Made by a program: the position numbers and the translations under genes. From assembly GCF_021283545.2 (NCBI RefSeq), contig NZ_CP128540.1:2701501-2765500 (forward strand): a DNA stretch of 64,000 nt, given 5' to 3'. Positions 1-64,000 of this stretch are shown here, one piece after another. This stretch comes from Pseudomonas alloputida (GTDB lineage Bacteria; Pseudomonadota; Gammaproteobacteria; Pseudomonadales; Pseudomonadaceae). Numbering within the stretch: the stretch's first letter is position 1; each line of letters opens with the position of its first letter. The notes beneath the pieces are model-generated. The model was not told where the DNA came from, ran no database searches, and saw nothing but the letters and a program-made list of their open reading frames with translations.

Positions 1-85
1 GTGCCGATCCCCGGCGGGAAGGAGTGGCCCTCGGTGACTAGCCGTGATAGAACGCAGACTTGCCATTCAGTAGTTGAATATCTAG
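1..85. other. Window edge, no gene called
   Basis: Short stretch before the first regulator. No supported coding sequence or RNA is visible. It may hold the promoter of the LysR gene that begins at 86 or the end of a gene lying to the left. Confidence 0.5.
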
Positions 86-967
86 ATGTCTATCAGCGTG
101 AAATCGAATAGGGCTCTGTTCGACCTCGACCTGCTGCGCGCCATTGTCGTGGTGGCAGACTGCGGCAGCTTCACCACCGCTGCCGCGCGGCTGCATTCGA
201 CCCAGTCGACGATCAGCCAGAAGGTGCGCCGCCTGGAAGACATGGTCGGCCACCGCTTGTTGGTGCGGGGCAACCGTGACGTACTGCCGACCGACGCCGG
301 GCAGACCTTGCTCGGCTATGCCCGGCACATGCTGGCCCTGAACGATCAGATGCTTGAAGCCCTGGCCGGGGCGATGGTGGGCACCACGGTACGGCTTGGC
401 GTGCCCGAGGACTTCGTGGGCGGGCGTACCACCAATGCACTGTCGGCATTCAGCCGGCTGCACCCACAGGTGAAGCTCGAAGTGACCAGTGGTTTGTGCC
501 GTGACCTGAGCCAGGCCTATGACAATGGCGAACTTGACCTGGTGCTGCTCAAGCAGCGGCGCAACAGCCGTGAGGGCGTGGCCTGTTGGCCAGAGCGTCT
601 GCAGTGGATCGACAGCGCGCGCACGCCCGCCTTCGAGCTGGACCCGATCCCGTTGGTCACCTTTCCGCCACGCGGCCTGTACCGCGAGGACATGATCAAC
701 GCCATCGAAGGCATGGGCCGGCGCTGGCGCATCAGCTTTACCAGCTCTAGCCTCAGTGGCATCCAGGCTGCGGTCGCCGATGGCATGGGTATCAGCTTGC
801 TGCCGCCCAGGGCGGCCACCGGCGAGCACAGGGTGTTGGGGGCCGGGCAAGGGCTGCCGGAGGTCGACAGCTATGAGATCGTCATCGTGCACCGGCCGAC
901 GGCGGATGTGATGGTCAAGGCGCTGGCTGAGGTGATGACGCAGTTGCTGGCGGGCGGTGGGATCTGA
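86..967 (+). CDS. LysR family transcriptional regulator
   Basis: 293-residue LysR-type regulator. The N-terminal winged helix-turn-helix spans about residues 12-75, with the typical family pattern (GSFTTAAARLHSTQSTISQKVRRLE) followed by the linker helix. The C-terminal periplasmic-binding-like effector domain runs from about 95 to 290. The length is standard for the family. It lies convergent to ornithine cyclodeaminase, with 71 bases between them, so that gene is not its divergent target. The target and effector cannot be told from the sequence. Confidence 0.9.
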   Translation: MSISVKSNRALFDLDLLRAIVVVADCGSFTTAAARLHSTQSTISQKVRRLEDMVGHRLLVRGNRDVLPTDAGQTLLGYARHMLALNDQMLEALAGAMVGTTVRLGVPEDFVGGRTTNALSAFSRLHPQVKLEVTSGLCRDLSQAYDNGELDLVLLKQRRNSREGVACWPERLQWIDSARTPAFELDPIPLVTFPPRGLYREDMINAIEGMGRRWRISFTSSSLSGIQAAVADGMGISLLPPRAATGEHRVLGAGQGLPEVDSYEIVIVHRPTADVMVKALAEVMTQLLAGGGI

Positions 968-1038
968 CGATCTGTGGTCGATGCGCTTGTACATGACCCA
1001 AAGCCCACACACACACTTTCGACCAACCCGATTCAATA

Positions 1039-2091
1039 TCAGGCAACCCGTCGGATACGCCTTTTGCCAGCGCGGCCTCGGGTGTGGCTGAACAGGTCTT
1101 TCGGGTCGTCCTCCACCCACGGCACCAGGTCGATCTTGGTGCCCATCCCGCGCTTTTCGGCTTGCTGTAGTACGTACCGTAGTACGGTGTAATCTTCGAG
1201 GGCGAAGCCCACCGAATCGAATACAGTGACCTGGCTGTCGCTTTGGCGGCCCTCGGTTTCTCCGCGCAGCACGCGCCACAGGTCGACCACCGGAAAGTCC
1301 GCCGGCAGCTGCTGGATCTCACCTTCGATACGGGTTTGTGGCTCGTACTCGACGAACACCCGCGCGTTGCGCAGCACATCGGCGTGCAGCTCGGTTTTGC
1401 CAGGGCAGTCACCACCCACGGCGTTCAGGTGCATACCGGGCTCCAGCATGTCGGGGGTAATGATGGTGGCGTAGGCCTTGTCGGCCGTTACCGTGGTGAT
1501 GATGTCCACGCCTTTCACTGCCTCGGCTACCGAGCTGGCCCGGCGGATGGTCAAGCCGCTGTATTCCTTGAGGTTGGCGATAAGCTTGGCGGTGGCCAGC
1601 GGGTCGGTGTCGTAGGCGACGATTTCTTCGATGCCCAGGTGCTTGTGGAAGGCCAGGGCCTGGAATTCGCTTTGCGCGCCGTTGCCGATCAGCGCCATCT
1701 TGCGCGCGTTCGGGCGGGCCAGTGCCTGGGCTGCCATCAGCGAAGTCGCTGCGGTGCGCAGGGCGGTGGCGATGGTCAGTTCGGACAGCAGCACCGGGTA
1801 ACCGGAGTCGACATCGGCCAGTACACCGAAGGCCATCACCGTATGCAGGTTGCGTGCAGTATTGGCCGGGTGGCCGTTGACGTATTTGAAGGCATAGCGG
1901 CTTTTGTCGGCGACCGGCATCAGTTCGATCACGCCCACTTCCGAGTGGCTGGCAACGCGCGCGGACTTGTCAAACGCCTGCCAGCGTTTGAAATCGTCCC
2001 GCAGGGCAGCGGCAAGCTCGCCAATAAACGGCGCTACGCCAATGTCATGCACCAAGTCCGACATGGTTGGAACATCAATGAAATACGTCAT
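1039..2091 (-). CDS. ocd: Ornithine cyclodeaminase
   Basis: 350 residues, the size of the characterised P. putida enzyme. The family converts L-ornithine to L-proline and ammonia using NAD+. The sequence shows the mu-crystallin/OCD fold: an N-terminal substrate part with the RNLHTVMAFGVL region, then a Rossmann nucleotide-binding motif (GNGAQSEF, about residues 138-145) and the conserved acidic segment GGDCPGKTEL carrying the family's catalytic aspartate. It is divergent from an Lrp/AsnC regulator at 2279, a common arrangement for amino-acid catabolic genes, so control by that regulator is likely. A related family member such as alanine dehydrogenase (Ala-DH of the mu-crystallin type) is less likely given the length and motifs. 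Confidence 0.93.
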   Translation of the reverse strand: MTYFIDVPTMSDLVHDIGVAPFIGELAAALRDDFKRWQAFDKSARVASHSEVGVIELMPVADKSRYAFKYVNGHPANTARNLHTVMAFGVLADVDSGYPVLLSELTIATALRTAATSLMAAQALARPNARKMALIGNGAQSEFQALAFHKHLGIEEIVAYDTDPLATAKLIANLKEYSGLTIRRASSVAEAVKGVDIITTVTADKAYATIITPDMLEPGMHLNAVGGDCPGKTELHADVLRNARVFVEYEPQTRIEGEIQQLPADFPVVDLWRVLRGETEGRQSDSQVTVFDSVGFALEDYTVLRYVLQQAEKRGMGTKIDLVPWVEDDPKDLFSHTRGRAGKRRIRRVA

Positions 2092-2278
2092 GCTCTTGCA
2101 CCTTGTTATTGTGCGCTTGCCCAGCAGTGCGGGGTCAGCGCTTGAGATTATCGAAGTGAAGCCGCATGAACATTTTGATGACAGGTTGCGTCAATCGGAA
2201 GCAGGCAGGTTGTCAGTTTCGTCAGGCTTCTGGACAATCTGCCAACCTAGCGTAGCAATCTGATTATTTGGCGGGCTT

Positions 2279-2701
2279 ATGGACACGATCGATCGGGAAC
2301 TGATTGCACTGTTGCGGGACAACGCACGTACCCCTGTGCTGACCCTGGCGAAGAAGCTGAAGGTGGCCAGGGCAACGGTGCACAACCGCATCACCCGGCT
2401 TGAAGAGCAGGGTGTGATCATCGGTTACACGGTACGTTTGCGCTCCGATGCGCTGGACCAGGGAGTGCGGGCAATCACCAGCATCGGCATCAGCGGCCAC
2501 CATGCCGCAGAGGTCAAGCACGCGTTGCGCGGGCATCCCAATGTGGTGGCCATCCACACCACCAATGGCCGCTGGGACCTGATGGCAGAGTTGCGCGCCG
2601 ACACCCTCGAAGCGTTCGACCGGGCGCTGAACGCCATCCGCTCGATCCCGCATATCGAGAACACCGAGACCAGCATCCTGCTTTCGACCTACAAGATGTG
2701 A
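2279..2701 (+). CDS. Lrp/AsnC family transcriptional regulator
   Basis: 140-residue feast/famine regulator. An N-terminal helix-turn-helix (residues about 5-55, DRELIALLRDNARTPVLTLAKKLKVARATVHNRI) is followed by a RAM/AsnC ligand-binding domain (about 65-138). The start ATG at 2279 follows a GGCGGGCTT segment that is a weak ribosome site. It is divergent from ocd with 187 bases between the two starts, so it probably responds to an amino acid (ornithine, arginine or proline) and controls ocd. That functional link is inferred from position. Confidence 0.9.
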   Translation: MDTIDRELIALLRDNARTPVLTLAKKLKVARATVHNRITRLEEQGVIIGYTVRLRSDALDQGVRAITSIGISGHHAAEVKHALRGHPNVVAIHTTNGRWDLMAELRADTLEAFDRALNAIRSIPHIENTETSILLSTYKM

Positions 2702-2743
2702 CCGCGGAGCCAGGCCTTTTGCCAGGTGTATTGCACAAAAAGC

Positions 2744-2781
2744 TGCCGGCCCTGCTGCAGTCGGTCTGCAGCCTGCCGGCA
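2744..2781. terminator. Hairpin between convergent genes
   Basis: Strong inverted repeat: TGCCGGC at 2744-2750 pairs with GCCGGCA at 2775-2781, and an inner CTGCAG/CTGCAG pair lies inside. It sits between the Lrp-type gene (+) and the START protein gene (-). No long T-run follows on either side, so it may be a weak or bidirectional terminator. Confidence 0.55.
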
Positions 2782-2783
2782 CT

Positions 2784-3383
2784 TCAAGGTTGGCGCTCAG
2801 CCACCGCTCGCAACGTACGCAACGTCACCACCGGCGTATCCACCACAAACCGGTTGGCCAGCCACCCTGGCACATCCCCGGCAGGGGCGGCCTGCAACTG
2901 GTAGGTCACCTCGGTCACCCGGTCACCCAGTGGTTTCATCTGCCACACACCACTCAGGTGCTCTACCCGGATCAGGCCGTCAACCTTGGGGATCCTGTCG
3001 GGATCGGCGCTCAGGTGGCGTACCAGGGTACCGTCGATCAGGCGTTCGCTGGTCACTTTCAGCACGATGTCCCGCGGCCTCGCCGGCCATGGCAGCTGGG
3101 TGGTCAGGTACACCCAGGTGTTGTCACCCTCCACATCCAGCAGCCGCATCTGGTCACAGGCGTACAGCCACTTGCAGGCCACCCGCAGGTTATCCTGCAG
3201 GTCAGTGAGCGTGCGCACGCTGGCTTTCATGGTGCTGACACCACGAAACTGCTGGTAGGACGAGGCGCCTGCGCTGCTCACGTAAACGCGAATGCCTTCG
3301 CGGTCGTAGGCCAGGCGCCAGTCATCGGCGGCCAGGGCAGAGGTGCACAGCAGCAAGGCAGCGAGCAGCAGGCAGCGGTTCAT
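2784..3383 (-). CDS. START domain-containing exported protein
   Basis: 199 residues. An N-terminal signal peptide (MNRCLLLAALLLCTSALA, cleavage near residue 18) is followed by a START/Bet v1-like lipid-binding fold (about 20-190). Recognisable START features include the WRLAYDREGIRVYV opening, a WVYLTTQLPWPARPRDIVL central strand pair and the MKPLGDRVTEVTYQL strand. Bacterial relatives are single-domain periplasmic proteins of unknown ligand. It stands alone between two oppositely acting terminator-like hairpins. Confidence 0.85.
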   Translation of the reverse strand: MNRCLLLAALLLCTSALAADDWRLAYDREGIRVYVSSAGASSYQQFRGVSTMKASVRTLTDLQDNLRVACKWLYACDQMRLLDVEGDNTWVYLTTQLPWPARPRDIVLKVTSERLIDGTLVRHLSADPDRIPKVDGLIRVEHLSGVWQMKPLGDRVTEVTYQLQAAPAGDVPGWLANRFVVDTPVVTLRTLRAVAERQP

Positions 3384-3431
3384 GGCCGGTACCCTGCAAG
3401 GGTGGGTATTTCAGTATGCGCGGCAAACAGA

Positions 3432-3454
3432 AAGCCCGCCAGGTTGGCGGGCTT
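3432..3454 (-). terminator. Rho-independent-like terminator of the ureidoglycine gene
   Basis: Perfect 9-bp stem AAGCCCGCC / GGCGGGCTT with a 5-base loop, 18 bases downstream of the stop codon of the minus-strand gene at 3473. A short T-tract (from the As at 3427-3433) follows on the minus strand. Confidence 0.7.
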
Positions 3455-3472
3455 GCGGGCATCAGCCTGGGC

Positions 3473-4309
3473 TTAGCGCTTGGGGTTCAGCGTCAGGTGT
3501 ACGTGACGGTTCACGTCCTTGTACAGCAGGTAGCTAAAGTTGCCTGGGCCGCCGGCGTAGCAGGCTTGCGGGCAGAAGGCGCGCAGCCACATGAAGTCGC
3601 CGGCTTCCACTTCGACCCAGTCCTGGTTCAGGCGGTACACCGCCTTGCCTTCCAGCACGTACAGGCCGTGTTCCATCACGTGGGTTTCTGCGAACGGAAT
3701 CACACCGCCCGGCTGGAAGGTGACGATGTTCACGTGCATGTCGTGGCGCATGTCGGCCATGTCGACAAAACGGGTGGTTTTCCAGCGGCCTTCGGTGCCC
3801 GGCATCTCGATGACGGTGGCGTTGTCGCGGTGGGTGACGAAGGATTCCGGTACGTCCAGGCCTTCAACCTTCTGGTAGTGCTTGCGCAGCCAGTGGAAGG
3901 TGACGTTGGACTTGCTGTTGTTGCGCAGGCTCCACTCGGCGCCCGGGGCCAGGAAGGCGTAGCCACCAGGTACCAGGGTGTGGTGTTTGCCTTCGACGGT
4001 GATGTCCAGTTCGCCTTCGACGATGAACACCACGGCTTCCGCATCGGCGTCCAGCTCTGGGCGCTCGCTGCCGCCTTCCGGGGCCAGTTCGACGATGTAC
4101 TGGGAGAACGTTTCGGCAAAACCGGTCAGCGGGCGGGCGATAACCCACATGCGCATCTTGTCCCAGAAGGGCAGGTGGCTGGTGACGATGTCACGCATCA
4201 CGCCTTTGGGGATGACGGCATAGGCTTCGGTGAACATGGCACGGTCAGTCAGCAGCTCGGTTTGAGCCGGGTGCCCACCGTGGGGGGCGAAGTATGAATG
4301 GTTCGACAT
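3473..4309 (-). CDS. allE: (S)-ureidoglycine aminohydrolase (bicupin)
   Basis: 278 residues from the ATG at 4309; a longer upstream reading is possible but the cupin homology begins at MSNHSYFAPHGGHP. Two cupin barrels are visible. The second carries the metal-site pattern ETHVMEHGLYVLEGKAVYRLN and the characteristic FMWLRAFCPQACYAGG end. The family takes (S)-ureidoglycine, made by allantoate amidohydrolase, to (S)-ureidoglycolate and ammonia using Mn2+, so it belongs to purine/allantoin breakdown. No other ureide genes are adjacent. A terminator-like hairpin follows at 3432-3454. Confidence 0.85.
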   Translation of the reverse strand: MSNHSYFAPHGGHPAQTELLTDRAMFTEAYAVIPKGVMRDIVTSHLPFWDKMRMWVIARPLTGFAETFSQYIVELAPEGGSERPELDADAEAVVFIVEGELDITVEGKHHTLVPGGYAFLAPGAEWSLRNNSKSNVTFHWLRKHYQKVEGLDVPESFVTHRDNATVIEMPGTEGRWKTTRFVDMADMRHDMHVNIVTFQPGGVIPFAETHVMEHGLYVLEGKAVYRLNQDWVEVEAGDFMWLRAFCPQACYAGGPGNFSYLLYKDVNRHVHLTLNPKR

Positions 4310-4442
4310 GGACGATCTCGACTTGTTGTTCTCTCCCCATGCCTTGAACCGCACCGGCCGGTGCGGCGCAGGGGATGTGGCCACAGAATAGGGTCGAGTG
4401 CGTGGCATCCACAAATTAAATGTTGGAATACCCGGTATTTGA

Positions 4443-5807
4443 TCACTGAATGCTGACCTGACGTCCAACGTGCCGTTCGGGCAGCTGGCCGCCGCGGCCG
4501 AACAGCTTGTGGCGCAGGGGGCCCTCGGTGTAGCTCAGCGGGTAGCGGCCGCGCCGTTGCAGCTCGGGCACCAGCAGGTCGACTACATTGGCCAGGTCGT
4601 CCGGTTGCACGGCGTAGGTCAGGTTGAAACCGTCGATGCCGGTATGGTCCAGCCAGGTTTCCAGCTGGTCGGCCACCTCGCTGGCAGCGCCGATCAGCAC
4701 GGGGCCGCGACCGCCCAGGCCAACGAACTCGGCGGCTTCGCGTACGGTCCAGCGGCGAGTGGGGTCGGCGGCGGTAAAGGCTGCGAGGGCGGCACGGCCA
4801 GCATCGTTCTCGACGTACTCGATCGGTGCATCGGGGTCGAGGCCGGCGAAGTCGATACCGGTCCAGCCAGACAGCAGCGCCAGGGCAGCGTCCGGGTCGA
4901 CATAGCGGCGATAGTCGTTAAAGCGGGCCTCGGCCTCTTCCCGCGTGGGGGCGACGATCAACAGCGCCTGGGCGTAGATCAGCACTTCGTCACGGCCACG
5001 CCCGGCCGCTTCGCAGGCCTGGCGGATGCCGTCGGCGTAGCGGCGCAGCACCGTCGGCGTTGGCCCGCTGATGAACACGCATTCGGCATGCCGTGCGGCA
5101 AACTGCTGGCCGCGTGCCGACGCACCGGCCTGGAACAACACCGGGGTGCGTTGCGGCGATGGCTGGCACAGGTGCATGCCGGGCACCTGGAAGTGCTCGC
5201 CCACATGGTTGATCGGGTGTACCCGCGAGGGTTCGATATAGCGCCCGCTTTCACGCTCCAGCAGCACGGCGTCGTCGTCCCAGCTTTTCTCCCACAGCTT
5301 GTACAGCACCTGCAGGTATTCCTCGGCCAGGTCGTAGCGTTGGTCGTGGCCCCGTTGACGCGCCAGGCCGAGGTTGCGCGCAGCGCTGTCCAGATACCCG
5401 GTGACGATGTTCCAGCCGACCCGGCCATTGCTCAGGTGGTCGAGCGTGGACATGCGCCGGGCGAAGGGGTAGGGGTGTTCGTAGGTCAGCGAAAAGGTGA
5501 CACCAAAACCCAGGTGTTCGGTCACCCCGGCCATTGCCGGCACCAGCAGCAGCGGATCATTGACCGGCACCTGCACGCCACCGCGCAGGGCGGCTTGCGG
5601 GCTGCCTTGATAGACGTCGTAGATACCCAGCACATCGGCGATGAACAGGGCGTCGAACAGGCCGCGTTCGAGCAGGCGGGCCAGGTCGGTCCAGTAGCTC
5701 AGGCGGTTGAACGCCACACTGGTGTTGCGCGGATGGCGCCACAGCCCAGGGGACTGGTGGCTGGCAGCGTTCATGCTGAAGGCGTTGAAGCGGATCGGGC
5801 GAGGCAT
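4443..5807 (-). CDS. LLM-class flavin-dependent monooxygenase (NtaA/SnaA/DszA family)
   Basis: 454 residues, matching the NtaA/SnaA/DszA branch of bacterial-luciferase-like FMNH2-dependent monooxygenases. The N-terminus MPRPIRFNAFSMNAASHQSPGLWRHPRN, the STLDHLSNGRVGWNIVTGYLDSAARNLGL segment and the GASARGQQFAARHAECVF segment are family hallmarks. Such enzymes oxidise sulfur- or nitrogen-containing xenobiotics or sulfones with a separate flavin reductase. The next gene downstream in transcription order is not linked, but a sulfonate-type binding protein lies just upstream (16-base gap), so the pair probably serves sulfur scavenging. The substrate is unknown. Confidence 0.88.
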   Translation of the reverse strand: MPRPIRFNAFSMNAASHQSPGLWRHPRNTSVAFNRLSYWTDLARLLERGLFDALFIADVLGIYDVYQGSPQAALRGGVQVPVNDPLLLVPAMAGVTEHLGFGVTFSLTYEHPYPFARRMSTLDHLSNGRVGWNIVTGYLDSAARNLGLARQRGHDQRYDLAEEYLQVLYKLWEKSWDDDAVLLERESGRYIEPSRVHPINHVGEHFQVPGMHLCQPSPQRTPVLFQAGASARGQQFAARHAECVFISGPTPTVLRRYADGIRQACEAAGRGRDEVLIYAQALLIVAPTREEAEARFNDYRRYVDPDAALALLSGWTGIDFAGLDPDAPIEYVENDAGRAALAAFTAADPTRRWTVREAAEFVGLGGRGPVLIGAASEVADQLETWLDHTGIDGFNLTYAVQPDDLANVVDLLVPELQRRGRYPLSYTEGPLRHKLFGRGGQLPERHVGRQVSIQ

Positions 5808-5823
5808 GGTCAGCGCGCTCCGT

Positions 5824-6810
5824 TCAAGGCAACACAGAGGCCGGGTAGACCGCTTCGGCCACCTGTAGCTTGCGTGGAATCAGGCCCAGGCCCTGGAAGG
5901 TGTCAGCCAGCTTCTGTTGTTCGGCAACGATCTGCGGGGTGATAGCGACGGCGTTGTAGTTGCGCCGTTCGCTGGCCACTTCCAGCACCTGGGTGCTGAT
6001 CCCCAGCTGCGGTGCCAGCAGCGCGGCCACTTCGGCAGGCTTGGCGTTGGCCCACTGGCTGACCTTGCCCAGCTCGGCAAAGAAGGTTTTCAGCAGAGCA
6101 CGGTGCTGGTCGGCAAAGCTGGCTGTGGACAGGTAGAAGGTGCGGTTGTTGGACAGGCCGCTGCCGTCGCGCAGGTTCTTCAGCCCTGGCTGGCTTTCTG
6201 CGGCGGCGAGGAACGGGTCCCAAAGGGTCACGGCCTGCACGCTGCCCGATTGCAGGGCGGCCACGGCATCGGCGGCATTGTTGACGTATGCGGGGGTAAT
6301 GTCCTTGTAACTGAGCCCAGCCTGCTGCAGGGCTACGGCCAGCAGGTACTGGGCATTCCAGCCGCGGCCCGTGGCCACACGCTTGCCTTTCAGGTCCTGC
6401 ACACTGGCCAGGTGGTCCTGCTCGCGCACGACCAGGCCGATGCCGCGTGGGTAGGGTTGTTCGGCAGCCAGGTAGACCACAGGCTTGCCTGCGGCCTGGG
6501 CGAACACCGAGGGGGCATCGGCTGCGTGGCCGAGGTCGATGGCGCCGGTGCTCAATGCCTCCAGTAGCTGGGGGCCGGCGGCGAACTCATGCCAGCTGAC
6601 CTTCACACCTTGCGGTGCCAGGGCCTTCTCCAGGGCGCCGCTGCCTTTGAGGATGTTGATGCTGTTGAATTTCTGGTAGCCGATGCGCAGTGTCCTGGCG
6701 TCGTCGGCAATGGCTTCGGACCAGGGCAGCAGGGCGCTGGCGACGCTGGCCAGTAAACCGCCGATCAGCAGACGGCGTAATGGGGAGAAGGCATGTTTGG
6801 GCATGGGCAT
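5824..6810 (-). CDS. Aliphatic sulfonate/taurine-type ABC substrate-binding protein
   Basis: 328 residues with a signal peptide (RRLLIGGLLASVASALLPWSEAIADD, cleavage around residue 35). The mature part is an SsuA/NrtA-like two-lobed binding protein: LRIGYQKFNSINILKGSGALEKALAPQGVKVSW and GRGWNAQYLLAVALQQAGL are typical of sulfonate binders. It is transcribed ahead of the flavin monooxygenase with a 16-base gap, so the two probably form an operon. No permease or ATPase gene lies nearby, so it must borrow transporter partners from elsewhere. Confidence 0.88.
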   Translation of the reverse strand: MPMPKHAFSPLRRLLIGGLLASVASALLPWSEAIADDARTLRIGYQKFNSINILKGSGALEKALAPQGVKVSWHEFAAGPQLLEALSTGAIDLGHAADAPSVFAQAAGKPVVYLAAEQPYPRGIGLVVREQDHLASVQDLKGKRVATGRGWNAQYLLAVALQQAGLSYKDITPAYVNNAADAVAALQSGSVQAVTLWDPFLAAAESQPGLKNLRDGSGLSNNRTFYLSTASFADQHRALLKTFFAELGKVSQWANAKPAEVAALLAPQLGISTQVLEVASERRNYNAVAITPQIVAEQQKLADTFQGLGLIPRKLQVAEAVYPASVLP

Positions 6811-7081
6811 TGCTCCTTGAATCGGGTGAGAGTCGATCTGCCCAGACTAAGGAGGTGGCGTTTGGCTTTCAATTTATATATTCCAGTTTGTTAGATTGTT
6901 TTGTTATTTTTATATCCTTTTGTTTGTATGGCTTGGCGTCTATCGTTGCAGGAGCGGCCATGGGCCGCGAAAGGCTTGCCGATGGCCAAGGCATGATGGC
7001 TACCCGACCAACAGCGTGCTTCCCTGCATGGCCGCGCTAACGGATAATCCCGGCATTCCAATAAACAGCCTGTGAGTGGGT
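6811..7081. promoter_or_regulatory. AT-rich divergent promoter region
   Basis: About 270 bases between the sulfonate-binding-protein gene (-) and the TetR gene (+). Bases 6866-6925 are clearly AT-rich against the surrounding high GC and probably hold the promoter of the monooxygenase operon. A degenerate REP-like segment follows at about 6949-6985. No exact promoter boxes could be fixed. Confidence 0.45.
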
Positions 7082-7765
7082 ATGAGTGATTCCGTAGTCG
7101 GCCTCGGCCAGCCTGAAACCGAAGGGGGGCGCAAAACGCGCAAGAACAACCCTGAGAAAACACGCGAGGACATCCTCCAGGCCGCCATCAACGAGTTCGT
7201 TCAGCAAGGGCTGGCCGGCGCCCGCGTCGACGCCATCGCCGAACGCACCGCCACTTCCAAGCGCATGATCTACTACTACTTCGGCAGCAAGGAGCAGCTG
7301 TATTGCGAGTGCCTGGTGAAGTTGTACGGGGATATCCGCAAGACCGAACAGAGCCTGGACCTGGAGTCGTTACCGGCTGAGCAGGCGATCCGCCGCCTGG
7401 TGGAGTTCACCTTCGATCACCATGACCGCAACGTCGATTTCGTGCGCATCATCTGCACCGAAAACATCCACTATGGCGAGTACGTCAAGCAGTCGCCGGC
7501 CATTCGCGAAATGAGCAGCCTGGTGCTGGAGGCCTTGGGCAACACCCTGCGCCGTGGCGTTCAGGAAGGCGTGTTCCGCGCCGGCATCGAGGTCATCGAC
7601 CTGCACATGCTGATGAGCTCGTTCTGCTTCTACCGAGTGTCGAACCGCCATACCTTTGGCGAGATCTTCCAGATCGACCTGTCTGATGAGCAAATAAAGC
7701 TGCGCCACAAAGCCATGATCTGTGATGCGGTGTTGCGGTACATCCAGCTCGAGCCTCGTACCTGA
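7082..7765 (+). CDS. TetR family transcriptional regulator
   Basis: 227 residues from ATG 7082; a GTG two codons earlier (7076) is an equally possible start. The N-terminal helix-turn-helix (TREDILQAAINEFVQQGLAGARVDAIAERTATSKRMIYYYFGSKEQLYCE) is unmistakable TetR/AcrR. The C-terminal domain is of the TetR_C type found in regulators of aromatic or small-acid catabolism. It is divergent from the binding-protein/monooxygenase operon, about 270 bases away, which makes that operon a candidate target. The ligand is unknown. Confidence 0.9.
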   Translation: MSDSVVGLGQPETEGGRKTRKNNPEKTREDILQAAINEFVQQGLAGARVDAIAERTATSKRMIYYYFGSKEQLYCECLVKLYGDIRKTEQSLDLESLPAEQAIRRLVEFTFDHHDRNVDFVRIICTENIHYGEYVKQSPAIREMSSLVLEALGNTLRRGVQEGVFRAGIEVIDLHMLMSSFCFYRVSNRHTFGEIFQIDLSDEQIKLRHKAMICDAVLRYIQLEPRT

Positions 7766-7803
7766 GATTGCTCGAGCGCCTGGGCTGGCTCAAAGGGCCT
7801 CGG

Positions 7804-8811
7804 TCACTCGCCCAGCCGTTGCTCGCGCGACGGCGGGTAGCCGAAATACGCCGCATAGCACTTGCTGAAGTGCGACACCGAGACAAACCCGCAGGCCACC
7901 GCCACTTCCATCACCGACAGGTCGGAATACTGCAGCAGCCGGCGGCTCTTGGTGATGCGCAGCTCCATGTAATAGCGCCGGGGCGACGTGCCCAGCTGGG
8001 CCTGGAACAGGCGGTCGATCTGCCGCCGCGAGCGCCCGCTGTAGGCGGCCAACTGGTCGAGGCTGAGGGTTTCCTCGAGGTTGTTCTCCATCAGCTCGAC
8101 AATGGTGCGCAGGTGCAGGCTCATGGACTTCTTCGCCCCAGGACCCACCTGGCGGTAGCGCGCACCGGAGAATGAAAGGATTTCCTCGACGCCTTCGGCC
8201 AGGCCATCACCATACAGCCGGCGTACCAGGCCCAGCATCAGCTCCATGGCGCCATTGGGGCTGGCGGCGCTGAGGCGGTCACGGTCGAGGGTAAAGCTGG
8301 CCGGGGTGATGCGGGTTTGCGGGCTGCGCTCCGACAGGCTGGCACGTTGCTCGGGGTGGATGCTGCAACCGTAGTCGTCCAGCACCCCGGCACGGCCAAG
8401 GAACCAGGCGCCGTTCCACAAGCCGCCCAAGGCCATGCCGTGGGCGGCGCAATCGTTTAGCAGGCGATCGAGTTCCGGGTACTTGAGTGGTGTGCGCAAG
8501 CCGCCGCAGACCACCAGCAGGTCCAGCTCCTTCAGCGCCGCAGCGGACAGCTCGGTGGCCACCAGTTCCAGCCCCAGGTCGCTGAGCACCCGGTCGCCGT
8601 CCAGCGACAGCGGGGTGAACTGGAAGCTGTCGGCACGTAGCAGGTTGGCCGTGACCAGTACGTCCATGGCCACCGTGAAACTGGCCATCGAGAAGTGTTC
8701 GAGCAGGATGAAGTCGACCCGATAGGGCGCCTGGGCATTGGCGCCGCTTGTTTTGAGCCGTAGCATGTTGCTGGTGCTGGTCTTTTGGCTGAACTGGCGT
8801 GGCGTGGGCAC
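7804..8811 (-). CDS. GlxA-type AraC family regulator (DJ-1/PfpI plus HTH)
   Basis: 335 residues from GTG 8811, which has a GGAG ribosome site about 8 bases upstream; an internal ATG near 8766 is an alternative. Residues 30-190 form a class-I glutamine-amidotransferase-like/DJ-1 domain (VDFILLEHFSMASFTVAMDVL … GGLWNGAWFLGRAGVLDDYGCSIH), and residues 225-325 form two AraC helix-turn-helix motifs (LSLDQLAAYSGRSRRQIDRLF and VMEVAVACGFVSVSHFSKCYAAYFGYPPSREQR). Relatives control use of arginine, choline-derived and carnitine nutrients (ArgR, GbdR, CdhR). Which one applies here cannot be told. Confidence 0.88.
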   Translation of the reverse strand: MPTPRQFSQKTSTSNMLRLKTSGANAQAPYRVDFILLEHFSMASFTVAMDVLVTANLLRADSFQFTPLSLDGDRVLSDLGLELVATELSAAALKELDLLVVCGGLRTPLKYPELDRLLNDCAAHGMALGGLWNGAWFLGRAGVLDDYGCSIHPEQRASLSERSPQTRITPASFTLDRDRLSAASPNGAMELMLGLVRRLYGDGLAEGVEEILSFSGARYRQVGPGAKKSMSLHLRTIVELMENNLEETLSLDQLAAYSGRSRRQIDRLFQAQLGTSPRRYYMELRITKSRRLLQYSDLSVMEVAVACGFVSVSHFSKCYAAYFGYPPSREQRLGE

Positions 8812-8972
8812 TCTGAACTCCGCTTCCTGGCTGGCCCGCAGAGTGTGGACGGTGCCCGGAGGAAAGACAATCTCCCCGGTGGCTGTGTCGTATTACAGGT
8901 CGTGTTCAGGCAAACCAGCCTGTCCTGGTGCTTTACCGCTATGCTGACCTCCCGTCATTGAGGATGCGCCTG

Positions 8973-9443
8973 ATGAGATATGCCGCTGTAGTGTTGCTCA
9001 GCCTGTTGCCGTTGCTGGCCAACGCCTTGGAGCAGGGCGACAAGCTCGCCCCGTTTACACTGCTCGACCAGTACGACCAGGCCTACAGCCTTGGTGCCGA
9101 CACGCAGATTTTACTGGTGGCGCGCGATATGGACGGTGCCAAGCTGGTCAAGGCGGCACTGGCCGAGCAGCCCAAGGGCTACCTGGAAGCACGCGCCGCT
9201 GTATTCGTGGCCGACATTCAGCGCATGCCTGCGCTGATCAGCAAACTGTTCGCGGTCCCGGCCATGCGCGATTACAGCTACCGGGTGCTGCTCGACCGTG
9301 ATGGGCGAGTGGCCAGCCGGTACCCCGGGCAGGAGGGCCAGGTGCAGTGGTTGCAACTGCAGCAGGGCGTGCTGGTCAGCCAGCGGGCGTTCACCGATGC
9401 AGCGGCGTTGAAGGCTGCACTGGAGAATGCACCACGGCAATGA
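8973..9443 (+). CDS. Exported thioredoxin-fold-like hypothetical protein
   Basis: 156 residues from ATG 8973, chosen because GAGG lies 9 bases upstream; ATG 8964 is in frame as well. A signal peptide (MRYAAVVLLSLLPLLANA) precedes a redoxin-like domain (LEQGDKLAPFTLLDQYDQAYSLGADTQILLVARDMDGAKLV). There is no CxxC, so it is unlikely to be a thiol oxidoreductase. It resembles small FAD/FMN-free periplasmic proteins common in Pseudomonas. Function unknown. Confidence 0.75.
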   Translation: MRYAAVVLLSLLPLLANALEQGDKLAPFTLLDQYDQAYSLGADTQILLVARDMDGAKLVKAALAEQPKGYLEARAAVFVADIQRMPALISKLFAVPAMRDYSYRVLLDRDGRVASRYPGQEGQVQWLQLQQGVLVSQRAFTDAAALKAALENAPRQ

Positions 9444-9546
9444 GGCCCTATCGCCGCGCCTGCAAAGAGGCGCGGTGAGTCAAATCAATCTGAACCCTCA
9501 GCGCTTGCAGCAACCCAACCCAATACATGCCATTGGGAGAGCGCTC

Positions 9547-9759
9547 ATGGAAATCGGTACGATCTGGATCATCATCGCGGCCTTGGTCATTCTGCTGGAG
9601 ATCTGGGCCATCTGGCACATCATCGGCAGTGAACGGCGCGCCGAGCGCAAGATGCTGTGGATCGTCTTCGTGGTCTACGCACCCTTCCCCGGTTTGCTGT
9701 TCTGGGCCTGGCGCGGTCCGAGGGCGGTGAAGGGCAGGGCGGTGTTGCAGGAAAAATGA
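9547..9759 (+). CDS. PLDc_N-type small membrane protein
   Basis: 70 residues from ATG 9547, with a GGGAG ribosome site just upstream. Two membrane segments (IWIIIAALVILLEIWAIWHII and MLWIVFVVYAPFPGLLFWAW) and the ending WAWRGPR match the short phospholipase-D-nuclease N-terminal (PLDc_N) family. Such proteins are membrane anchors or immunity-like proteins of unknown role. A terminator hairpin follows at once. Confidence 0.75.
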   Translation: MEIGTIWIIIAALVILLEIWAIWHIIGSERRAERKMLWIVFVVYAPFPGLLFWAWRGPRAVKGRAVLQEK

Positions 9760-9767
9760 CGGTTTGC

Positions 9768-9795
9768 GGCCTCGGGCGCGGGGGCGCCTGAGGCC
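9768..9795. terminator. Hairpin between convergent genes
   Basis: GGCCTCGGGCGC (9768-9779) pairs with GCGCCTGAGGCC (9784-9795) with one G-T pair and a 4-base loop. It is positioned between the small membrane protein (+) and the hypothetical gene at 9804 (-). Confidence 0.6.
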
Positions 9796-9803
9796 GTCGA
9801 GGG

Positions 9804-10130
9804 TCATTTGGGCAGGATGTCGAAACGCATGGCAGGACCCAGCCCGTCCACCATCAGGCAGCCGTAGAACTTCACGGTGGACAGTACGCGCAGTTCCTTG
9901 AGCGCGTCATGGATGTAATCGCGGACCAGCTTTTCAGCCTCCCGCTTGCGGTCAGCGAGGGTGGTGCCATTGAGTGTGATCATGCCAAGCAGCGTGGTTT
10001 CAATGTGCTCGACGGTGTCCAGGCCGAGCTTTTCCCGCAGATGCAGACGTGCCTGTGCCGCATCGGTTTCATCGTACGCAGGGTTGTGCGGTTTGATGGT
10101 GTAGGCCAGCTGAAAATCAAATTTGCTCAT
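9804..10130 (-). CDS. Conserved hypothetical protein
   Basis: 108 residues from ATG 10130, where AAGGAA precedes the start. It is soluble, with no signal peptide or membrane segment. The sequence MSKFDFQLAYTIKPHNPAYDETDAAQARLHLREKLGL and the conserved KFYGCLMVDGLGPAMRFDIL end look like a small Pseudomonas-specific family. I do not recognise a function. Confidence 0.7.
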   Translation of the reverse strand: MSKFDFQLAYTIKPHNPAYDETDAAQARLHLREKLGLDTVEHIETTLLGMITLNGTTLADRKREAEKLVRDYIHDALKELRVLSTVKFYGCLMVDGLGPAMRFDILPK

Positions 10131-10318
10131 TGGTTTTCCTTCTTGGTTAAAGGCCTCCATGCCGGGCTTTGCAATCTAAGGCCTGACAGCCGCTGCGCAA
10201 ACACACGCTTGGTTCCAACATGACGATGCCTTGTACGAAATGTCCTACTTCAGGCTTGACCTCGAGTTAACTTAAGGTCCGATACTCCGACGCTCTTCCA
10301 ACCGAGCGAGGGCTTGTC

Positions 10319-10741
10319 GTGACCCCATCAAGCGCATTCCAGCTAAGCAACCCCGAAGGCCTCTACGACCCCAGTGGCAACGCCTACTCCCATGTCGCCG
10401 AAGTGCGCGCTGACAGCCGTCTGCTGTTCATCGCCGGTCAGGGTGGGGAGGATAGCCAGGGCCAGTTGTCACCTGTGTTCGCCGAACAGGCCCGGCAGGC
10501 GCTGGCCAACCTGGAGCGGGCCCTGGCGTCGAAAGGTGCCAGCCTGGCCCAGGTGTTCAAGCTGACCCTGCTGATTGTCGAGCACTCCGAAGCGCGCCTG
10601 CACCAATGGGTGGCTGAGGCCGACAGGGCCTGGGGAGCGCACATGAAACCGACCTGCACGCTGATACCGGTGCCCCGGCTGGCACTGGACGGCATGCTGG
10701 TGGAGATCGAAGCAGTAGCCGCCGTCTTGCTCAAAACCTGA
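10319..10741 (+). CDS. RidA/YjgF family protein
   Basis: 140 residues from GTG 10319; GAGGG lies 6 bases upstream. It has the RidA fold (HVAEVRADSRLLFIAGQGGEDSQGQL … QARQALANLERALASKGASLAQVFKLTLLI … PTCTLIPVPRLALDGMLVEIEAVA). The arginine used by true RidA enzymes to deaminate enamines/imines is not obvious in the usual place, where the sequence reads PTCTLIPVPRLA, so it may belong to a Rid subgroup. A REP lies 20 bases after its stop. Confidence 0.85.
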   Translation: MTPSSAFQLSNPEGLYDPSGNAYSHVAEVRADSRLLFIAGQGGEDSQGQLSPVFAEQARQALANLERALASKGASLAQVFKLTLLIVEHSEARLHQWVAEADRAWGAHMKPTCTLIPVPRLALDGMLVEIEAVAAVLLKT

Positions 10742-10760
10742 AAAGCCGGCTCGGTCGCCC

Positions 10761-10801
10761 GTGGGCGCGGGTTTACCCGCGAACACCGGCGTAGCCGGTG
10801 C
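10761..10801. repeat. REP palindrome
   Basis: GCGCGGGTTTACCCGCGAA core followed by ACCGGCGTAGCCGGT, the usual P. putida REP layout. It lies between the RidA gene and the EamA transporter gene. Confidence 0.8.
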
Positions 10802-10890
10802 CATCCTCACGGTGGTTCTTCCTTGTATATCGGTGCCGGTCCTGACTAAATGCCGCTATAACAACAATCCCACTCAGAGGTGACCACACC

Positions 10891-11763
10891 ATGAGTACAG
10901 GCACGACCACGCTTACTGACCGCAAGACCAGCGCCTGGCTTTGGCCTGCCCTTTTCAGTCTGGTGGCGTTTGCCGCCAACTCGGTGTTCTGCCGGCTGGC
11001 GCTGAAAGACGGGGCCATCGACCCGGTATCCTTCACCGCGGTACGCCTGGCCAGTGGAGCGCTGTTTCTGCTGTTGCTGATTCGCCTGCGCAGCCCGGTG
11101 CACACCATGGGCGGCAGTTGGTGGGGCGGCTTGGCCCTGTTCCTGTACGCGTTCCTGTTTTCTGCGGCTTACCTGCAACTGGGGGCAGGGGTGGGGGCGT
11201 TGTTGCTGTTCGGTGCCGTGCAGATCACTATGTTCGGCTTCGCGTGGTACAGGGGCGAACACATCACGGTACGCATGCTGCTGGGCATGCTGATTGCCTT
11301 TACCGGCCTACTGGTGCTGCTGTTGCCTGGCGTCTCGGCGCCGCCGTTGGCCAGTGCCTTGCTGATGGCCCTGTCCGGTGTGGCCTGGGGGGTGTATACG
11401 CTACTGGGCAAAGGCTCGCCCAGGCCGCTGGCCGACACTGTCGGCAATTTTGCCCGCAGCTTGCCGTGCCTGGTGCTGCTGCTACCAATGCTGTTGCTGG
11501 GTGCCGGCCCGCACCTCACACCGCTTGGCTTGTTGTATGCCTTGGGTTCCGGTGTGCTGGCTTCTGGCGCAGGCTATGCCGTTTGGTATGGCGTGGTCAG
11601 GCAGATCAGTGCGCAACAGGCGGCGACCCTGCAACTGAGTGTGCCGCTGATTGCCGCCCTGGGCGGGGTTGCCCTGATTGGCGAACCGGTGTCATTGCGC
11701 TTGTTGATCGCCTGTGTGGTGGTGTTGGGCGGCATTGCCCTGGCGCTGGCGCCGCGCCGTTAA
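10891..11763 (+). CDS. EamA/DMT family transporter
   Basis: 290 residues with about ten hydrophobic helices in two repeated EamA halves (about 18-140 and 155-288). The first half carries the family pattern ANSVFCRLALKDGAIDPVSFTAVRLASGALFLLLL, and the second carries GSGVLASGAGYAVWYGVV and LQLSVPLIAALGGVALIGEPVSLRLLIACVVVLGGIAL. Such exporters move amino acids or metabolites. The substrate is unknown. Its stop codon overlaps that of the convergent porin gene by 4 bases. Confidence 0.88.
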   Translation: MSTGTTTLTDRKTSAWLWPALFSLVAFAANSVFCRLALKDGAIDPVSFTAVRLASGALFLLLLIRLRSPVHTMGGSWWGGLALFLYAFLFSAAYLQLGAGVGALLLFGAVQITMFGFAWYRGEHITVRMLLGMLIAFTGLLVLLLPGVSAPPLASALLMALSGVAWGVYTLLGKGSPRPLADTVGNFARSLPCLVLLLPMLLLGAGPHLTPLGLLYALGSGVLASGAGYAVWYGVVRQISAQQAATLQLSVPLIAALGGVALIGEPVSLRLLIACVVVLGGIALALAPRR

Positions 11764-12479
11764 AAAAAGCTGCGCTGGGCCTTGAATGTGACCACGCTGT
11801 CGCAATAGGTATTGATGCCCGAATAGGCATCGCAGCTCGCGCCACTGAGGCTGGAGTTGCTGTAGATTAGGTTCAGGTCGATGCCCAGCCAGGGCCGCGA
11901 CAGCTCCAGCGACCAATCGGAAAAGGTATTCACCTGGCTGCCATCGCCAATGGTGAACGGCGTGCCCAGGCGGTGGTGGGCGAGCTTGACGGTGAAGTCG
12001 ACGTCGAACATCGGCAGATGGCCGAAGTCGGCGAACAGCGTGCCCGTGCGGTTGTCGGGGTTGTCGCGCAGCGCCCCGCCGAAGCGGCTGCCCAGCACCG
12101 AGATCCCCCCATACAGGGCGTAGCTGTCGGGGCCTGCGATATTGGGCTGACTGTAATGGATCAACCCTACCTCGTAGCCCAGGCTGCTGTCGAAATGGTG
12201 CTTGTAGCCCAGGTAGCTGTCCAGGCGCAGGGTCGAGTTGGGGGTGACGCCCATGCTTGGGGCGTACTGGCCCAGGTACCAGCCATTGGGGTGGCTGAGG
12301 TCGAGCCCGCCATGGAATGCGCCAACGGCACTGGGTGAGATAAGCCCTTGCGCCATGCTGCGTGAGGGGGTGGTGCCGAGTGTGAAGTCGAAATCGCCCA
12401 GTTGGCGTTTCATCTGCTGGGCTTGCGACGCGGGGCTTAAAAGCAGCGCAGCACTCAGCAACAGAAGGGGCCTGATCAT
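11760..12479 (-). CDS. TorF-like outer-membrane protein (putative porin)
   Basis: 239 residues with a signal peptide (MIRPLLLLSAALLLSPASQA). The mature protein shows alternating strands (GGLDLSHPNGWYLGQYA, SYLGYKHHFDSSLGYEVGLIHY, DVDFTVKLAHHRLG, WSLELSRPWLGIDLNLIYSNS) and ends in a C-terminal phenylalanine, as expected for an outer-membrane beta-barrel of the Gcw_chp/TorF family. The transported compound is unknown. Confidence 0.75.
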   Translation of the reverse strand: MIRPLLLLSAALLLSPASQAQQMKRQLGDFDFTLGTTPSRSMAQGLISPSAVGAFHGGLDLSHPNGWYLGQYAPSMGVTPNSTLRLDSYLGYKHHFDSSLGYEVGLIHYSQPNIAGPDSYALYGGISVLGSRFGGALRDNPDNRTGTLFADFGHLPMFDVDFTVKLAHHRLGTPFTIGDGSQVNTFSDWSLELSRPWLGIDLNLIYSNSSLSGASCDAYSGINTYCDSVVTFKAQRSFF

Positions 12480-12560
12480 GGTCTCCGTCCTGGAAGGCTT
12501 GCGGTTGAGCGGTAGAGGATACCTGCGCAGGTGGAGGGAGGGAACCGCCGGTTAGCCCGT

Positions 12561-12812
12561 TCAGCCTTTGGTCGAAGGTTCAGCGTCGGCAGCTTCGGTC
12601 ACGACAGGCAGGTTACCGGCACGCAGGATCACCCGCCGTTGCTGCTCGTAATTGTCCAGTGACAGGCCGCGGCGCTGCAAGGCTTCCAGTTGCAACTGGC
12701 GAGTTTCCTCGGCGGTGTACGGGCGCAGTTCAGGGTGGCTGGCACAGCCGCTGATCACGGCGATGGCAGAAGCGACAAGGGTGGCGGACAGCTGGCGGGC
12801 CAAGGTGTTCAT
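12561..12812 (-). CDS. Small lipoprotein, hypothetical
   Basis: 83 residues. A lipoprotein signal (SATLVASAIAVISGC, lipobox ISGC near residue 23) is followed by a short charged tail (RPYTAEETRQLQLEALQRRGLSLDNYEQQRR). Related small lipoproteins occur across Pseudomonas. No function is known to me. It lies downstream of, and is co-directional with, nothing obvious; the porin gene begins its own unit. Confidence 0.7.
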   Translation of the reverse strand: MNTLARQLSATLVASAIAVISGCASHPELRPYTAEETRQLQLEALQRRGLSLDNYEQQRRVILRAGNLPVVTEAADAEPSTKG

Positions 12813-13057
12813 CGGTTAGCTCCAGGGCAGTCTAGGAAGCAGCGTGGGGATGGCGCTAGGTTATGCGGCCACAGCGTTCGGTAGAAATTGCCCTGCTCGA
12901 TAGTGACTATCGACGGTTCCAGCGAAGTCCACCTATAGACTCGAACGCATCAACCATCCCACCTTTGAAGCGCGAAAAGTTTGCGTCCCCTCGTCTGGTC
13001 AAAAGCACTGCCATTGCTACCCTTAACCCACGCGGTCTGACCTCATGGGGATAAGCG

Positions 13058-14503
13058 ATGCGCATGCCATTGTTTGCTTTCCTGTCGGCACTGCTTTGCC
13101 TGAGCGCTGCCCCTGGCCTGGTGCAGGCCGCAGACGTGCCCGCGCCGGATCCGGCGCCTTCCGCTGCCACGCTCGTAGCCAAGGACCCGGTGTTCTCCCA
13201 GGAGCAACTGGACCAGATGCTGGCCCCCATTGCCTTGTACCCTGATCAGTTGCTGGCTCAGGTGCTGATGGCGTCAACCTACCCGGGGCAGGTCAATGAA
13301 GCCGTGACCTGGTCCAAGGCCAACCCCAAGGCCACCGGCGACGATGCAGTCAGGCAAGTGGCCAAGCAGCCCTGGGACCCTAGCGTACAGGCACTGGTGG
13401 CCTTCCCGCAGGTGCTGGCAACGCTTGGCCAGGACCCGGTCTGGGTGCAGCGCCTGGGCGATGCTTTCCTCGCCCAGCCCGATGATGTCATGGGCAGCGT
13501 GCAGCGTTTGCGCCACCAGGCGCAGGCCGCCGGCAATCTGCAGAGCAGCCAGTACCAGAATGTAACCGTGCAGACCGCACCTGCACCTGCGCCAGCCGCC
13601 AGCGGCAGCAGCACCCAAGGGGCAGCGGCCAGCAGCCCGCCCACCACCATCGTCATCGAGCCGGCCGACCCGCAAGTGGTGTATGTGCCCAGCTATAACC
13701 CGACCACCACCTATGGCACCTGGGCCTACCCGGCCTCGCCGCCCATGTACTACCCCGGTTCCGCGCTGGTGGCCGGCCTGGCCTTCGGTACCGGCGTGGC
13801 GATTGTCGCCTCGTTGTGGGGCGATTGCGACTGGGACAACAATGACATCGACATTGACGTCAACCGCTACAACAACCTCAACGTCAACAACCGCATCACC
13901 AACAACCAGAACAAATGGCAGCACAATTCCGCCAACCGAGACGGTGTGCCATACCGCGACTCTCGCAGCCGTCAGCAGTATGGCCGCCAACTGGACGGTG
14001 CCACTCAGCGCACCGCGTTCCGCGGCGACGACGCCCAACGGGCCCAGGCCCGAGACAAAGCCAGGGCATCGATGGACCGCGCAGGTATCGAACGGCCGGC
14101 TACCAGTAACCGTCAGGCCCGCGAGCAAATGCGCGAGGCCAAGGCAGGCAGTCCCGACGGCAACCGCATGCTGTCCCGGGATGATGGCGCGCGGGCTACT
14201 GACCGTCGGCAGGATACCCGCAATGACCAAGGCCGCCAGCAGAACGGCAACCTGGCCAATCAACGCCGGCAGGGCGACGGCCAGGTGCGGCAGCCGGCGC
14301 AGAGCCGTCCTGCCAATACGGCAGGCCGTGCCCGCAACAATGCCTTCGACGGTGTGCGCTCGCCGTCGCGCACCAGCGTGCAGGCCAACCGCGGCCGTAC
14401 CAGCCAGTCGTTCGCTCAGCGGCCCGGTGCGTCGCGTGCCGCCGGGCACCCGATCTCCCGGCCCAGTGCGCCCGCGCGTCGCGGCGCAGGAGGCCGTCGA
14501 TGA
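13058..14503 (+). CDS. DUF3300 domain-containing exported protein
   Basis: 481 residues with a signal peptide (MRMPLFAFLSALLCLSAAPGLVQA). A DUF3300 domain covers about 45-220 (FSQEQLDQMLAPIALYPDQLLAQVLMASTYP, WVQRLGDAFLAQPDDVMGSVQRLR, VVYVPSYNPTTTYG). It is followed by a glycine-rich hydrophobic segment and the DCDWDNNDIDIDVNRYNN stretch. The last 180 residues are low-complexity and rich in Arg, Gln, Asn and Ala. The stop overlaps the start of the DUF2950 gene, so they are translationally coupled. The function of the pair is unknown. Confidence 0.88.
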   Translation: MRMPLFAFLSALLCLSAAPGLVQAADVPAPDPAPSAATLVAKDPVFSQEQLDQMLAPIALYPDQLLAQVLMASTYPGQVNEAVTWSKANPKATGDDAVRQVAKQPWDPSVQALVAFPQVLATLGQDPVWVQRLGDAFLAQPDDVMGSVQRLRHQAQAAGNLQSSQYQNVTVQTAPAPAPAASGSSTQGAAASSPPTTIVIEPADPQVVYVPSYNPTTTYGTWAYPASPPMYYPGSALVAGLAFGTGVAIVASLWGDCDWDNNDIDIDVNRYNNLNVNNRITNNQNKWQHNSANRDGVPYRDSRSRQQYGRQLDGATQRTAFRGDDAQRAQARDKARASMDRAGIERPATSNRQAREQMREAKAGSPDGNRMLSRDDGARATDRRQDTRNDQGRQQNGNLANQRRQGDGQVRQPAQSRPANTAGRARNNAFDGVRSPSRTSVQANRGRTSQSFAQRPGASRAAGHPISRPSAPARRGAGGRR

Positions 14504-15393
14504 AGCGCCCAACACTCGCTGCATTGCTGCTGACGGCAGGTCTGGCCTGGTCGTTCGTGGCCGCTGCCCAGCAAGCCTTCCCAACGCCGGAGAAGGCCGT
14601 GGAAGCCTTTGTCGCGGCGCTGGGCCAGGAAAAACCTGATGAAGCCCGCCTGGCCCAGTTGCTGGGCGATGACTGGCGCACCTACATACCGCGCGGTGGT
14701 GTGCAACGCAGCGATGTGGATACCTTTCTCGAGCAGTATCGCGCACAGCACAGCATCGACATGTCAGGCGAGGGCAAGGCCATCCTGGCGGTGGGCGCCG
14801 GTCACTGGACCTTGCCCATACCGCTGACCAGAACCAGCCAGGGCTGGCGCTTCGACCTCAAGGCGGGCAGTGCCGAAATCCGCGCCCGTCGTATCGGGCG
14901 CAACGAGCTGGGTGTTCTGCAGTCGCTGTTGGCCTATCACGATGCGCAAATGGACTACGCGACCCAGGACCATAACGGCAATGGTGCGCTGGAGTACGCA
15001 CAGAAGATTTTCAGCGAGCCGGGCAAGCATGACGGGCTGTATTGGGATGACGATGGCGACGGTGACGTCAGCCCGTTGGGCCCGCTGTTCGGCCAGGATG
15101 TGGTCGGTGACGCCTGGTATGGCTACCACTTCCGCATCCTGGATGCACAGGGCCCATCCGCCCCGGGCGGTGCCTACAGCTACCTGATCGGCAACCAGAT
15201 GAGCCGTGGCTTCGCCATGGTCGCCTGGCCGGCCAAGTACGACGACACCGGGGTGATGAGCTTCATGATCAGCCATGACGGCCAAGTGTTCGAGAAAGAC
15301 CTCGGGCCGCATGGCGACAGGCTGGCGAAGGAGATGAAACGCTTCGACCCGGATGACAGCTGGAAAGTGGTGGATGTGGCGGCGGGGGATTGA
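14500..15393 (+). CDS. DUF2950 domain-containing exported protein
   Basis: 297 residues with a signal peptide (AALLLTAGLAWSFVAAAQQA). DUF2950 fills the rest: FPTPEKAVEAFVAALGQ near the start, RRIGRNELGVLQSLLAYHDAQMDYA in the middle, and GYHFRILDAQGPSAPGGAYSYLIGNQMSRGFAMVAWPAKYDDTGVMSFM near the end. The ATGA overlap with the DUF3300 gene indicates an operon. DUF3300 and DUF2950 proteins are regularly encoded together, so they probably act as an envelope pair. Confidence 0.88.
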   Translation: MKRPTLAALLLTAGLAWSFVAAAQQAFPTPEKAVEAFVAALGQEKPDEARLAQLLGDDWRTYIPRGGVQRSDVDTFLEQYRAQHSIDMSGEGKAILAVGAGHWTLPIPLTRTSQGWRFDLKAGSAEIRARRIGRNELGVLQSLLAYHDAQMDYATQDHNGNGALEYAQKIFSEPGKHDGLYWDDDGDGDVSPLGPLFGQDVVGDAWYGYHFRILDAQGPSAPGGAYSYLIGNQMSRGFAMVAWPAKYDDTGVMSFMISHDGQVFEKDLGPHGDRLAKEMKRFDPDDSWKVVDVAAGD

Positions 15394-15453
15394 GCCCGCA
15401 CAGCCAACGCAGCTGCGGCCCCTGTGCAAGCGGGCACGTTTCCGTAGCTTTTA

Positions 15454-16410
15454 TCAGTGCGTACGCGTAGCCCGCACTTCGCTCGCCGTGCACCCATACT
15501 GCTGGCGAAACGCGCGGGTGAATTGCGCCTGGTCGGCAAAACCCCAGCGAAATGCCAGTTCGCCGATGGCCAGGTGGCAATGCGGGTCGCGCAGTTGCCG
15601 GTGCACGGCCTCCAGGCGTTGAAGGCGTACCCACTCATTAAGGGTGTAGGGCGTGATCGCGAACAGCTTGTGCAGATAACGCAGCGACAGCCCACAGGCG
15701 CCGGCGATGGTTTGTGGCGACAGCTCGGGGTCACCCAGGTTTTGCTGCACGTACTGCTCGACCCGCGTCAGGTGCAGGGTGCTGAGGTTGCTGCCTTCGC
15801 TGCCCAGCACGCGCTCATCCTGCTGCAAGGCCAGCAGCAGGGTGGCGGAGGCCTGTTCCAGCAGTAAATGCCGGGCTGCCGGGGGGCTGGTGTCGAAATG
15901 GCGGGCACACAGGTCGAGTTGCTCGACGAAGATGCGCCCCAGGCCCTGACGGGCGTCGAAGCAATGCCGGGTATAGCGCTTGTGCCCCAGCAGGTTGGCT
16001 TTGAGCGCACGCTCGGGCAGCTTGAGCACCCACAAGTCGTTCTGCGTGCCGTAGTGGAAGCGGTAGGGTGCATCGCCGCGCTCGACGATGAAACCGCCCG
16101 GGCTGCAACTGATCTGGTGGCCGTCCTGTTCAAAGTGCACCTCGCTGCCATGCGGCACGGTCACCAGGTAGAACGCTTCATGGTCCTGGCCGATGTGCGC
16201 TTTGCTGCGTGAGTAACCCAGCTGGCTGGACCGCAGGCGCGACAGGCTGAGCGGCGTGCTCGGCGTACTCCAGCGCTGCAGGTGGCCATCGAACGGCTGT
16301 CCGGCAGCAAATTCAAGGCTCAATGGGAAATAGGTGTCACTGATGGCTTCGGCCCAGCGTACCTGGCGCTCTGGCTGTGGCCAGCCGTGGGTCGAGAGTT
16401 CTGTGGGCAT
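15454..16410 (-). CDS. AraC family transcriptional regulator
   Basis: 318 residues from ATG 16410, which has AAGGA 8-12 bases upstream; a longer reading to 16470 lacks such a site. The N-terminal part is an AraC_binding_2-type sensor domain (SRLRSSQLGYSRSKAHIGQDHEAFYLVTVPHGSEVHFEQDGHQISCSPGGFIVERGDAPYRF). The last 100 residues hold two helix-turn-helix units (LSPQTIAGACGLSLRYLHKLF, LAIGELAFRWGFADQAQFTRAFRQQYGCTASEVR). Relatives include activators of aromatic-acid catabolism. It is co-directional with and downstream of the hydantoinase genes, so it may control them. Confidence 0.87.
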   Translation of the reverse strand: MPTELSTHGWPQPERQVRWAEAISDTYFPLSLEFAAGQPFDGHLQRWSTPSTPLSLSRLRSSQLGYSRSKAHIGQDHEAFYLVTVPHGSEVHFEQDGHQISCSPGGFIVERGDAPYRFHYGTQNDLWVLKLPERALKANLLGHKRYTRHCFDARQGLGRIFVEQLDLCARHFDTSPPAARHLLLEQASATLLLALQQDERVLGSEGSNLSTLHLTRVEQYVQQNLGDPELSPQTIAGACGLSLRYLHKLFAITPYTLNEWVRLQRLEAVHRQLRDPHCHLAIGELAFRWGFADQAQFTRAFRQQYGCTASEVRATRTH

Positions 16411-16490
16411 GGTGGGTCCTTTTTCAAAGAGGGCAGCATTGAAAAAAGGAACTGCAGGCAAGCTACTCAAGCAGCTCTTGTTATTGTACG

Positions 16491-16523
16491 AACCGCCCGG
16501 CAGCGCAAAACTGCCGGGCGGTT
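16491..16523. terminator. Strong hairpin after the hydantoinase operon
   Basis: Perfect 13-bp stem (AACCGCCCGGCAG at 16491-16503 with CTGCCGGGCGGTT at 16511-16523) and a 7-base loop, 36 bases past the stop of the minus-strand hyuA-type gene and upstream of the AraC gene. No clear T-run follows. Confidence 0.6.
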
Positions 16524-16558
16524 ATCAGGCCCATGATCGGCGCGCGCCGACCGCAAGA

Positions 16559-18643
16559 TCAACCCCCGCGTGTCACCCGGTAGGTGGCCGAAGGCTCCAG
16601 GCGAGCCTGCCAGCCGGGTGGCAGGACAATATTGGTGGTGTCTTCCTCGATCACACAGGGGCCATGCACGGTCTGCCCAGGCAACAGGTGGTTGCCGTTG
16701 AACACCGGTGTGGGCTGCCATTCACCGTCGGCACTGAACAGCATCGGGCGGACGGATTGCGCGGTGGGGGCGGGGGGCTCGGCCGGCCCCTGCAGCTCGG
16801 GTTGCGGCGGGCGTGGCAGGTGGCCGATCACCGAGCACTCCAGGTTCACCAGCTCCACCGGGCTGGCGGGTTCGCTGTACGAGTACAGGGTCTGGTGCCG
16901 GCTGTGGAAGCGGCTGATCAGCGCGGCCAGCCCTGCCTCGTCCAGGCTGTGCTGCTGCAGGTCCACACTGCACTCATGAATCTGCCCCAGGTAGCGCATC
17001 TCCAGGGTGTAGTGGCAACTGCTGGCCTGGTCGCCAAAGCCGTCTTCGCGCAGGTTGGCAAGGCCTTGCTGACGTAGTTCGGCGAGGGCCTGGTTGAGTT
17101 GCGCCAGGTCGACGTGCCCGGCGTCCAGGCGCATCGACAGGCTGGTGAGCTGGTCGTAGCGCACGTCGGACAGGATCTGGCCGAACGCACACAAGCCCGA
17201 GGCCACCTTGGGGATCAGCACGGTGTGCATGCCAATTTCTTCGGCCAGGCGCACCACGTGCATGCCCGCCGCACCGCCCGCGCCGATCAGGGCGAAGTCA
17301 CGCGGGTCGTGACCGCGCTCGATCGATACGCGCCGGATGCCGTTGACCATGTTCAGGTTGACCAGGGTAGTGATGCCGAATGCCGCGCGTTCCACACTGA
17401 TGCCCAGCGGTTCGGCGATCTTGCTCCGGATGGCGTCCAGCGCGGCCTGGCGGTTCAGGCGGATACTGCCGCCCAGCAGTGCGCCGTCGGGCAGGTAGCC
17501 AAGAGCCAGGTTGGCGTCGGTGACCGTGGGTTCGCGGCCACCCTTGCCGTAGCACACCGGCCCAGGCATGGCGCCGGCGCTGCGCGGTCCGACCTGGAGC
17601 ATGCCAAACTCGTCCAGGTGGGCGATGGAGCCACCGCCGGCACCCAGGGTCTCCACCTGGATCATCGGCACGCCGATGCGCTGGCGCAGGAAGTCCACGT
17701 CCTTGCTGAAGTTGGTGCGTCCGGCGTTGGTCAGGGTGATGTCGAACGAGGTGCCGCCCATGTCCACGGTAATGACGTTGTCGATACCGAACGGCCTCGC
17801 TACCGCCAACCCGGCTTGTGGTGCCGAGGCCGGACCGGAGTTGATCGCGTTGACGGCGCGCTCACGCATCAGGTGCCCGGGCGCCAACCCGCCGTTGGAC
17901 TGGAAGTAGCGTACTGGCTGCTGTGCGCCAAGCTCCTGGAACAGGTTGTCGATGCGCGCCACGTAACGTGCCATTACCGGGCTGAGGTAGGCGTTGACCA
18001 CGGTGGTGGAGGTGCGGGTGTATTCGCGAATCTGCGGGAACACCTCGCAGCCGGTGCAGACGAACACTTCCGGCAGGGCAGCCCGTACCAGTTCGGCGGC
18101 CCGCTGTTCGTGGCTGGGGTTGCGCACCGACCACAGGAAGGAAATGGCCACGGCCTGCACGCCTTCGGCACGGAAGTAGTCGATGGCGGCATGGATGGCG
18201 GCTTCGTCCAGCGGGCTGTGCTCACGGCCATCGCCAAGGATTCGGCCACCGATCGGGCGGCGCAGGTGGCGTGGGGCAAGCATGTGTGCCGGCGGGTAAT
18301 GGGCGTCGTAGCGGTGTCCTTCTTCCTTGTGCCCCAGGCGGATTTCCAGGCTGTCCTCGTGCCCCTCGGTGCACAGCAGGCCCACCTTGACCCCGGTGCG
18401 CTCGATCAGCGCGTTGAGGGCCACGGTGGTGCCGTTGATGCACAGGTCACAGTTGGCGATCAGTTCGGCCGGGCTACGCCCGGTGGCGTCGGCGATCTGT
18501 GCCAGGCCGGCGCGAATGGCCAGGGTGCCGTCCTGGGGCGTGGACGGGGCCTTGAACAGCTGCACGCCGCCGTCGCGATCGGCCAGGATGAAATCGGTGA
18601 AAGTGCCGCCGGCGTCTACGCCCAGGCGATATTGGTTACGCAT
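16559..18643 (-). CDS. hyuA: Hydantoinase/oxoprolinase subunit A (HyuA family)
   Basis: 694 residues, the usual length. The sequence shows two actin-like ATPase phosphate motifs: RLGVDAGGTFTDFILADRDG at the N-terminus and ITVDMGGTSFDITL in the middle. The LGAGGGSIAHLDEFGMLQVGPRSAGAMPGPVCYGKGG signature is typical of HyuA/OPLAH/acetone-carboxylase subunits. These enzymes use ATP to open hydantoin-type rings or carboxylate substrates. The B subunit is encoded just upstream in transcription order with a 13-base gap. The exact substrate (N-methylhydantoin, 5-oxoproline or other) cannot be assigned from sequence alone. Confidence 0.9.
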   Translation of the reverse strand: MRNQYRLGVDAGGTFTDFILADRDGGVQLFKAPSTPQDGTLAIRAGLAQIADATGRSPAELIANCDLCINGTTVALNALIERTGVKVGLLCTEGHEDSLEIRLGHKEEGHRYDAHYPPAHMLAPRHLRRPIGGRILGDGREHSPLDEAAIHAAIDYFRAEGVQAVAISFLWSVRNPSHEQRAAELVRAALPEVFVCTGCEVFPQIREYTRTSTTVVNAYLSPVMARYVARIDNLFQELGAQQPVRYFQSNGGLAPGHLMRERAVNAINSGPASAPQAGLAVARPFGIDNVITVDMGGTSFDITLTNAGRTNFSKDVDFLRQRIGVPMIQVETLGAGGGSIAHLDEFGMLQVGPRSAGAMPGPVCYGKGGREPTVTDANLALGYLPDGALLGGSIRLNRQAALDAIRSKIAEPLGISVERAAFGITTLVNLNMVNGIRRVSIERGHDPRDFALIGAGGAAGMHVVRLAEEIGMHTVLIPKVASGLCAFGQILSDVRYDQLTSLSMRLDAGHVDLAQLNQALAELRQQGLANLREDGFGDQASSCHYTLEMRYLGQIHECSVDLQQHSLDEAGLAALISRFHSRHQTLYSYSEPASPVELVNLECSVIGHLPRPPQPELQGPAEPPAPTAQSVRPMLFSADGEWQPTPVFNGNHLLPGQTVHGPCVIEEDTTNIVLPPGWQARLEPSATYRVTRGG

Positions 18644-18656
18644 GCGTGTTCTCCGG

Positions 18657-20402
18657 TTAGCGTGGGGCGCGGGCGAGGCGGGTGGCTGTTTCGTTCAGTT
18701 GGCCATCGGCATCGAGGACCACGCCATATTCCAGGGCTGCGCCTTGTGGCGAGACCAGGCCGTTGCGCACGTCCTCCAGTACTGCTGCGACCCGACGGCG
18801 AAGTGGGTCGCCGTAGCCACCACCCCCTGGGTTGATGTTGATGATGCGTTCGCCGGGCTGCAGGGTGAGCATGGGGTTCTGCGTGTAGTGGTCTTCGCGG
18901 CCATCGGCATGGCGATGGATCAGCCGGCCCAGTTTGGGCTCGAGCAGGGCATTGCGAGCCCCGGCGGCACCGGCGGTGGGCAACTGGCGGCCCTCGCCGA
19001 AGCCGACCACGGTCATGGCGTGGTCCAGCGGTTCGATCTCCAGGCGGGTGCCCGAACCACCGCGCAATTCACCGGCGCCACCACTGTCAGCCATCAGGCT
19101 GTAGCGGTGGATCAGCACCGGATACGCGTGTTCGAGCAGCTCGATATCACCGCTCATCAGCGCCCCGAAGCAGCACAGCGGGCCGCAGGCGTGCCAGCCA
19201 TCCATCACCTTGTTGGCACCGGCTCCGGAAATGATCGAGGCCAGCACCATCGTCACGTACTCGCTATTGCCGTTGCGCGGGTCGCGGCCGGCAATGTTGA
19301 TGCCGCTGCTATGCCCCCAGGAGGCCGTTACCCGCTGTGGCGAGGCCTGTTCCAGCGCAGTGCGCACGGCATCGGCGAGGGTTTCCATCGGCGTGGTGGT
19401 GCAATTGACGTGGGGCGCGGGTTCCTCGGCATTGCACAGCGTACCCCTGGGGCCGACATCGACCGTTACGCAGCGATACAGGCCTTCGTTGTAAGGCGGC
19501 GCCACCTGGGCGAACATCATCAGCCCCAGGTACACCCCGGATACCGAGTTGCCCTCATAGGAATTGATGAAGTACGGCACCTGCGGCGGGCTTTCGATGC
19601 GCACATGGGCCTGGTCGCCACGGATCTGCACATGGGCGGTGATGGCCAGTTCACCCAGGCCGTGGCCGGCATCTTCGAGCACGGCGGTGCCGCTGTAGTC
19701 ACCATCCGGCACATCGCGCAACAGCGCCCGCATGTGTCGGTCGGCCATGTTCTTCAGTTCGGCGATGCAGGCACGCACCTGTGCCACGCCGTATTTGTCC
19801 AGCAGCTCCAGCAAGTGCCGCTCGCCGACCTTGCAGGCGCCATACTGGGCATTGAGGTCACCTTCCTGATAAGGGCGGGCGCGCATGTTGGTGAGCATGA
19901 AGTTGATCACGTCCTCACGACGCTTGCCCTTTTCCCACAGCTTGACCGGTGGAATGCGCAGGCCCTCGGCGTAGATCTCCTTGGCATCGGGGTTGTAACC
20001 CGCCGGCACCGGGCCGCCGATGTCGGTCAGGTGGCCCTTGCAAACGGTCCAGAACACCAGCTCGTCCTGGTAATACACCGGTTTGTACATGCAGCAGTCG
20101 AGAATATGGCTGCCCTTGTAGGCGGGGTCGTTGTGGTAGATCACGTCGCCTTCGGCGATGTCGTCGCCGAAGAACTCGGCCACGCACTTCATGGCCGGGA
20201 TCAGCGAGCCCAGGTGGATGGGAATGTCCTGGCCCTGCAGGATCATTTCCGGCAAGTGGTCGAACAGCGAGTTGGAATAGTCGTGGGCGAGGTTGAACAC
20301 ACTGGAGCGCCCGGTCTTTTCCAGGGTCAGGGTCATTTCGCGTTGCGCTGTCTCCAGCGCACCCCGGACAACCGCAAGGGTGATCGGATCTACTGTCTGC
20401 AT
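18657..20402 (-). CDS. hyuB: Hydantoinase/oxoprolinase subunit B (HyuB family)
   Basis: 581 residues, full-length HyuB. Recognisable segments are TLAVVRGALETAQREMTLTLEKTGRSSVFNLAHDYS, GDVIYHNDPAYKGSHILDCCMYKPVYYQDELVFW and GGAGELRGGSGTRLEIEPLDHAM. HyuA lies 13 bases downstream and the two form a heteromeric ATP-dependent enzyme in the cytoplasm. A LysR gene follows about 150 bases upstream in the same orientation. The 20403-20554 gap holds no gene. Confidence 0.9.
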   Translation of the reverse strand: MQTVDPITLAVVRGALETAQREMTLTLEKTGRSSVFNLAHDYSNSLFDHLPEMILQGQDIPIHLGSLIPAMKCVAEFFGDDIAEGDVIYHNDPAYKGSHILDCCMYKPVYYQDELVFWTVCKGHLTDIGGPVPAGYNPDAKEIYAEGLRIPPVKLWEKGKRREDVINFMLTNMRARPYQEGDLNAQYGACKVGERHLLELLDKYGVAQVRACIAELKNMADRHMRALLRDVPDGDYSGTAVLEDAGHGLGELAITAHVQIRGDQAHVRIESPPQVPYFINSYEGNSVSGVYLGLMMFAQVAPPYNEGLYRCVTVDVGPRGTLCNAEEPAPHVNCTTTPMETLADAVRTALEQASPQRVTASWGHSSGINIAGRDPRNGNSEYVTMVLASIISGAGANKVMDGWHACGPLCCFGALMSGDIELLEHAYPVLIHRYSLMADSGGAGELRGGSGTRLEIEPLDHAMTVVGFGEGRQLPTAGAAGARNALLEPKLGRLIHRHADGREDHYTQNPMLTLQPGERIININPGGGGYGDPLRRRVAAVLEDVRNGLVSPQGAALEYGVVLDADGQLNETATRLARAPR

Positions 20403-20554
20403 AGGTCACCAACGTTTGTTCTTGTGCTTTAGGTGCGTGCCGCGGCGGGGCGGCGCGTGGTGACAGGCTAAGGGGCGGGGTGGGGGGAAGGCTTGTCGCT
20501 GGGTGTACCGGTTGTTGTGTCTGGGCGCACTTCAAGTTCGGGCAGGCGACACAA

Positions 20555-21409
20555 CTATTGCCCCAACATCTGTCGCACCAGCCATTGCCCGGCCGGCCCC
20601 AAGGCACGCCGGCTCGACCAGGCCACATCCATATCCACCCGCCGGGGGTAGCCCGCTATCTGCAACTCCACCAGCTCGTTGCCAAACCGTTTTACCAGCG
20701 CCCTGGGCAGCTCGGCCCAGCCAAACCCGCGTACGGCGAACTCCAGCAGGGTAAGGTAATCCGGTGCCGACCACGCTTGGCCACGGCCGTGGTGCAGGCT
20801 GGGGGCATAGGTCTTGATATACAGCTGTCGGGCGTTCTCCAGATGCTGTGCCTGTACTTGCGGCAGGCTTGCCAGCGGATGCTCGCTGGCGACATACACG
20901 CCGAACTCTGCCTGCTCCGGCAAGCGCGCCACGGCCACGTCGGCGGGGTAGCCGGGCTGTGTGGCAAGGATGCCGACATGGGCCAGGCCCTGCTGGATCA
21001 TCTCGATTACATCAGCGTCCTCCGCCGGGCCGCAGCGTAGCTCGGTATGGGGGTAGTGCTGGGCGAAACGAGTCATCACCGCCCCCTGGAACGTTACGCT
21101 GTAGCTGTCCGACATCACCACAGATACCAGCGCCTCGACATTTTGCGCCAGTCGCACTGCCAGCGCATCGAGCTGGGCGCTGGCCTCGAGAATTGCTTCG
21201 ACATGGCTCAGCACCTGCCTGCCCGCCTCATTGAGCGTGGGGTGGCGGCCATTGCGGTCAAACAGCGGGCAGCCGATATCGGCCTCGAAATTGGCGATGG
21301 CGATGCTGACAGTGGACTGGCTTTTGCGCAGCTTGCGCGCCGCCGCAGAAAAAGAACCGAGTGAGGCGGCTTCGGTAAAGGCGACCAGAGCTTCGGGAGA
21401 GTAACGCAT
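20555..21409 (-). CDS. LysR family regulator, divergent to PACE efflux gene
   Basis: 284 residues from ATG 21409, where LysR homology begins (MRYSPEALVAFTEAASLGSFSAAARKLRKSQSTVSIAIANFE). The effector domain covers about 90-280. It is divergent from the PACE exporter gene with 92 bases between starts. In that gap TTGATA (21414-21419) and TATCAA (21464-21469) form a spaced inverted pair that could be part of the operator. The LysR/PACE pairing is known for AceR/AceI, so this protein is probably the local regulator of the pump. Confidence 0.88.
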   Translation of the reverse strand: MRYSPEALVAFTEAASLGSFSAAARKLRKSQSTVSIAIANFEADIGCPLFDRNGRHPTLNEAGRQVLSHVEAILEASAQLDALAVRLAQNVEALVSVVMSDSYSVTFQGAVMTRFAQHYPHTELRCGPAEDADVIEMIQQGLAHVGILATQPGYPADVAVARLPEQAEFGVYVASEHPLASLPQVQAQHLENARQLYIKTYAPSLHHGRGQAWSAPDYLTLLEFAVRGFGWAELPRALVKRFGNELVELQIAGYPRRVDMDVAWSSRRALGPAGQWLVRQMLGQ

Positions 21410-21501
21410 GGTATTGATAAAACCGATGGTAGCTATGTCGCGAGTATCAGTTCTATCAAAGAAAATGGGAAGCACGACTCCCGCAATGGATGGAATGTGC
21501 A

Positions 21502-21930
21502 ATGAAAAACGTGTCTTTCACCGAACGCCTGGTCCACGCCGTTGGCTATGAAGTTTTTGCGGTACTGCTGTGTGCGCCGCTGCTGTCCTGGATCATGGGC
21601 AAGTCGCTGGCAACGGCGGGCACGCTGGCGGTGACCCTGTCGGTGATCGCCATGCTGTGGAACATGGTCTACAACGTACTGGTCGATCGCTGGGTGCAAA
21701 CCGAACGCATCAACTGGAAGGCCAGTACGCGTTTCGTGCACGGTCTTGGCTTCGAAGCCGGCCTGGTGGTGTGGTGCCTGCCGGTGGCGGCTTGGATGCT
21801 GGAGATTTCGCTGCTGCAGGCATTCATGGTGGAGCTGGGCTTCTTCGTGATCATCCTGCCCTACACCGTGGTCTACAACTGGGCGTTCGACAAAGCCCGG
21901 CACCTGCTGGTGCAGCGGCGTGTGGCATGA
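21502..21930 (+). CDS. PACE family multidrug efflux transporter
   Basis: 142 residues from ATG 21502; ATG 21490 in frame would add four. Two tandem bacterial transmembrane-pair (BTP) domains give four helices (AVGYEVFAVLLCAPLLSWIMG, LAVTLSVIAMLWNMVYNVLVDR, EAGLVVWCLPVAAWMLEI, AFMVELGFFVIILPYTVVYNWAFD). The two repeats share the N-Y-N-x3-D pattern (WNMVYNVLVDR / YTVVYNWAFDK). PACE pumps export biocides such as chlorhexidine using the proton gradient. A REP pair follows. Confidence 0.9.
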   Translation: MKNVSFTERLVHAVGYEVFAVLLCAPLLSWIMGKSLATAGTLAVTLSVIAMLWNMVYNVLVDRWVQTERINWKASTRFVHGLGFEAGLVVWCLPVAAWMLEISLLQAFMVELGFFVIILPYTVVYNWAFDKARHLLVQRRVA

Positions 21931-21947
21931 TTCTGTCACCCGGCGCG

Positions 21948-22047
21948 GGCTTGCCCGCTAATGCGGCTGCACTGACAACGGTGATCTCCCAGGCATTATT
22001 GGCTGGCGGGTGTGGCCTATTCGCGGGTAAACCCGCTCCTACGAGGG
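21948..22047. repeat. REP pair (BIME)
   Basis: One REP (GGCGCGGGCTTGCCCGC) begins near 21948 and an inverted one (TTCGCGGGTAAACCCGCTCCTAC) ends at about 22042. They separate the convergent PACE and ilvE genes. Confidence 0.75.
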
Positions 22048-22064
22048 GGCCGTGTAAACACATG

Positions 22065-22102
22065 AAAAAACGGGGCATGCCATTGCTGGCATGCCCCGTT
22101 TT
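22065..22102. terminator. Bidirectional terminator downstream of ilvE
   Basis: Perfect 12-bp stem CGGGGCATGCCA (22071-22082) / TGGCATGCCCCG (22087-22098) with a 4-base loop. It is flanked by an A-run on the left and a T-run on the right, so it works as a classical intrinsic terminator on both strands. Confidence 0.9.
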
Positions 22103-22119
22103 CATACAGCTGATGCGTT

Positions 22120-23139
22120 TCAGGCGACCTTGACGATCCAGCCTGCCGGTGCCTCTACATCGCCGCTCTGGATACCGGTCAGCTCGTTGTAGAGCTTCTG
22201 GGTAACCGGGCCGACCTTTTCCAGGTCGTGGAACACGTGCAGCTTGCCGTTGTACTCGATGCCGCCGATCGGGGTGATAACGGCCGCGGTGCCGCAGGCA
22301 CCGGCTTCGACGAAGCGGTCCAGCTTGCTGATCTCGACATCGCCTTCGATCACGGTCATGCCCAGGCGCGATTGCGCCAGTTCCATCAGCGAGAGGCGGG
22401 TGATGCCTGGCAGTACCGAGGCCGATTTCGGGGTGACGAACTCGTTGTTGGCGGTGATGCCGAAGAAGTTGGCCGAACCGACTTCCTCGATCTTGGTGTG
22501 GGTCAGCGGGTCGAGGTAGATGGCGTCGGCGAAGTTGGCCTTCTTCGCTTCAGCGCCCGGCTGCAGGCTGGCAGCGTAGTTGCCACCGACCTTGGCCGCT
22601 CCGGTGCCCTGCGGGGCAGCACGGTCGAAGCTGGAAATCTGGAAATTGTGCGGCTTCATGCCGCCCTTGAAATACGAACCAACCGGGATGGCGAACACCG
22701 AGAAGATGAACTCGGGGGCGGTGCGCACGCCAATGTTGTCGCCGGTGCCGATCACGAACGGGCGCAGGTACAGGGCGCCTTTGCCGTGCGGTGGCACGAA
22801 CTTTTCGTTGGCCTTGACCACTTGCTTGCACGCTTCGATGAACACATCGGTCGGCACGTGCGGCATCAGCAGGCGTGCGCAGCTGCGCTGCATGCGGGCC
22901 GCGTTCTGGTCCGGGCGGAACAGGTTGATCGAGCCGTCCTTGCAACGGTAGGCCTTCAGGCCTTCGAAGCACTGCTGGCCGTAGTGCAGGGCCGTGGAGC
23001 CTTCACTGATGTGCAGTACGTTGTCTTCGGTCAGGGTGCCCTTGTCCCACTCGCCATTGCGCCATACGGACAGGTAGCGTTTGTCGGTCTTGATGTAGTC
23101 GAAACCCAGCTTGTCCCAATTAATGCTTTCGTTGCTCAT
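22120..23139 (-). CDS. ilvE: Branched-chain amino acid aminotransferase
   Basis: 339 residues from ATG 23139 (MSNESINWDKLGFDYIKTDKRYLSVW), with GAGGGTG upstream; a longer in-frame reading to 23241 is not supported. This is a fold-type IV PLP aminotransferase of the long (BCAT-like) class. It interconverts Leu/Ile/Val with their 2-oxo acids. The lysine segment GTGAAKVGGNYAASL, EVGSANFFGI and EAGACGTAAVITPIGGI are conserved. It stands alone and ends in a strong terminator. Confidence 0.95.
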   Translation of the reverse strand: MSNESINWDKLGFDYIKTDKRYLSVWRNGEWDKGTLTEDNVLHISEGSTALHYGQQCFEGLKAYRCKDGSINLFRPDQNAARMQRSCARLLMPHVPTDVFIEACKQVVKANEKFVPPHGKGALYLRPFVIGTGDNIGVRTAPEFIFSVFAIPVGSYFKGGMKPHNFQISSFDRAAPQGTGAAKVGGNYAASLQPGAEAKKANFADAIYLDPLTHTKIEEVGSANFFGITANNEFVTPKSASVLPGITRLSLMELAQSRLGMTVIEGDVEISKLDRFVEAGACGTAAVITPIGGIEYNGKLHVFHDLEKVGPVTQKLYNELTGIQSGDVEAPAGWIVKVA

Positions 23140-23284
23140 GACACCCTCATTGTCTTGCAAGTGCCCGATCGCTCGGGCTGCTGTTATATGCGCACCATGC
23201 CACCTTAATACATCCTTGGCGGATCGGGAACGGCCAGTCACGAATTGATAGGGTGCGAAGCGATACTATCGTCAAACCGCAGGG

Positions 23285-23644
23285 TCAATGCCCCTGCAGG
23301 CGTTTTCCCCAGTCCCCGCCATGCACCCGTGCACAGGCCTCTTCGCTGTCATAGCGTACATGCCAAGCGGGATGGTCCAGCTGTATTCCGGCGTGGTCCA
23401 ATGCCTGGCAGGTCAGTGCCAGCATACGTGCCTTTGCGTCGCCCGCCACTGCAGCGGCTTTATCGGCCTCTTGCTCGAATACCCAGGTAATACGCAGGCT
23501 GCCCGGAAAGTCCTCGGGGTCGAGGCGATGGGTAAGCCAACTGAAGCCGACAATCTCCGCCTTGGCGGTTTCGCAGGCGTCGGTCAGGCACGCGACCAAC
23601 TCCCGCTCCAGGCGGCCCATTTCGCGTTTGCCCAATGCCTTCAC
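23285..23644 (-). CDS. Conserved hypothetical protein coupled to a glyoxalase-fold gene
   Basis: 119 residues, soluble. MKALGKREMGRLERELVACLTDACETAKAEIVGFSWLTHRLDPEDFPGSLRITWVF is conserved among pseudomonads, but I recognise no domain. Its start overlaps the stop of the upstream glyoxalase-fold gene by 4 bases, so the two are co-translated. Confidence 0.75.
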   Translation of the reverse strand: MKALGKREMGRLERELVACLTDACETAKAEIVGFSWLTHRLDPEDFPGSLRITWVFEQEADKAAAVAGDAKARMLALTCQALDHAGIQLDHPAWHVRYDSEEACARVHGGDWGKRLQGH

Positions 23645-24018
23645 GGGTTGGCCTCGTCATCGATCTGCTGGCAAAAGCGCAGGCGGTTGCCGAACGGGTC
23701 CCACACCTGCATCTGCAGGCCCCAATCCAGGCGCTCGGCCTCGGGCCGGGCAAAACCGTACTGTTTACCCTGCAATTCACGCTCCAGCGCGTGCAGGTCG
23801 TCGAGGCGGGCGAACACGGTCGAGCCAGGGCAGGCATCGCCATGGTGCTCTGAAAGGTGCAGGATCAGGCCATCACGGTGGATCTGCATGTACAACGGCA
23901 AGTCCGGGCTGAAGCGGTGCTCCCAGTCCAGGCTGAAACCCAGGAAATCGAGGTAGAACTCCTTGGCCTTGTCGATCGAGAATATGCGCAGGACAGGTAT
24001 GGCGGGGGCGAGGGGCAT
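23641..24018 (-). CDS. Glyoxalase/bleomycin-resistance superfamily protein
   Basis: 125 residues from ATG 24018 (MPLAPAIPVLRIFSIDKAKEFYLDFLGFSLDWEHRF). It has the VOC fold with paired beta-alpha-beta-beta-beta units and the DPFGNRLRFCQ ending. Candidate metal ligands are spaced as in glyoxalase-like or bleomycin-binding proteins. Its stop overlaps the following gene. It is a likely small-molecule resistance or lyase protein; the substrate is unknown. Confidence 0.85.
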   Translation of the reverse strand: MPLAPAIPVLRIFSIDKAKEFYLDFLGFSLDWEHRFSPDLPLYMQIHRDGLILHLSEHHGDACPGSTVFARLDDLHALERELQGKQYGFARPEAERLDWGLQMQVWDPFGNRLRFCQQIDDEANP

Positions 24019-24133
24019 GGTGCGTCCTTGACCGTGGATAAGGCGCCACTGTAACGCACTTGCGCCCAGCGTTGTCGACCGGCCCCGCAGCAATGGTTGA
24101 CCACCCGCCAGCCACTGCGTAGCCTTGCCACTT

Positions 24134-24310
24134 CGAGGTTCTTCGGCCTGGCCGAAGCTAAGACGGGAACGCGGTACAAGCCGCGGCTGCCCCCGCAACT
24201 GTAAGCACCGACAACGGATCGACACAGCCACTGCGCCAACGCGCGGGAAGGCGTCATCCCGCCAGCCCGAACGGGGACATGGAACGGTGCAAGCCAGGAG
24301 ACCTGCCTCG
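24134..24310 (+). promoter_or_regulatory. Cobalamin (AdoCbl) riboswitch
   Basis: Closing stem P1 CGAGG (24134-24138) pairs with CCTCG (24306-24310). The conserved core CCCGCAACTGTAAGC and the 3' B12 box AGCCAGGAGACCTGCC (24292-24307) are both present in the correct order. It lies 114 bases ahead of the cobW start, so high cobalamin should switch off cobW-cobN-chlD. The expression platform is probably the GC-rich 24330-24420 stretch before cobW. Confidence 0.93.
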
Positions 24311-24424
24311 TCACGTTTTCGACTTTCAACCGGGCGGGGTGATCCGGTGGCGAACAAGCCCGGCCGGCCTGGCCCGCGGCTGTCGTCCTGCATGCCCGCG
24401 CCACACTGCCAAGGGCAATGCGAC

Positions 24425-25492
24425 ATGAAAACACTGGCCAAGCTCCCCGTCACCATCGTCACCGGCTTCCTCGGCTCGGGCAAGACCACCTTGCTGCGCC
24501 ACATGCTCGACAACGCTCAGGGGCGCCGCATTGCGGTCATCGTCAACGAATTCGGCGAACTGGGCATCGATGGCGAAATCCTCAAGCAGTGCAGCATCGG
24601 TTGCACCGAGGAAGAAGCCAGCGGCCGTGTGTACGAGCTGGCCAACGGCTGCCTGTGCTGCACCGTGCAGGAAGAATTCTTCCCGGTGATGCGCGAGCTG
24701 GTAGCCCGCCGTGGCGACCTCGACCACATCCTCATCGAAACCAGCGGCCTGGCCCTGCCCAAGCCATTGGTACAAGCGTTCCAGTGGCCGGAAATCCGCA
24801 ACGCCTGCACCGTCGATGCGGTCATTACCGTGGTCGACAGCCCGGCCGTGGCCGCTGGCACCTTTGCCGCCTACCCGGACCAGGTCGATGCCCAGCGCAA
24901 GCTCGACCCTAACCTGGACCATGAATCGCCCCTGCACGAGCTGTTCGCTGACCAGCTGGCCAGCGCCGACCTGGTGGTGTTGAACAAGGCCGACCTGATC
25001 GACGCCGAAGGCCTGGCCAAGGTGCGTGCCGAGGTGGCCGAAGAACTGCCGCCGGCGGTGAAAGTGATCGAGGCCAGCAGCGGCAAGCTGCCACTGGAGG
25101 TGCTGCTGGGCGTGGGTGCCGAGTCCGAGGCGCATATCGATGGCCGCCGAACCCACCACGATTCGCACCACGATGGCGACGATCATGACGATCATGACCA
25201 CGACGCTTTCGACTCCATCTCCATCGACCTGCCTGAAGCCGACGAAAGCCTGCTGCTCGATGCATTGACCCAGTTGGTGGTGGAGTTCGGTATCCTGCGC
25301 GCCAAAGGCTTCGCCGCCATCCCGGGCAAGCCGATGCGGCTGCTGGTACAAGGCGTGGGCACCCGTTTCGACAAGCACTTCGACCGCGCCTGGCGCGCCG
25401 ACGAGCCGCGCATCACCCGCCTGGTGCTGATCGGCCAGGACCTCGATGCTGCCCAGCTGGAGGCGCGCCTGCGCCAGGCGCTGGGCGCCTGA
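24425..25492 (+). CDS. cobW: CobW family GTPase for cobalamin synthesis
   Basis: 355 residues from ATG 24425 (AAGGG upstream). G3E GTPase: Walker A GFLGSGKTTLL near residues 14-24, metal-binding GCLCC motif near residue 77, and NKAD guanine-specificity motif. A histidine/aspartate-rich loop (HHDSHHDGDDHDDHDHD) near residue 245 and the CobW C-terminal domain follow. CobW delivers Co2+ to the cobaltochelatase of the aerobic pathway. It is first in the riboswitch-controlled operon, and cobN starts 3 bases after its stop. Confidence 0.94.
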   Translation: MKTLAKLPVTIVTGFLGSGKTTLLRHMLDNAQGRRIAVIVNEFGELGIDGEILKQCSIGCTEEEASGRVYELANGCLCCTVQEEFFPVMRELVARRGDLDHILIETSGLALPKPLVQAFQWPEIRNACTVDAVITVVDSPAVAAGTFAAYPDQVDAQRKLDPNLDHESPLHELFADQLASADLVVLNKADLIDAEGLAKVRAEVAEELPPAVKVIEASSGKLPLEVLLGVGAESEAHIDGRRTHHDSHHDGDDHDDHDHDAFDSISIDLPEADESLLLDALTQLVVEFGILRAKGFAAIPGKPMRLLVQGVGTRFDKHFDRAWRADEPRITRLVLIGQDLDAAQLEARLRQALGA

Positions 25493-25495
25493 CCC

Positions 25496-28400
25496 ATGCA
25501 CCTGCTGCGGACTCAGCCCGGTGGTTTCGTACCGGATGACAGCATTGCCGACCTCGGCCAGACACCCGCCGAGCTGGTGATTCTCTGCAGCGGCGATTCA
25601 CACCTGGCCTTGCTCGCCGACACCGCAGAGCAATTGCCCGAAGACTTTCCCAGCTTGCGCCTGGCCAACCCGATGCAGGTGCAGAACCATGCCTCGGTCG
25701 ACCTGTATGTCGACCAGGTGCTGCGCCACGCCAAGGTCATCCTGGTGTCGCTGCACGGTGGCGTTGGCTACTGGCGCTACGGCGTCGAACAACTGGTCGA
25801 GCTGGCCGCCCGTGGCGTGCAGCTGATTCTGGTGCCGGGCGATGACCGCCCGGACCCGGAGCTGACCAGCCTGGGCAACGTCCGCGGTGAGCAGGCCGAG
25901 CGGCTTTGGCATTACCTGCGCCAGGGCGGCAAGGCCAACGCCATCAACCTGTTCAACTGCCTGGCCAGCCAATGGCTGGGCCGCGACTATGCCTGGGACG
26001 AGCCGCAGCCTTTGCCGCGCACGGCGGTCTATCACCCCGCCAAGGGCAGCGCGACACTCGAGGACTGGTACCCACACTGGCACCCCGAGCAGCCAGTGGC
26101 ACCGCTGCTGTTCTACCGTTCGCACCTGCAAGCGGCCAATACCGCCTTCATCGACGTGTTCTGCCAGCGCCTGCAGGCTGCCGGCCTGAACCCGTTGCCG
26201 ATCGCCGTGGCCAGCCTCAAGGAAAGCGCCTGCCTGGAACAGGTCGAAGCCTGGCTGGACGAGGTCGGCGCCGAAGTGCTGGTCAATACCACCGGTTTCG
26301 CCTTGTCCAGCCCCGAGCGCCCCAACCTGCGCCCGTTTCGCCGCGACATCCCGGTGCTGCAGGCCATCTGTGCGCAGGACAACCAGCCTGGCTGGGAAGC
26401 CAGCGAGCAGGGCCTGGGCGCGCGCGACCTGGCCATGCACATTGCATTGCCGGAGCTGGACGGGCGCATTATCACGCGCCCGGTCAGCTTCAAGGACATG
26501 GCCTGGCGCAGCGAGCGCAGCCAGTCCGACGTTGTCTGCTACCGCGCCCACCCCGAGCGCATGGACTTTGTCGCCGAGCTGGCCCGCCGCTGGGTCGAGC
26601 TGGCCCGCCTGCCCAATGCCCAGAAGCGTGTGGCCCTGGTGCTGGCCAACTACCCGACTCGCGACGGCCGCATTGGCAATGGCGTCGGCCTGGACACGCC
26701 CGCCGCCGCACTCAACATCCTCAAGGCGCTGCAGGCCGAAGGCTACCCGCTGGCCGAATTGCCGGGCAGCGGTACGCAACTGATCCATCAGCTGCTCGGT
26801 GGGGTGACCAACGACCTCGACCACCTCGACCAGCGCCCCTGTGCCCAGAGCCTGAGCCTGTCCGATTACCAGGTGGCCTTCGAGCGCCTGCCGCAGGCCA
26901 ACCGCCAGGCAGTGCTGGAACGCTGGGGGCCGCCCGAACAGGATCCGATGTTCCGCAGCGGCCGGCTGATGGTTGCCGGCCTGCGCTTTGGCTTGACCTT
27001 CGTCGGTATCCAGCCGGCGCGGGGCTACCAGGTGGACCCCAGCGCGGTGTATCACGACCCTGACCTGGTGCCGCCGCACGGCTACCTGGCATTTCACTTC
27101 TGGTTGCGTCACGCATTTGCCGCCGATGCGGTGATCCACGTCGGCAAGCATGGCAACCTCGAATGGCTGCCCGGCAAAGGCGTCGGGCTGTCGGCGCAGT
27201 GCTGGCCGGACGCGCTGCTGGGTCCGCTGCCGAACATCTACCCGTTCATCGTCAACGACCCGGGCGAGGGTGCCCAGGCCAAGCGCCGCACCCAGGCGGT
27301 GATCATTGACCACCTGATGCCGCCGCTGACCCGTGCCGAAACCTATGGCCCGCTGCGCCACCTGGAACAACTGGCCGACGAGTTCTATGAAGCGCAGTTG
27401 CTCGACCCTCGACGTGCCCGCGAGTTGCAGCGTGACATCCTCGAGCTGGTCAAGGCCAACCACATCGACCGTGAATTGCAACTGGAAGGGCAACTGGACG
27501 ATGCGGCACTATGGCTGCCACGTCTGGATACCTACCTGTGCGACCTGAAGGAGTCGCAAATTCGCGATGGCCTGCACGTGTTTGGTCAGTCACCTGAAGG
27601 GCGGCTACGCCTGGATACGCTGCTGGCGTTGTTGCGGGTCGAGCGTGGCGACGGTCGTGGGGGTAATGCCAGCCTGCTGCGGGCTTTGGCCAAAGCACTG
27701 GTGCCGGGCTGGGACCCGCTCGACTGCGACCTTGGGCAGCCGTGGCAGGGCATACGCCCTGAACAGCTGCAGGCCATGAGCAATGAACCTTGGCGCACCT
27801 GTGGCGACACCCGCGAGCGCCTTGAGCTGCTGGCACTGCAGGTGATCGGGCAGGCATTGGAGGGCACGGCACAGTTACCCGACCTGAGTGAGTGGCAACC
27901 GGTGCACGCTGTAGTGCAGGCCCTGCGTGAAGCGGTCGCACCCAGCCTGGACGCCTGCGGCACGGCGGAAATGCATGGCCTGCTGGCGGCACTGGCCGGG
28001 CGCTTCGTGCCCGCCGGCCCCAGTGGTGCGCCTAGCCGAGGGCGCCTCGATGTGCTGCCCACTGGCCGCAACTTCTATACCGTGGATGTGCGCAACCTGC
28101 CCACCACCACAGCCTGGCGCCTGGGCTTCGCCTCGGCCAGCCTGATCCTCGAGCGCCATCTGCAGGACCACGGCGATCATTTGCGTCAGCTCGGCCTGTC
28201 GGTGTGGGGCACGGCGACCATGCGCACCGGCGGCGACGACATCGCGCAGGCCATGGCGCTGATGGGCGTGCGGCCTGTCTGGGCCACCGGCAGCCAGCGC
28301 GTCGACGACTTCGAAATCTTGCCGTTGAGCCTGCTCGACCGCCCCAGGGTGGACGTGACCTTGCGCGTTTCCGGCTTCTTCCGCGATGCCTTCGGTAACC

Positions 28401-29257
28401 TGATCCGCCTGTTCGACGCCGCCGTGCAGGCCGTGGCCGCGCTGGACGAGCCGGACGACCTCAACCCCCTGGCCGCCCGTGTGCGCAGCGAGCGGGCCGC
28501 GCTGCAGGCTCAAGGCGTGGATGCCGAGCAGGCCGCACGCCAGGCTGGCTGGCGGGTGTTCGGTGCCAAACCGGGCGCTTACGGTGCCGGGGTGCAGAAC
28601 GCCATCGACGGGCGTTTGTGGCACAGCCGCGACGACCTGGCAGAGGTCTACCTCAACCACGGCGGCTATGCCTACGGCGGCAGCGACGACGGCACCCCGG
28701 CCCGCACCCAGTTCGCCCAGCGCCTGGCCAAGGTGCAGGCGGTGCTGCAGAACCAGGACAACCACGAGCACGACCTGCTCGATTCCAACGATTACTACCA
28801 GTTCCAGGGCGGCATGCTGGCGGCCTCGGAAACCCTGTCCGGGGCGGTGGTGGCCAGCTACCATGGCGACCACAGCCAGGCCGACCGACCGCGCATCCGT
28901 ACCCTCAAGGAAGAGCTGAACCGGGTGATCCGTGCCCGTGCGCTCAACCCCAAGTGGATCGACGGGGTCAAGCGTCACGGCTACAAGGGTGCCTTCGAGA
29001 TGGCTGCGACAGTCGACAACCTGTTCGCCTTCGACGCCACCACGCACCTGATCGACGACCATCATTACCAGGGGCTGGCCGATGCCTATGTGCTCGACCC
29101 GGCGACCCGCGATTTCATGCGCGAGCACAACCCCGAGGCCCTGCGCGACCTCACCGAGCGCCTGCTGGAGGCCCAGCAGCGCGGCTTGTGGCAGGCGCCG
29201 GGCGACTACCGCGAAGCCCTTGAGGACCAACTGCTCGATGGCGAGGAACAGGCTTGA
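25496..29257 (+). CDS. cobN: Cobaltochelatase subunit CobN
   Basis: 1253 residues, near the usual 1250-1275 of CobN. It is the large substrate-binding subunit that inserts Co2+ into hydrogenobyrinate a,c-diamide in the aerobic cobalamin pathway. CobN/BchH family segments are clear: HGGVGYWRYGVEQL, VALVLANYPTRDGRIGNGVGLDTPAAALNILKAL, AVIHVGKHGNLEWLPGKGVGLS, PLPNIYPFIVNDPGEGAQAKRR and NPKWIDGVKRHGYKGAFEMAATVDNLFAFDATT. It starts 3 bases after cobW, and its stop is 1 base from the chlD-type ATPase start. The motor subunits therefore come from the next gene, not CobS/CobT. Confidence 0.96.
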   Translation: MHLLRTQPGGFVPDDSIADLGQTPAELVILCSGDSHLALLADTAEQLPEDFPSLRLANPMQVQNHASVDLYVDQVLRHAKVILVSLHGGVGYWRYGVEQLVELAARGVQLILVPGDDRPDPELTSLGNVRGEQAERLWHYLRQGGKANAINLFNCLASQWLGRDYAWDEPQPLPRTAVYHPAKGSATLEDWYPHWHPEQPVAPLLFYRSHLQAANTAFIDVFCQRLQAAGLNPLPIAVASLKESACLEQVEAWLDEVGAEVLVNTTGFALSSPERPNLRPFRRDIPVLQAICAQDNQPGWEASEQGLGARDLAMHIALPELDGRIITRPVSFKDMAWRSERSQSDVVCYRAHPERMDFVAELARRWVELARLPNAQKRVALVLANYPTRDGRIGNGVGLDTPAAALNILKALQAEGYPLAELPGSGTQLIHQLLGGVTNDLDHLDQRPCAQSLSLSDYQVAFERLPQANRQAVLERWGPPEQDPMFRSGRLMVAGLRFGLTFVGIQPARGYQVDPSAVYHDPDLVPPHGYLAFHFWLRHAFAADAVIHVGKHGNLEWLPGKGVGLSAQCWPDALLGPLPNIYPFIVNDPGEGAQAKRRTQAVIIDHLMPPLTRAETYGPLRHLEQLADEFYEAQLLDPRRARELQRDILELVKANHIDRELQLEGQLDDAALWLPRLDTYLCDLKESQIRDGLHVFGQSPEGRLRLDTLLALLRVERGDGRGGNASLLRALAKALVPGWDPLDCDLGQPWQGIRPEQLQAMSNEPWRTCGDTRERLELLALQVIGQALEGTAQLPDLSEWQPVHAVVQALREAVAPSLDACGTAEMHGLLAALAGRFVPAGPSGAPSRGRLDVLPTGRNFYTVDVRNLPTTTAWRLGFASASLILERHLQDHGDHLRQLGLSVWGTATMRTGGDDIAQAMALMGVRPVWATGSQRVDDFEILPLSLLDRPRVDVTLRVSGFFRDAFGNLIRLFDAAVQAVAALDEPDDLNPLAARVRSERAALQAQGVDAEQAARQAGWRVFGAKPGAYGAGVQNAIDGRLWHSRDDLAEVYLNHGGYAYGGSDDGTPARTQFAQRLAKVQAVLQNQDNHEHDLLDSNDYYQFQGGMLAASETLSGAVVASYHGDHSQADRPRIRTLKEELNRVIRARALNPKWIDGVKRHGYKGAFEMAATVDNLFAFDATTHLIDDHHYQGLADAYVLDPATRDFMREHNPEALRDLTERLLEAQQRGLWQAPGDYREALEDQLLDGEEQA

Positions 29258-29258
29258 A

Positions 29259-30272
29259 ATGAGTGAACCCGTACAATTTCCGCTGGCGGCCGTGGTCGGT
29301 GCAGACGACCTCAAGCTGGCGCTGTGCCTGACCGCTATCGACCCCAGGATCGGTGGTGTGTTGATCGAAGGGCCGCGTGGCATGGCCAAGAGCACCCTGG
29401 CCCGTGGCCTGGCCGACCTGCTTGGCGAAGGCCCGTTCGTCACCTTGCCATTGGGCGCCAGTGAAGAGCGGCTGGTCGGCACCCTCGACCTGGATGCCGC
29501 GCTGGGGCAGGGCAAGGCGCAGTTTTCCCCGGGCGTGCTGGCCCAGGCCGACGGCGGTGTGCTGTATGTCGATGAGGTCAACCTGCTGCCCGACACCTTG
29601 GTCGATCTGTTGCTTGACGTGGCTGCCAGCGGCACAAACCGCATCGAGCGTGACGGTATCTCGCACCGGCACAGCGCCCGCTTCGTACTGATCGGCACCA
29701 TGAACCCGGAAGAGGGCGAACTGCGCCCGCAGTTGCTCGACCGTTTCGGCTTGAACGTGGCGCTGGAGGGCTTGCCGGAGCCCGAGGCCCGGCAGCAGAT
29801 CATTCGCCGCCGTCTGGCCTTCGACAATGACCCTCAGGCGTTCTGCGCACACTGGGCCCAGGCCCAGGCGCAACTGCGCGAGCGCTGCCACGCGGCGCGC
29901 CAGGCCTTGGCCGACATTGCCCTGGATGACCAGGCGCTTGCCTGGATTACCGAGCGCTGCTACGCCGCCGGCGTGGACGGCCTGCGCGCCGACCTGGTGT
30001 GGCTGCGCGCTGCGCGCGCCCACTGTGCCTGGCGTGGGGCTGCAGCTATCGAAGAAGTGGATGTCGAGGCGGTGGCCGAATTCGCCCTGCGCCATCGCCG
30101 CCGTATGACGCCCCAGGCCAGCCCGCCGTCGGCGCCACAGCCGCCTGACCAGCAGCCTGGCGCCGGCAACCCGGGTGAGCGGGGCGGGCAGGGCGACTGG
30201 GGGGCATTACCGGCACAGCCGGTAGCCAGCGGCGCCCGCCGCGAGGTGCCGAACTGGGCAAAAAAGCCCTGA
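29259..30272 (+). CDS. chlD: AAA+ chelatase subunit (ChlI-like short product of chlD)
   Basis: 337 residues from ATG 29259. AAA+ ATPase of the BchI/ChlI type: Walker A GPRGMAKSTLARGL near residue 33, Walker B GVLYVDEVNLLPD near residue 100, and TMNPEEGELRPQLLDRFGL sensor/arginine-finger region. A proline-rich linker (ASPPSAPQPPDQQPGAGNPG) begins at about 287. The reading frame stops at TGA 30270, two codons after an A AAA AAG slippery heptamer, while the von Willebrand half continues in the -1 frame. Normal termination gives the small chelatase subunit. A -1 shift would give a 560-residue ChlD medium subunit. No separate chlI or cobST gene is present here. Confidence 0.9.
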   Translation: MSEPVQFPLAAVVGADDLKLALCLTAIDPRIGGVLIEGPRGMAKSTLARGLADLLGEGPFVTLPLGASEERLVGTLDLDAALGQGKAQFSPGVLAQADGGVLYVDEVNLLPDTLVDLLLDVAASGTNRIERDGISHRHSARFVLIGTMNPEEGELRPQLLDRFGLNVALEGLPEPEARQQIIRRRLAFDNDPQAFCAHWAQAQAQLRERCHAARQALADIALDDQALAWITERCYAAGVDGLRADLVWLRAARAHCAWRGAAAIEEVDVEAVAEFALRHRRRMTPQASPPSAPQPPDQQPGAGNPGERGGQGDWGALPAQPVASGARREVPNWAKKP

Positions 30273-30306
30273 GCATCCCCCAGCCACCAGCCAAAGGGGC
30301 GGATGC
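30260..30306 (+). promoter_or_regulatory. Programmed -1 frameshift signal in chlD
   Basis: The slippery heptamer A AAA AAG occupies 30260-30266, in phase with frame 0. The frame-0 stop follows two codons later. A hairpin with GCATCC (30273-30278) paired to GGATGC (30301-30306), plus an inner CCC/GGG stack, starts 6 bases after the heptamer, the usual spacer. A GAGG (30243-30246) about 13 bases upstream could act as the SD-like stimulator seen in dnaX. Confidence 0.85.
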
Positions 30307-30940
30307 CAGAGCGGGCATAGGCAAGCAGAACGGTACCCGCCGTGGCCTCGTGCGAAATGCGGCGGCCGGCCGGGTAGCCTGGCTGCCGACCTTGCTCAAA
30401 GGACGGCCACGCCAGCGACAGGACCTGTGCTGGCAGCAGCGCCAAGGCAGGCCTGCTGAGTTGTGGCTGGTGATCGTCGATGCCTCGGCTTCAACCCGGC
30501 GCCATCAGGCGCTGGCGCAGACCAAAGGGCTGCTGGCGGCGTTGTTCGACCAAGCCTATCGACAACGCGCCCGCCTGGCCCTGCTGACTGCCAGCGGGCG
30601 CACACCACAGTGGCAGCGCCACGGGCTGAAGGCATCCGCTGCCTTGCAACCCTGGCTGCAGGCCTTGGGAGCAGGTGGGGGCACGCCGCTGATCGCCGCA
30701 CTGGAACAGGCGCGGCACTGGCTACAGGCGCGGCAGCGAGCCCATCCGCAAGAGGCCTTGCGTTGCCTGGTGTTCACCGACGGTCGCCTGCAGCACAGCA
30801 ATACCGTGCAGCCGATGCCGTGCGCCACGTTGTTGGTCGATATGGAACTGGCGCCCGTGCGCCTGGGACGCGCGCAGCGTCTGGCAGAACAATTGCAGGC
30901 TGATTACCAGCACTTGCAACAATTCAGGGTGATGGATTGA
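30266..30940 (+). CDS. chlD: Von Willebrand A half of ChlD, expressed by -1 frameshift
   Basis: 224 residues after the shift. The frame is open from 30266 without a stop; a GTG at 30350 gives a 196-residue stand-alone reading but has no convincing ribosome site. The MIDAS metal site is complete: DASAS (near the start of the domain), a later GGGTPL threonine and FTDGR. The domain links ATPase and CobN in chelatase medium subunits. Fusing it to the upstream ATPase gives a normal ChlD layout: AAA+, proline-rich linker, vWA. Separate genes or sequencing error are the alternatives; the intact slippery site plus hairpin argues against both. Confidence 0.85.
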   Translation, partial: ALSIPQPPAKGADARAGIGKQNGTRRGLVRNAAAGRVAWLPTLLKGRPRQRQDLCWQQRQGRPAELWLVIVDASASTRRHQALAQTKGLLAALFDQAYRQRARLALLTASGRTPQWQRHGLKASAALQPWLQALGAGGGTPLIAALEQARHWLQARQRAHPQEALRCLVFTDGRLQHSNTVQPMPCATLLVDMELAPVRLGRAQRLAEQLQADYQHLQQFRVMD

Positions 30941-31046
30941 ACTGGCAGGTTGCGACACTTTGTCGCAATTGGGAAAGTTGCCACAACAGCAACAGAGAAG
31001 TTGTACAAGTGCGTGACCATGCACGCACTTGTTGTGCTGGCCGATA

Positions 31047-31313
31047 TTACTTCGGCATCGACCACGGTTGCAGGTCGTAGCCCTTTTCACACAATTCGGC
31101 GCGCACTTCTTCGATCAGGCTGGCCCACTGGGCCGGGTCGGAGTAGATGCGCGACGACACTTGCTTGGCGCCGATGCGGGTGCTGGTCCGGTCGATCACT
31201 GCCAGGCTCAGTTCACCAGTACCGTTGGGTGCATCCCAGGCTACGCACTGGAAAGGTTCGAAGGCGTGGTCGGCAATCAGCAGTGCTTCGTTGACACGGA
31301 GCGGGGCATTCAT
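31047..31313 (-). CDS. Conserved hypothetical protein
   Basis: 88 residues, soluble and acidic (MNAPLRVNEALLIADHAFEPFQCVAWDAPNGTGELSLAVIDRTSTRIGAKQVSSRIYSD). It resembles small single-domain proteins widespread in Pseudomonas with no assigned role. It lies alone between the cobalt-chelatase operon and the sigma-54 regulator. Confidence 0.7.
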   Translation of the reverse strand: MNAPLRVNEALLIADHAFEPFQCVAWDAPNGTGELSLAVIDRTSTRIGAKQVSSRIYSDPAQWASLIEEVRAELCEKGYDLQPWSMPK

Positions 31314-31653
31314 GGTTCGGTCTCTCTATGGTCCCAAACATCGAAGTGAAGTCCGCGTTGCTTCAAAGTCGCCTCATTGATCGCGAAGTGCAGCGCGGGG
31401 TTATGTCTACTGATGCTCGTTGTTCGTGGGTAAGTCACACATTGGCTGTAAATTTTTTTCAGGGTCGACGCTGTTCTTGCCTGCGCCGCCATGTGATGTC
31501 GATAAAGTGCGAAAATTCCCGTGGCGGTTTGTAAAAAAATGATTCGGCAGACAGACGGTACTGGGAACCGTCAACTTCGTTGCTACTGTTAAACGGGCGC
31601 CACAACTTGCTGTTTTACTTCAAAAAACCAAAAACTGGCGCCAAGGATCGGTC
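31314..31653. other. Intergenic region, divergent promoters
   Basis: About 340 bases between the small hypothetical gene (-) and the sigma-54 regulator (+). Bases 31440-31600 are relatively AT-rich and probably hold the regulator's promoter. I see no convincing gene, RNA or repeat in it. Confidence 0.5.
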
Positions 31654-32979
31654 ATGCAGCAGCCTGCCGCTCAACGCCGTTTGCTTATCGTCGACCCCTG
31701 CGACGATTGCCACCGCTTGTTACCTGGCCTGCGCAACGCAGGCTGGGATGTGGACAGCTGTATGCTCGGGGCTGCGCTGGACCACACGTGCGATGTCGGG
31801 CTATTGCGCTTGCAGGCTTCGCACCTGAGGCACCCGGACGCGGTCAAGGACATGATCAAGCGCAGCAACACCGAATGGATTGCCGTGCTCAGCGCCGATC
31901 AGTTGCGCATGCCGGCGTTCGGTGATTTTGTGTGTGAGTGGTTTTTCGACTTCCATACCCTGCCGTTCGACGTCTCCCGCGTGCAGGTAACCCTGGGCCG
32001 GGCCTTCGGCATGGCGCGCTTGCGCGGCAAGGGGGCCGTCAAGGTCGATGAGGCAACCCATGAGTTGCTCGGCGAAAGCCGGCCTATCCGCGAGTTGCGC
32101 AAGTTGCTGGGTAAACTGGCACCCACCGAATCGCCTGTGCTGATCCGCGGGGAGAGCGGCACCGGCAAAGAGCTGGTGGCGCGCACCTTGCACCGCCAGT
32201 CGCAACGCAGCGAGCAGCCGTTCATCGCGATCAACTGCGGGGCGATCCCCGAGCACTTGATCCAGTCCGAACTGTTCGGCCATGAGAAGGGCGCCTTTAC
32301 CGGTGCTCACCAGCGCAAGACCGGGCGTATCGAAGCGGCCGATGGCGGCACATTGTTTCTTGATGAAATCGGCGACCTGCCGTTGGAATTGCAGGCCAAC
32401 TTGCTGCGTTTCTTGCAGGAGAAGCACATCGAGCGGGTGGGTGGCAGCCAGCCCATACCGGTGGATGTACGGGTGCTGGCGGCCACCCATGTGGACCTTG
32501 AGCGGGCCATCGAGCAAGGGCGTTTCCGCGAAGACCTGTATTACCGCCTGAACGTCTTGCAGGTGGTGACCGCGCCGTTGCGCGACCGGCATGGTGACCT
32601 GTCGATGCTGGCCAACCATTTTGCCCATTTCTACAGCGTGGAGACCGGGCGTCGGCCACGGTCGTTCAGCGACCATGCCCTGGCGGCGATGGGGCGGCAT
32701 GACTGGCCGGGCAATGTGCGCGAACTGGCCAACCGCGTGCGCCGGGGGTTGGTGTTGGCTGAAGGGCGGCAGATCGAGGCGCAAGACCTGGGGTTGCAGC
32801 TGCTCGACCCGGAACAACAACCGCTGGGCACGCTGGAAGAATACAAGCAGCGCGCCGAGCGCCAGGCACTGTGCGATGTGCTCAACCGGCACAGCGACAA
32901 CCTGAGCGTGGCAGCCAAGGTGCTGGGCATTTCACGGCCGACGTTCTATCGGTTGTTGCACAAGCACCAGATACGCTGA
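31654..32979 (+). CDS. Sigma-54-dependent transcriptional activator (VpsR-like N-domain)
   Basis: 441 residues. Residues 1-125 form a receiver-like domain of the VpsR type, lacking the normal phospho-acceptor surroundings. Residues 140-375 form the AAA+ sigma-54 interaction domain: Walker A GESGTGKELVAR, the sigma-54 contact GAFTGA, Walker B GGTLFLDEIGDL, and the arginine-finger region. The C-terminus is a Fis-type helix-turn-helix (NLSVAAKVLGISRPTFYRLL). VpsR-like proteins often respond to cyclic-di-GMP and control exopolysaccharide or biofilm genes; this is inference. Its own targets are not evident nearby. Confidence 0.9.
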   Translation: MQQPAAQRRLLIVDPCDDCHRLLPGLRNAGWDVDSCMLGAALDHTCDVGLLRLQASHLRHPDAVKDMIKRSNTEWIAVLSADQLRMPAFGDFVCEWFFDFHTLPFDVSRVQVTLGRAFGMARLRGKGAVKVDEATHELLGESRPIRELRKLLGKLAPTESPVLIRGESGTGKELVARTLHRQSQRSEQPFIAINCGAIPEHLIQSELFGHEKGAFTGAHQRKTGRIEAADGGTLFLDEIGDLPLELQANLLRFLQEKHIERVGGSQPIPVDVRVLAATHVDLERAIEQGRFREDLYYRLNVLQVVTAPLRDRHGDLSMLANHFAHFYSVETGRRPRSFSDHALAAMGRHDWPGNVRELANRVRRGLVLAEGRQIEAQDLGLQLLDPEQQPLGTLEEYKQRAERQALCDVLNRHSDNLSVAAKVLGISRPTFYRLLHKHQIR

Positions 32980-33163
32980 GCGGCGCTCTCAAAGGGAAAC
33001 CACAAGCCCCTGTAGGAGATTCTATGGCCGGAGGCAAATTTTCAGTAAAAACGCCATCGGCCTCTCTCAGCAACCTCGAGGTACGAGTCAGCGTGCCAGA
33101 GAATTTCTCCCCAGCATTGGATACTGCCCGTCAGTTTGGGCGGGCTGCGTTGCAGCCCCAGCC

Positions 33164-34129
33164 TCAGCTGGCCGGCTTGGCACCTCCGGTATATATCTCG
33201 GGCTTCCAGTCGGCCTGATGCCTCATCAGGCCGAAGGCCAGCCGAGCCAAGCGACGTGCAAGGATCACCAAGGCTTGAGTGGTTTTCTTCCCCCGGGCTT
33301 GGTGATGGGCGTAATACTGCTTCCAGGTCGCGGTTCGACTGCCGCTCATCGAGGCGTTGTACAGGAGTCTACGGACCTCCGAGTCTCCGCGCTTGCTCAA
33401 CTTCCCTCTGCCTGCCCATTTACCGGATTGGGAAACCGTTACATCCATGCCTAGATAAGCGACAAAGGCGTCGCTGTTCTTGAACTCGCCGCGCATGAAG
33501 GACATCACCAGGCCGGCAGCCGTTAAGAAACCAACACCCGGAAGCCTCTGAACACGGCGCATCTGATCGGAAAGCCCCGCCTTCTTGATCACCGCACGCA
33601 GCTGTTTTTCCAGCGAAAGCTCTATGCGTTCGAGCACTTCCTCAACACGTTTGAGTTCTGAGGCAAACAATTTGTCGCCCGACAAGCTCATCCGCAGCAT
33701 GCCGCGCACTGCTACAAGTTTGGCGCGGCGGCGCAGCAGCACCTGGATCTCACGATGCCCGGCTGGTGGCGGAGTCCAAGCCTTCAAAGAGCCCCGCTCG
33801 TTGCTCAGGAAGCGGGCGAGCAAAGCGGCATCATGGGCATCTGTTTTTGCCCGTATAGCAACACTTTCCCGGTACTTACTCAGCCTCAGCCCATCGATAA
33901 CGTATACCGCGAAGCCCGCAGCATGGGCTTGCTCCGCCATTTCCATGTGATAGGTACTGGTCGCTTCGATGGCCAGCGCTGAGCCTTTGGGCAGCGTCTT
34001 GAGCCAGGCTTTGATTGCTTTCGGAGTGTTAGGGATGGCGAAGGATTTGGTATTCGGAGCGGCTTGAATCACCAGTTCATCTTTGGAGGTGTCCACGCCA
34101 GCTTCGATTGGGATTGCGGACATTGCCAT
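33164..34129 (-). CDS. IS110 family transposase (DEDD recombinase)
   Basis: 321 residues from ATG 34129 with AAGGAG upstream. The N-terminal RuvC-like DEDD domain shows VDTSKDELV (Asp), AIEATSTYH (Glu) and RAKTDAHDAALLARFL (Asp/Asp). The C-terminal Tnp domain carries LPGVGFLTAAGLV and the catalytic-serine region VSQSGKWAGRGKLSKRGDSEVRRLLY. The gene appears intact. These recombinases use a bridge RNA encoded in the element's non-coding end to choose donor and target sites. Confidence 0.93.
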   Translation of the reverse strand: MAMSAIPIEAGVDTSKDELVIQAAPNTKSFAIPNTPKAIKAWLKTLPKGSALAIEATSTYHMEMAEQAHAAGFAVYVIDGLRLSKYRESVAIRAKTDAHDAALLARFLSNERGSLKAWTPPPAGHREIQVLLRRRAKLVAVRGMLRMSLSGDKLFASELKRVEEVLERIELSLEKQLRAVIKKAGLSDQMRRVQRLPGVGFLTAAGLVMSFMRGEFKNSDAFVAYLGMDVTVSQSGKWAGRGKLSKRGDSEVRRLLYNASMSGSRTATWKQYYAHHQARGKKTTQALVILARRLARLAFGLMRHQADWKPEIYTGGAKPAS

Positions 34130-34160
34130 GAATAGCTGCTCCTTGTAGCGTAGTGTGACT

Positions 34161-34325
34161 TGAAGGGCACACCCTGGCGCAGGCTTGCTTCTATTGTCGC
34201 TTGCTCGCGAGGCATTCCTTATCGGCGCTTGGGTGTTGAAAGGAGGAGGGGTGATTTCTCCTACGGTCTGTACTGCGCGAACAGTCAGAAGCGAGTTATG
34301 GCCCTCCTCCTCCCTTCAAGTCCTA
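34161..34325 (-). ncRNA. Predicted IS110 bridge RNA (seekRNA)
   Basis: Two stem-loop domains lie between the element end and the transposase start. The first has a long outer stem (34302-34320 with 34236-34251) enclosing an internal loop. On the transposase strand its 5' side reads AACTCGCT (34290-34297) and its 3' side reads GTAGGAG (34258-34264). The REP target reads AACCCGCT on the left (one G-U pair) and CTCCTAC on the right, with CT as core, so the segments fit as left and right target guides. The second domain is closed by ACACCC/GGGTGT (34169-34174 with 34231-34236) and may hold donor guides (AATAGAAG resembles the element end). This is a prediction from sequence only. Confidence 0.7.
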
Positions 34326-34332
34326 CCATACA

Positions 34333-34430
34333 AGCGGGTTTACCCGCGAAAGAGCCGGGCCTACTAGCCAATGTCCACCTGCCGTTCACCATTGTCGCGG
34401 CTACCGTATTCGCGGGTAAACCCGCTCCTA
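34333..34430. repeat. Inverted REP pair, one half interrupted by IS110
   Basis: The right half of the IS-interrupted REP (34333-34358) and an inverted REP (TTCGCGGGTAAACCCGCTCCTA, about 34409-34430) form a BIME-like pair. The second REP also breaks off before its expected CAGG end, at a sequence that resembles an IS terminus. Confidence 0.75.
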
Positions 34431-34508
34431 TGTATGGACTCGCCCACACTGTCTAGCTGCTTTTTTGAACATAGGAAGTAAGCGTCCGCCCAACTCACCT
34501 TGCGTAAG

Positions 34509-36044
34509 TTAGGCAGGCACCCACTGATGTGGCAGCAGCTGCCCGATCTCACTGGCCCGCTGTGTTGGCAACCGAGTTAGCACATCTTTGAGATAGGCAT
34601 ACGGATCATGCCCATTCATACGCGCCGACTGGATCAGGCTCATGATTGCAGCGGCCCGTTTACCACTGCGTAGCGACCCGGCAAACAGCCAGTTCGAGCG
34701 CCCGAGTGCCCAGGGCCGTATCTGGTTCTCGACCTGGTTGTTGTCGATGGGCACAGCCCCATCGTCCAGGTAGCGCGTCAGCGCTACCCAGCGTTTCAGG
34801 CTGTAATCGAGGGCTTTAGCCGTGGCTGATCCGTTGGGCACCAAGTCGCGCTGGGCCAACATCCAGTCATGCAGTGTTTTGAGGATTGGCACCGCCATTT
34901 CCTGACGTATTCGCCAACGATCTTCATCACTCATGTCCCGCGCTTGGCGTTCGACCTCGTACAAACCGCTGATCGAGTGCAGGGCCTGTTCAGCCAGCTG
35001 GCTTTTATTCGCTACGTGCAGATCAAAGAACTTGCGACGGGCGTGGGCCATGCAGCCGATTTCAGTGATGCCTTGCTCAAAACCGGCTTTGTAGCCAGCG
35101 AAGTCATCGCAGACCAACTTACCGTTCCAGTCGCCCAGGAAGTTGCGCGCATGTTCGCCAGCACGGCTTGGGCTGAAGTCATAAACCACCGCGCTGAGCG
35201 CCGAAAACGGCGTCGTGCTGTAGGCCCAGACATAGGCCCGGTGGGTTTTCTTCTCGCCCGGCGCAAGCATTTGCACCGGGGTTTCATCAGCGTGAATCAC
35301 GCCCTGGTTCAGCACCGCTTCACGTAGTGCATCGACCAGTGGCTGGAGTCGCACACCGGTTTGTCCGACCCACTGGGCCAAGGTCGAGCGAGCAATCGCC
35401 AGCCCGGCGCGGCCAAAGATTTTCTCCTGCCGGTACAGCGGCAAGTGATCGGCAAACTTGGCCACCATCACATGGGCCAGCAAGCCTGCGGTCGGGACAC
35501 CTTTGTCGATAACCTGCGCCGGTACCGGCGCCTGGATCAGTGTTTCGCACTGACGGCAGGCCCATTTGCCACGCACATGATGCTCGACCGTGAATACCCC
35601 TGGCGTGTAATCCAGCTTCTCGCTGACGTCTTCGCCGATGCGTTGAAGTTGGCAGCCACAGGCGCATTGGGTGTTTTCGGGTTCGTGACGAATCACGGTA
35701 CGCGGAAACTGCGGCGGCAATGGTGCACGTTTGGGCGATTGCCGTGGCTCGGCCTGTGACGAAGCGGGAAGAAGCTGTTTCAGCTCGGCCTCGATAGCTT
35801 CAAGGTCTGTATCGAGCAGGTCGTCCAGCAAGCTGCCTTGCGCCGGGCTGATTTGCTCGCTGCGCTTGGCAAACTTGTGGCGTTTGAGCAGGGCGATTTC
35901 GAACTTGAACTGCTCGATGAGGATTTCATCGTTCTGGATCTTTTTGCTCATCGCCTCGACCTGAGACTGCAACTGCAACGCCTGTGCCGCCAAGGCACGA
36001 AGCTGTTCCGGGGTCATCTGGTCGAGATTGGGCGAGAAAGTCAT
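34509..36044 (-). CDS. tnpC: IS66 transposase TnpC
   Basis: 511 residues from ATG 36044 (MTFSPNLDQMTPEQLRALAAQALQ). An N-terminal leucine-rich coiled region and a zinc-finger-like CACGC…C…CRQC segment are followed by the DDE domain with HADETPVQMLAPGEKK, DDFAGYKAGF and the DDGAVPIDNNQVENQIRPWALGRSNWLFAGS block. The length fits full IS66 TnpC proteins. It is the last of three co-directional IS66 genes. Confidence 0.94.
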   Translation of the reverse strand: MTFSPNLDQMTPEQLRALAAQALQLQSQVEAMSKKIQNDEILIEQFKFEIALLKRHKFAKRSEQISPAQGSLLDDLLDTDLEAIEAELKQLLPASSQAEPRQSPKRAPLPPQFPRTVIRHEPENTQCACGCQLQRIGEDVSEKLDYTPGVFTVEHHVRGKWACRQCETLIQAPVPAQVIDKGVPTAGLLAHVMVAKFADHLPLYRQEKIFGRAGLAIARSTLAQWVGQTGVRLQPLVDALREAVLNQGVIHADETPVQMLAPGEKKTHRAYVWAYSTTPFSALSAVVYDFSPSRAGEHARNFLGDWNGKLVCDDFAGYKAGFEQGITEIGCMAHARRKFFDLHVANKSQLAEQALHSISGLYEVERQARDMSDEDRWRIRQEMAVPILKTLHDWMLAQRDLVPNGSATAKALDYSLKRWVALTRYLDDGAVPIDNNQVENQIRPWALGRSNWLFAGSLRSGKRAAAIMSLIQSARMNGHDPYAYLKDVLTRLPTQRASEIGQLLPHQWVPA

Positions 36045-36107
36045 GCCGCCGATTGTGCCAGACCAGGCGCGATGCGACGACAAGCAGACCGGTCAAATGG
36101 CCGGCGA

Positions 36108-36443
36108 TTACAGCATGCTGATCACGCCACCCGCGCCGACTCGCTGCCACGGCAAACCCAGTACCAACGCCTGGAGTTGCTCGCTGTCGAGTTCGACCTC
36201 ACAGCCATGACGAATGCCGGGCCAGTGAAACTTGCCTTGATTCAGGCGCCGCGCGGCAAGCCAGACGCCCACGCCGTCGTGCACCAGTACTTTCATTCGG
36301 TTAGCCCGGCGATTGGCAAACAGATAAGCGCAGTGCGGCTTCGCCGCACCAAACACCGCAATCACCCGGGCCAATGCTGTCTCGGTGCCAGCGCGCATGT
36401 CCATCGGCTCGGTGGCCAGCCAGATGGCATCGATGCGGATCAT
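36108..36443 (-). CDS. tnpB: IS66 accessory protein TnpB
   Basis: 111 residues from ATG 36443, which overlaps the tnpA stop by 4 bases. It carries IS66 Orf2 family signatures: ATEPMDMRAGTETALARV, PHCAYLFANRRANRMKVLVHDGVGVWLAARRLNQGKFHWP and the PWQRVGAGG end. It is required with TnpA for IS66 transposition; the exact biochemical role is unclear. Confidence 0.93.
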   Translation of the reverse strand: MIRIDAIWLATEPMDMRAGTETALARVIAVFGAAKPHCAYLFANRRANRMKVLVHDGVGVWLAARRLNQGKFHWPGIRHGCEVELDSEQLQALVLGLPWQRVGAGGVISML

Positions 36444-36760
36444 TGAGCGAAAGCCCGAATAAATTGCGCACAACCCTCGGGATCCGAGGCTGGCCATTTC
36501 ACCGTGATCACTTGCCCGGCCACGGGCAACTCGATGATCACTGACGCTTCGACTGGCCGTTTAGGTGCGGCTTTTAGCGGGACGAAAGCTGGTAGTGAAG
36601 CCGCTGCGGGCTGATCTCGATAGAGCGGCAGCCATTTGCGGATGACGTTGGCATTGATGCCGTGGTTGATGGCGACACTGGACACGGTTGCGCCAGGTTG
36701 CAGGCATTCCTGAACGACCTGGGCTTTGAACGGTTTCGGATAAGAGCTTCGTTGGCGCAT
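36440..36760 (-). CDS. tnpA: IS66 accessory protein TnpA
   Basis: 106 residues. The N-terminal helix-turn-helix (YPKPFKAQVVQECLQPGATVSSVAINHGINANVIRKWLPLY) matches IS3/IS66 OrfA-type DNA-binding domains, and the remainder is the variable tail. It is the first gene of the IS66 set. Its stop overlaps the start of tnpB. Confidence 0.92.
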   Translation of the reverse strand: MRQRSSYPKPFKAQVVQECLQPGATVSSVAINHGINANVIRKWLPLYRDQPAAASLPAFVPLKAAPKRPVEASVIIELPVAGQVITVKWPASDPEGCAQFIRAFAQ

Positions 36761-37036
36761 AGAAATCCTGGCGATAAGGGTGATCGCGTCCGCTTAAAAA
36801 TACGCGGACACCATCGCCCTTAATGCTGGAGTTCGGAAGGTGAGTTCGCCGGACGCTTACCATAGGAACCCGGTTGCATCTATGTATCAGGCCTATTCGA
36901 GGAAGCTTTTTGCTTCTGGCCAACATCGTGGTGAGCTCGCAGTGTGCCGTTTACATTGAGGCCACTATCAGGCCTGTAGGAGCGGAGGCATCGGTCTGCG
37001 ACGGTCTTACCTAGGGTCAATGTTCACTAGCAGGGG

Positions 37037-38253
37037 TTGGAGCGCCTAGCGCCCCGGTGGCATTACCCGGTTGGTCAGAGGCTCATAGCCGCCTCCGGTT
37101 TTTCGTTCGGTTTGCGTTGGTAAACCTGATCGCTCTGTAACAGGGCCCAGATAATCCGCAGATTTCGATTAGCCAGCCTGATCGCCGCCTCCTTGCGCCC
37201 AAGGCGGGATAGCCAGCGCAAGAGGCGGCGATCATCTGGCTGATCGGAATCAGGCCTTAGCTGGCTCAAGACGGAATGCGCGCCCTGGATCATCAGGCTG
37301 CGTATGTAGCCGTCACCGCGCTTGCTCATCTTGCCCAATCTGATTTTGTTTCCGCTGCTGTGCTGATCGGGCACGATACCGAAGAAGGCGGAATACATTC
37401 GGCCACTGGCGAAGCGGCTGGGGTCGGTCTGTTTCGCCACGATCGCCGTGGCAATGATAGGGCCGACGCCGCGAATGGTGATCAGCCGCTGAGCGACTTT
37501 ATCCTCTTGGGCGGTCGCTTCGAGCCGGCGGCTCAGCGCCGTTATGCGTTCACCTAGAGACAACCAGTCCATCAGCAACTCATCGAGCAACTCGCGCAAC
37601 AGGTCGGGTAGAGGCAAGGAAGCATCCTCAAGCGCCTGAGGCACATGCTTATTGATCGCGGCATCGCCCTGGGGCATGGATACGCCATGCTCAAGTAGCA
37701 AACCACGGATCTGATTACCCAGCGCGGTATGTCGCTTGATGTTACCGCGCCGGATACGGTGCAGCGCTTGAATAGCCAGTGCTGTGGTGCTCTTGATCGG
37801 TATCGAAGCGATGCTCGTATCGCGACCGGCACGCAAAATGGCATAGCAGTCGTTACGATCGTTCTTTGCACCGCTGCGATGTTCGGCGACACGTTGCGCC
37901 GGCAGGATGCGAACCGGATTACCTTTGGCCTGCAGCAGCCTGGCCCAGGCTTGCGCACCTGGACCGCACTCCATCAAGACGGCCACGGTCGTTGGCAGCC
38001 TGAGCAGGAAATCGTGGAACGCTTGGCGGGATTTGATGCGATCTTCGTAGATCACCCGACCAGTAGCGTCCTCGCCTGCTAATTGGAAGACCTGTTTGGC
38101 CAGGTCTACGCAGATGGTTGTGCAAAGCTCCACATCAGTGGAAGACAGGGAATCGTGTTTCGAACTATGCTTTTTCATGGTCTCGCCCTCGCTGCCGTTG
38201 GCTTCTTCGAACACCACCGTGGCACTGTGATGCCTCGGCGGGGGCGAGTCCAT
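37037..38253 (-). mobile_element. Second IS110 family element, IS1111-like
   Basis: Bounds are approximate. Imperfect subterminal inverted sequences (TTGGAGCGCC… from 37037 and, read inward from the other end, ATGGACTCGCC… from 38253, each followed by a GGCAT) enclose one transposase gene, as in the IS1111 subgroup. A half REP (CCTGTAGGAGCGG, 36973-36985) lies just to the left, but no matching half is visible on the right, so the exact target site is unclear. Confidence 0.6.
37075..38178 (-). CDS. IS110/IS1111 family transposase
   Basis: 367 residues from ATG 38178 (MKKHSSKHDSLSSTDVELC), with GAGGG upstream. DEDD N-terminal domain: CVDLAKQVFQLA, LMECGPGAQAWAR and SGAKNDRNDCYAILRA. Tnp C-terminal domain: TIRGVGPIIATAIV, SGRMYSAFFGIVPDQHSSGNKIRLGKMSKRGDGYIRSLMIQGA. 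It appears intact and differs clearly from the first IS110 transposase in the window. Confidence 0.92.
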   Translation of the reverse strand: MKKHSSKHDSLSSTDVELCTTICVDLAKQVFQLAGEDATGRVIYEDRIKSRQAFHDFLLRLPTTVAVLMECGPGAQAWARLLQAKGNPVRILPAQRVAEHRSGAKNDRNDCYAILRAGRDTSIASIPIKSTTALAIQALHRIRRGNIKRHTALGNQIRGLLLEHGVSMPQGDAAINKHVPQALEDASLPLPDLLRELLDELLMDWLSLGERITALSRRLEATAQEDKVAQRLITIRGVGPIIATAIVAKQTDPSRFASGRMYSAFFGIVPDQHSSGNKIRLGKMSKRGDGYIRSLMIQGAHSVLSQLRPDSDQPDDRRLLRWLSRLGRKEAAIRLANRNLRIIWALLQSDQVYQRKPNEKPEAAMSL

Positions 38254-38317
38254 CGATTACACCTGATCGGGGTGGACACACATCGGTTTAGCGGCCAAGA
38301 GGCCCTGCCCGGCGAAC

Positions 38318-40318
38318 TCAGTGCGGTCCGCGTGGGATGGTCTTGAGCAAGTCTTCGGGGCTGATATGCCCCACCACCTGGGCCACCGCGCTGCCCGGGG
38401 TCGGCAGGTCGATGATGTGGCTCTTCATCTTGCCGATCACATGCATCTCGCACGGCTTGCAGTCAAACTTCAGGGTCAGTACTTCGTCACCCTGAATCAG
38501 CTGCATCGGTGCCACCTTGGTACGCACGCCGGTCACGCCCTTGGCCTGCTTGGGGCACAGGTTGAAGGAGAAGCGCAGGCAGTGCTTGGTGATCATCACC
38601 GGCACTTCGCCGTGTTCTTCATGCGCTTCATAGGCCGCATCGATCAGTTGCACACCGTGGCGGTGGTAGAAGTCGCGGGCCTTCTGGTTGTATACGTTGG
38701 CCAGGAACGACAGGTGCGACTCGGGGTACACCGGCGGTGGCGTGGTCTCGGCCTTGCGCCCGCCACGCGGATGCGCCTGCACGCGTGCTGCAGTCAGTGC
38801 CTCGATGGCTTCGCGGCGCAGGGCCTTGAGCTGCGAGTTGGGAATGAAGTACGCCTGTGGGGCATCCAGTTCGATACGGTCGGCGTGGTACAGGGTGGTG
38901 CCCAGCTGGCCGAGCAGGTCGTGCAACTGCTCCAGTGCCTGCTGCGGCTTGTTGGCTACGCCGAATGGGCCGTCCAGGGCCACCTGCACGCTCACGCCTT
39001 CTTCACTGCTGAGGGTAAGCATCAAGCGCTGCTCGCGCAGGACCGCGTGCCACTCCACGCCGACCCGGCGTTCGGAGGAGGTGCGTTGCAGGGCCTGTTG
39101 CCAGTTGTGGTCGAGGTTGCGCGACAGCGGGTGGTTGGGCCGCAGCTTGTGCAGGCCTTCGGGCATTTCGTTGGGCTCGACGCGATAGCGGTAGCGCTTC
39201 TGGCCGTCTTCTTCGAATTCGCCACGCGGTTCGGCGATGTTGGCGCGGAAGCCCACCACTTCGCGCTTGACCAGCACATTGAGGCCGTCGCCGTTGGTCA
39301 GCGGTACGTCGGTGACCACTTGCATGTCACGCTTGCCGACCTTTTCCACTACGCCCACCGGCAGGCCGGTGAAGGTTGGCGAGTCGAAGGCGCCGATATC
39401 GACCTTGCGGTCGGTCACGAAGTAGTCGGTGCTGCCGCGGTGGAAGGTTTTATCCGGGTCGGGCAGGAAGAAGTGTTGGGTACGGCCACTGGACGCGCGG
39501 GCGTACTGAGGGCGGTCTTCAAGGATGGCATCGAGCTCTTTGCGGTAATGGGCGGTGATGTTCTTCACATAGCCCATGTCCTTGTAGCGGCCCTCGATCT
39601 TGAACGAGCGCACGCCGGCATCGACCAGGTCAGCCAGGTTGGCGGTCTGGTTGTTGTCCTTCATCGACAGCAGGTGTTTCTCGAACGCAACCACGCGGCC
39701 CTGGTCATCTTTCAGCGTGTAGGGCAGGCGGCAGGCTTGCGAGCAATCACCACGGTTGGCGCTGCGGCCGGTCTGCGCATGGGAAATGTTGCATTGGCCA
39801 GAGAACGCCACGCACAGCGCGCCGTGGATGAAGAACTCGATGGCGGCATCGGTTTCGGCGGCGATGGCGCGGATTTGCTGCAGGTTCAGCTCCCGCGCCA
39901 GTACCAGTTGCGAGAACCCGGCCTGGTCGAGGAACTTGGCCCGTTCCAGGGTGCGGATGTCGGTCTGGGTGCTGGCATGCAGCTCGATTGGCGGGATGTC
40001 CAGCTCCATCACCCCAAGGTCCTGCACGATCAGCGCGTCAACGCCGGCATCGTACAGCTGGTGAATCAGCTTGCGCGCCGGTTCCAGCTCGTTGTCGTGC
40101 AGGATGGTGTTGATGGTGGTGAACACGCGTGCATGGTAGCGATGGGCGAACTCGACCAGCTCGGCGATATCGCTGACTTCGTTGCAGGCGTTATGGCGCG
40201 CGCCGAAGCTCGGGCCGCCGATATAGATGGCGTCAGCGCCGTGCAGGATCGCTTCACGGGCGATGGCCACGTCACGGGCAGGGCTGAGCAGTTCCAGGTG
40301 ATTCTTTGGAAGGGACAT
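38318..40318 (-). CDS. rlhA: 23S rRNA 5-hydroxycytidine synthase, U32 peptidase family
   Basis: 666 residues from ATG 40318 (MSLPKNHLELLSPARDVAIAREAILHGADAIYIGGPSFGARHNA). It has a U32 peptidase-like domain with EFFIHGALCVAFSGQCNISHAQTGRSANRGDCSQACRLPY, followed by a DUF3656-type domain and a C-terminal region with C…C…C cysteines. The long form matches E. coli RlhA (YdcP), which hydroxylates C2501 of 23S rRNA, rather than the shorter TrhP/YegQ. Conserved cysteines suggest an iron-sulfur site. It lies beside the insertion-sequence cluster but appears complete. Confidence 0.87.
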   Translation of the reverse strand: MSLPKNHLELLSPARDVAIAREAILHGADAIYIGGPSFGARHNACNEVSDIAELVEFAHRYHARVFTTINTILHDNELEPARKLIHQLYDAGVDALIVQDLGVMELDIPPIELHASTQTDIRTLERAKFLDQAGFSQLVLARELNLQQIRAIAAETDAAIEFFIHGALCVAFSGQCNISHAQTGRSANRGDCSQACRLPYTLKDDQGRVVAFEKHLLSMKDNNQTANLADLVDAGVRSFKIEGRYKDMGYVKNITAHYRKELDAILEDRPQYARASSGRTQHFFLPDPDKTFHRGSTDYFVTDRKVDIGAFDSPTFTGLPVGVVEKVGKRDMQVVTDVPLTNGDGLNVLVKREVVGFRANIAEPRGEFEEDGQKRYRYRVEPNEMPEGLHKLRPNHPLSRNLDHNWQQALQRTSSERRVGVEWHAVLREQRLMLTLSSEEGVSVQVALDGPFGVANKPQQALEQLHDLLGQLGTTLYHADRIELDAPQAYFIPNSQLKALRREAIEALTAARVQAHPRGGRKAETTPPPVYPESHLSFLANVYNQKARDFYHRHGVQLIDAAYEAHEEHGEVPVMITKHCLRFSFNLCPKQAKGVTGVRTKVAPMQLIQGDEVLTLKFDCKPCEMHVIGKMKSHIIDLPTPGSAVAQVVGHISPEDLLKTIPRGPH

Positions 40319-40430
40319 GTCGTTATATTTTCGGGCTGTCACGGTTTAGGCGGGCATTGTAGCGGTGAAACGGGCTGGCGGCATCATTGGGGTGCCGAGA
40401 GGTGCGGGATTGGCTGCGGGTACGCGCAAC

Positions 40431-40480
40431 TGTGGGAGCGGCCTAGCGTCGCGAAAGGGCCGCAGAGCGGCCCCGGCGAT
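40431..40480. repeat. REP palindrome
   Basis: TGTGGGAGCGGCCTAGCGTC followed by GCGAAAGGGCCGCAGAGCGG, a common P. putida REP variant, between rlhA (-) and the RidA gene (-). Confidence 0.8.
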
Positions 40481-40531
40481 TTTGCGACCAATCAGCGATG
40501 TCGGGGCGCTGCGCACCCCCACAAGCGCAGC

Positions 40532-40912
40532 TCAGCGCTTGGCAGCCATCGCCGTCACTTCCACACGCATGCCTTCAAAGGCCAGTGAAGCCACACCCAC
40601 CGCCGCACGCACCGGCCAGGGCTTGCTGAAGAAGCGCTGGTACACCTCGTTGAACGCTGCGCGGTCGGCCATGTCGGTCAGGTAGATGGTCAGGTGCAGC
40701 ACGCGGTCCATACCGCTACCGGCCTTTTCCAGGGCCACTTTCAGCGCCTGCAGGGTGCATTCGCTCTGCTCGACGATGCCGCCCAGTTCCAGGCTGCCAT
40801 CGGCGTGGGTCGGGATTTGCGTGGTGACCAGCACGCCGTTGTACTCGGCAACGTCCGAGGAAATCGACTCGGCGTCCGGGTCCGGGGTGTAGATGATGTC
40901 TGCATGTGCCAT
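40532..40912 (-). CDS. RidA family protein
   Basis: 126 residues from ATG 40912. The RidA fold is clear (LVTTQIPTHADGSLELGGIVEQSECTLQALKVALEKAGSGMDRVLHLTIYLTDMADRAAFNEVYQRFFS … PVRAAVGVASLAFEGMRVEVTAMA). The arginine in PVRAAVGV is placed like the catalytic arginine of enamine/imine deaminases, so activity on reactive enamines is plausible. The gene is monocistronic. Confidence 0.88.
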   Translation of the reverse strand: MAHADIIYTPDPDAESISSDVAEYNGVLVTTQIPTHADGSLELGGIVEQSECTLQALKVALEKAGSGMDRVLHLTIYLTDMADRAAFNEVYQRFFSKPWPVRAAVGVASLAFEGMRVEVTAMAAKR

Positions 40913-41048
40913 GGTGTGTCTGCCTTGCAACGGAAGGAAAACGGCAAGCCTACGCGAGCACACCAGCCCGGTCGAGGGTGCCTCGGCGTTTGAAATGCGC
41001 GGCGTTCGCCGTCAGAATCGCGGGCGATTGCAAAACCAGAGGTTTACG

Positions 41049-41741
41049 TTGAACGAACAGACTTTGTCCAGGCGCCTGGAGCGCGTGGCCGCCCATGTAC
41101 CGCAGGGGGCGCGCCTGGCCGACATTGGCTCGGACCACGGCTACCTGCCGGTGGCCTTGATGCTGCGTGGCGTACTCGAGGCCGCTGTAGCGGGTGAAGT
41201 GGCACAGACGCCGTTCGCCTCGGCCCAGCGCAATGTGCGCAGAAACGGCCTGCAAGAGCAGGTAACCGTGCGCTTGGCCGATGGGCTGACAGCGGTCGAG
41301 CCGCAAGACCGTATCTCGGTGGTGAGCATCTGCGGGATGGGCGGGGACACCATGTGCGAAATCCTCGAGGCCGGCAAGCAGCGCCTTGGCGGCGTCACGC
41401 GCCTGGTCCTGCAACCCAATGGCGGTGAGCGCGAACTGCGCCAGTGGCTGGCGGGCAATGGCTACCAGATCGTCAGCGAAGAGCTGCTGCGGGAGAACCG
41501 CTTCGACTACGAAATCATCGTCGCCGAGCCGGGCAGGGGGGTGTATAGCGCTGAACAGCTGTACTTCGGCCCCGTGTTGATGCAGGAAAAAAGCGAGGCG
41601 TTTGTAGTCAAGTGGCGGCGCATGCTGCGGCAGAAGCAGCAGACCCTGGCCAATTTCCAGCGGGCCCGCGATGCGGTGCCTCAGGCGAAGATCGACGATT
41701 TCAATCAGCAAGTGGGCTGGATCACCCAGGTGCTGGCCTGA
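41049..41741 (+). CDS. trmK: tRNA (adenine-N1)-methyltransferase, TrmK family
   Basis: 230 residues from TTG 41049; no ATG lies in a suitable place, and the protein begins LNEQTLSRRLERVAAHVPQGARLADIGSDHGYLPVAL. The SAM-binding motif is ADIGSDHGYLP, and the CGMGGDTMCEIL and LVLQPNGGERELRQWL motifs mark the TrmK/COG2384 family, which makes m1A22 in some tRNAs. In pseudomonads the biological substrate is less certain. Confidence 0.85.
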   Translation: MNEQTLSRRLERVAAHVPQGARLADIGSDHGYLPVALMLRGVLEAAVAGEVAQTPFASAQRNVRRNGLQEQVTVRLADGLTAVEPQDRISVVSICGMGGDTMCEILEAGKQRLGGVTRLVLQPNGGERELRQWLAGNGYQIVSEELLRENRFDYEIIVAEPGRGVYSAEQLYFGPVLMQEKSEAFVVKWRRMLRQKQQTLANFQRARDAVPQAKIDDFNQQVGWITQVLA

Positions 41742-41742
41742 C

Positions 41743-42003
41743 TCACTGCTGCGAGCAGTTGCCCATTTCCCGGTAGTCGATTTCGCGCTTCTGGCCCTGA
41801 TGGTCGACGTACACCATGTGCGCGGTGCCCACTTGGCAGTCAGCGGCGTTGCTGGCTGGCGTGATGGAGATGACCTTGGCCACGTCCAGCGGCATGCCGT
41901 ATTCATATTGGCTGCTGACTGGCTGGTTATTGCCTGCATCGGCAAAAGCACCGAACGAGGCGAAGGCAGCGGTAATGGCAAGGACGGCGATCGAGCGTTT
42001 CAT
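41743..42003 (-). CDS. DUF2790 small exported protein
   Basis: 86 residues with a signal peptide (MKRSIAVLAITAAFASFGAFA). The mature part, YGMPLDVAKVISITPASNAADCQVGTAHMVYVDHQGQKREIDYREMGNC, is DUF2790. The two cysteines may form a disulfide. Several paralogues usually occur in each Pseudomonas genome; some are induced by copper or stress. Its 3' end is one base from that of convergent trmK. Confidence 0.9.
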   Translation of the reverse strand: MKRSIAVLAITAAFASFGAFADAGNNQPVSSQYEYGMPLDVAKVISITPASNAADCQVGTAHMVYVDHQGQKREIDYREMGNCSQQ

Positions 42004-42122
42004 GACAGGCTCCTTTTTTAATGGATGGCTAATGATCTATTCATTGGTCATCCACAATAAATGGGCTAAACCGTGATAGATTCCTTCCTTTAATGCAGGA
42101 ATAAAACAAGGAGCACCCCTTC

Positions 42123-43055
42123 ATGGACATGCTGCATGCCATGCGTACCTTCACCCGGGTGGTGGAATGTGGCAGCTTCGCTGCAGCTGCCAATGCTCTG
42201 GATATTTCTGCAGCGCAGGTTTCGCGCATCGTCGCCGAGCTGGAGAACCAGCTGCAGACCCGCCTGCTGCACCGCACCACCCGGCGCCTGCGCATGAGCG
42301 AGGCGGGTGAGCGGTTTCTGGAGCGTGCGCGGCAGATCATGCTGCTGACCGAAGAAGCCGTGGGCGAGGCGCGAGGGGCGCACCTTACGCCTCGCGGCCA
42401 TCTGCGTTTGCACTGCCCGCACGGCATGGGGCTGTTGCTGATGCCGCTGGTGGCCGGCTACAACATGCTTTACCCGGAAGTGGTGATCGAGCTGACGCTG
42501 TCGCAGCGCAACCCCGACCCGCTGGCCGAAGGGCATGACGTGGTGATCACCGTGGACGGTGCGCTGCCGGATTCGCAACTGATCGCTGTGCCGCTGGGCA
42601 ATATTTTCAGCATCCCCTGCGCGGCCCCCGGCTACCTGGACACCCACGGTGTACCGGAGCGCCCCGAAGACTTGCACGGCCATCGCTGCCTGCGCATGGC
42701 TTACCCGATGTACGAAGGCGACTGGGTGTTCCCGCAAGGGGTTGACCAGTGCGTGATCGCGCCAAACGACAGTTTCTCTACCAACGTCGCCGACGCCATG
42801 CTGGTGGCCAGCGAGCTGGGCATGGGCATTGGCCTGCTGCCGTTCTACACCGCCAGCGAGGCGATCGGGCAGGGACGCTTGTGCCGGTTATTGGCACCGT
42901 ATCGGCTGCGGGAGAGTGCGCTGTATGCGATGTATCCGTCACGCCATTACCTGGACGCCAAGGTGCGCACCTGGATCGACTACCTCAAGGAGCAACTGCC
43001 GGCGCTGTTCGAGGGGCATGCCAGGGTGGTGGATGATGCGCGGTATTGGCGCTGA
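42123..43055 (+). CDS. LysR family transcriptional regulator
   Basis: 310 residues. The LysR helix-turn-helix (MLHAMRTFTRVVECGSFAAAANALDISAAQVSRIVAELENQLQTRLLHRTTRRL) is of the CrgA/DsdC-like class, with substrate domain from about 90 to 300. It is divergent from the DUF2790 gene. The neighbouring valine genes lie convergent beyond a REP, so they are not obviously its target. Confidence 0.9.
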   Translation: MDMLHAMRTFTRVVECGSFAAAANALDISAAQVSRIVAELENQLQTRLLHRTTRRLRMSEAGERFLERARQIMLLTEEAVGEARGAHLTPRGHLRLHCPHGMGLLLMPLVAGYNMLYPEVVIELTLSQRNPDPLAEGHDVVITVDGALPDSQLIAVPLGNIFSIPCAAPGYLDTHGVPERPEDLHGHRCLRMAYPMYEGDWVFPQGVDQCVIAPNDSFSTNVADAMLVASELGMGIGLLPFYTASEAIGQGRLCRLLAPYRLRESALYAMYPSRHYLDAKVRTWIDYLKEQLPALFEGHARVVDDARYWR

Positions 43056-43081
43056 GGCGAGAAGTTTGCCGCGGTGACATT

Positions 43082-43125
43082 CCTGTGGGAGCGGGCGCGC
43101 CCGCGAACACCGGCAAAGCCGGTGC
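43082..43125. repeat. REP palindrome
   Basis: CCTGTGGGAGCGGGCGCGCC followed by CGCGAACACCGGCAAAGCC, between the LysR gene and the convergent acyl-CoA dehydrogenase gene. Confidence 0.8.
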
Positions 43126-43171
43126 CCTCCACCGCGTCGCCCGCTCCCCCAAAAACCGCGTTGCCTTTGCG

Positions 43172-44323
43172 TTACAGCGGATAGTTTTTCAATTCCCGCG
43201 CAATCAGCATCCGCTGGATCTCGCTCGACCCTTCATAGATCTGGGTAATCCGCGCATCCCGGTAATAGCGCTCCACCGGGTAATCTTCCAGATAACCGTA
43301 CCCACCATGCACCTGGATTGCCATCGAGCACACCCGCTCGGCCATTTCCGAAGCGAACAGCTTGGCCTGTGACGCTTCCGACAGGCACGGCTTGCCGGCA
43401 CTGCGCAGGCGGGCGGCATGCAGGATCAGCAAACGTGCGGCGTTCACCTGCACCTGCATGTCGGCCAGCAGGTTGGCAATGCTCTGGTGTTCGTTGATCG
43501 GCTTGCCAAACTGTATGCGGTCACGCGAGTAGACCAGCGCCGCTTCGAATGCGGCGCGGGCGATGCCCAAGGCCTGGGCGGCAATGCCGATACGGCCGCC
43601 TTCGAGGTTGGACAGGGCAATGGCCAGGCCCTTGCCACGCTCACCGAGGATATTGGCGGCAGGAATGCGGCAGTTGTCGAAGGTGACCGCGCAGGTATCG
43701 GAGGCGCGAATGCCCATCTTGTGTTCGCTGCGGTCAACCTTGAACCCAGGGTTGTCGGTGGGCACCAGGAACGCCGACAGGCCTTTCTTGCCCAGCTCCG
43801 GGTCGGTCACTGCGAAGACGATCGCCAGGCCGGCACGGCGGGCGTTGCTGACGAACTGCTTGGCACCGTTGATGACCCACTGGCCATCCACCAGCTCGGC
43901 GCGGGTGCGCAGGTTGTGCGCCTCGGAGCCGGCCTGGGGCTCGGTCAGGCAGAAGCAGCCAATCACCTCGCCGCTGGCCAGGCGAGGCAGCCACTGCTGT
44001 TGCTGTTCGGCGGTACCGTAGGCCAGCAGCGGGCCGCAACCTACCGAGTTGTGGATGCTCATCATCGCCCCGGTGGCGCCGCAGCCGGCGGAGATCTCTT
44101 CCACGGCCAGGGCATAGGCGACATAGTCGGTGTAGCTGCCGCCGAAGTCCTCGGGCACCACCATGCCCAACAGGCCCAGTTCGCCCATCTTGCGCACCAC
44201 GCCATCATCGATCCAGCCGGCCTTTTCCCAGGCCTGGGCATGGGGTGCGATTTCGCCGCGGGCAAAGTCCCGGGCCATGTCGCGGATCATGATCTGTTCT
44301 TCGCTCAGTTCGAGGTCTTGCAT
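43172..44323 (-). CDS. Acyl-CoA dehydrogenase, probably isobutyryl-CoA dehydrogenase
   Basis: 383 residues, full-length FAD-dependent acyl-CoA dehydrogenase. Clear signatures are [21 protein letters not shown] (FAD/substrate), [49 protein letters not shown], and [35 protein letters not shown], whose Glu in [10 protein letters not shown] is the family's catalytic base. The 3-hydroxyisobutyryl-CoA hydrolase gene lies 16 bases upstream in the same operon, which points to valine breakdown (isobutyryl-CoA to methacrylyl-CoA). A short-chain or 2-methyl-branched substrate is the alternative. Confidence 0.9.
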
Positions 44324-44339
44324 CTGTGTACTCCCGGGC

Positions 44340-45413
44340 TCACAGGCCTTCGAAGAATTGTTCGACCCGCTGGCTTTGCAGCGCGGCCAGGGTCGGCGGG
44401 TTCCAGCGGGGCTGCTTGTCCTTGTCGATGATCAGGGCACGCACGCCTTCGATGATGTCGCCGTGCTGGAACCACTGGCGGTCCAGGTGCAGTTCCATGG
44501 CAAAGCAGTCGTCAATGCCCAGCTCGCGCCCTCGGCGCAGCATCTCCAGCGTAACCGCCATGGCCAGAGGCGAGCGGGTTTCCAGCTGATCGGCGGTGGC
44601 CACCGCCCAGGCGTGGCTGTCGCCAATGCTCACCGCACGCAGTTGCTCGACGATGGCTGGCAGGTCGGGCAGGGCGAAGAAGTGGTCGATGGCCGGGCGC
44701 AGCTTTTCCAGTGGCGCATCATCCAGTACCTGGGTACCGAGCCTGGCCAGCAGGTTTTGCAGGTCCTTGAGCGGGTGGTCGCTGAAGTCGAGCTGGTCGA
44801 GGCCCTGGTCGAGGGCGGCGAGCTGGTCGCTGGCCAGGTACCAGTCGGCCAGGCCGCAATACAAGGCGTCGGCCGCCTGGATCTGGGCACCGCTGACACC
44901 CAGGTAGATGCCCAGCTCGCCTGGGAGGCGCGAGAGGAAGTAGCTGCCGCCCACGTCCGGGAAGTAGCCGATGCCGACCTCGGGCATGCCCAGCCGGCTG
45001 CGCTCGGTGACCACGCGCAGGTCGCAGCCCTGGGCAAGGCCCATGCCGCCACCGAGGGTGAAGCCGTCCATCACCACCAGTATCGGCTTGCGGTAGCGGT
45101 GGATGACCAGGTCGAGGGCGTACTCTTCGACGAAAAAGGTTTCATGCAGCGTGTCGCCGGCCTTGAAGCTGTCGTACAGCGAGCGGATATCGCCACCGGC
45201 ACAGAACCCCTTGGGGCCTTCGCCGCGCAGGACCACGGCGCGTACCTGCGGATTGTCGGCCCACTGGTCCAGGTGCTGACGCAGGCTGCGCACCATGTCC
45301 AGGGTCAGGGCATTGAGACCGGCTGGGCGGTTCAGGGTCAGGTGGCCGATCTGGTTGCGGACCTCGGCCAGTACATGGTCTGTTGCTGCCGGGGTATGAG
45401 CGTGTGCAGTCAT
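44340..45413 (-). CDS. 3-Hydroxyisobutyryl-CoA hydrolase (crotonase fold)
   Basis: 357 residues. Crotonase-family protein with the oxyanion pattern [12 protein letters not shown] and [62 protein letters not shown]. The [20 protein letters not shown] block marks HIBCH-type hydrolases rather than hydratases. The enzyme frees 3-hydroxyisobutyrate in valine catabolism. It is the first gene of a two-gene operon with the acyl-CoA dehydrogenase. A perfect 11-bp inverted repeat about 85 bases upstream may be its operator. Confidence 0.9.
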
Positions 45414-45497
45414 TGCGTTCTCCCTGCTTTGTTATTGATTTTCCAAGTGAAGTCTGGAGTTCGCTGGAGGATCGCAGGATCCTGGCATGCGAATTTG

Positions 45498-45524
45498 CCT
45501 TGCACAATCGACAATTGTGCAAGG
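45498..45524. promoter_or_regulatory. Perfect 11-bp inverted repeat, possible operator
   Basis: CCTTGCACAAT (45498-45508), a 5-base spacer, then ATTGTGCAAGG (45514-45524). It lies 85 bases upstream of the valine operon start and 218 bases upstream of mnxG. There is no T-run, so an operator is more likely than a terminator. Confidence 0.6.
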
Positions 45525-45596
45525 GTACCGTGCGTTTTTACCTTGTGTGAGGCCAGCGCGCGCTTGTGGAGCAGCCTTTGCCCCCACGGGATTCCG

Positions 45597-45634
45597 TCCC
45601 CCGATTCGGGGGAACCTGCTGGGGGATCCTCCCC
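45597..45634. promoter_or_regulatory. Palindromes upstream of the mnxG promoter, possible activator sites
   Basis: TCCCC-N7-GGGGAA lies at 45597-45614, and GGGGGATCCTCCCC at 45621-45634. They sit about 80-115 bases upstream of the predicted start site, a usual distance for sigma-54 enhancer sites. A matching TTCCCC-N6/7-GGGGAA motif occurs twice ahead of the response regulator gene. Confidence 0.55.
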
Positions 45635-45685
45635 AATCCGTTGCGGTTGATCGTACAAGTTATTGATTAATATTGAACTTTTCTT

Positions 45686-45702
45686 CTGGCACACACCTTG
45701 CT
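45686..45702 (+). promoter_or_regulatory. Sigma-54 promoter of mnxG
   Basis: CTGGCACACACCTTGCT matches the -24/-12 consensus, with GG and GC exactly 10 bases apart. The transcription start is expected near 45713, about 30 bases before the mnxG ATG. Sigma-54 control agrees with the known need for the NtrC-type activator MnxR in P. putida GB-1 Mn oxidation. Confidence 0.9.
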
Positions 45703-45741
45703 CCAGCTCCCCGCAGAGATCCTGTGTCCCGGAGGTGCAGC

Positions 45742-48700
45742 ATGTCGACGCCGCTCAAAGGCCCCATCCTGTCATCACTTGTACTGGCCTTGCTTGGCTG
45801 GGAAGCAACCAGCGAGGCGGCTGTGCAGTGCCAGCGCACCCTGGTCGCCAACGTGGTGGCACTGGACCAGCCACTGATGTTCAACCGCCTTGGCGCGCAA
45901 AACGCCAACGGCATGATGTTTGCCCTGCGCGAGGATGTGGTGGACGACAAGCTCGTCCCGCTGAGCATGGGCGGGGCCGCGGTACCGGGCAAGGTCACCC
46001 TGCGCCCGGACAAGCGCCCGCGGCCTATCGTGCTGCGCGTGGCGGCCGGTGACTGCCTCACGGTCAACCTGACCAACCTGCTGGATTACAAGGCGAACCC
46101 CAACAAGCACGGTATCGAGGCTGAACAGCCTGAGGGTGAGGAAGAGGGGCCGGAGGTTGAAAACGAAGGCGGCGAGGGCTTTGTCGCCGACGAGCAGGTG
46201 GCCGAGCGCATGGTCGGCTTCCAGGTCAACGGGATGCAGGCGGTGAACAGCATTGCCGATATTTCCGCCTATACCGGGCGTAACGGCAACTTCTTCGTCA
46301 GCCCCGGCAGCACCCGCAGCTACACCCTGTATGCCGAGCGCGAAGGGGCCTTCGCCGCCACCAGCAAAGCCGCTACGTTCGGCGGCGAGGGCACGGCGGG
46401 CAACGTCTCCAACGGCCTGTTCGGCCAGGTGGTGGTCGTGCCCAAACTGGGCCGTACCTACCGCAACACCCTCACTGAAGAAGAAATGCGCCTGGCCACC
46501 ACGGGGCGAACCGCCACCGGCCAGCCCGTGATCGACTACGAAGCCCGTTATCCGCAGGTCGAACCGTGGATCGCCGAAGGCAAGGCCGGCAAACCGATCA
46601 TTGCCATGGTCAACGGCAACGAGATCATCAGCAGCGAAACCGATGCCATCGTCATGGGCCCCAACCCCGACGGCAGCTTCCCAAAATCCACTTACCCGCT
46701 GGAAAGCGCGGGCAAACGCAACCCGGCGCTGCCCAACCGACTGGAAGCGTTCCGTGATTTCGCCTCGCAGTTCGCCGACGAGGTTGCCGGTACCCAGGCC
46801 TTCCCTGGCTACTGGGCCGACCCTGTGATGGGCCACGTGCTGGAGCCGGCGCGCGATTCGTTCATGATCAATTACGGCTCTGGTGGCATGGGTGCCGAAG
46901 TGGTGGCCAACCGCTTGGGGGTGGGCCCGATGCACGACTGCCTGTCGTGTGCTTATGAAGAGTTCTTCCTCAGCGCCCACACAGTCGGCGACATAGGCAC
47001 CCTGGTGGATGTACCGGCCAACGTCGGCCTGGAACACATCCGCCCGGGCGAGGTGCCACCGGCCAGCGCCGTCGGGGTCAAGGCCAGCATGGCTCTTTAC
47101 CCTTCAGAGCCTGCCAATGTGCACCACAGCTATATCGGTGACTTCACCAAGTTCCGCAACACCCACAACGGGCACGAGCAGCACATCTTCCACTTGCACG
47201 GCCACCAGTGGCTGTTCAACCCCAATGACGACAACTCCGACTACATCGATGCCCAAGGCATCGGCGCCGGCGTCGGCTACACCTACGAAATCGCCAACGG
47301 TGGTTCGGGCAACCGCAACCGCGTTGCCGGCGATGCCATTTACCACTGTCACTTCTACCCGCACTTCGCCCAGGGCATGTGGGCCATGTGGCGGGTACAT
47401 GACGTGTTCGAAGAAGGCACGCGCCTGGAGGTAAGCGGGCAGGGCGAGAATGGCTTCCACAGTATCCCGTTTGCCCTGCGTAGCGGTAAGCCGGCCGTTG
47501 GCGCCCGGGCCCTGCCCGATGGCGAGATCGTTGCCGGTACGCCGATTCCGGCCATCGTGCCGTTGCCCGGCAAGGCCATGGCGCCCATGCCCGGCAAAGT
47601 CGTGGTCGTGCCCAAGCTTTCCGAAGCATTGGTTGCCGCCAACGATGATGACCACGAAGACGAGGATGATGACGACCACGCCAGTGAGGCGCCCGTGCGC
47701 AAGGCCGTGGGCTCGCTGGCGCTGGTTGACCGCACCGAGGCCAACCGCAATGCCGACGGTACGCTGAAAAACCCAGGCTACCCGTTCTGGATCGGTGGCA
47801 TGGAAAGCAGCGTGGGCAACCGCCCGCCAACCCCGCCCCTGGACATGCTCGACCCGGCCCTGGCCCGGCAACTGAAAGACAGTGGTAAAGCCCTGTGGGC
47901 CAACCTGGATGCGAACCAGGTCGATGGCTGGGACGGCGGCCTTGGCCGCCATGCACTGGACGGCGTCTCCGCCGGTGGCGTAGCGGATACCACCACCACC
48001 AAACTGGACTTCACCAAGGTCGTGCACAAGGCCAAGCCCATCTACCTGCCGGAAGAGGGCACCGATGTCGAGCAGGCAGCCATGCAGTTCCACGCCATGG
48101 GTGAACACCCCAGCTATGCATTGATCCCCGGCAGCCAGCCAGTGGCCAGCGCGTTCCGCACCAACGGCGCCTTGCCGACTGCGGGTGCGCCGTTCTACGA
48201 GCCCTGCATGGATGACCGTGGAAAACGCCTGACCCAGTCTTCCGGGGTTGGGGAGTTCAACAGTGGAGAGAGCCTGACGGGCGTGAACTTCCGTGGCGCC
48301 TCGGCCTTCACTGCCGACCGCCCACGCATCTACAAAGGGGCCAACATCCAGTTCGACGCGGTGTACAACAAAGTGGGCTACCACTTCCCTCAGGCACGCA
48401 TCATTGCCCTGTGGGAAGACGCCTGGCCGGTCATTACCAAGCAGCGCCCGCCAGAGCCGCTGGTGATGCGTATGAACACCTTCGACTGCGCGATGTACCA
48501 GCACACCAACCTGATCCCGAACGTCTATGAGATGGACGATTACCAGGTGCGCACCCCAACCGACGTGATCGGCCAGCACATCCACCTGCCCAAGTGGGAC
48601 CTGACCGCTGCCGACGGTTCGGCCAACGGCTGGAACTATGAAGATGGCATTCTCTCGCCCGGTAGCGTGGTCGAGCGCGTACAGGCCATTCGGACTTACA

Positions 48701-51585
48701 ACGGTTGCACTGATGGGGATAGCCGCGATGGCACCGCTGCCTGCCCGAAAGCCAGACAGCACCCGTACTTCGGGCGCTTTGGTCGCGCCGACTGGCTGGG
48801 CGCGCGTACAGCCATGCAGCGCTGGTTCGCTGACCCGCTGGTGAACGTGCATAACGTCGACCGTGGCCTGGGTACCATCTTCACCCATGACCACCTTGGC
48901 CCATCGACCCACCAGCAACTGGGCCTGTATGCCACCGTGCTGGCCGAACCGGCCGGTTCCACCTGGTACCACGCCGAAACCGGCGAGCAGCTGTACAACC
49001 CGGCCACGCGCCAGGACGGCGGCCCGACCTCGTGGCAGGCGGTGATCAAGACCGGCGACCACGATGGCGACGGCAAGAACGACAGCTACCGCGAGTTCTT
49101 CCTGGAGTACAGTGACTTCCAGCATGCCTATGAAGCTGGGGTGTACGTAGGCGCAGGGCCGGACGGCATTCCCAATGCCCAGTCGTACCCGGCCACTGCC
49201 GACAGCTTCCGTTACGCCATCAACCCGCCCGTGCGCGGCAAGGCGTCGAACCTGCTCGAAGCCATCGTCGAGAAACGCGGCGGTCTCAACCCGGGCTGCC
49301 CAAGCCGGCCATGCCCGCAGGCGATCTCGGTGGATGACCCGGGGATGTTCGTCGTCAACTACCGCAACGAGCCGCTGGCCCTGCGCGTGTATGACCCGAA
49401 CAAGGTCGGCCCGGACGGCAAGCGTGGCATGCAGGCCGACGGCCTGGCCGGCGACCTCAGCTATGCCCTGCAAACCCGTACCGACCGCGCCATCCCGGCG
49501 ATGAACCTGTCGCCATCGGCGATCACCTCGGCAGTCGGCCCTACCGGCGGCACTACGCTGTTCCCGCCGCATATCAACACGGCTGGCGCCGAGCCGGGCG
49601 ACCCGTTCACCCCGTTGCTGCGTACCTATTCCGGCGACAACGTACGCCTGCGCATGCACGCCGGTGGCCATGAAGAGGAGCATAACGTCACCCTGCACGG
49701 CGTGAAATGGCTGCAGAACGGTTCTGGCTTCGGTAGCAGCTCAAACTCGGGCTGGAAGTCGTCGCAAATGATCGGCATCTCCGAGCAGTTGGGCTTCATG
49801 GCGCCGGTGTCGATGATCTCCAGTTCGGCAGCCACCAACGGCGACTACCTGTACTCGCTGGACGCCGCCCTTGAAGGCTACTGGAACGGTATCTGGGGCA
49901 TCATGCGCAACTACACCGCGCAGCGTGCAGACCTGTTCCCGCTGCCCAACAACCCGCAGCCGGTGGCCATGCGCAACACCGTGAACTTCAACGGCATCTG
50001 CCCGAAAACCACGGCCAACCCTAACGGCATCGGCACCCGCACCACGGTCAAGCGCAACTACGAGATCGTCGCGGCGCTGGCCAACGACATCCTCGAAAAC
50101 CGTAATGGCGTCAGCATCAATGACCCGGCGGGCATCGGCCAGCATGTGGGTGGCGCGCTCAAGGCCAACGGCGGCACCCTGGTGTTCAACAGCCGTAGAA
50201 CCGCCATCCCGCTGGTGAGTGGGGTAGACCCCGAAGATGGGGAGCCTTTCACCATCGGTGGCCACAGTGCGCCGCTGCATGACCCGACCGCGATCCTGTA
50301 CGTGCGCAAGGCTGACCTTGATGCCACCACCGGCAAGCTCAAGGCGGGTGTCCCGGTAGAGCCGCTGGTACTGCGCGCCAATGCCGGCGACTGCATCAGC
50401 ATCACCCTGGAGAACCGCTTGCCACTGGTGATGCCCGACCTGCCGAGCACTGCAGTGATGCACAACGTGGTCAAGCGTGACCGCTTCGACAGCGAAGGCT
50501 CCACCGCCTTTGCCAACAACCTGATGCGGCCGTCCAGCCACGTGGGCCTGCATGCGCAACTGCTGGCCTACGACATCACCAAGTCAGACGGTGCCAACGT
50601 TGGCCTGAACCCGGTGCAGACCGTGCCACCACGTGCCGGCACCAGCGGCGCTTACCCGACCAAGGAGTACCAGTACTACGCCGGCCACCTGGAGCGTGAA
50701 GGCAAACCGGTGTCGCAGCTGGGCCGCACAGTGGACAACATAAACACCACGCCTATCGAGTTCGGCGGCCTCAACCTGACCCCGTCAGACTTCATCAAGC
50801 AGCCGCAAAAAGGCCTGGTGGGCGCCATGAGCATCCTGCCGCAAAGCGCCACCTGGACCGAGGATACTGCTACCCGTACCCAGGCCACGGTGAAGGTCAG
50901 CGGCCAGCCGGACTACCGCGACTTCGTCACGGTGTGGCAGCGCGCACTGAACATGCGCTGGGCCGATGGTCGTCCGGTAGAAGGCATCAATACCGAAGGC
51001 AACGGCGCTGCCGGTGATCCGCAAGACAACGGCAACATGGCGGTCAACTACAAGACCGAACCGTTGTGGCTGCGCTTCGGCATGGCGCCCGACTCGCCAT
51101 TCGGCCGCGCCAATGGCCTGGGCTTTGGTGATGTACCCAACGCCCACATGGCCTACGCCAACGCCCTGGTTGGTGGTGACCCGCAAACCCCGGTGCTGTA
51201 CGCCAAGCCTGGCCAACCGGTGCGCAACCATATCGTGATGCCCAGTGGTGGCAGCCGCGGCATGGTCTACCAGCTGGACGGGCACGTATGGCCACTGCAC
51301 AACTACCAGGCCGAGAAGAGCGATGCGGACGGTTACCCGATTAGCCTGCCTGGTATCGGTTCGGTGCGCTTTGGCTACAACCCGATGGCCATGTACATCG
51401 GTGCGCAGGAAAGCGTACTGCCAGCGGCTCACTTCAGCTTCATGCTGCCGAGTGCCGGCGGTGCCAACGCGGTGGCGGGTGACTACCTGTTCCGCGACTA
51501 CGCCGCCTACGGCAACCTCTCGGGGCTGTGGGGGATCTTGCGGGTGACCAACGAAGCGCCGCCGGCAACGGCCCCGGCGCAGTGA
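45742..51585 (+). CDS. mnxG: Very large multicopper oxidase, MnxG-type Mn(II) oxidase
   Basis: 1947 residues from ATG 45742 with GGAGG 7-11 bases upstream. A signal peptide precedes AAVQCQRT near residue 30. Several cupredoxin-like regions carry copper motifs: HIFHLHGHQW at 481-490, HCHFYPHFAQGMW at 535-547 (type-1-like His-Cys-His…His…Met), THDHLG at 1048-1053, HAGGHEEEHNVTLHGVKW at 1306-1323, HVGLH at 1600-1604, and HVWPLH at 1848-1853. An Asp/His-rich stretch (634-646) stands out. The size and motif order match MnxG of P. putida GB-1, which oxidises Mn(II) to Mn oxides at the cell surface. It heads an operon with copper-loading and redox genes. The other P. putida oxidase, McoA, is the main alternative. 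Confidence 0.85.
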   Translation: MSTPLKGPILSSLVLALLGWEATSEAAVQCQRTLVANVVALDQPLMFNRLGAQNANGMMFALREDVVDDKLVPLSMGGAAVPGKVTLRPDKRPRPIVLRVAAGDCLTVNLTNLLDYKANPNKHGIEAEQPEGEEEGPEVENEGGEGFVADEQVAERMVGFQVNGMQAVNSIADISAYTGRNGNFFVSPGSTRSYTLYAEREGAFAATSKAATFGGEGTAGNVSNGLFGQVVVVPKLGRTYRNTLTEEEMRLATTGRTATGQPVIDYEARYPQVEPWIAEGKAGKPIIAMVNGNEIISSETDAIVMGPNPDGSFPKSTYPLESAGKRNPALPNRLEAFRDFASQFADEVAGTQAFPGYWADPVMGHVLEPARDSFMINYGSGGMGAEVVANRLGVGPMHDCLSCAYEEFFLSAHTVGDIGTLVDVPANVGLEHIRPGEVPPASAVGVKASMALYPSEPANVHHSYIGDFTKFRNTHNGHEQHIFHLHGHQWLFNPNDDNSDYIDAQGIGAGVGYTYEIANGGSGNRNRVAGDAIYHCHFYPHFAQGMWAMWRVHDVFEEGTRLEVSGQGENGFHSIPFALRSGKPAVGARALPDGEIVAGTPIPAIVPLPGKAMAPMPGKVVVVPKLSEALVAANDDDHEDEDDDDHASEAPVRKAVGSLALVDRTEANRNADGTLKNPGYPFWIGGMESSVGNRPPTPPLDMLDPALARQLKDSGKALWANLDANQVDGWDGGLGRHALDGVSAGGVADTTTTKLDFTKVVHKAKPIYLPEEGTDVEQAAMQFHAMGEHPSYALIPGSQPVASAFRTNGALPTAGAPFYEPCMDDRGKRLTQSSGVGEFNSGESLTGVNFRGASAFTADRPRIYKGANIQFDAVYNKVGYHFPQARIIALWEDAWPVITKQRPPEPLVMRMNTFDCAMYQHTNLIPNVYEMDDYQVRTPTDVIGQHIHLPKWDLTAADGSANGWNYEDGILSPGSVVERVQAIRTYNGCTDGDSRDGTAACPKARQHPYFGRFGRADWLGARTAMQRWFADPLVNVHNVDRGLGTIFTHDHLGPSTHQQLGLYATVLAEPAGSTWYHAETGEQLYNPATRQDGGPTSWQAVIKTGDHDGDGKNDSYREFFLEYSDFQHAYEAGVYVGAGPDGIPNAQSYPATADSFRYAINPPVRGKASNLLEAIVEKRGGLNPGCPSRPCPQAISVDDPGMFVVNYRNEPLALRVYDPNKVGPDGKRGMQADGLAGDLSYALQTRTDRAIPAMNLSPSAITSAVGPTGGTTLFPPHINTAGAEPGDPFTPLLRTYSGDNVRLRMHAGGHEEEHNVTLHGVKWLQNGSGFGSSSNSGWKSSQMIGISEQLGFMAPVSMISSSAATNGDYLYSLDAALEGYWNGIWGIMRNYTAQRADLFPLPNNPQPVAMRNTVNFNGICPKTTANPNGIGTRTTVKRNYEIVAALANDILENRNGVSINDPAGIGQHVGGALKANGGTLVFNSRRTAIPLVSGVDPEDGEPFTIGGHSAPLHDPTAILYVRKADLDATTGKLKAGVPVEPLVLRANAGDCISITLENRLPLVMPDLPSTAVMHNVVKRDRFDSEGSTAFANNLMRPSSHVGLHAQLLAYDITKSDGANVGLNPVQTVPPRAGTSGAYPTKEYQYYAGHLEREGKPVSQLGRTVDNINTTPIEFGGLNLTPSDFIKQPQKGLVGAMSILPQSATWTEDTATRTQATVKVSGQPDYRDFVTVWQRALNMRWADGRPVEGINTEGNGAAGDPQDNGNMAVNYKTEPLWLRFGMAPDSPFGRANGLGFGDVPNAHMAYANALVGGDPQTPVLYAKPGQPVRNHIVMPSGGSRGMVYQLDGHVWPLHNYQAEKSDADGYPISLPGIGSVRFGYNPMAMYIGAQESVLPAAHFSFMLPSAGGANAVAGDYLFRDYAAYGNLSGLWGILRVTNEAPPATAPAQ

Positions 51586-51603
51586 CGGAAGGGGAACGCG
51601 AGC

Positions 51604-53580
51604 ATGAACAAAAAGACTCGCCCTGCTTACTTGGGGGTAGTGCTGGGGGTAGCGCTGATCGGCCTGGGCGTGGCGTACGAAAAGCTATGGTGCGACCCGC
51701 GCGAGCTGTTGCAGGAACGGGGTGGCTCGCAGGCCTTGCACCGGCTCAGCCGGGACGGCGTGAACGTGGAGTTCGAGGCCCGGCCATTGGCCGGCGGCGA
51801 ACTGAAGGAGGGCGGCTTCGCCAACATCCGCTTCAAGCTCAGCGACCAGACCAGTGGCCAACCGCTGTCGGGTATGGCCCCGGGGGCGTGGATCGACCCG
51901 GCGCAGTCGGCACCGGCCGGGGACCGCGAGCAGAGCTGCAAGGCGCGGGTCGCGCTGTTTCTCAAGAGCAGCATCGGGGCCCGGCCGCTGCTCGACCTGA
52001 ACAGCTACTTCTTGCTGATGCTGAACAATGACGCCAGCCTGACAGTGATCGACCCGACGGTGTCGGTGGGGGGCGTGACCAGCACCATGGCGCGCATCGA
52101 GCTGCCAGGGCGGCCCATGGACTGGGCGGCCACCAGCGACGACAAGCAGGTTTTCGTGTCGATACCCGAGCGGGGCAAGGTCTCGGTGATCGATACCGAA
52201 ACCTTCACCCGCGTGGCCGACCTGGACGCCGGCGACCAGCCGCTGCGCGTGGCCCTGCAGCCGGACCAGCATCGGCTGTGGGTTGGCAACAACAGCAGCG
52301 ACCCGGCCAAAGGTGGGGTAACAGTGATCGACGTGCCGGGGCGCAGCGCCATGAAGCACTTCAACACCGGTACCGGGCACCACGAAATCGCCTTCAGCGC
52401 CGACTCGCGCTATGCCTACGTCAGCAATCGCGACAGCGGCACCCTGAGCGTCATCGACATCCCGGAAATGCGCCTGGCCAAGACCATCAAGGTGGGCCCG
52501 CACCCGCTGTCGGTCAGCTATTCGGCGCTGTCCCAGGCCGTGTACGTGGTCGATGGCGAGGAGGGCAGCGTACGGGTGTTCGATGCCCGCAGCCATCAGT
52601 TGCGCCACACGGTCCAGGCTGAACAGGGCCTGGGGCCGATGCGCTTCAGCCATGATGGCCGCTACGGCATCGTGCTCAATACCCTTGAGAACCAGGCACT
52701 GGTCATCGACGCCAGTACCGACAAGCTGATCCACCACATCCCGGTGGCGGCCGAACCGTACCAGCTGACGTTCACCAAAGGCTATGCCTATGTGCGTGGC
52801 CTGGCCTCGCCGAAAGTGAGCATGATCAATCTGGCCAGCCTGGGCGAGGGGCGTTCGCCCATCGTGCAAGGCTTCGAGGCTGGCCCGGCAGCGCCGCGCC
52901 AGGCCGGTGACCTGCCACTGGCCCAGGGGCTGTCGGTATCGCGTGATGACAATTCGGTGTTCGTGGTCAACCCGGTGGACAACACCACCTACTTCTATGC
53001 CGAAGGCATGAATGCACCGATGTCCGGCTACAACAACCGCGGTCACCAGGCCCGCGCCGCCATCGTCGTTGATCGCAGCCTGCGCGAAGTGGCCCCCGGG
53101 GTGTATGGCTCGACAGTGAAGCTGCCCGCCGCCGGCAAGTTCGACGTTGCATTCCTGCTCAACCAGCCGCAAATCATTCACTGCTTCAGCACCGAGGTGG
53201 CCGCAGGTGCCAGTGCCGGCGAACGCAAAGGTGCGCGTGCCGAGTTCATCGGCCTCGACCAGCCGCTGCCGCAGCACAGCGACTTCACCGCGCGGGTGCG
53301 TATTGTCGGTGACGACGGGCAGCCGCGCCTGGGCCTGAACGACCTGAGCCTGCGCTACTTCCTGGCGCCATCGTCGATGCCGCGCAACCTTCGGTTGCAA
53401 GAGGTGGGCGAGGGGGTCTACCAGGCGGCGCTGAACTTGCCTGAGGCCGGCGCCTGGTACCTGCATGTGCAGTCGCCCTCGTTGGGGCGCAAGTTTGCCG
53501 AAGAAAACTACACCAGCCTGCGCGTTCTGCCGGCTGCTGCAACCAACGCTTCCCAGACTGACGTGAGGAATGTGCGATGA
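51604..53580 (+). CDS. Membrane-anchored YncE/YVTN-type beta-propeller protein
   Basis: 658 residues. A single N-terminal membrane segment (YLGVVLGVALIGLGVA) is followed by a FixH/CopC-like region and then YVTN repeats (about 140-450; e.g. DKQVFVSIPERGKVSVIDTETF, RYAYVSNRDSGTLSVIDIPEM, QAVYVVDGEEGSVRVFDARS). The C-terminal 150 residues form a further beta-sandwich. It resembles the propeller proteins found beside periplasmic metalloenzymes. It starts 18 bases after mnxG and overlaps the next gene by 4 bases, so it is part of the mnxG operon. Its role is inferred as an accessory or binding protein. Confidence 0.8.
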   Translation: MNKKTRPAYLGVVLGVALIGLGVAYEKLWCDPRELLQERGGSQALHRLSRDGVNVEFEARPLAGGELKEGGFANIRFKLSDQTSGQPLSGMAPGAWIDPAQSAPAGDREQSCKARVALFLKSSIGARPLLDLNSYFLLMLNNDASLTVIDPTVSVGGVTSTMARIELPGRPMDWAATSDDKQVFVSIPERGKVSVIDTETFTRVADLDAGDQPLRVALQPDQHRLWVGNNSSDPAKGGVTVIDVPGRSAMKHFNTGTGHHEIAFSADSRYAYVSNRDSGTLSVIDIPEMRLAKTIKVGPHPLSVSYSALSQAVYVVDGEEGSVRVFDARSHQLRHTVQAEQGLGPMRFSHDGRYGIVLNTLENQALVIDASTDKLIHHIPVAAEPYQLTFTKGYAYVRGLASPKVSMINLASLGEGRSPIVQGFEAGPAAPRQAGDLPLAQGLSVSRDDNSVFVVNPVDNTTYFYAEGMNAPMSGYNNRGHQARAAIVVDRSLREVAPGVYGSTVKLPAAGKFDVAFLLNQPQIIHCFSTEVAAGASAGERKGARAEFIGLDQPLPQHSDFTARVRIVGDDGQPRLGLNDLSLRYFLAPSSMPRNLRLQEVGEGVYQAALNLPEAGAWYLHVQSPSLGRKFAEENYTSLRVLPAAATNASQTDVRNVR

Positions 53581-54233
53581 ACGCCAAGCCTGCTTGCACA
53601 CTGTTGGCCCTGAGCCTGGCATTCGCCAGCCACCTGGCCATGGCCCACGCCGGTCACGCGCATGACGGCCATGCCGGGCAGCCCCCGGCGGCGCACCAGG
53701 AAAAGACCAGTGTGCGTTTTGCCGATGTGTCGCTGCTGAACCAGGACGGCATGCCGGTACGCCTGGAGAAAGACCTGGTGGGTGACCATCTGGTGGTCAT
53801 GGGCTTCATTTACACCAGCTGCACCACGGTATGCCCGGTGGTGTCGTCGATCATGGGCAAGGTCCAGCAGCAGCTGGGCGGCCGGGTAGGCGAGGAGGTT
53901 CGCCTGGTGTCGATCAGTGTCGACCCTCAGCGTGACGACGCCAAGCGCCTGCAAAACTATGCCAAGGCATTCCAGAAAGGGCCGGGCTGGAGCTGGCTGA
54001 CCGGTACCCCGTACGCCATCACCGAAACCCTGAAGGGGCTGGGCAGCTTCAACGCCGACCTCAGCCAGCACCCGCCGCTGATACTGGTGGGTGACGGGCG
54101 TAGCGGGCACTGGACGCGTTACTACGGCTTCACCGACCCGGGCGTATTGATCGATGAAATCAACCGCCTCAGTGCGCGCCGGGTACATGCCAAGAGCACC
54201 GCCATTGCCGACCATCACGAGGTGCAACCATGA
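53577..54233 (+). CDS. SCO1/SenC family copper chaperone (first copy)
   Basis: 218 residues with a signal peptide (ACTLLALSLAFASHLAMA) and a His-rich start (HAGHAHDGHAG). The thioredoxin-like SCO domain shows the CxxxC copper motif in YTSCTTVCPVVSS and the SQHPPLILV histidine further on. SCO proteins deliver copper or reduce cysteines of copper enzymes. Its start overlaps the propeller gene and its stop overlaps the second SCO gene, so it probably serves MnxG maturation. Confidence 0.9.
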   Translation: MNAKPACTLLALSLAFASHLAMAHAGHAHDGHAGQPPAAHQEKTSVRFADVSLLNQDGMPVRLEKDLVGDHLVVMGFIYTSCTTVCPVVSSIMGKVQQQLGGRVGEEVRLVSISVDPQRDDAKRLQNYAKAFQKGPGWSWLTGTPYAITETLKGLGSFNADLSQHPPLILVGDGRSGHWTRYYGFTDPGVLIDEINRLSARRVHAKSTAIADHHEVQP

Positions 54234-54895
54234 GCACTGCAACCTCCCACCGCGCTGGCATGCGGGCATTCGACTGGCTGGTACTGGGTGGCTGCCTGTG
54301 GATCCTCACGTCGGTGGCGTTCGCCCACGAAGGCCATGCGCCGCAAGCCCCCGAGCCGCAGCCAGCACCGCAGGCGATGGCCAGTGGTGGCGGTACCCGC
54401 GACGCCAAGACCTGGTTCACCGACACCGTGCTGAAGGACCAGAATGGCCGCGAGCTGCGCTTTTACAGTGACGTGCTCAAGGACAAGGTGGTGATGCTCA
54501 ACGTGATCTTCACCCATTGCACCGATGCCTGCCCGTTGATCACCCGCAAGCTGCGCGAGGTGCGCGAGGCCATGGGGCCAGCGCTGGCCGCCCAGGTGAC
54601 CTTCGTGTCGATCAGCAGTGACCCGCTGAACGACACCCCCGAGGCGCTGAAGGCGTTCGCCGCCAAGCAGGGGGTGGATGGGCCGAACTGGCTGTTCCTG
54701 ACCGGCGACAAGGCCAATGTCGACCTGGTGCTTGGCCGTATAGGGCAGTTCCTGCCGAGTCCCGAGCAGCATTCGACGCAGCTGATTGCCGGTGATGTTG
54801 CAGGTAAACGCTGGAGCAAGATTCGCCCGGATGCACCGCCAGCGGCGATTGCCCAGCGCATGCAGCTGTTGACCCAGCCGCTGGCCGGTCGGTGA
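54230..54895 (+). CDS. SCO1/SenC family copper chaperone (second copy)
   Basis: 221 residues. A hydrophobic N-terminal segment (FDWLVLGGCLWILTSVAFAHEGHA) acts as signal or anchor. The SCO domain has THCTDACPLITRKL (CxxxC) and the histidine in PEQHSTQLIAGD. It overlaps the genes on both sides by 4 bases. Two SCO copies in tandem suggest a division of work, such as different copper centres or a reductase/chaperone pair; this is inference. Confidence 0.9.
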   Translation: MSTATSHRAGMRAFDWLVLGGCLWILTSVAFAHEGHAPQAPEPQPAPQAMASGGGTRDAKTWFTDTVLKDQNGRELRFYSDVLKDKVVMLNVIFTHCTDACPLITRKLREVREAMGPALAAQVTFVSISSDPLNDTPEALKAFAAKQGVDGPNWLFLTGDKANVDLVLGRIGQFLPSPEQHSTQLIAGDVAGKRWSKIRPDAPPAAIAQRMQLLTQPLAGR

Positions 54896-56580
54896 GTATC
54901 ATGGGCCGCCTGGGGAATTGGCCTCTGTGGCATCCGCTTTTGTGGGAGCGGCCTTGCGTCGCGAAAGGAGCGCGCAGCGCTCCCCTCTTTCTGCGCTTGA
55001 GCTGCCACTGCCGGGGCTGCTGCGCAGCCCTTTCGCGACGCAAGGCCGCTCCCACAGGGCTTGCGATATGGCTTACCTGCGTGCTTGGCATGGCAACTTC
55101 GACCTCAGCCCTGGCCCTGGACCTGACCGACCACGAACAAGCAGGCAAACGCCTTTACCGCGAGGGCGTCTCCAGTAGCGACGCTCAATTGCAAGCCCGG
55201 GTCGGCGCCAGCGATATCACAGTCCCCGCCAGCGTGCTGCCCTGCGCCAGTTGCCATGGCAACGACGGCCGTGGCCGTGCCGAAGGCGGTGTGCGCCCCC
55301 CCGGCCTCGACTGGCAACGCCTGGCACTCGGTCAGGGCCCGCGCGAGGCCAACGGCCGCCGCTATCCGGCCTACACCGACAGCAGCCTGGCGCGGGCCAT
55401 CCAGCAGGGCATCGACCCGGCTGGCAATCGCCTCGACCCGGCCATGCCACGCTTCGAACTGACCTTGGCCGACCAGCGCAACCTCACCGCCTATCTCAAA
55501 CGCTTGGCCGATGAACGCGACCCTGGTGTGGAGGAGGGCGTGCTGCGCCTTGGCACGCTGCTGCCCGCGAGCGGTCCGCTGGCCGAAGCCGGGCAGGTGG
55601 TGCGTGCCGTGCTGGAAGACGGCGTGGGTCAACTCAACCAGCAAGGCGGCATTCACGGGCGGCGCCTGGAACTGGTCGTACTAGACCCAGGTTCCGACCC
55701 GGTCAGTGCCGAACGCGCCTTGCAACAGTTGCTCGAGCAAAAGCGGGTGTTCGCCCTGATCGCGCCATTGGCGCCCATGCTCGACCAGCGCCTGACGACC
55801 TTGCTGGCGCCACAGAACGTGCCGATGGTCGGCAGCACCCCGCGTAGCGGCGGCAGCGCACAGGTCTTCGACCCGCTACCCGGCTTGCCCGAGCAATTGC
55901 TGAGCCTGGCAGAGCACGCCCGTGTGGCGCTGGGCCTAGCCCCGGATGAGTTACGTGTGGTGTATGCCGGTAACGAACACGCCGCGTTGGCCGAGCAGGT
56001 GCGCGAGCGTTTACGACAGCAGGGCTGGGCGCCACCCGCTATCCAGGCGTTCGACGGCCAGGCGGTGGACGGGCAGGGCATCGTCTTCCTTGGCCGCGCC
56101 CAGGCCTTTGCCGAGTTGGCGGCGGCGTTGCAGGTGGCCGGCCGCGAGCCCTACCTGTTCGCTGCTTCCAGTCAGGTAGCCGGCGCTGTGGCGCGCTTGC
56201 CGGCGCAGTGGTCGCAGCGGCTGTTTCTGGCCTACCCCTACGTGCCTGAGGACTGGACCGAGCAAGGCCTGGCTGCGCTCGCCGGGCTGCAGCAGCGCCA
56301 GGGCCTGGATCCGCGCCAGGCGTCATTGCAGGTCAATACGCTATGCGCGTTGCGCCTGCTGAGCGAAGCGCTGAAGCAGATTGGACGGGATGCCAGCCGC
56401 GAGCAACTGATTGCTGCGCTCGAAGGCCTGCACGATGTGCCCACCGGCCTGACCCCGGCACTGGGCTTTGGCCCTGGTCGCCGCCAGGGCATGGCAGGTG
56501 CCCATGTGGTGGCGGTGGCCCTGCCCGGGCCACGCTTTACTTCGGTCAGCCCCTACCGGCCAGTGCCGGCCAGCCCTTGA
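54892..56580 (+). CDS. Cytochrome c fused to an ABC-type periplasmic binding domain
   Basis: 562 residues from GTG 54892, which overlaps the SCO stop. Residues 17-56 are encoded by a REP pair, and the true signal peptide (GLAIWLTCVLGMATSTSALA) follows it. A class I cytochrome c carries CASCH at 118-122, with PAMPRF as likely methionine-ligand area. From about 215 a branched-chain-type periplasmic binding domain (Peripla_BP_6-like) runs to the end (LRLGTLLPASGPLAEAGQVVRAVLEDGVGQLNQQGGIHGRRLEL). A haem plus ligand-binding protein could pass electrons from MnxG or sense a ligand. The role is unknown. Confidence 0.82.
   Translation: MSIMGRLGNWPLWHPLLWERPCVAKGARSAPLFLRLSCHCRGCCAALSRRKAAPTGLAIWLTCVLGMATSTSALALDLTDHEQAGKRLYREGVSSSDAQLQARVGASDITVPASVLPCASCHGNDGRGRAEGGVRPPGLDWQRLALGQGPREANGRRYPAYTDSSLARAIQQGIDPAGNRLDPAMPRFELTLADQRNLTAYLKRLADERDPGVEEGVLRLGTLLPASGPLAEAGQVVRAVLEDGVGQLNQQGGIHGRRLELVVLDPGSDPVSAERALQQLLEQKRVFALIAPLAPMLDQRLTTLLAPQNVPMVGSTPRSGGSAQVFDPLPGLPEQLLSLAEHARVALGLAPDELRVVYAGNEHAALAEQVRERLRQQGWAPPAIQAFDGQAVDGQGIVFLGRAQAFAELAAALQVAGREPYLFAASSQVAGAVARLPAQWSQRLFLAYPYVPEDWTEQGLAALAGLQQRQGLDPRQASLQVNTLCALRLLSEALKQIGRDASREQLIAALEGLHDVPTGLTPALGFGPGRRQGMAGAHVVAVALPGPRFTSVSPYRPVPASP
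54941..55056. repeat. REP pair inside a coding sequence
   Basis: Two REPs form a perfect 28-bp inverted repeat (54941-54968 and 55029-55056) separated by 60 bases. Both lie in the 5' part of the cytochrome/binding-protein reading frame, between the start codon and the signal peptide, and the frame stays open through them. Confidence 0.92.
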
Positions 56581-56592
56581 GCGGAGGTTGTC

Positions 56593-57234
56593 ATGCGGAT
56601 CGTGTGGTTGTGCCTGTTGCTGGTGCTGACCAGCGTGAGCTGGGCCGATGTGCCGGCGGCGCGGGTCAATGGTGTCGAGATCGGGTTGATGCGCCTGGAG
56701 CGCTACTTCAGCGAGTATCTGGACGCCCAGGGTAGGGCGGTGACCAGCATCCGCAACCCAGGCCTGTATAAACGCCTGCGCGACCAAGCGTTGGACGAGC
56801 TGATCGACAAGGAGCTGTTGTGGCAGGAAGCGCAACGCCAAGGTATTGCTGTCAGCGATGAGCAAGTGTCGGCGCAGGTTGGCGAGATCGAAGCGGCATT
56901 TGGCAGCCCGGCGTTATTCGAAAGGCGACTGGCAGAGGCGGGCTTCGACAGGGCGCAGTACACTGAATACACCCGGCATGAGATGGCGGCCCAGCAAGTG
57001 TACGCCCTGCTCAGCGCAGTCGACGCGCCGAGCGAGGGCGAAGTGGAGGCATTTTTTGATGCCAACCAGGACAGACTGCAAGGAGCGCAGAACCAAAGTG
57101 ATAATCCATTGGTCATACGCGAACACGGCCTGGCCTTGGCTCGGGCAACGCTCATCGGGCAGCGGGAGGCGCAGGCGCGCCAATCCGTGCGCCAACGTTT
57201 GCGCGAGTCCGCTAAAGTGGAAATCGCCGACTGA
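56593..57234 (+). CDS. SurA/PpiC-type chaperone, N-domain only
   Basis: 213 residues with a signal peptide (IVWLCLLLVLTSVSWA). A SurA N-terminal-like helical domain follows (ARVNGVEIGLMRLERYFSEYL … LRDQALDELIDKELLWQEAQRQGIAVSDEQVSAQVGEIEAAFG). There is no recognisable parvulin catalytic domain, so it is probably a periplasmic chaperone and not an isomerase. It is the last gene of the mnxG operon, 12 bases after the cytochrome fusion. Confidence 0.8.
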   Translation: MRIVWLCLLLVLTSVSWADVPAARVNGVEIGLMRLERYFSEYLDAQGRAVTSIRNPGLYKRLRDQALDELIDKELLWQEAQRQGIAVSDEQVSAQVGEIEAAFGSPALFERRLAEAGFDRAQYTEYTRHEMAAQQVYALLSAVDAPSEGEVEAFFDANQDRLQGAQNQSDNPLVIREHGLALARATLIGQREAQARQSVRQRLRESAKVEIAD

Positions 57235-57249
57235 GGCCGTTGAGGGCGC

Positions 57250-57312
57250 TTCCCCCAATGCTGGGGAATTAAGGTTTGGCAATATGCCATCATTTTCCCC
57301 GCTTGTGGGGAA
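57250..57312. promoter_or_regulatory. Twin TTCCCC/GGGGAA palindromes and a TGGCA palindrome
   Basis: TTCCCC-N7-GGGGAA (57250-57268) and TTCCCC-N6-GGGGAA (57295-57312) flank TGGCAATATGCCA (57277-57289). They lie between the SurA-like gene and the response regulator gene. They may be regulator-binding sites shared with mnxG, or hairpins ending the mnxG operon; there is no T-run. Confidence 0.5.
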
Positions 57313-57486
57313 CGGGTTGGGTGTGCCTGTTCAGCGTCTGTCAGTTGCTGGCCGGTACCTTAGTAAAATCAGTGATTTACAGTGGTGCAACATGACTATT
57401 CACGCCTGGCACGAAGCCTGCTCAAGTCTCTACAAGGGCGTACTTCGCAGACCGGGGAACCGGGCAGTATTTGGGAGTCGACCTTG

Positions 57487-58017
57487 GTGAACAGAGTATT
57501 GGTAGTCGATGACGAACAGACTCTTGCGCAAAACCTGCAAGCGTATCTGCAGGCGCAAGGCCTGGAAGTTCATGTTGCCCACGACGGTGCCAGTGGTATC
57601 GAACAGGCTGAAAGCCTGGCACCGCAAGTAGTTGTGCTGGATTACCGCCTGCCCGACATGGAAGGTTTTCAGGTTCTGGAGGCTGTACGCAAGAACAGGC
57701 AATGCCACTTCGTGCTGATCACCGCCCACCCCACCGTCGAGGTGCGTGAGCGGGCCGCCGAACTCGGAGTGAGTCACGTCCTGTTCAAGCCGTTCCCACT
57801 GATGGAGCTGGCGCGTGCGATCTTCGACCTGCTGGGCATCGAGCGCCGGCGCAGGGCCACGGACAACCCGGCCGAAGGGTTCGTCGAACGACGCCAGAAC
57901 AGGAACGAATCGTTCCCCCTGCAGTTGTACGATGGAAGCTGGGTGTTGGCCGACCGCCGCCGTAACGGCGCCAAGCCACCAGGGCCCGACGACGATCAAC
58001 TGCTCACAGGGGAATAG
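57487..58017 (+). CDS. Stand-alone response regulator (receiver plus short tail)
   Basis: 176 residues from GTG 57487, with GGGAG 8 bases upstream; a GTG at 57382 is in frame but has less support. Receiver domain: acidic pair D8-D9, phospho-acceptor D52 in VVLDYRLPDMEGF, switch residue T79 and K101 in FKPF. After about residue 125 there is only a 50-residue polar tail without a DNA-binding or enzymatic domain. No kinase gene is adjacent. It lies between the mnxG operon and the secretion genes and may control either. Confidence 0.87.
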   Translation: MNRVLVVDDEQTLAQNLQAYLQAQGLEVHVAHDGASGIEQAESLAPQVVVLDYRLPDMEGFQVLEAVRKNRQCHFVLITAHPTVEVRERAAELGVSHVLFKPFPLMELARAIFDLLGIERRRRATDNPAEGFVERRQNRNESFPLQLYDGSWVLADRRRNGAKPPGPDDDQLLTGE

Positions 58018-58129
58018 CGGCGCCCGCACCCCTGGCCGAGCCAGCCTGCGACGCGCCCCTGAGCGGAGTCGCAGGCCATGCCAGAAGCATTCGATGCAAC
58101 CCCGGAATCTGCAAAGCCTGCACCGACGT

Positions 58130-58212
58130 CTTCGCGGGCATGCCCGCTCCCACAGGATGTATGCAGCCCACAGACCTGTGATGTACCTGTGGGAGCGGGC
58201 ATGCCCGCGAAG
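58130..58212. repeat. REP pair at the start of gspE
   Basis: Two REPs form a perfect 27-bp inverted repeat (58130-58156 and 58186-58212) with a 29-base spacer. The second one contains ATG 58201, the likely gspE start, and GGGAG 5 bases before it. Confidence 0.92.
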
Positions 58213-59874
58213 AACCCAGCAAAAATTTCCGCCTACCCCCGCGACCTCCTGGCCCAGGCCCGTCTGCAAGCCACTGACGAGCGCCTGCTCGACTGCCTGG
58301 AACGCCTGGCCTGCGACACCCCCGACACCTTCACCCGGCGCCTGGGCCTGACCCTGCATTACCCCGTACTCGACAGCCACAGCCTGCTGGCCAGCACCCC
58401 ACGCTTCGACAAGCTGGCCTTGGCCCAGTGCCTCAAGCGCGAATGTGTGCTGATCGAGCAAGGCGGCCAGTTGCTGGGCGTGTTCGCCGACCCCTTCGAC
58501 CCCGCTCGCCTGGCCTGGATCGACGACGTACTGCAAGGCGCGCCGCTTTACCTGGCCCACGCCGCCGACCTGGCCACCTTCCTGGCCCGTCATGAAGAAA
58601 GCTTCCACGCAGTCGATGCCCTTGACCACGACGCCGAAGCCAGCAGCGAGGGCGACCCGCTGCAACGCCTGTCGCTGGCCAGTATCAGCGAAGACCAGAG
58701 CCGCGTGGTCAAACTGGTCAACTCCACCCTGTACGACGCCCTCAAGCTGCACGCCAGCGACATCCACCTGGGCATGACTGGCCAGGGCCTGACCATCAAG
58801 TACCGCATCGACGGCGTGCTCAACGGTGCCGGCAAGGCCAGTGGCAGCGCCTTCGCCGACCAGGTGATCTCGCGCATCAAGGTCATGGCCGAGCTGGACA
58901 TCGGCGAAAAACGCGTGCCCCAGGACGGCCGCTTCAAGGTGGCCGTGGGCGACCGGCAAATCGACTTTCGGGTGTCGATCATGCCTAGCATCTTCGGTGA
59001 AGATGCCGTGCTGCGGGTGCTCGACAAGCAGGACTTGTCCGACCGGGTCAGCGGCGTGCAGCTGCAAGCCTTGGGCTTTGCCGACGAAACCTTGCGCGCC
59101 CTGCGCCGGTTGGCGGCAGAACCCTACGGCATGATCCTGGTCACCGGCCCTACAGGCAGCGGCAAGACCACCACCCTGTACGCCATGATCAGCGAGATCA
59201 ACCATGGTGTGGACAAGATCATCACCATCGAGGACCCGGTCGAGTATCAATTGCCCGGCGTGTTGCAGATCCCGGTCAACGAGAAGAAGGGCCTGACCTT
59301 CGCCCGCGGCCTGCGCTCGATTCTGCGTCACGACCCGGACAAGATCCTGGTCGGCGAAATCCGTGACCCCGACACGGCCCAGATTGCCGTGCAATCGGCG
59401 CTCACCGGCCACCTGGTGTTCACCACCATCCACGCCAACAACGTGTTCGACGTGATTGGCCGCTTCAGCCAGATGCAGGTCGACCCCTACAGCTTCGTTT
59501 CCGCGCTCAATGCGGTACTGGCCCAGCGCCTGATTCGCCTGGCCTGCCCGCACTGCGCCACGCCCTGCGAACACGATGACGACACCCTGTATGGCTCAGG
59601 CCTAACCCGCGAGGGGGTGGCCGGCTGGACGTTCGTCCGCGTCAAGGGCTGCGGCCACTGCCGTGGCAGTGGTTACCGAGGCCGCAGTGCCATTGCCGAA
59701 CTGCTGCACCTGGACGATGACCTGCGGCAAATGATCGTGGAGCGCCGCCCGCTGGCGCAGATCAAGACGCTTGCCTGCCAGCGCGGCCTGCGCCTGCTGC
59801 GAGCCTCGGCCCTGGACCTGGTCCGCGATGGCCGTACCACCCTTGAGGAGATCAACCGTGTCACATTCATCTGA
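58201..59874 (+). CDS. gspE: Type II secretion ATPase GspE (Xcm-type)
   Basis: 557 residues from ATG 58201; ATG 58078 gives a 598-residue reading through the REP pair. GspE/PilB ATPase: Walker A GPTGSGKTTT, Walker B region ILVGEIRDPDTAQIAV, the HANNVFDVIGRF block, and a CPHC…CGHC tetracysteine zinc site. It powers pseudopilus assembly at the inner membrane. It starts a gene set ending in a secretin, with no other Gsp genes in between of the usual P, Y or Z kind. That agrees with the unusual Xcm system reported for Mn-oxidase export in P. putida GB-1. Confidence 0.9.
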   Translation: MPAKNPAKISAYPRDLLAQARLQATDERLLDCLERLACDTPDTFTRRLGLTLHYPVLDSHSLLASTPRFDKLALAQCLKRECVLIEQGGQLLGVFADPFDPARLAWIDDVLQGAPLYLAHAADLATFLARHEESFHAVDALDHDAEASSEGDPLQRLSLASISEDQSRVVKLVNSTLYDALKLHASDIHLGMTGQGLTIKYRIDGVLNGAGKASGSAFADQVISRIKVMAELDIGEKRVPQDGRFKVAVGDRQIDFRVSIMPSIFGEDAVLRVLDKQDLSDRVSGVQLQALGFADETLRALRRLAAEPYGMILVTGPTGSGKTTTLYAMISEINHGVDKIITIEDPVEYQLPGVLQIPVNEKKGLTFARGLRSILRHDPDKILVGEIRDPDTAQIAVQSALTGHLVFTTIHANNVFDVIGRFSQMQVDPYSFVSALNAVLAQRLIRLACPHCATPCEHDDDTLYGSGLTREGVAGWTFVRVKGCGHCRGSGYRGRSAIAELLHLDDDLRQMIVERRPLAQIKTLACQRGLRLLRASALDLVRDGRTTLEEINRVTFI

Positions 59875-60637
59875 CCGTTACTGCGCCGTGTTGGGCGCCG
59901 AGGGTGTCGGCCTGGGTCGCTGGCACAAGAACCACCACCAATGGCTGGGCAGCCGCGCGTTCGGCAGCGACGTCCCCCAACCGGCCTGGGAAACTGCCGT
60001 CGATGCACTTGCTGCACTGCTGGCCGAGCATGCGGTACGTGGCGCCCAGTTGCGGGTGCTGCTGTCGGCCCGTTACAGCCGCTTCTGCCTGGTGCCCTGG
60101 AGTGACGCCATCGGCCACCCTCGCGAGCTGGACGCCTATGCCCGCGCTTGCTTCGAAAACCTCTACGGGCAGCCGTTAGACGACTGGCGCATCGTGCTGT
60201 CACCGGAGCCTGCCGGTGCCGCCCGCATCGCCACGGCGCTGCCCGAAGCCTTGCTGCAGCGGCTGCAGGCACTGGGCCGGGAGAGCCGCCTGAGCCTGCG
60301 CTCGGTGCAGCCATACCTGATGGCTGCATACAACCGTTGCTGGTCACAGCTGGAGCAGGGTGACTTTCTGTTCGTGCTGGCCGAGCCGCGCCGCAGTGTA
60401 TTGCTGCTGGCCGCCGGCGGTGCCTGGCAGCAAGTGCTGGCGCAAGGCTGCGCTGACAGCGACCAGGCCCTGCAAGCACTGATCGAGCGTACCTGTGAGC
60501 TGTACGGCGAGCACCTGCCGCGGGTGTACCTGCATGCCCCGGGCCGCTGCGACGTGCCGCAACTGGCGGCCGTGCAATTGTGCCAGCCGGCCAGCGAAGC
60601 CGACCCGCTGTGCGCCATGTGGCGGGCGGTGGCCTGA
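59858..60637 (+). CDS. PilM/GspL-cytoplasmic-like protein of the secretion module
   Basis: 259 residues from GTG 59858 (AGGAG upstream), overlapping the end of gspE. No membrane segment or signal is visible. The layout (RYCAVLGAEGVGLGRW … YSRFCLVPWSDAIGHPRELDAYARACFENLYG … FLFVLAEPRRSVLLLAAGGAWQQVL) fits a divergent actin-like protein as in PilM, MshI or the cytoplasmic half of GspL. The function is assigned mainly from gene order. It probably links GspE to the inner-membrane platform. Confidence 0.68.
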   Translation: MSHSSDRYCAVLGAEGVGLGRWHKNHHQWLGSRAFGSDVPQPAWETAVDALAALLAEHAVRGAQLRVLLSARYSRFCLVPWSDAIGHPRELDAYARACFENLYGQPLDDWRIVLSPEPAGAARIATALPEALLQRLQALGRESRLSLRSVQPYLMAAYNRCWSQLEQGDFLFVLAEPRRSVLLLAAGGAWQQVLAQGCADSDQALQALIERTCELYGEHLPRVYLHAPGRCDVPQLAAVQLCQPASEADPLCAMWRAVA

Positions 60638-60638
60638 C

Positions 60639-61181
60639 ATGCGCCGCCTCGACCTGGAATTCCAGCCACGGCGCAGCGGACCGTTGGTTTGGTCGCTGCT
60701 CGCCCTTGCCTGCGCCATGGTCGCCGGCCTGGTGCTGCTGCAGCAACGCTTGCAGACCGAGCAAGTGGCGCTGGAAGCCAACGTCCATAGCCTGGAACTG
60801 CAACTGGGCCGCCGCCCGGCCATCGCACAACCCAAGAACAGCGCTGCCAGCCGGGAGCAGGCTGAGCGCCTGGCACAAATGCGCAGTGTGTCGCAGCAAC
60901 TGCAACGTCCTTGGCAGCAACTGTTCGCCATGCTTGAAGCCATGCCGCAGGACGACGTCGCGCTGCTCGGCCTGACGCCGGATGCGCGCAAGGGCCAGGT
61001 GCGCATTGCCGCCGAGGCACGCAACCTCGAAGCGATGCTGCAGTACCACCAGCGGCTGGAAGCCAGCGATGAGCTCAGCGACGTATCGCTGCTCAACCAC
61101 GAGGTACTCGCTGCGCGGCCCGAGCACCCGGTGCGCTTCACCCTCACCGCCACCTGGGAGACCGGCCATGCGCGCCCTTGA
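60639..61181 (+). CDS. PilN-like inner-membrane protein
   Basis: 180 residues from ATG 60639, one base after the previous stop. A short cytoplasmic start (MRRLDLEFQPRRSG), one membrane helix (PLVWSLLALACAMVAGLVLLQ), a coiled coil (QRLQTEQVALEANVHSLELQLG) and a small periplasmic ferredoxin-like domain give the PilN/GspL C-terminal layout. With the previous gene it would replace one normal GspL protein. Confidence 0.75.
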   Translation: MRRLDLEFQPRRSGPLVWSLLALACAMVAGLVLLQQRLQTEQVALEANVHSLELQLGRRPAIAQPKNSAASREQAERLAQMRSVSQQLQRPWQQLFAMLEAMPQDDVALLGLTPDARKGQVRIAAEARNLEAMLQYHQRLEASDELSDVSLLNHEVLAARPEHPVRFTLTATWETGHARP

Positions 61182-61731
61182 ATCGTTCAGCAGCCTGATC
61201 CTCCAGGAGCGCCTGCGCGTTGTCGGCCCGGTAGGCCTGGCTGCCGTAGCCGTAGGCCTGCTCGCCATTGGCGTTGGGTGTGCCGGCGTGCTGCCGCAAT
61301 GGCAAAGCGTACGCGAACTGCGTGTCACCGAAGCGCAGGCCAGCGAACAGGTAGGGCGTGTCAAGCGGGGTGAGCTGAAGATTGCGGTCCAGCCCGAGCA
61401 GCAGGCCCTCGACAGCCTGCGCCAGCAACTGCCCGGTCAGCCCCAGGCCAGCGAGTTGATCGAGCGTCTGTACCGTCTGGCCAGCGCCGAGCGCATCAGC
61501 CTGGCCCGCGGTGAATACGCGTTGGGTATCGACCCCAAGACCCAGCTGGCCCGCTACCAGATCGTGCTGCCAGTGCGCGGCAGCTACCCGCAGATTCGCG
61601 GCTTTATCAAGGGCCTGCTCAAGCAACTGCCGACGCTGGTGCTGGAAGACCTTGAGCTGCAACGCAAGCGCATCGGCGACAGCGAGCTCAATGCCCGCCT
61701 GCGCATGACCCTTTATCTGTCGAGGTCGTGA
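61168..61731 (+). CDS. PilO/GspM-like inner-membrane protein
   Basis: 187 residues from ATG 61168, overlapping the previous gene by 14 bases. One membrane helix (GLAAVAVGLLAIGVGCAGVL) is followed by a coiled coil and a periplasmic alpha/beta domain (SASERIS-type YRLASAERISLARGEYALGIDPKTQLARYQIVLPVRGSYPQIRGFIKGLLKQLPTLVLEDLELQR). This is the PilO/GspM arrangement. It presumably pairs with the PilN-like protein. Confidence 0.78.
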   Translation: MRALESFSSLILQERLRVVGPVGLAAVAVGLLAIGVGCAGVLPQWQSVRELRVTEAQASEQVGRVKRGELKIAVQPEQQALDSLRQQLPGQPQASELIERLYRLASAERISLARGEYALGIDPKTQLARYQIVLPVRGSYPQIRGFIKGLLKQLPTLVLEDLELQRKRIGDSELNARLRMTLYLSRS

Positions 61732-62237
61732 TGAACACACAACGTGCAGTCATCTGGGCCGGCTTCCTCGGCGTGAGCGCGGCGCTGGCCTGGGCACCGG
61801 ACCATTGGTTTGGCCAGGACGATGGCGTCGCGGCCTTCGCGGGTAAACCCGCTCCTACAACAGAAAGCGCTGCGTCCATTGTAGGCGCGAGCTTGCCCGC
61901 GAAAGGGCCGGAACAGGCCTCCCGCGACCTGTTCCCAACCCAGCAATGGACCCAACCCAAAACCCTGGCCACGGTCACCGAACAACCCGTGATGACCGCA
62001 CCTGTCGTCGCCGCGGCCCCGACGGCCCCGGAACTGCCTTTCCAGTTCATCGGCCGCATGGGTGACCGCGACGACCTGCAGGTCTTCCTGCAGAGCGGCG
62101 AAAAACTCTACGTCGTGCGCCAAGGCGACGTGATCGAAGACACCTATCGCCTCGATCGGGTATCGGCCAACGAGCTGAACCTGGTCTACCTGCCTTTGCA
62201 CCAGTCGCAGACCTTGTCTGTCGGGAGCGCACCATGA
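61731..62237 (+). CDS. GspC/PilP-like protein with a REP-encoded linker
   Basis: 168 residues from ATG 61731 (GTG 61728 is also possible). One membrane helix (AVIWAGFLGVSAALAWA), then a linker whose residues about 34-60 are encoded by a REP pair (DDGVAAFAGKPAPTTE … GASLPAKGPEQ). The C-terminal domain (LPFQFIGRMGDRDDLQVFLQSGEKLYVVRQGDVIEDTYRLDRVSANELNLVYLPL) matches the homology region of GspC and PilP that contacts the secretin. Its stop overlaps the secretin start. Confidence 0.8.
   Translation: MNTQRAVIWAGFLGVSAALAWAPDHWFGQDDGVAAFAGKPAPTTESAASIVGASLPAKGPEQASRDLFPTQQWTQPKTLATVTEQPVMTAPVVAAAPTAPELPFQFIGRMGDRDDLQVFLQSGEKLYVVRQGDVIEDTYRLDRVSANELNLVYLPLHQSQTLSVGSAP
61832..61911. repeat. REP pair inside the GspC/PilP-like gene
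   Basis: An inverted REP (GGCCTTCGCGGGTAAACCCG… from 61832) and a second REP (TGTAGGCGCGAGCTTGCCCGC… from 61880) lie wholly within the coding frame, between the membrane helix and the periplasmic domain. The frame is kept. Confidence 0.92.
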
Positions 62238-64000
62238 AGTCGTCAAAGCTGTGCAAGCCTGCTCCGTTTCTGCTCGTGGCGCTGTGCGTGGCCATTGCCG
62301 GTTGCGGCTCCAGTGCGGTTCGCCAGGACAGCGACCAGCTGATGAAAGAGGGCCAGTACGAGGCCGGCATCGCTCGCCTGGAAGAGGCCCTGCGCGACGA
62401 TCCGCGTGATACAGAGCTGAATATCGCCCTGGCCCACAGCCGCCAGGCGGCGGTCGAGGCCCTGATTGGCCAGGCCGACAGCGACCGCGTCCGCCATGAC
62501 TTCGCCAATGCCCGGATGGGCTACGGCCGGGTGCTCACCCTGGAGCCGAACAACCGCCGCGCCCAGGAAGGCATTCGCCAGCTGGAGCTGATCCGCACCC
62601 TGGACGAACGCATAGCGCTTGGCCAGGCGGCGCTGCGCCAGGGCGACCTGTTCGGTGCCGAACGCTACATGCGCGAAGTCTTGCGTCTGGACCCGCAGAA
62701 CCAGAAGGGCATGACCCTGCGCAGCGACATCGAAAACGTGCAGGCACGCACCGCGCAGCCGTACCCGCAATTGCGCAGCAAGCTGGAGCGGCCGGTCACC
62801 CTGGAGTTTCGCGATGCCAACCTGAAGACCATCTTCGAAGTGCTGTCGCAGGTGGCCGGCATCAATTTCATCTTCGACAAGGACCTGCGCCCGGACATGA
62901 AAGCCACCATCTTCGTGCGCGAGGTGCGCATCGAGGACGCGATAGCGCTGCTGCTGGAGCAAAACCAGCTGCGCCAGAAGATCGTCAACGACAACACCGT
63001 CATGGTCTACCCCGATTCGCCGCAGAAGACCAAGGACTACCAGGAACTGGTCATGCGCACGTTCTACCTGACCAGCATCGACGCCAACACCGCGTTGAAC
63101 ATGGTCAAGACCATGCTCAAGACCCGCGACGTGTTCGTTGACGAGCGCCTCAACACCCTGACCATGCGCGACACGTCGGACGCGGTGCGCATGGCCGAGA
63201 AGCTGCTGCAGTCGCAGGACCAGTCCAACCCCGAGGTGGTGCTGGAAGTGGAGGTGATGGAGGTGGCCACCTCGCGCATCCTCGACCTTGGCCTGCAATG
63301 GCCCAACACCTTCGGCGTGCTGAGCGACGATGGCAACCCGGTCAGCGTGCTCGACCAGCTCAAGGGCATCAATTCCAGCCGCATCAGCATTGCGCCGGCG
63401 CCGCAGGCCAAGATCAACGCCCAGGACAAGGACATCAACACCCTGGCCAGCCCGGTGATCCGCGTCAGCAACCGCGAGCAAGCGCGCATCCACATCGGCC
63501 AGCGGGTACCGATCATCAGCGCCACCTCGGTGCCGTCGACCCAAGGGCCGGTCATTACCGAGAGCGTCACCTACCTGGACGTCGGCCTGAAGCTAGAAGT
63601 GCAGCCCACCGTGCACCTGAACAACGAAGTGGCGATCAAGGTGGCGCTGGAGGTCAGCAACGCCACCCCGCTGGAGGCCACCCGCCAGGGCACCATCCCG
63701 GTCCAGGTCGACACCCGCAACGCGCAGACCAGCCTGCGCCTGCACGACGGCGAAACCCAGGTGCTGGCCGGCCTGGTGCGCAACGACCACAACGCCAGTG
63801 GCAACAAGATTCCCGGCCTTGGCGACATCCCGGGCCTTGGCCGGCTGTTCGGCAGCAACAAGGACGACATGAGCAAGAGTGAGCTGGTGCTGGCGATCAC
63901 CCCGCGCATCGTGCGTAACCTGCCGTACCAGAGCCCGTCGGACATGGAGTTTTCCACGGGCACCGAGTCGGCCATGCAGGTGCGCCAAATGGCGCCACTG
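62234..64000 (+). CDS. gspD: TPR-containing lipoprotein secretin (GspD/MshL-like), partial
   Basis: 589 codons are visible and the gene runs past the window end. A lipoprotein signal (LLVALCVAIAGCGSS, lipobox IAGC) is followed by TPR-like helices (about 30-165: LMKEGQYEAGIARLEEALRDDPRDTELNIALA, LGQAALRQGDLFGAERYMREVLRLDPQN). Next are an STN/N0-type domain (LEFRDANLKTIFEVLSQVAGINFIFDKDLRPD) and N1-like domain, then the secretin core (NREQARIHIGQRVPIISATS, YLDVGLKLEVQPTV, VLAGLVRNDHNASGNKIPGLGDIPGLGRLFGS, LVLAITPRIVR). The TPR front end is unlike ordinary GspD and closer to Msh/Xcm-type secretins. It forms the outer-membrane channel. Confidence 0.9.
   Translation, partial: MKSSKLCKPAPFLLVALCVAIAGCGSSAVRQDSDQLMKEGQYEAGIARLEEALRDDPRDTELNIALAHSRQAAVEALIGQADSDRVRHDFANARMGYGRVLTLEPNNRRAQEGIRQLELIRTLDERIALGQAALRQGDLFGAERYMREVLRLDPQNQKGMTLRSDIENVQARTAQPYPQLRSKLERPVTLEFRDANLKTIFEVLSQVAGINFIFDKDLRPDMKATIFVREVRIEDAIALLLEQNQLRQKIVNDNTVMVYPDSPQKTKDYQELVMRTFYLTSIDANTALNMVKTMLKTRDVFVDERLNTLTMRDTSDAVRMAEKLLQSQDQSNPEVVLEVEVMEVATSRILDLGLQWPNTFGVLSDDGNPVSVLDQLKGINSSRISIAPAPQAKINAQDKDINTLASPVIRVSNREQARIHIGQRVPIISATSVPSTQGPVITESVTYLDVGLKLEVQPTVHLNNEVAIKVALEVSNATPLEATRQGTIPVQVDTRNAQTSLRLHDGETQVLAGLVRNDHNASGNKIPGLGDIPGLGRLFGSNKDDMSKSELVLAITPRIVRNLPYQSPSDMEFSTGTESAMQVRQMAPL

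Follow-up and report, generated by a model that had tools for sequence, protein, structure and literature searches.

An IS110-group element inserted in a REP of Pseudomonas alloputida and the bridge RNA predicted in its left non-coding end

REP-inserting IS110 elements and the Pseudomonas alloputida locus

The bridge RNA of IS621 directs insertion into the REPs of E. coli (144 of 173 sites; PMC11208160), and the right donor guide of this RNA pairs with donor positions 8-11 (PMC11208160, PMC11208158). Insertion of ISPpu9 and ISPpu10 into REPs was reported in 2006 (PMC1525189). The guides of ISPpu10 (LTG, RTG, LDG and RDG) were already predicted and shown in 2024, according to the legend of Extended Data Fig. 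10 in PMC11208160. The end of ISPpu9 yields regulatory RNAs, which include an abundant antisense RNA (PMC8450116). ISPa11, an element of the IS1111 group that targets the REPs of P. aeruginosa, is found among the seekRNA elements. Their RNA carries two short guides, as does the one predicted here, with the difference that in the IS1111 group it is located downstream of the transposase, with the guides in reversed order (PMC11187229).

The window, a stretch of 64,000 nucleotides of P. alloputida contig NZ_CP128540.1 (positions 2,701,501 to 2,765,500), carries an IS110-group insertion element on its minus strand (33017..34334). With the whole element as DNA query, six identical copies are found in the 6.44-Mb single-contig genome, and their differing flanks break at these ends. 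Two bases, CT, are common to both ends of the element (33017-33018 at the right end, 34333-34334 at the left end). In the orientation of the transposase strand, the unoccupied site is ...TTCGCGGGTAAACCCG-CT-CCTAC... and the element is CTTGTATGG...GGCCATAGAAT(CT). The interrupted REP is accordingly found in two parts on the minus strand, TTCGCGGGTAAACCCG (34335..34350) and CTCCTAC, core included (33012..33018). The same REP base is hit by all six copies (ttcgcgggtaaacccg-CT-cctac). Since an intact partner REP, an exact match in inverted orientation, lies nearby (34414..34430, plus strand), the original target was a REP doublet. The insertion is like that of ISPpu10 of P. putida KT2440, an IS110 element that splits the P. 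putida REP between bases 9 and 10 (PMC1525189). The element ends, the CT core, the restored REP, the non-coding end and the two loop segments discussed below were all located where the sequence-only reading of this DNA had placed them.

Two more REPs of the window (22025-22041 and 61841-61857) carry an unoccupied target, GGGTAAACCCGCTCCTA. An ORF of 524 aa (34509-36083, minus strand), which we take to resemble an IS66-type transposase, begins about 80 bases past the partner REP, so that two different elements stand side by side around the doublet. A cobalamin riboswitch (24119-24324, plus strand, 105 bits) is also encoded in the window.

The transposase/recombinase (321 aa; 33164..34129, minus strand) has a DEDD domain and a C-terminal Ser domain, matched above cut-off by PF01548 (N-terminal DEDD) and PF02371 (C-terminal), respectively. 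This composition, non-coding ends of which the upstream one is the longer (205 nt versus ~146 nt downstream of the transposase) and a CT core that is present at either end next to short ATA/TAT repeats in subterminal position (ATAGAAT-CT-TGTAT) are traits of the IS110 group and not of IS1111. The nearest solved structures are the transposases of IS621 (E 7.4e-23) and ISCro4, the similarity to IS621 being only distant (84.5 bits). D13, E55, D97, D100 and S235 are aligned to identical residues of IS621 and are presumably the catalytic ones. Named protein relatives above 70% identity are from Pseudomonas, among the matches listed. The element is probably a relative of ISPpu10 and not the same IS, because its transposase shares 53% identity with an Alcanivorax protein that bears the name ISPpu10 transposase. 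A search of the plasmid collection gave no match at 1e-40.

Target guides and predicted fold of the RNA

The left non-coding end very probably encodes a bridge RNA whose two guides set the homing of this IS110-group element to REPs. The basis of this reading is the anatomy of the element, the predicted fold of the RNA, its complementarity to the target and the covariation between guides and targets. The organization is similar to that of IS621 in that the RNA is encoded in the left end (LE), that the target loop precedes the donor loop, that the core is CT and that REPs are the targets (PMC11208160, PMC11208158). The likeness extends to the strands read by the two target guides, to the position over the core of the right donor guide proposed here and to the putative handshake base.

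The left target guide AACTCGCT (34290..34297, minus strand) pairs with the bottom strand of AACCCGCT and the right target guide GTAGGAG (34258..34264, minus strand) pairs with the top strand of CTCCTAC, which is the complementarity of LTG to the bottom and of RTG to the top target strand known from IS621. The guides flank a hairpin-bearing loop on its two sides. The claim that both segments can pair with the REP with a single G-U pair was borne out: the pairing scores 14.5 of 15, a value above that of every one of 1500 CT-centred sites picked at random from the window on either strand (mean 10.9) and of 1000 dinucleotide-shuffled versions of the RNA, the maximum being 14.0 in each set. IS621 has likewise a non-Watson-Crick pair in its LTG; the differences are that the right guide can pair here with 7 nt and that the target is a Pseudomonas REP. 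The G-U pair is in line with the sites available in the genome, because AACTCGCTCCTAC, the match of the left guide without this pair, occurs only twice in the element's own genome (G000). An extra mismatch, U opposite A at target position -7, is found just beyond the 8 nt of the left guide. Opposite the core, the two guide bases read CT in no more than 14 of the 125 insertions compared in the next section. The right guide is identical in reading to the head of some Pseudomonas REPs. As REP families with a consensus starting with GTAGGAG or GTGGGAG are tabulated in PMC2817692, this guide would read the REP head (GTAG/GTGG), with single-base differences where the REPs of the hosts differ.

Folding delimits a predicted bridge RNA core of 162 nt (34159..34320, minus strand), and the fold of 34130-34330 (-80.6 kcal/mol) is far more stable than that of shuffled sequences (z -4.9). 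Single-sequence folding was carried out for 41 of the 43 unique left ends of the element and its relatives, its own included (L008 and L118 were skipped). The closing stem P1, formed by a 5' arm CUUGAAGGG (34312..34320, minus strand) and a 3' arm CCCUUCAAG (34159..34167, minus strand), encloses both loops and is predicted in all 41. The target-binding loop (34241..34311, minus strand) is predicted to be held by a stem of 34302-34311 with 34241-34250 (40 of 41) and to bear the terminal hairpin UCUGAC...GUACAGA (34267..34289, minus strand; 38 of 41). The donor-binding loop domain (34169..34236, minus strand) has its outer stem in 41 of 41. The long stem that the sequence-only reading had drawn around the target loop, 34236-34251 with 34302-34320, stands in its inner part, which is the target-loop stem; its outer part, 34312-34320, belongs to P1 and closes the whole RNA.

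The two predicted stem-loops with internal guide loops, the target loop first, are those of the IS621 type. Where IS621 has a 5' stem-loop ahead of the target loop, a stem enclosing both loops is predicted here. Note that, because bridge RNA structures are diverse (PMC11208160, legend of Fig. 6), the lack of a 5' stem-loop excludes the layout of IS621 only. The RNAalifold consensus of 40 left ends is weak (-18.5 kcal/mol) and lacks the complete target stem, whose register differs between two subtypes as aligned. The CUUG and CAAG of P1 are invariant across the 40 aligned sequences, so that the support for the stems comes largely from conservation and from the folding of single sequences. When the RNA is folded free, 5 of the 8 bases of the left guide are predicted to pair with bases of the right guide, so that the target loop is not predicted to be open without DNA or protein and would have to open for DNA. 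Rfam gave no match in the element region at gathering score.

The non-coding end is found directly upstream of the transposase start, a position that also suits a mainly regulatory leader, namely a 5'-UTR hiding the ribosome site combined with an antisense RNA, in which the REP-like segments would be incidental. The precedent is ISPpu9 (Asr9, Ssr9), a REP-inserting IS110 element that resembles the present one in its structured end, transcribed in ISPpu9, and in the AG/CT repeat at the insertion, and whose 5'-UTR is described as long and structured, with Asr9 as a stable antisense RNA (PMC8450116). That regulation is the main role of the end studied here is nevertheless very improbable. Incidental segments would not co-vary with their targets or hold the loop order of IS621. 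The leader given for ISPpu9, an element that also has extra ssr9 modules, measures 244 nt (PMC8450116) and is too long for the 205 nt present here. Moreover, a simple scan of 32950-34500 on both strands detected no promoter-like or terminator-like site. The regulatory and bridge RNA roles might coexist and, by analogy, an antisense RNA like that of ISPpu9 could be the main product of this end too.

Covariation of guides and targets among relatives

Relatives of the element were found in 40 of the 298 genus genomes searched, its own genome included. The 133 matches comprised the six own copies (L001-L006) and 127 others, of which 120 were fetched and 7 left out. A scan of genome contigs gave two distant loci only (L007 and L008), bringing the number of oriented loci to 128. 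Both ends, CTTGTATG and ATAGAATCT, are present in 126 of them, L090 and L113 being without the left-end motif. The guide loop was recognisable in 125 loci (L007 is without guide anchor), and these 125 insertions come from 39 sources, namely 38 genus genomes and the distant L008.

The right half-site is CTCCCAC in 111 insertions, CTCCTAC in 13 (six in G000, six in G094 and one in G254) and CTCTCAC in one. Left halves include AAGCTCG, AGGCTCG, AAGCCAG, AGCCGCC and AAGTTCG, and the guides follow: guide and own target both read AAGCCAG in G296, AGCCGCC in G080 and AAGCCGG in G070, while G094 has guides TAGTTCG and GTAGGAG for targets AAGTTCG and CTCCTAC. When 40 source-by-guide units are compared, the LTG scores 6.01 of 7 with its own target versus 5.17 with swapped ones (sd 0.10), a value equalled in 0 of 10,000 permutations. 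The RTG scores 6.966 versus 6.896 (sd 0.012), with 12 of 10,000 permutations as high. These contrasts persist after collapse to 17 guide types (left 0, right 76 per 10,000 permutations). The guide register (shift 0) was picked from the same data, which raises the absolute guide scores; in the permutations, own and swapped pairs were scored in one common register. The better fit of own over swapped targets is the covariation across homologous elements, also a trait of the IS621 type, that the sequence-only reading had named as the check on a target-binding loop of bridge RNA design, and it supports that design.

The RTG signal rests on two origins because variation of the right target is confined to nearly one base. 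On the transposase tree (39 rows, one short row dropped) the GTAGGAG guide has two separate origins, each with CTCCTAC targets. Among phylogenetically independent pairs, defined with the two commonest target letters per position, the guide shifts with the target or shows no difference, the mean of opposite changes being 0.0 at the seven left-target (LT) positions; at LT position -7, a few single random pairings have one opposite change, and not one independent pair has a guide that followed its target. Independent pairs are few, and none of the sign tests, among those listed, reaches 0.05.

Insertion of the same loop at unrelated sequences, which would have spoken against guiding, is rare. The left-guide score, with a one-base shift allowed, is at least 5 of 7 in 121 of the 125 insertions; the four below it are L008, L097, L098 and L139, of which L098 alone is clearly unrelated on the left. 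The right-guide score is 7 of 7 in 117 insertions, 6.5 in 2 and 6 in 6 (G080), and is below 6 in 0 of 125. The CTCCTAC insertion of G254 (L151) has a GTGGGAG guide and thus a G-T pair. The left flank of L098 (G186) has no relation to the guide and its right half is perfect, reflecting either a rearrangement after insertion or an off-target event.

A minimal pair is formed with a relative in G465 that is 92% identical (locus L164, placed outside the permutation tests and the tree). Its left guide AACTCGCT and left target (aaacccg) are unchanged. On the right side the target is CTCCCAC (CCCAC for CCTAC) and the guide is GTGGGAG for GTAGGAG. The same change of right guide and target is found in G009 (73-74% identity), a draft genome of ~80 contigs. 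The sequence AAACCCGCTCCTAC occurs 212 times in G000, 2 times in G465 and 0 times in G009, and AAACCCGCTCCCAC occurs 4, 51 and 22 times, respectively. The commonest REP variant matches the guide in each of the three genomes, as expected if the agreement of guide and target reflected merely the supply of REPs and the shared descent of host and element. In G000, guide selectivity is not separable from supply because of the 212 CCTAC sites versus 4 CCCAC sites. Supply explains where an element lands, not why the matching base is found in the RNA loop, and GTAGGAG evolved twice on separated branches, which makes it very improbable that supply and descent account for the agreement.

Proposed donor guides, a possible junction promoter and possible retargeting

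Two donor guides of the bridge RNA are proposed by analogy to IS621. The left one, AAGGAAT (34214..34220, minus strand), has 5 matches, one G-T pair and one mismatch to the donor top strand ATAGAAT, and the CAAG of the right one (34184..34194, minus strand) would pair with the CTTG of core plus LE. Among relatives, AARGAAT and CAAG fit the donor, but donor ends hardly vary and therefore provide no covariation test for these guides. The putative handshake base of the target loop is the A after the right target guide (34257, minus strand), opposite donor T7, a combination present in 125 of 125 insertions. Its counterpart in the donor loop is the C after the right donor guide (34183, minus strand), opposite target G7. 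The combinations observed are C/G7 in 113 insertions, G/C7 in 6 (all from G080), U/C7 in 4 and U/G7 in 1, the motif being absent in one of the 125 (L008). The handshake base co-varies with the target in G080. By analogy, the donor loop and the handshake base fit the IS621 model. A TACAAG beside the ribosome site (34140s), considered as a right donor guide overlapping the Shine-Dalgarno, is unconserved in relatives of ~50% identity and was dropped, the conserved CAAG inside the donor loop suiting the IS621 scheme better.

After excision, the joined ends (...ATAGAAT-CT-TGTATGGT...) would unite a -35-like and a -10-like hexamer, and the RNA would be transcribed. The joined ends form TTGCCT-17-TATGGT, which is weak by consensus and missing at the inserted end. 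The best -35 in 41 units has 3 to 5 of 6 bases at the junction versus 0 to 3 at the inserted left end, and that of the junction starts with TTG in 17 of the 41. Such an arrangement of hexamers suits a circle-only promoter and does not prove it. On the model of IS621, the bridge RNA would bind the recombinase, its second loop would pair with the element's own joined ends and the recombinase would then swap strands at CT. REP homing would thus be set by the two target guides, of 8 and 7 nt.

REPs are palindromes and GTAGGAG is the REP head, but it is scarcely credible that the transposase protein alone recognises the REP palindrome or sequence and that the guide-like segments are captured REP fragments: a captured fragment is expected to be contiguous, whereas the two halves are separated here by a conserved loop, in IS621 order, the left one oriented as in the REP and the right one running the opposite way; the outer REP arm normally present on the left side is missing from the L058 and L061 insertions; and right guide and right target differ jointly between transposases that are 92% identical.

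The guides of the bridge RNA offer a molecular reason for the REP homing of Pseudomonas IS110 elements described in 2006. Such a direct reason had been put forward in the sequence-only reading and is supported here, although it is not the first, IS621 being earlier (PMC11208160) and the guides of ISPpu10 having been predicted. The mechanism is the known IS110 bridge RNA mechanism and not a new one; the present analysis adds the test of covariation, the minimal pair together with the REP counts of the hosts, the stem around both loops and the co-change of the handshake base. No literature title on co-variation between guides and host REPs in Pseudomonas is present among the matches listed. The 40 source-by-guide units and 17 guide types constitute a natural series of matched guide-target variants, which could serve as ready-made bridge RNAs and as a test of natural retargeting. 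We see evenly balanced chances that the IS110 lineages of Pseudomonas retarget through one- or two-base changes of the bridge RNA, following the turnover of host REP families; if they do, the guide would be a readable record of the REP family that prevailed at the time of the element's spread.

Copies of the two element ends border the ssr9 modules of ISPpu9, which are transcribed in the same sense as tnp and whose orphans are described outside REPs (PMC8450116). These modules look like transposase-free bridge RNA elements, an idea that we offer tentatively. For solo modules of the orphan-ssr9 kind, the joined-end pattern gave 0 matches in 164 loci and two matches in 398 genomes, neither beside a bridge RNA module, and the whole-element DNA query gave only the six full copies and no solo module in the own genome. 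In G129 (L166, near 1501), right-end sequence is found in both orientations beside a REP, without transposase or bridge RNA, and is perhaps a scar of the element.
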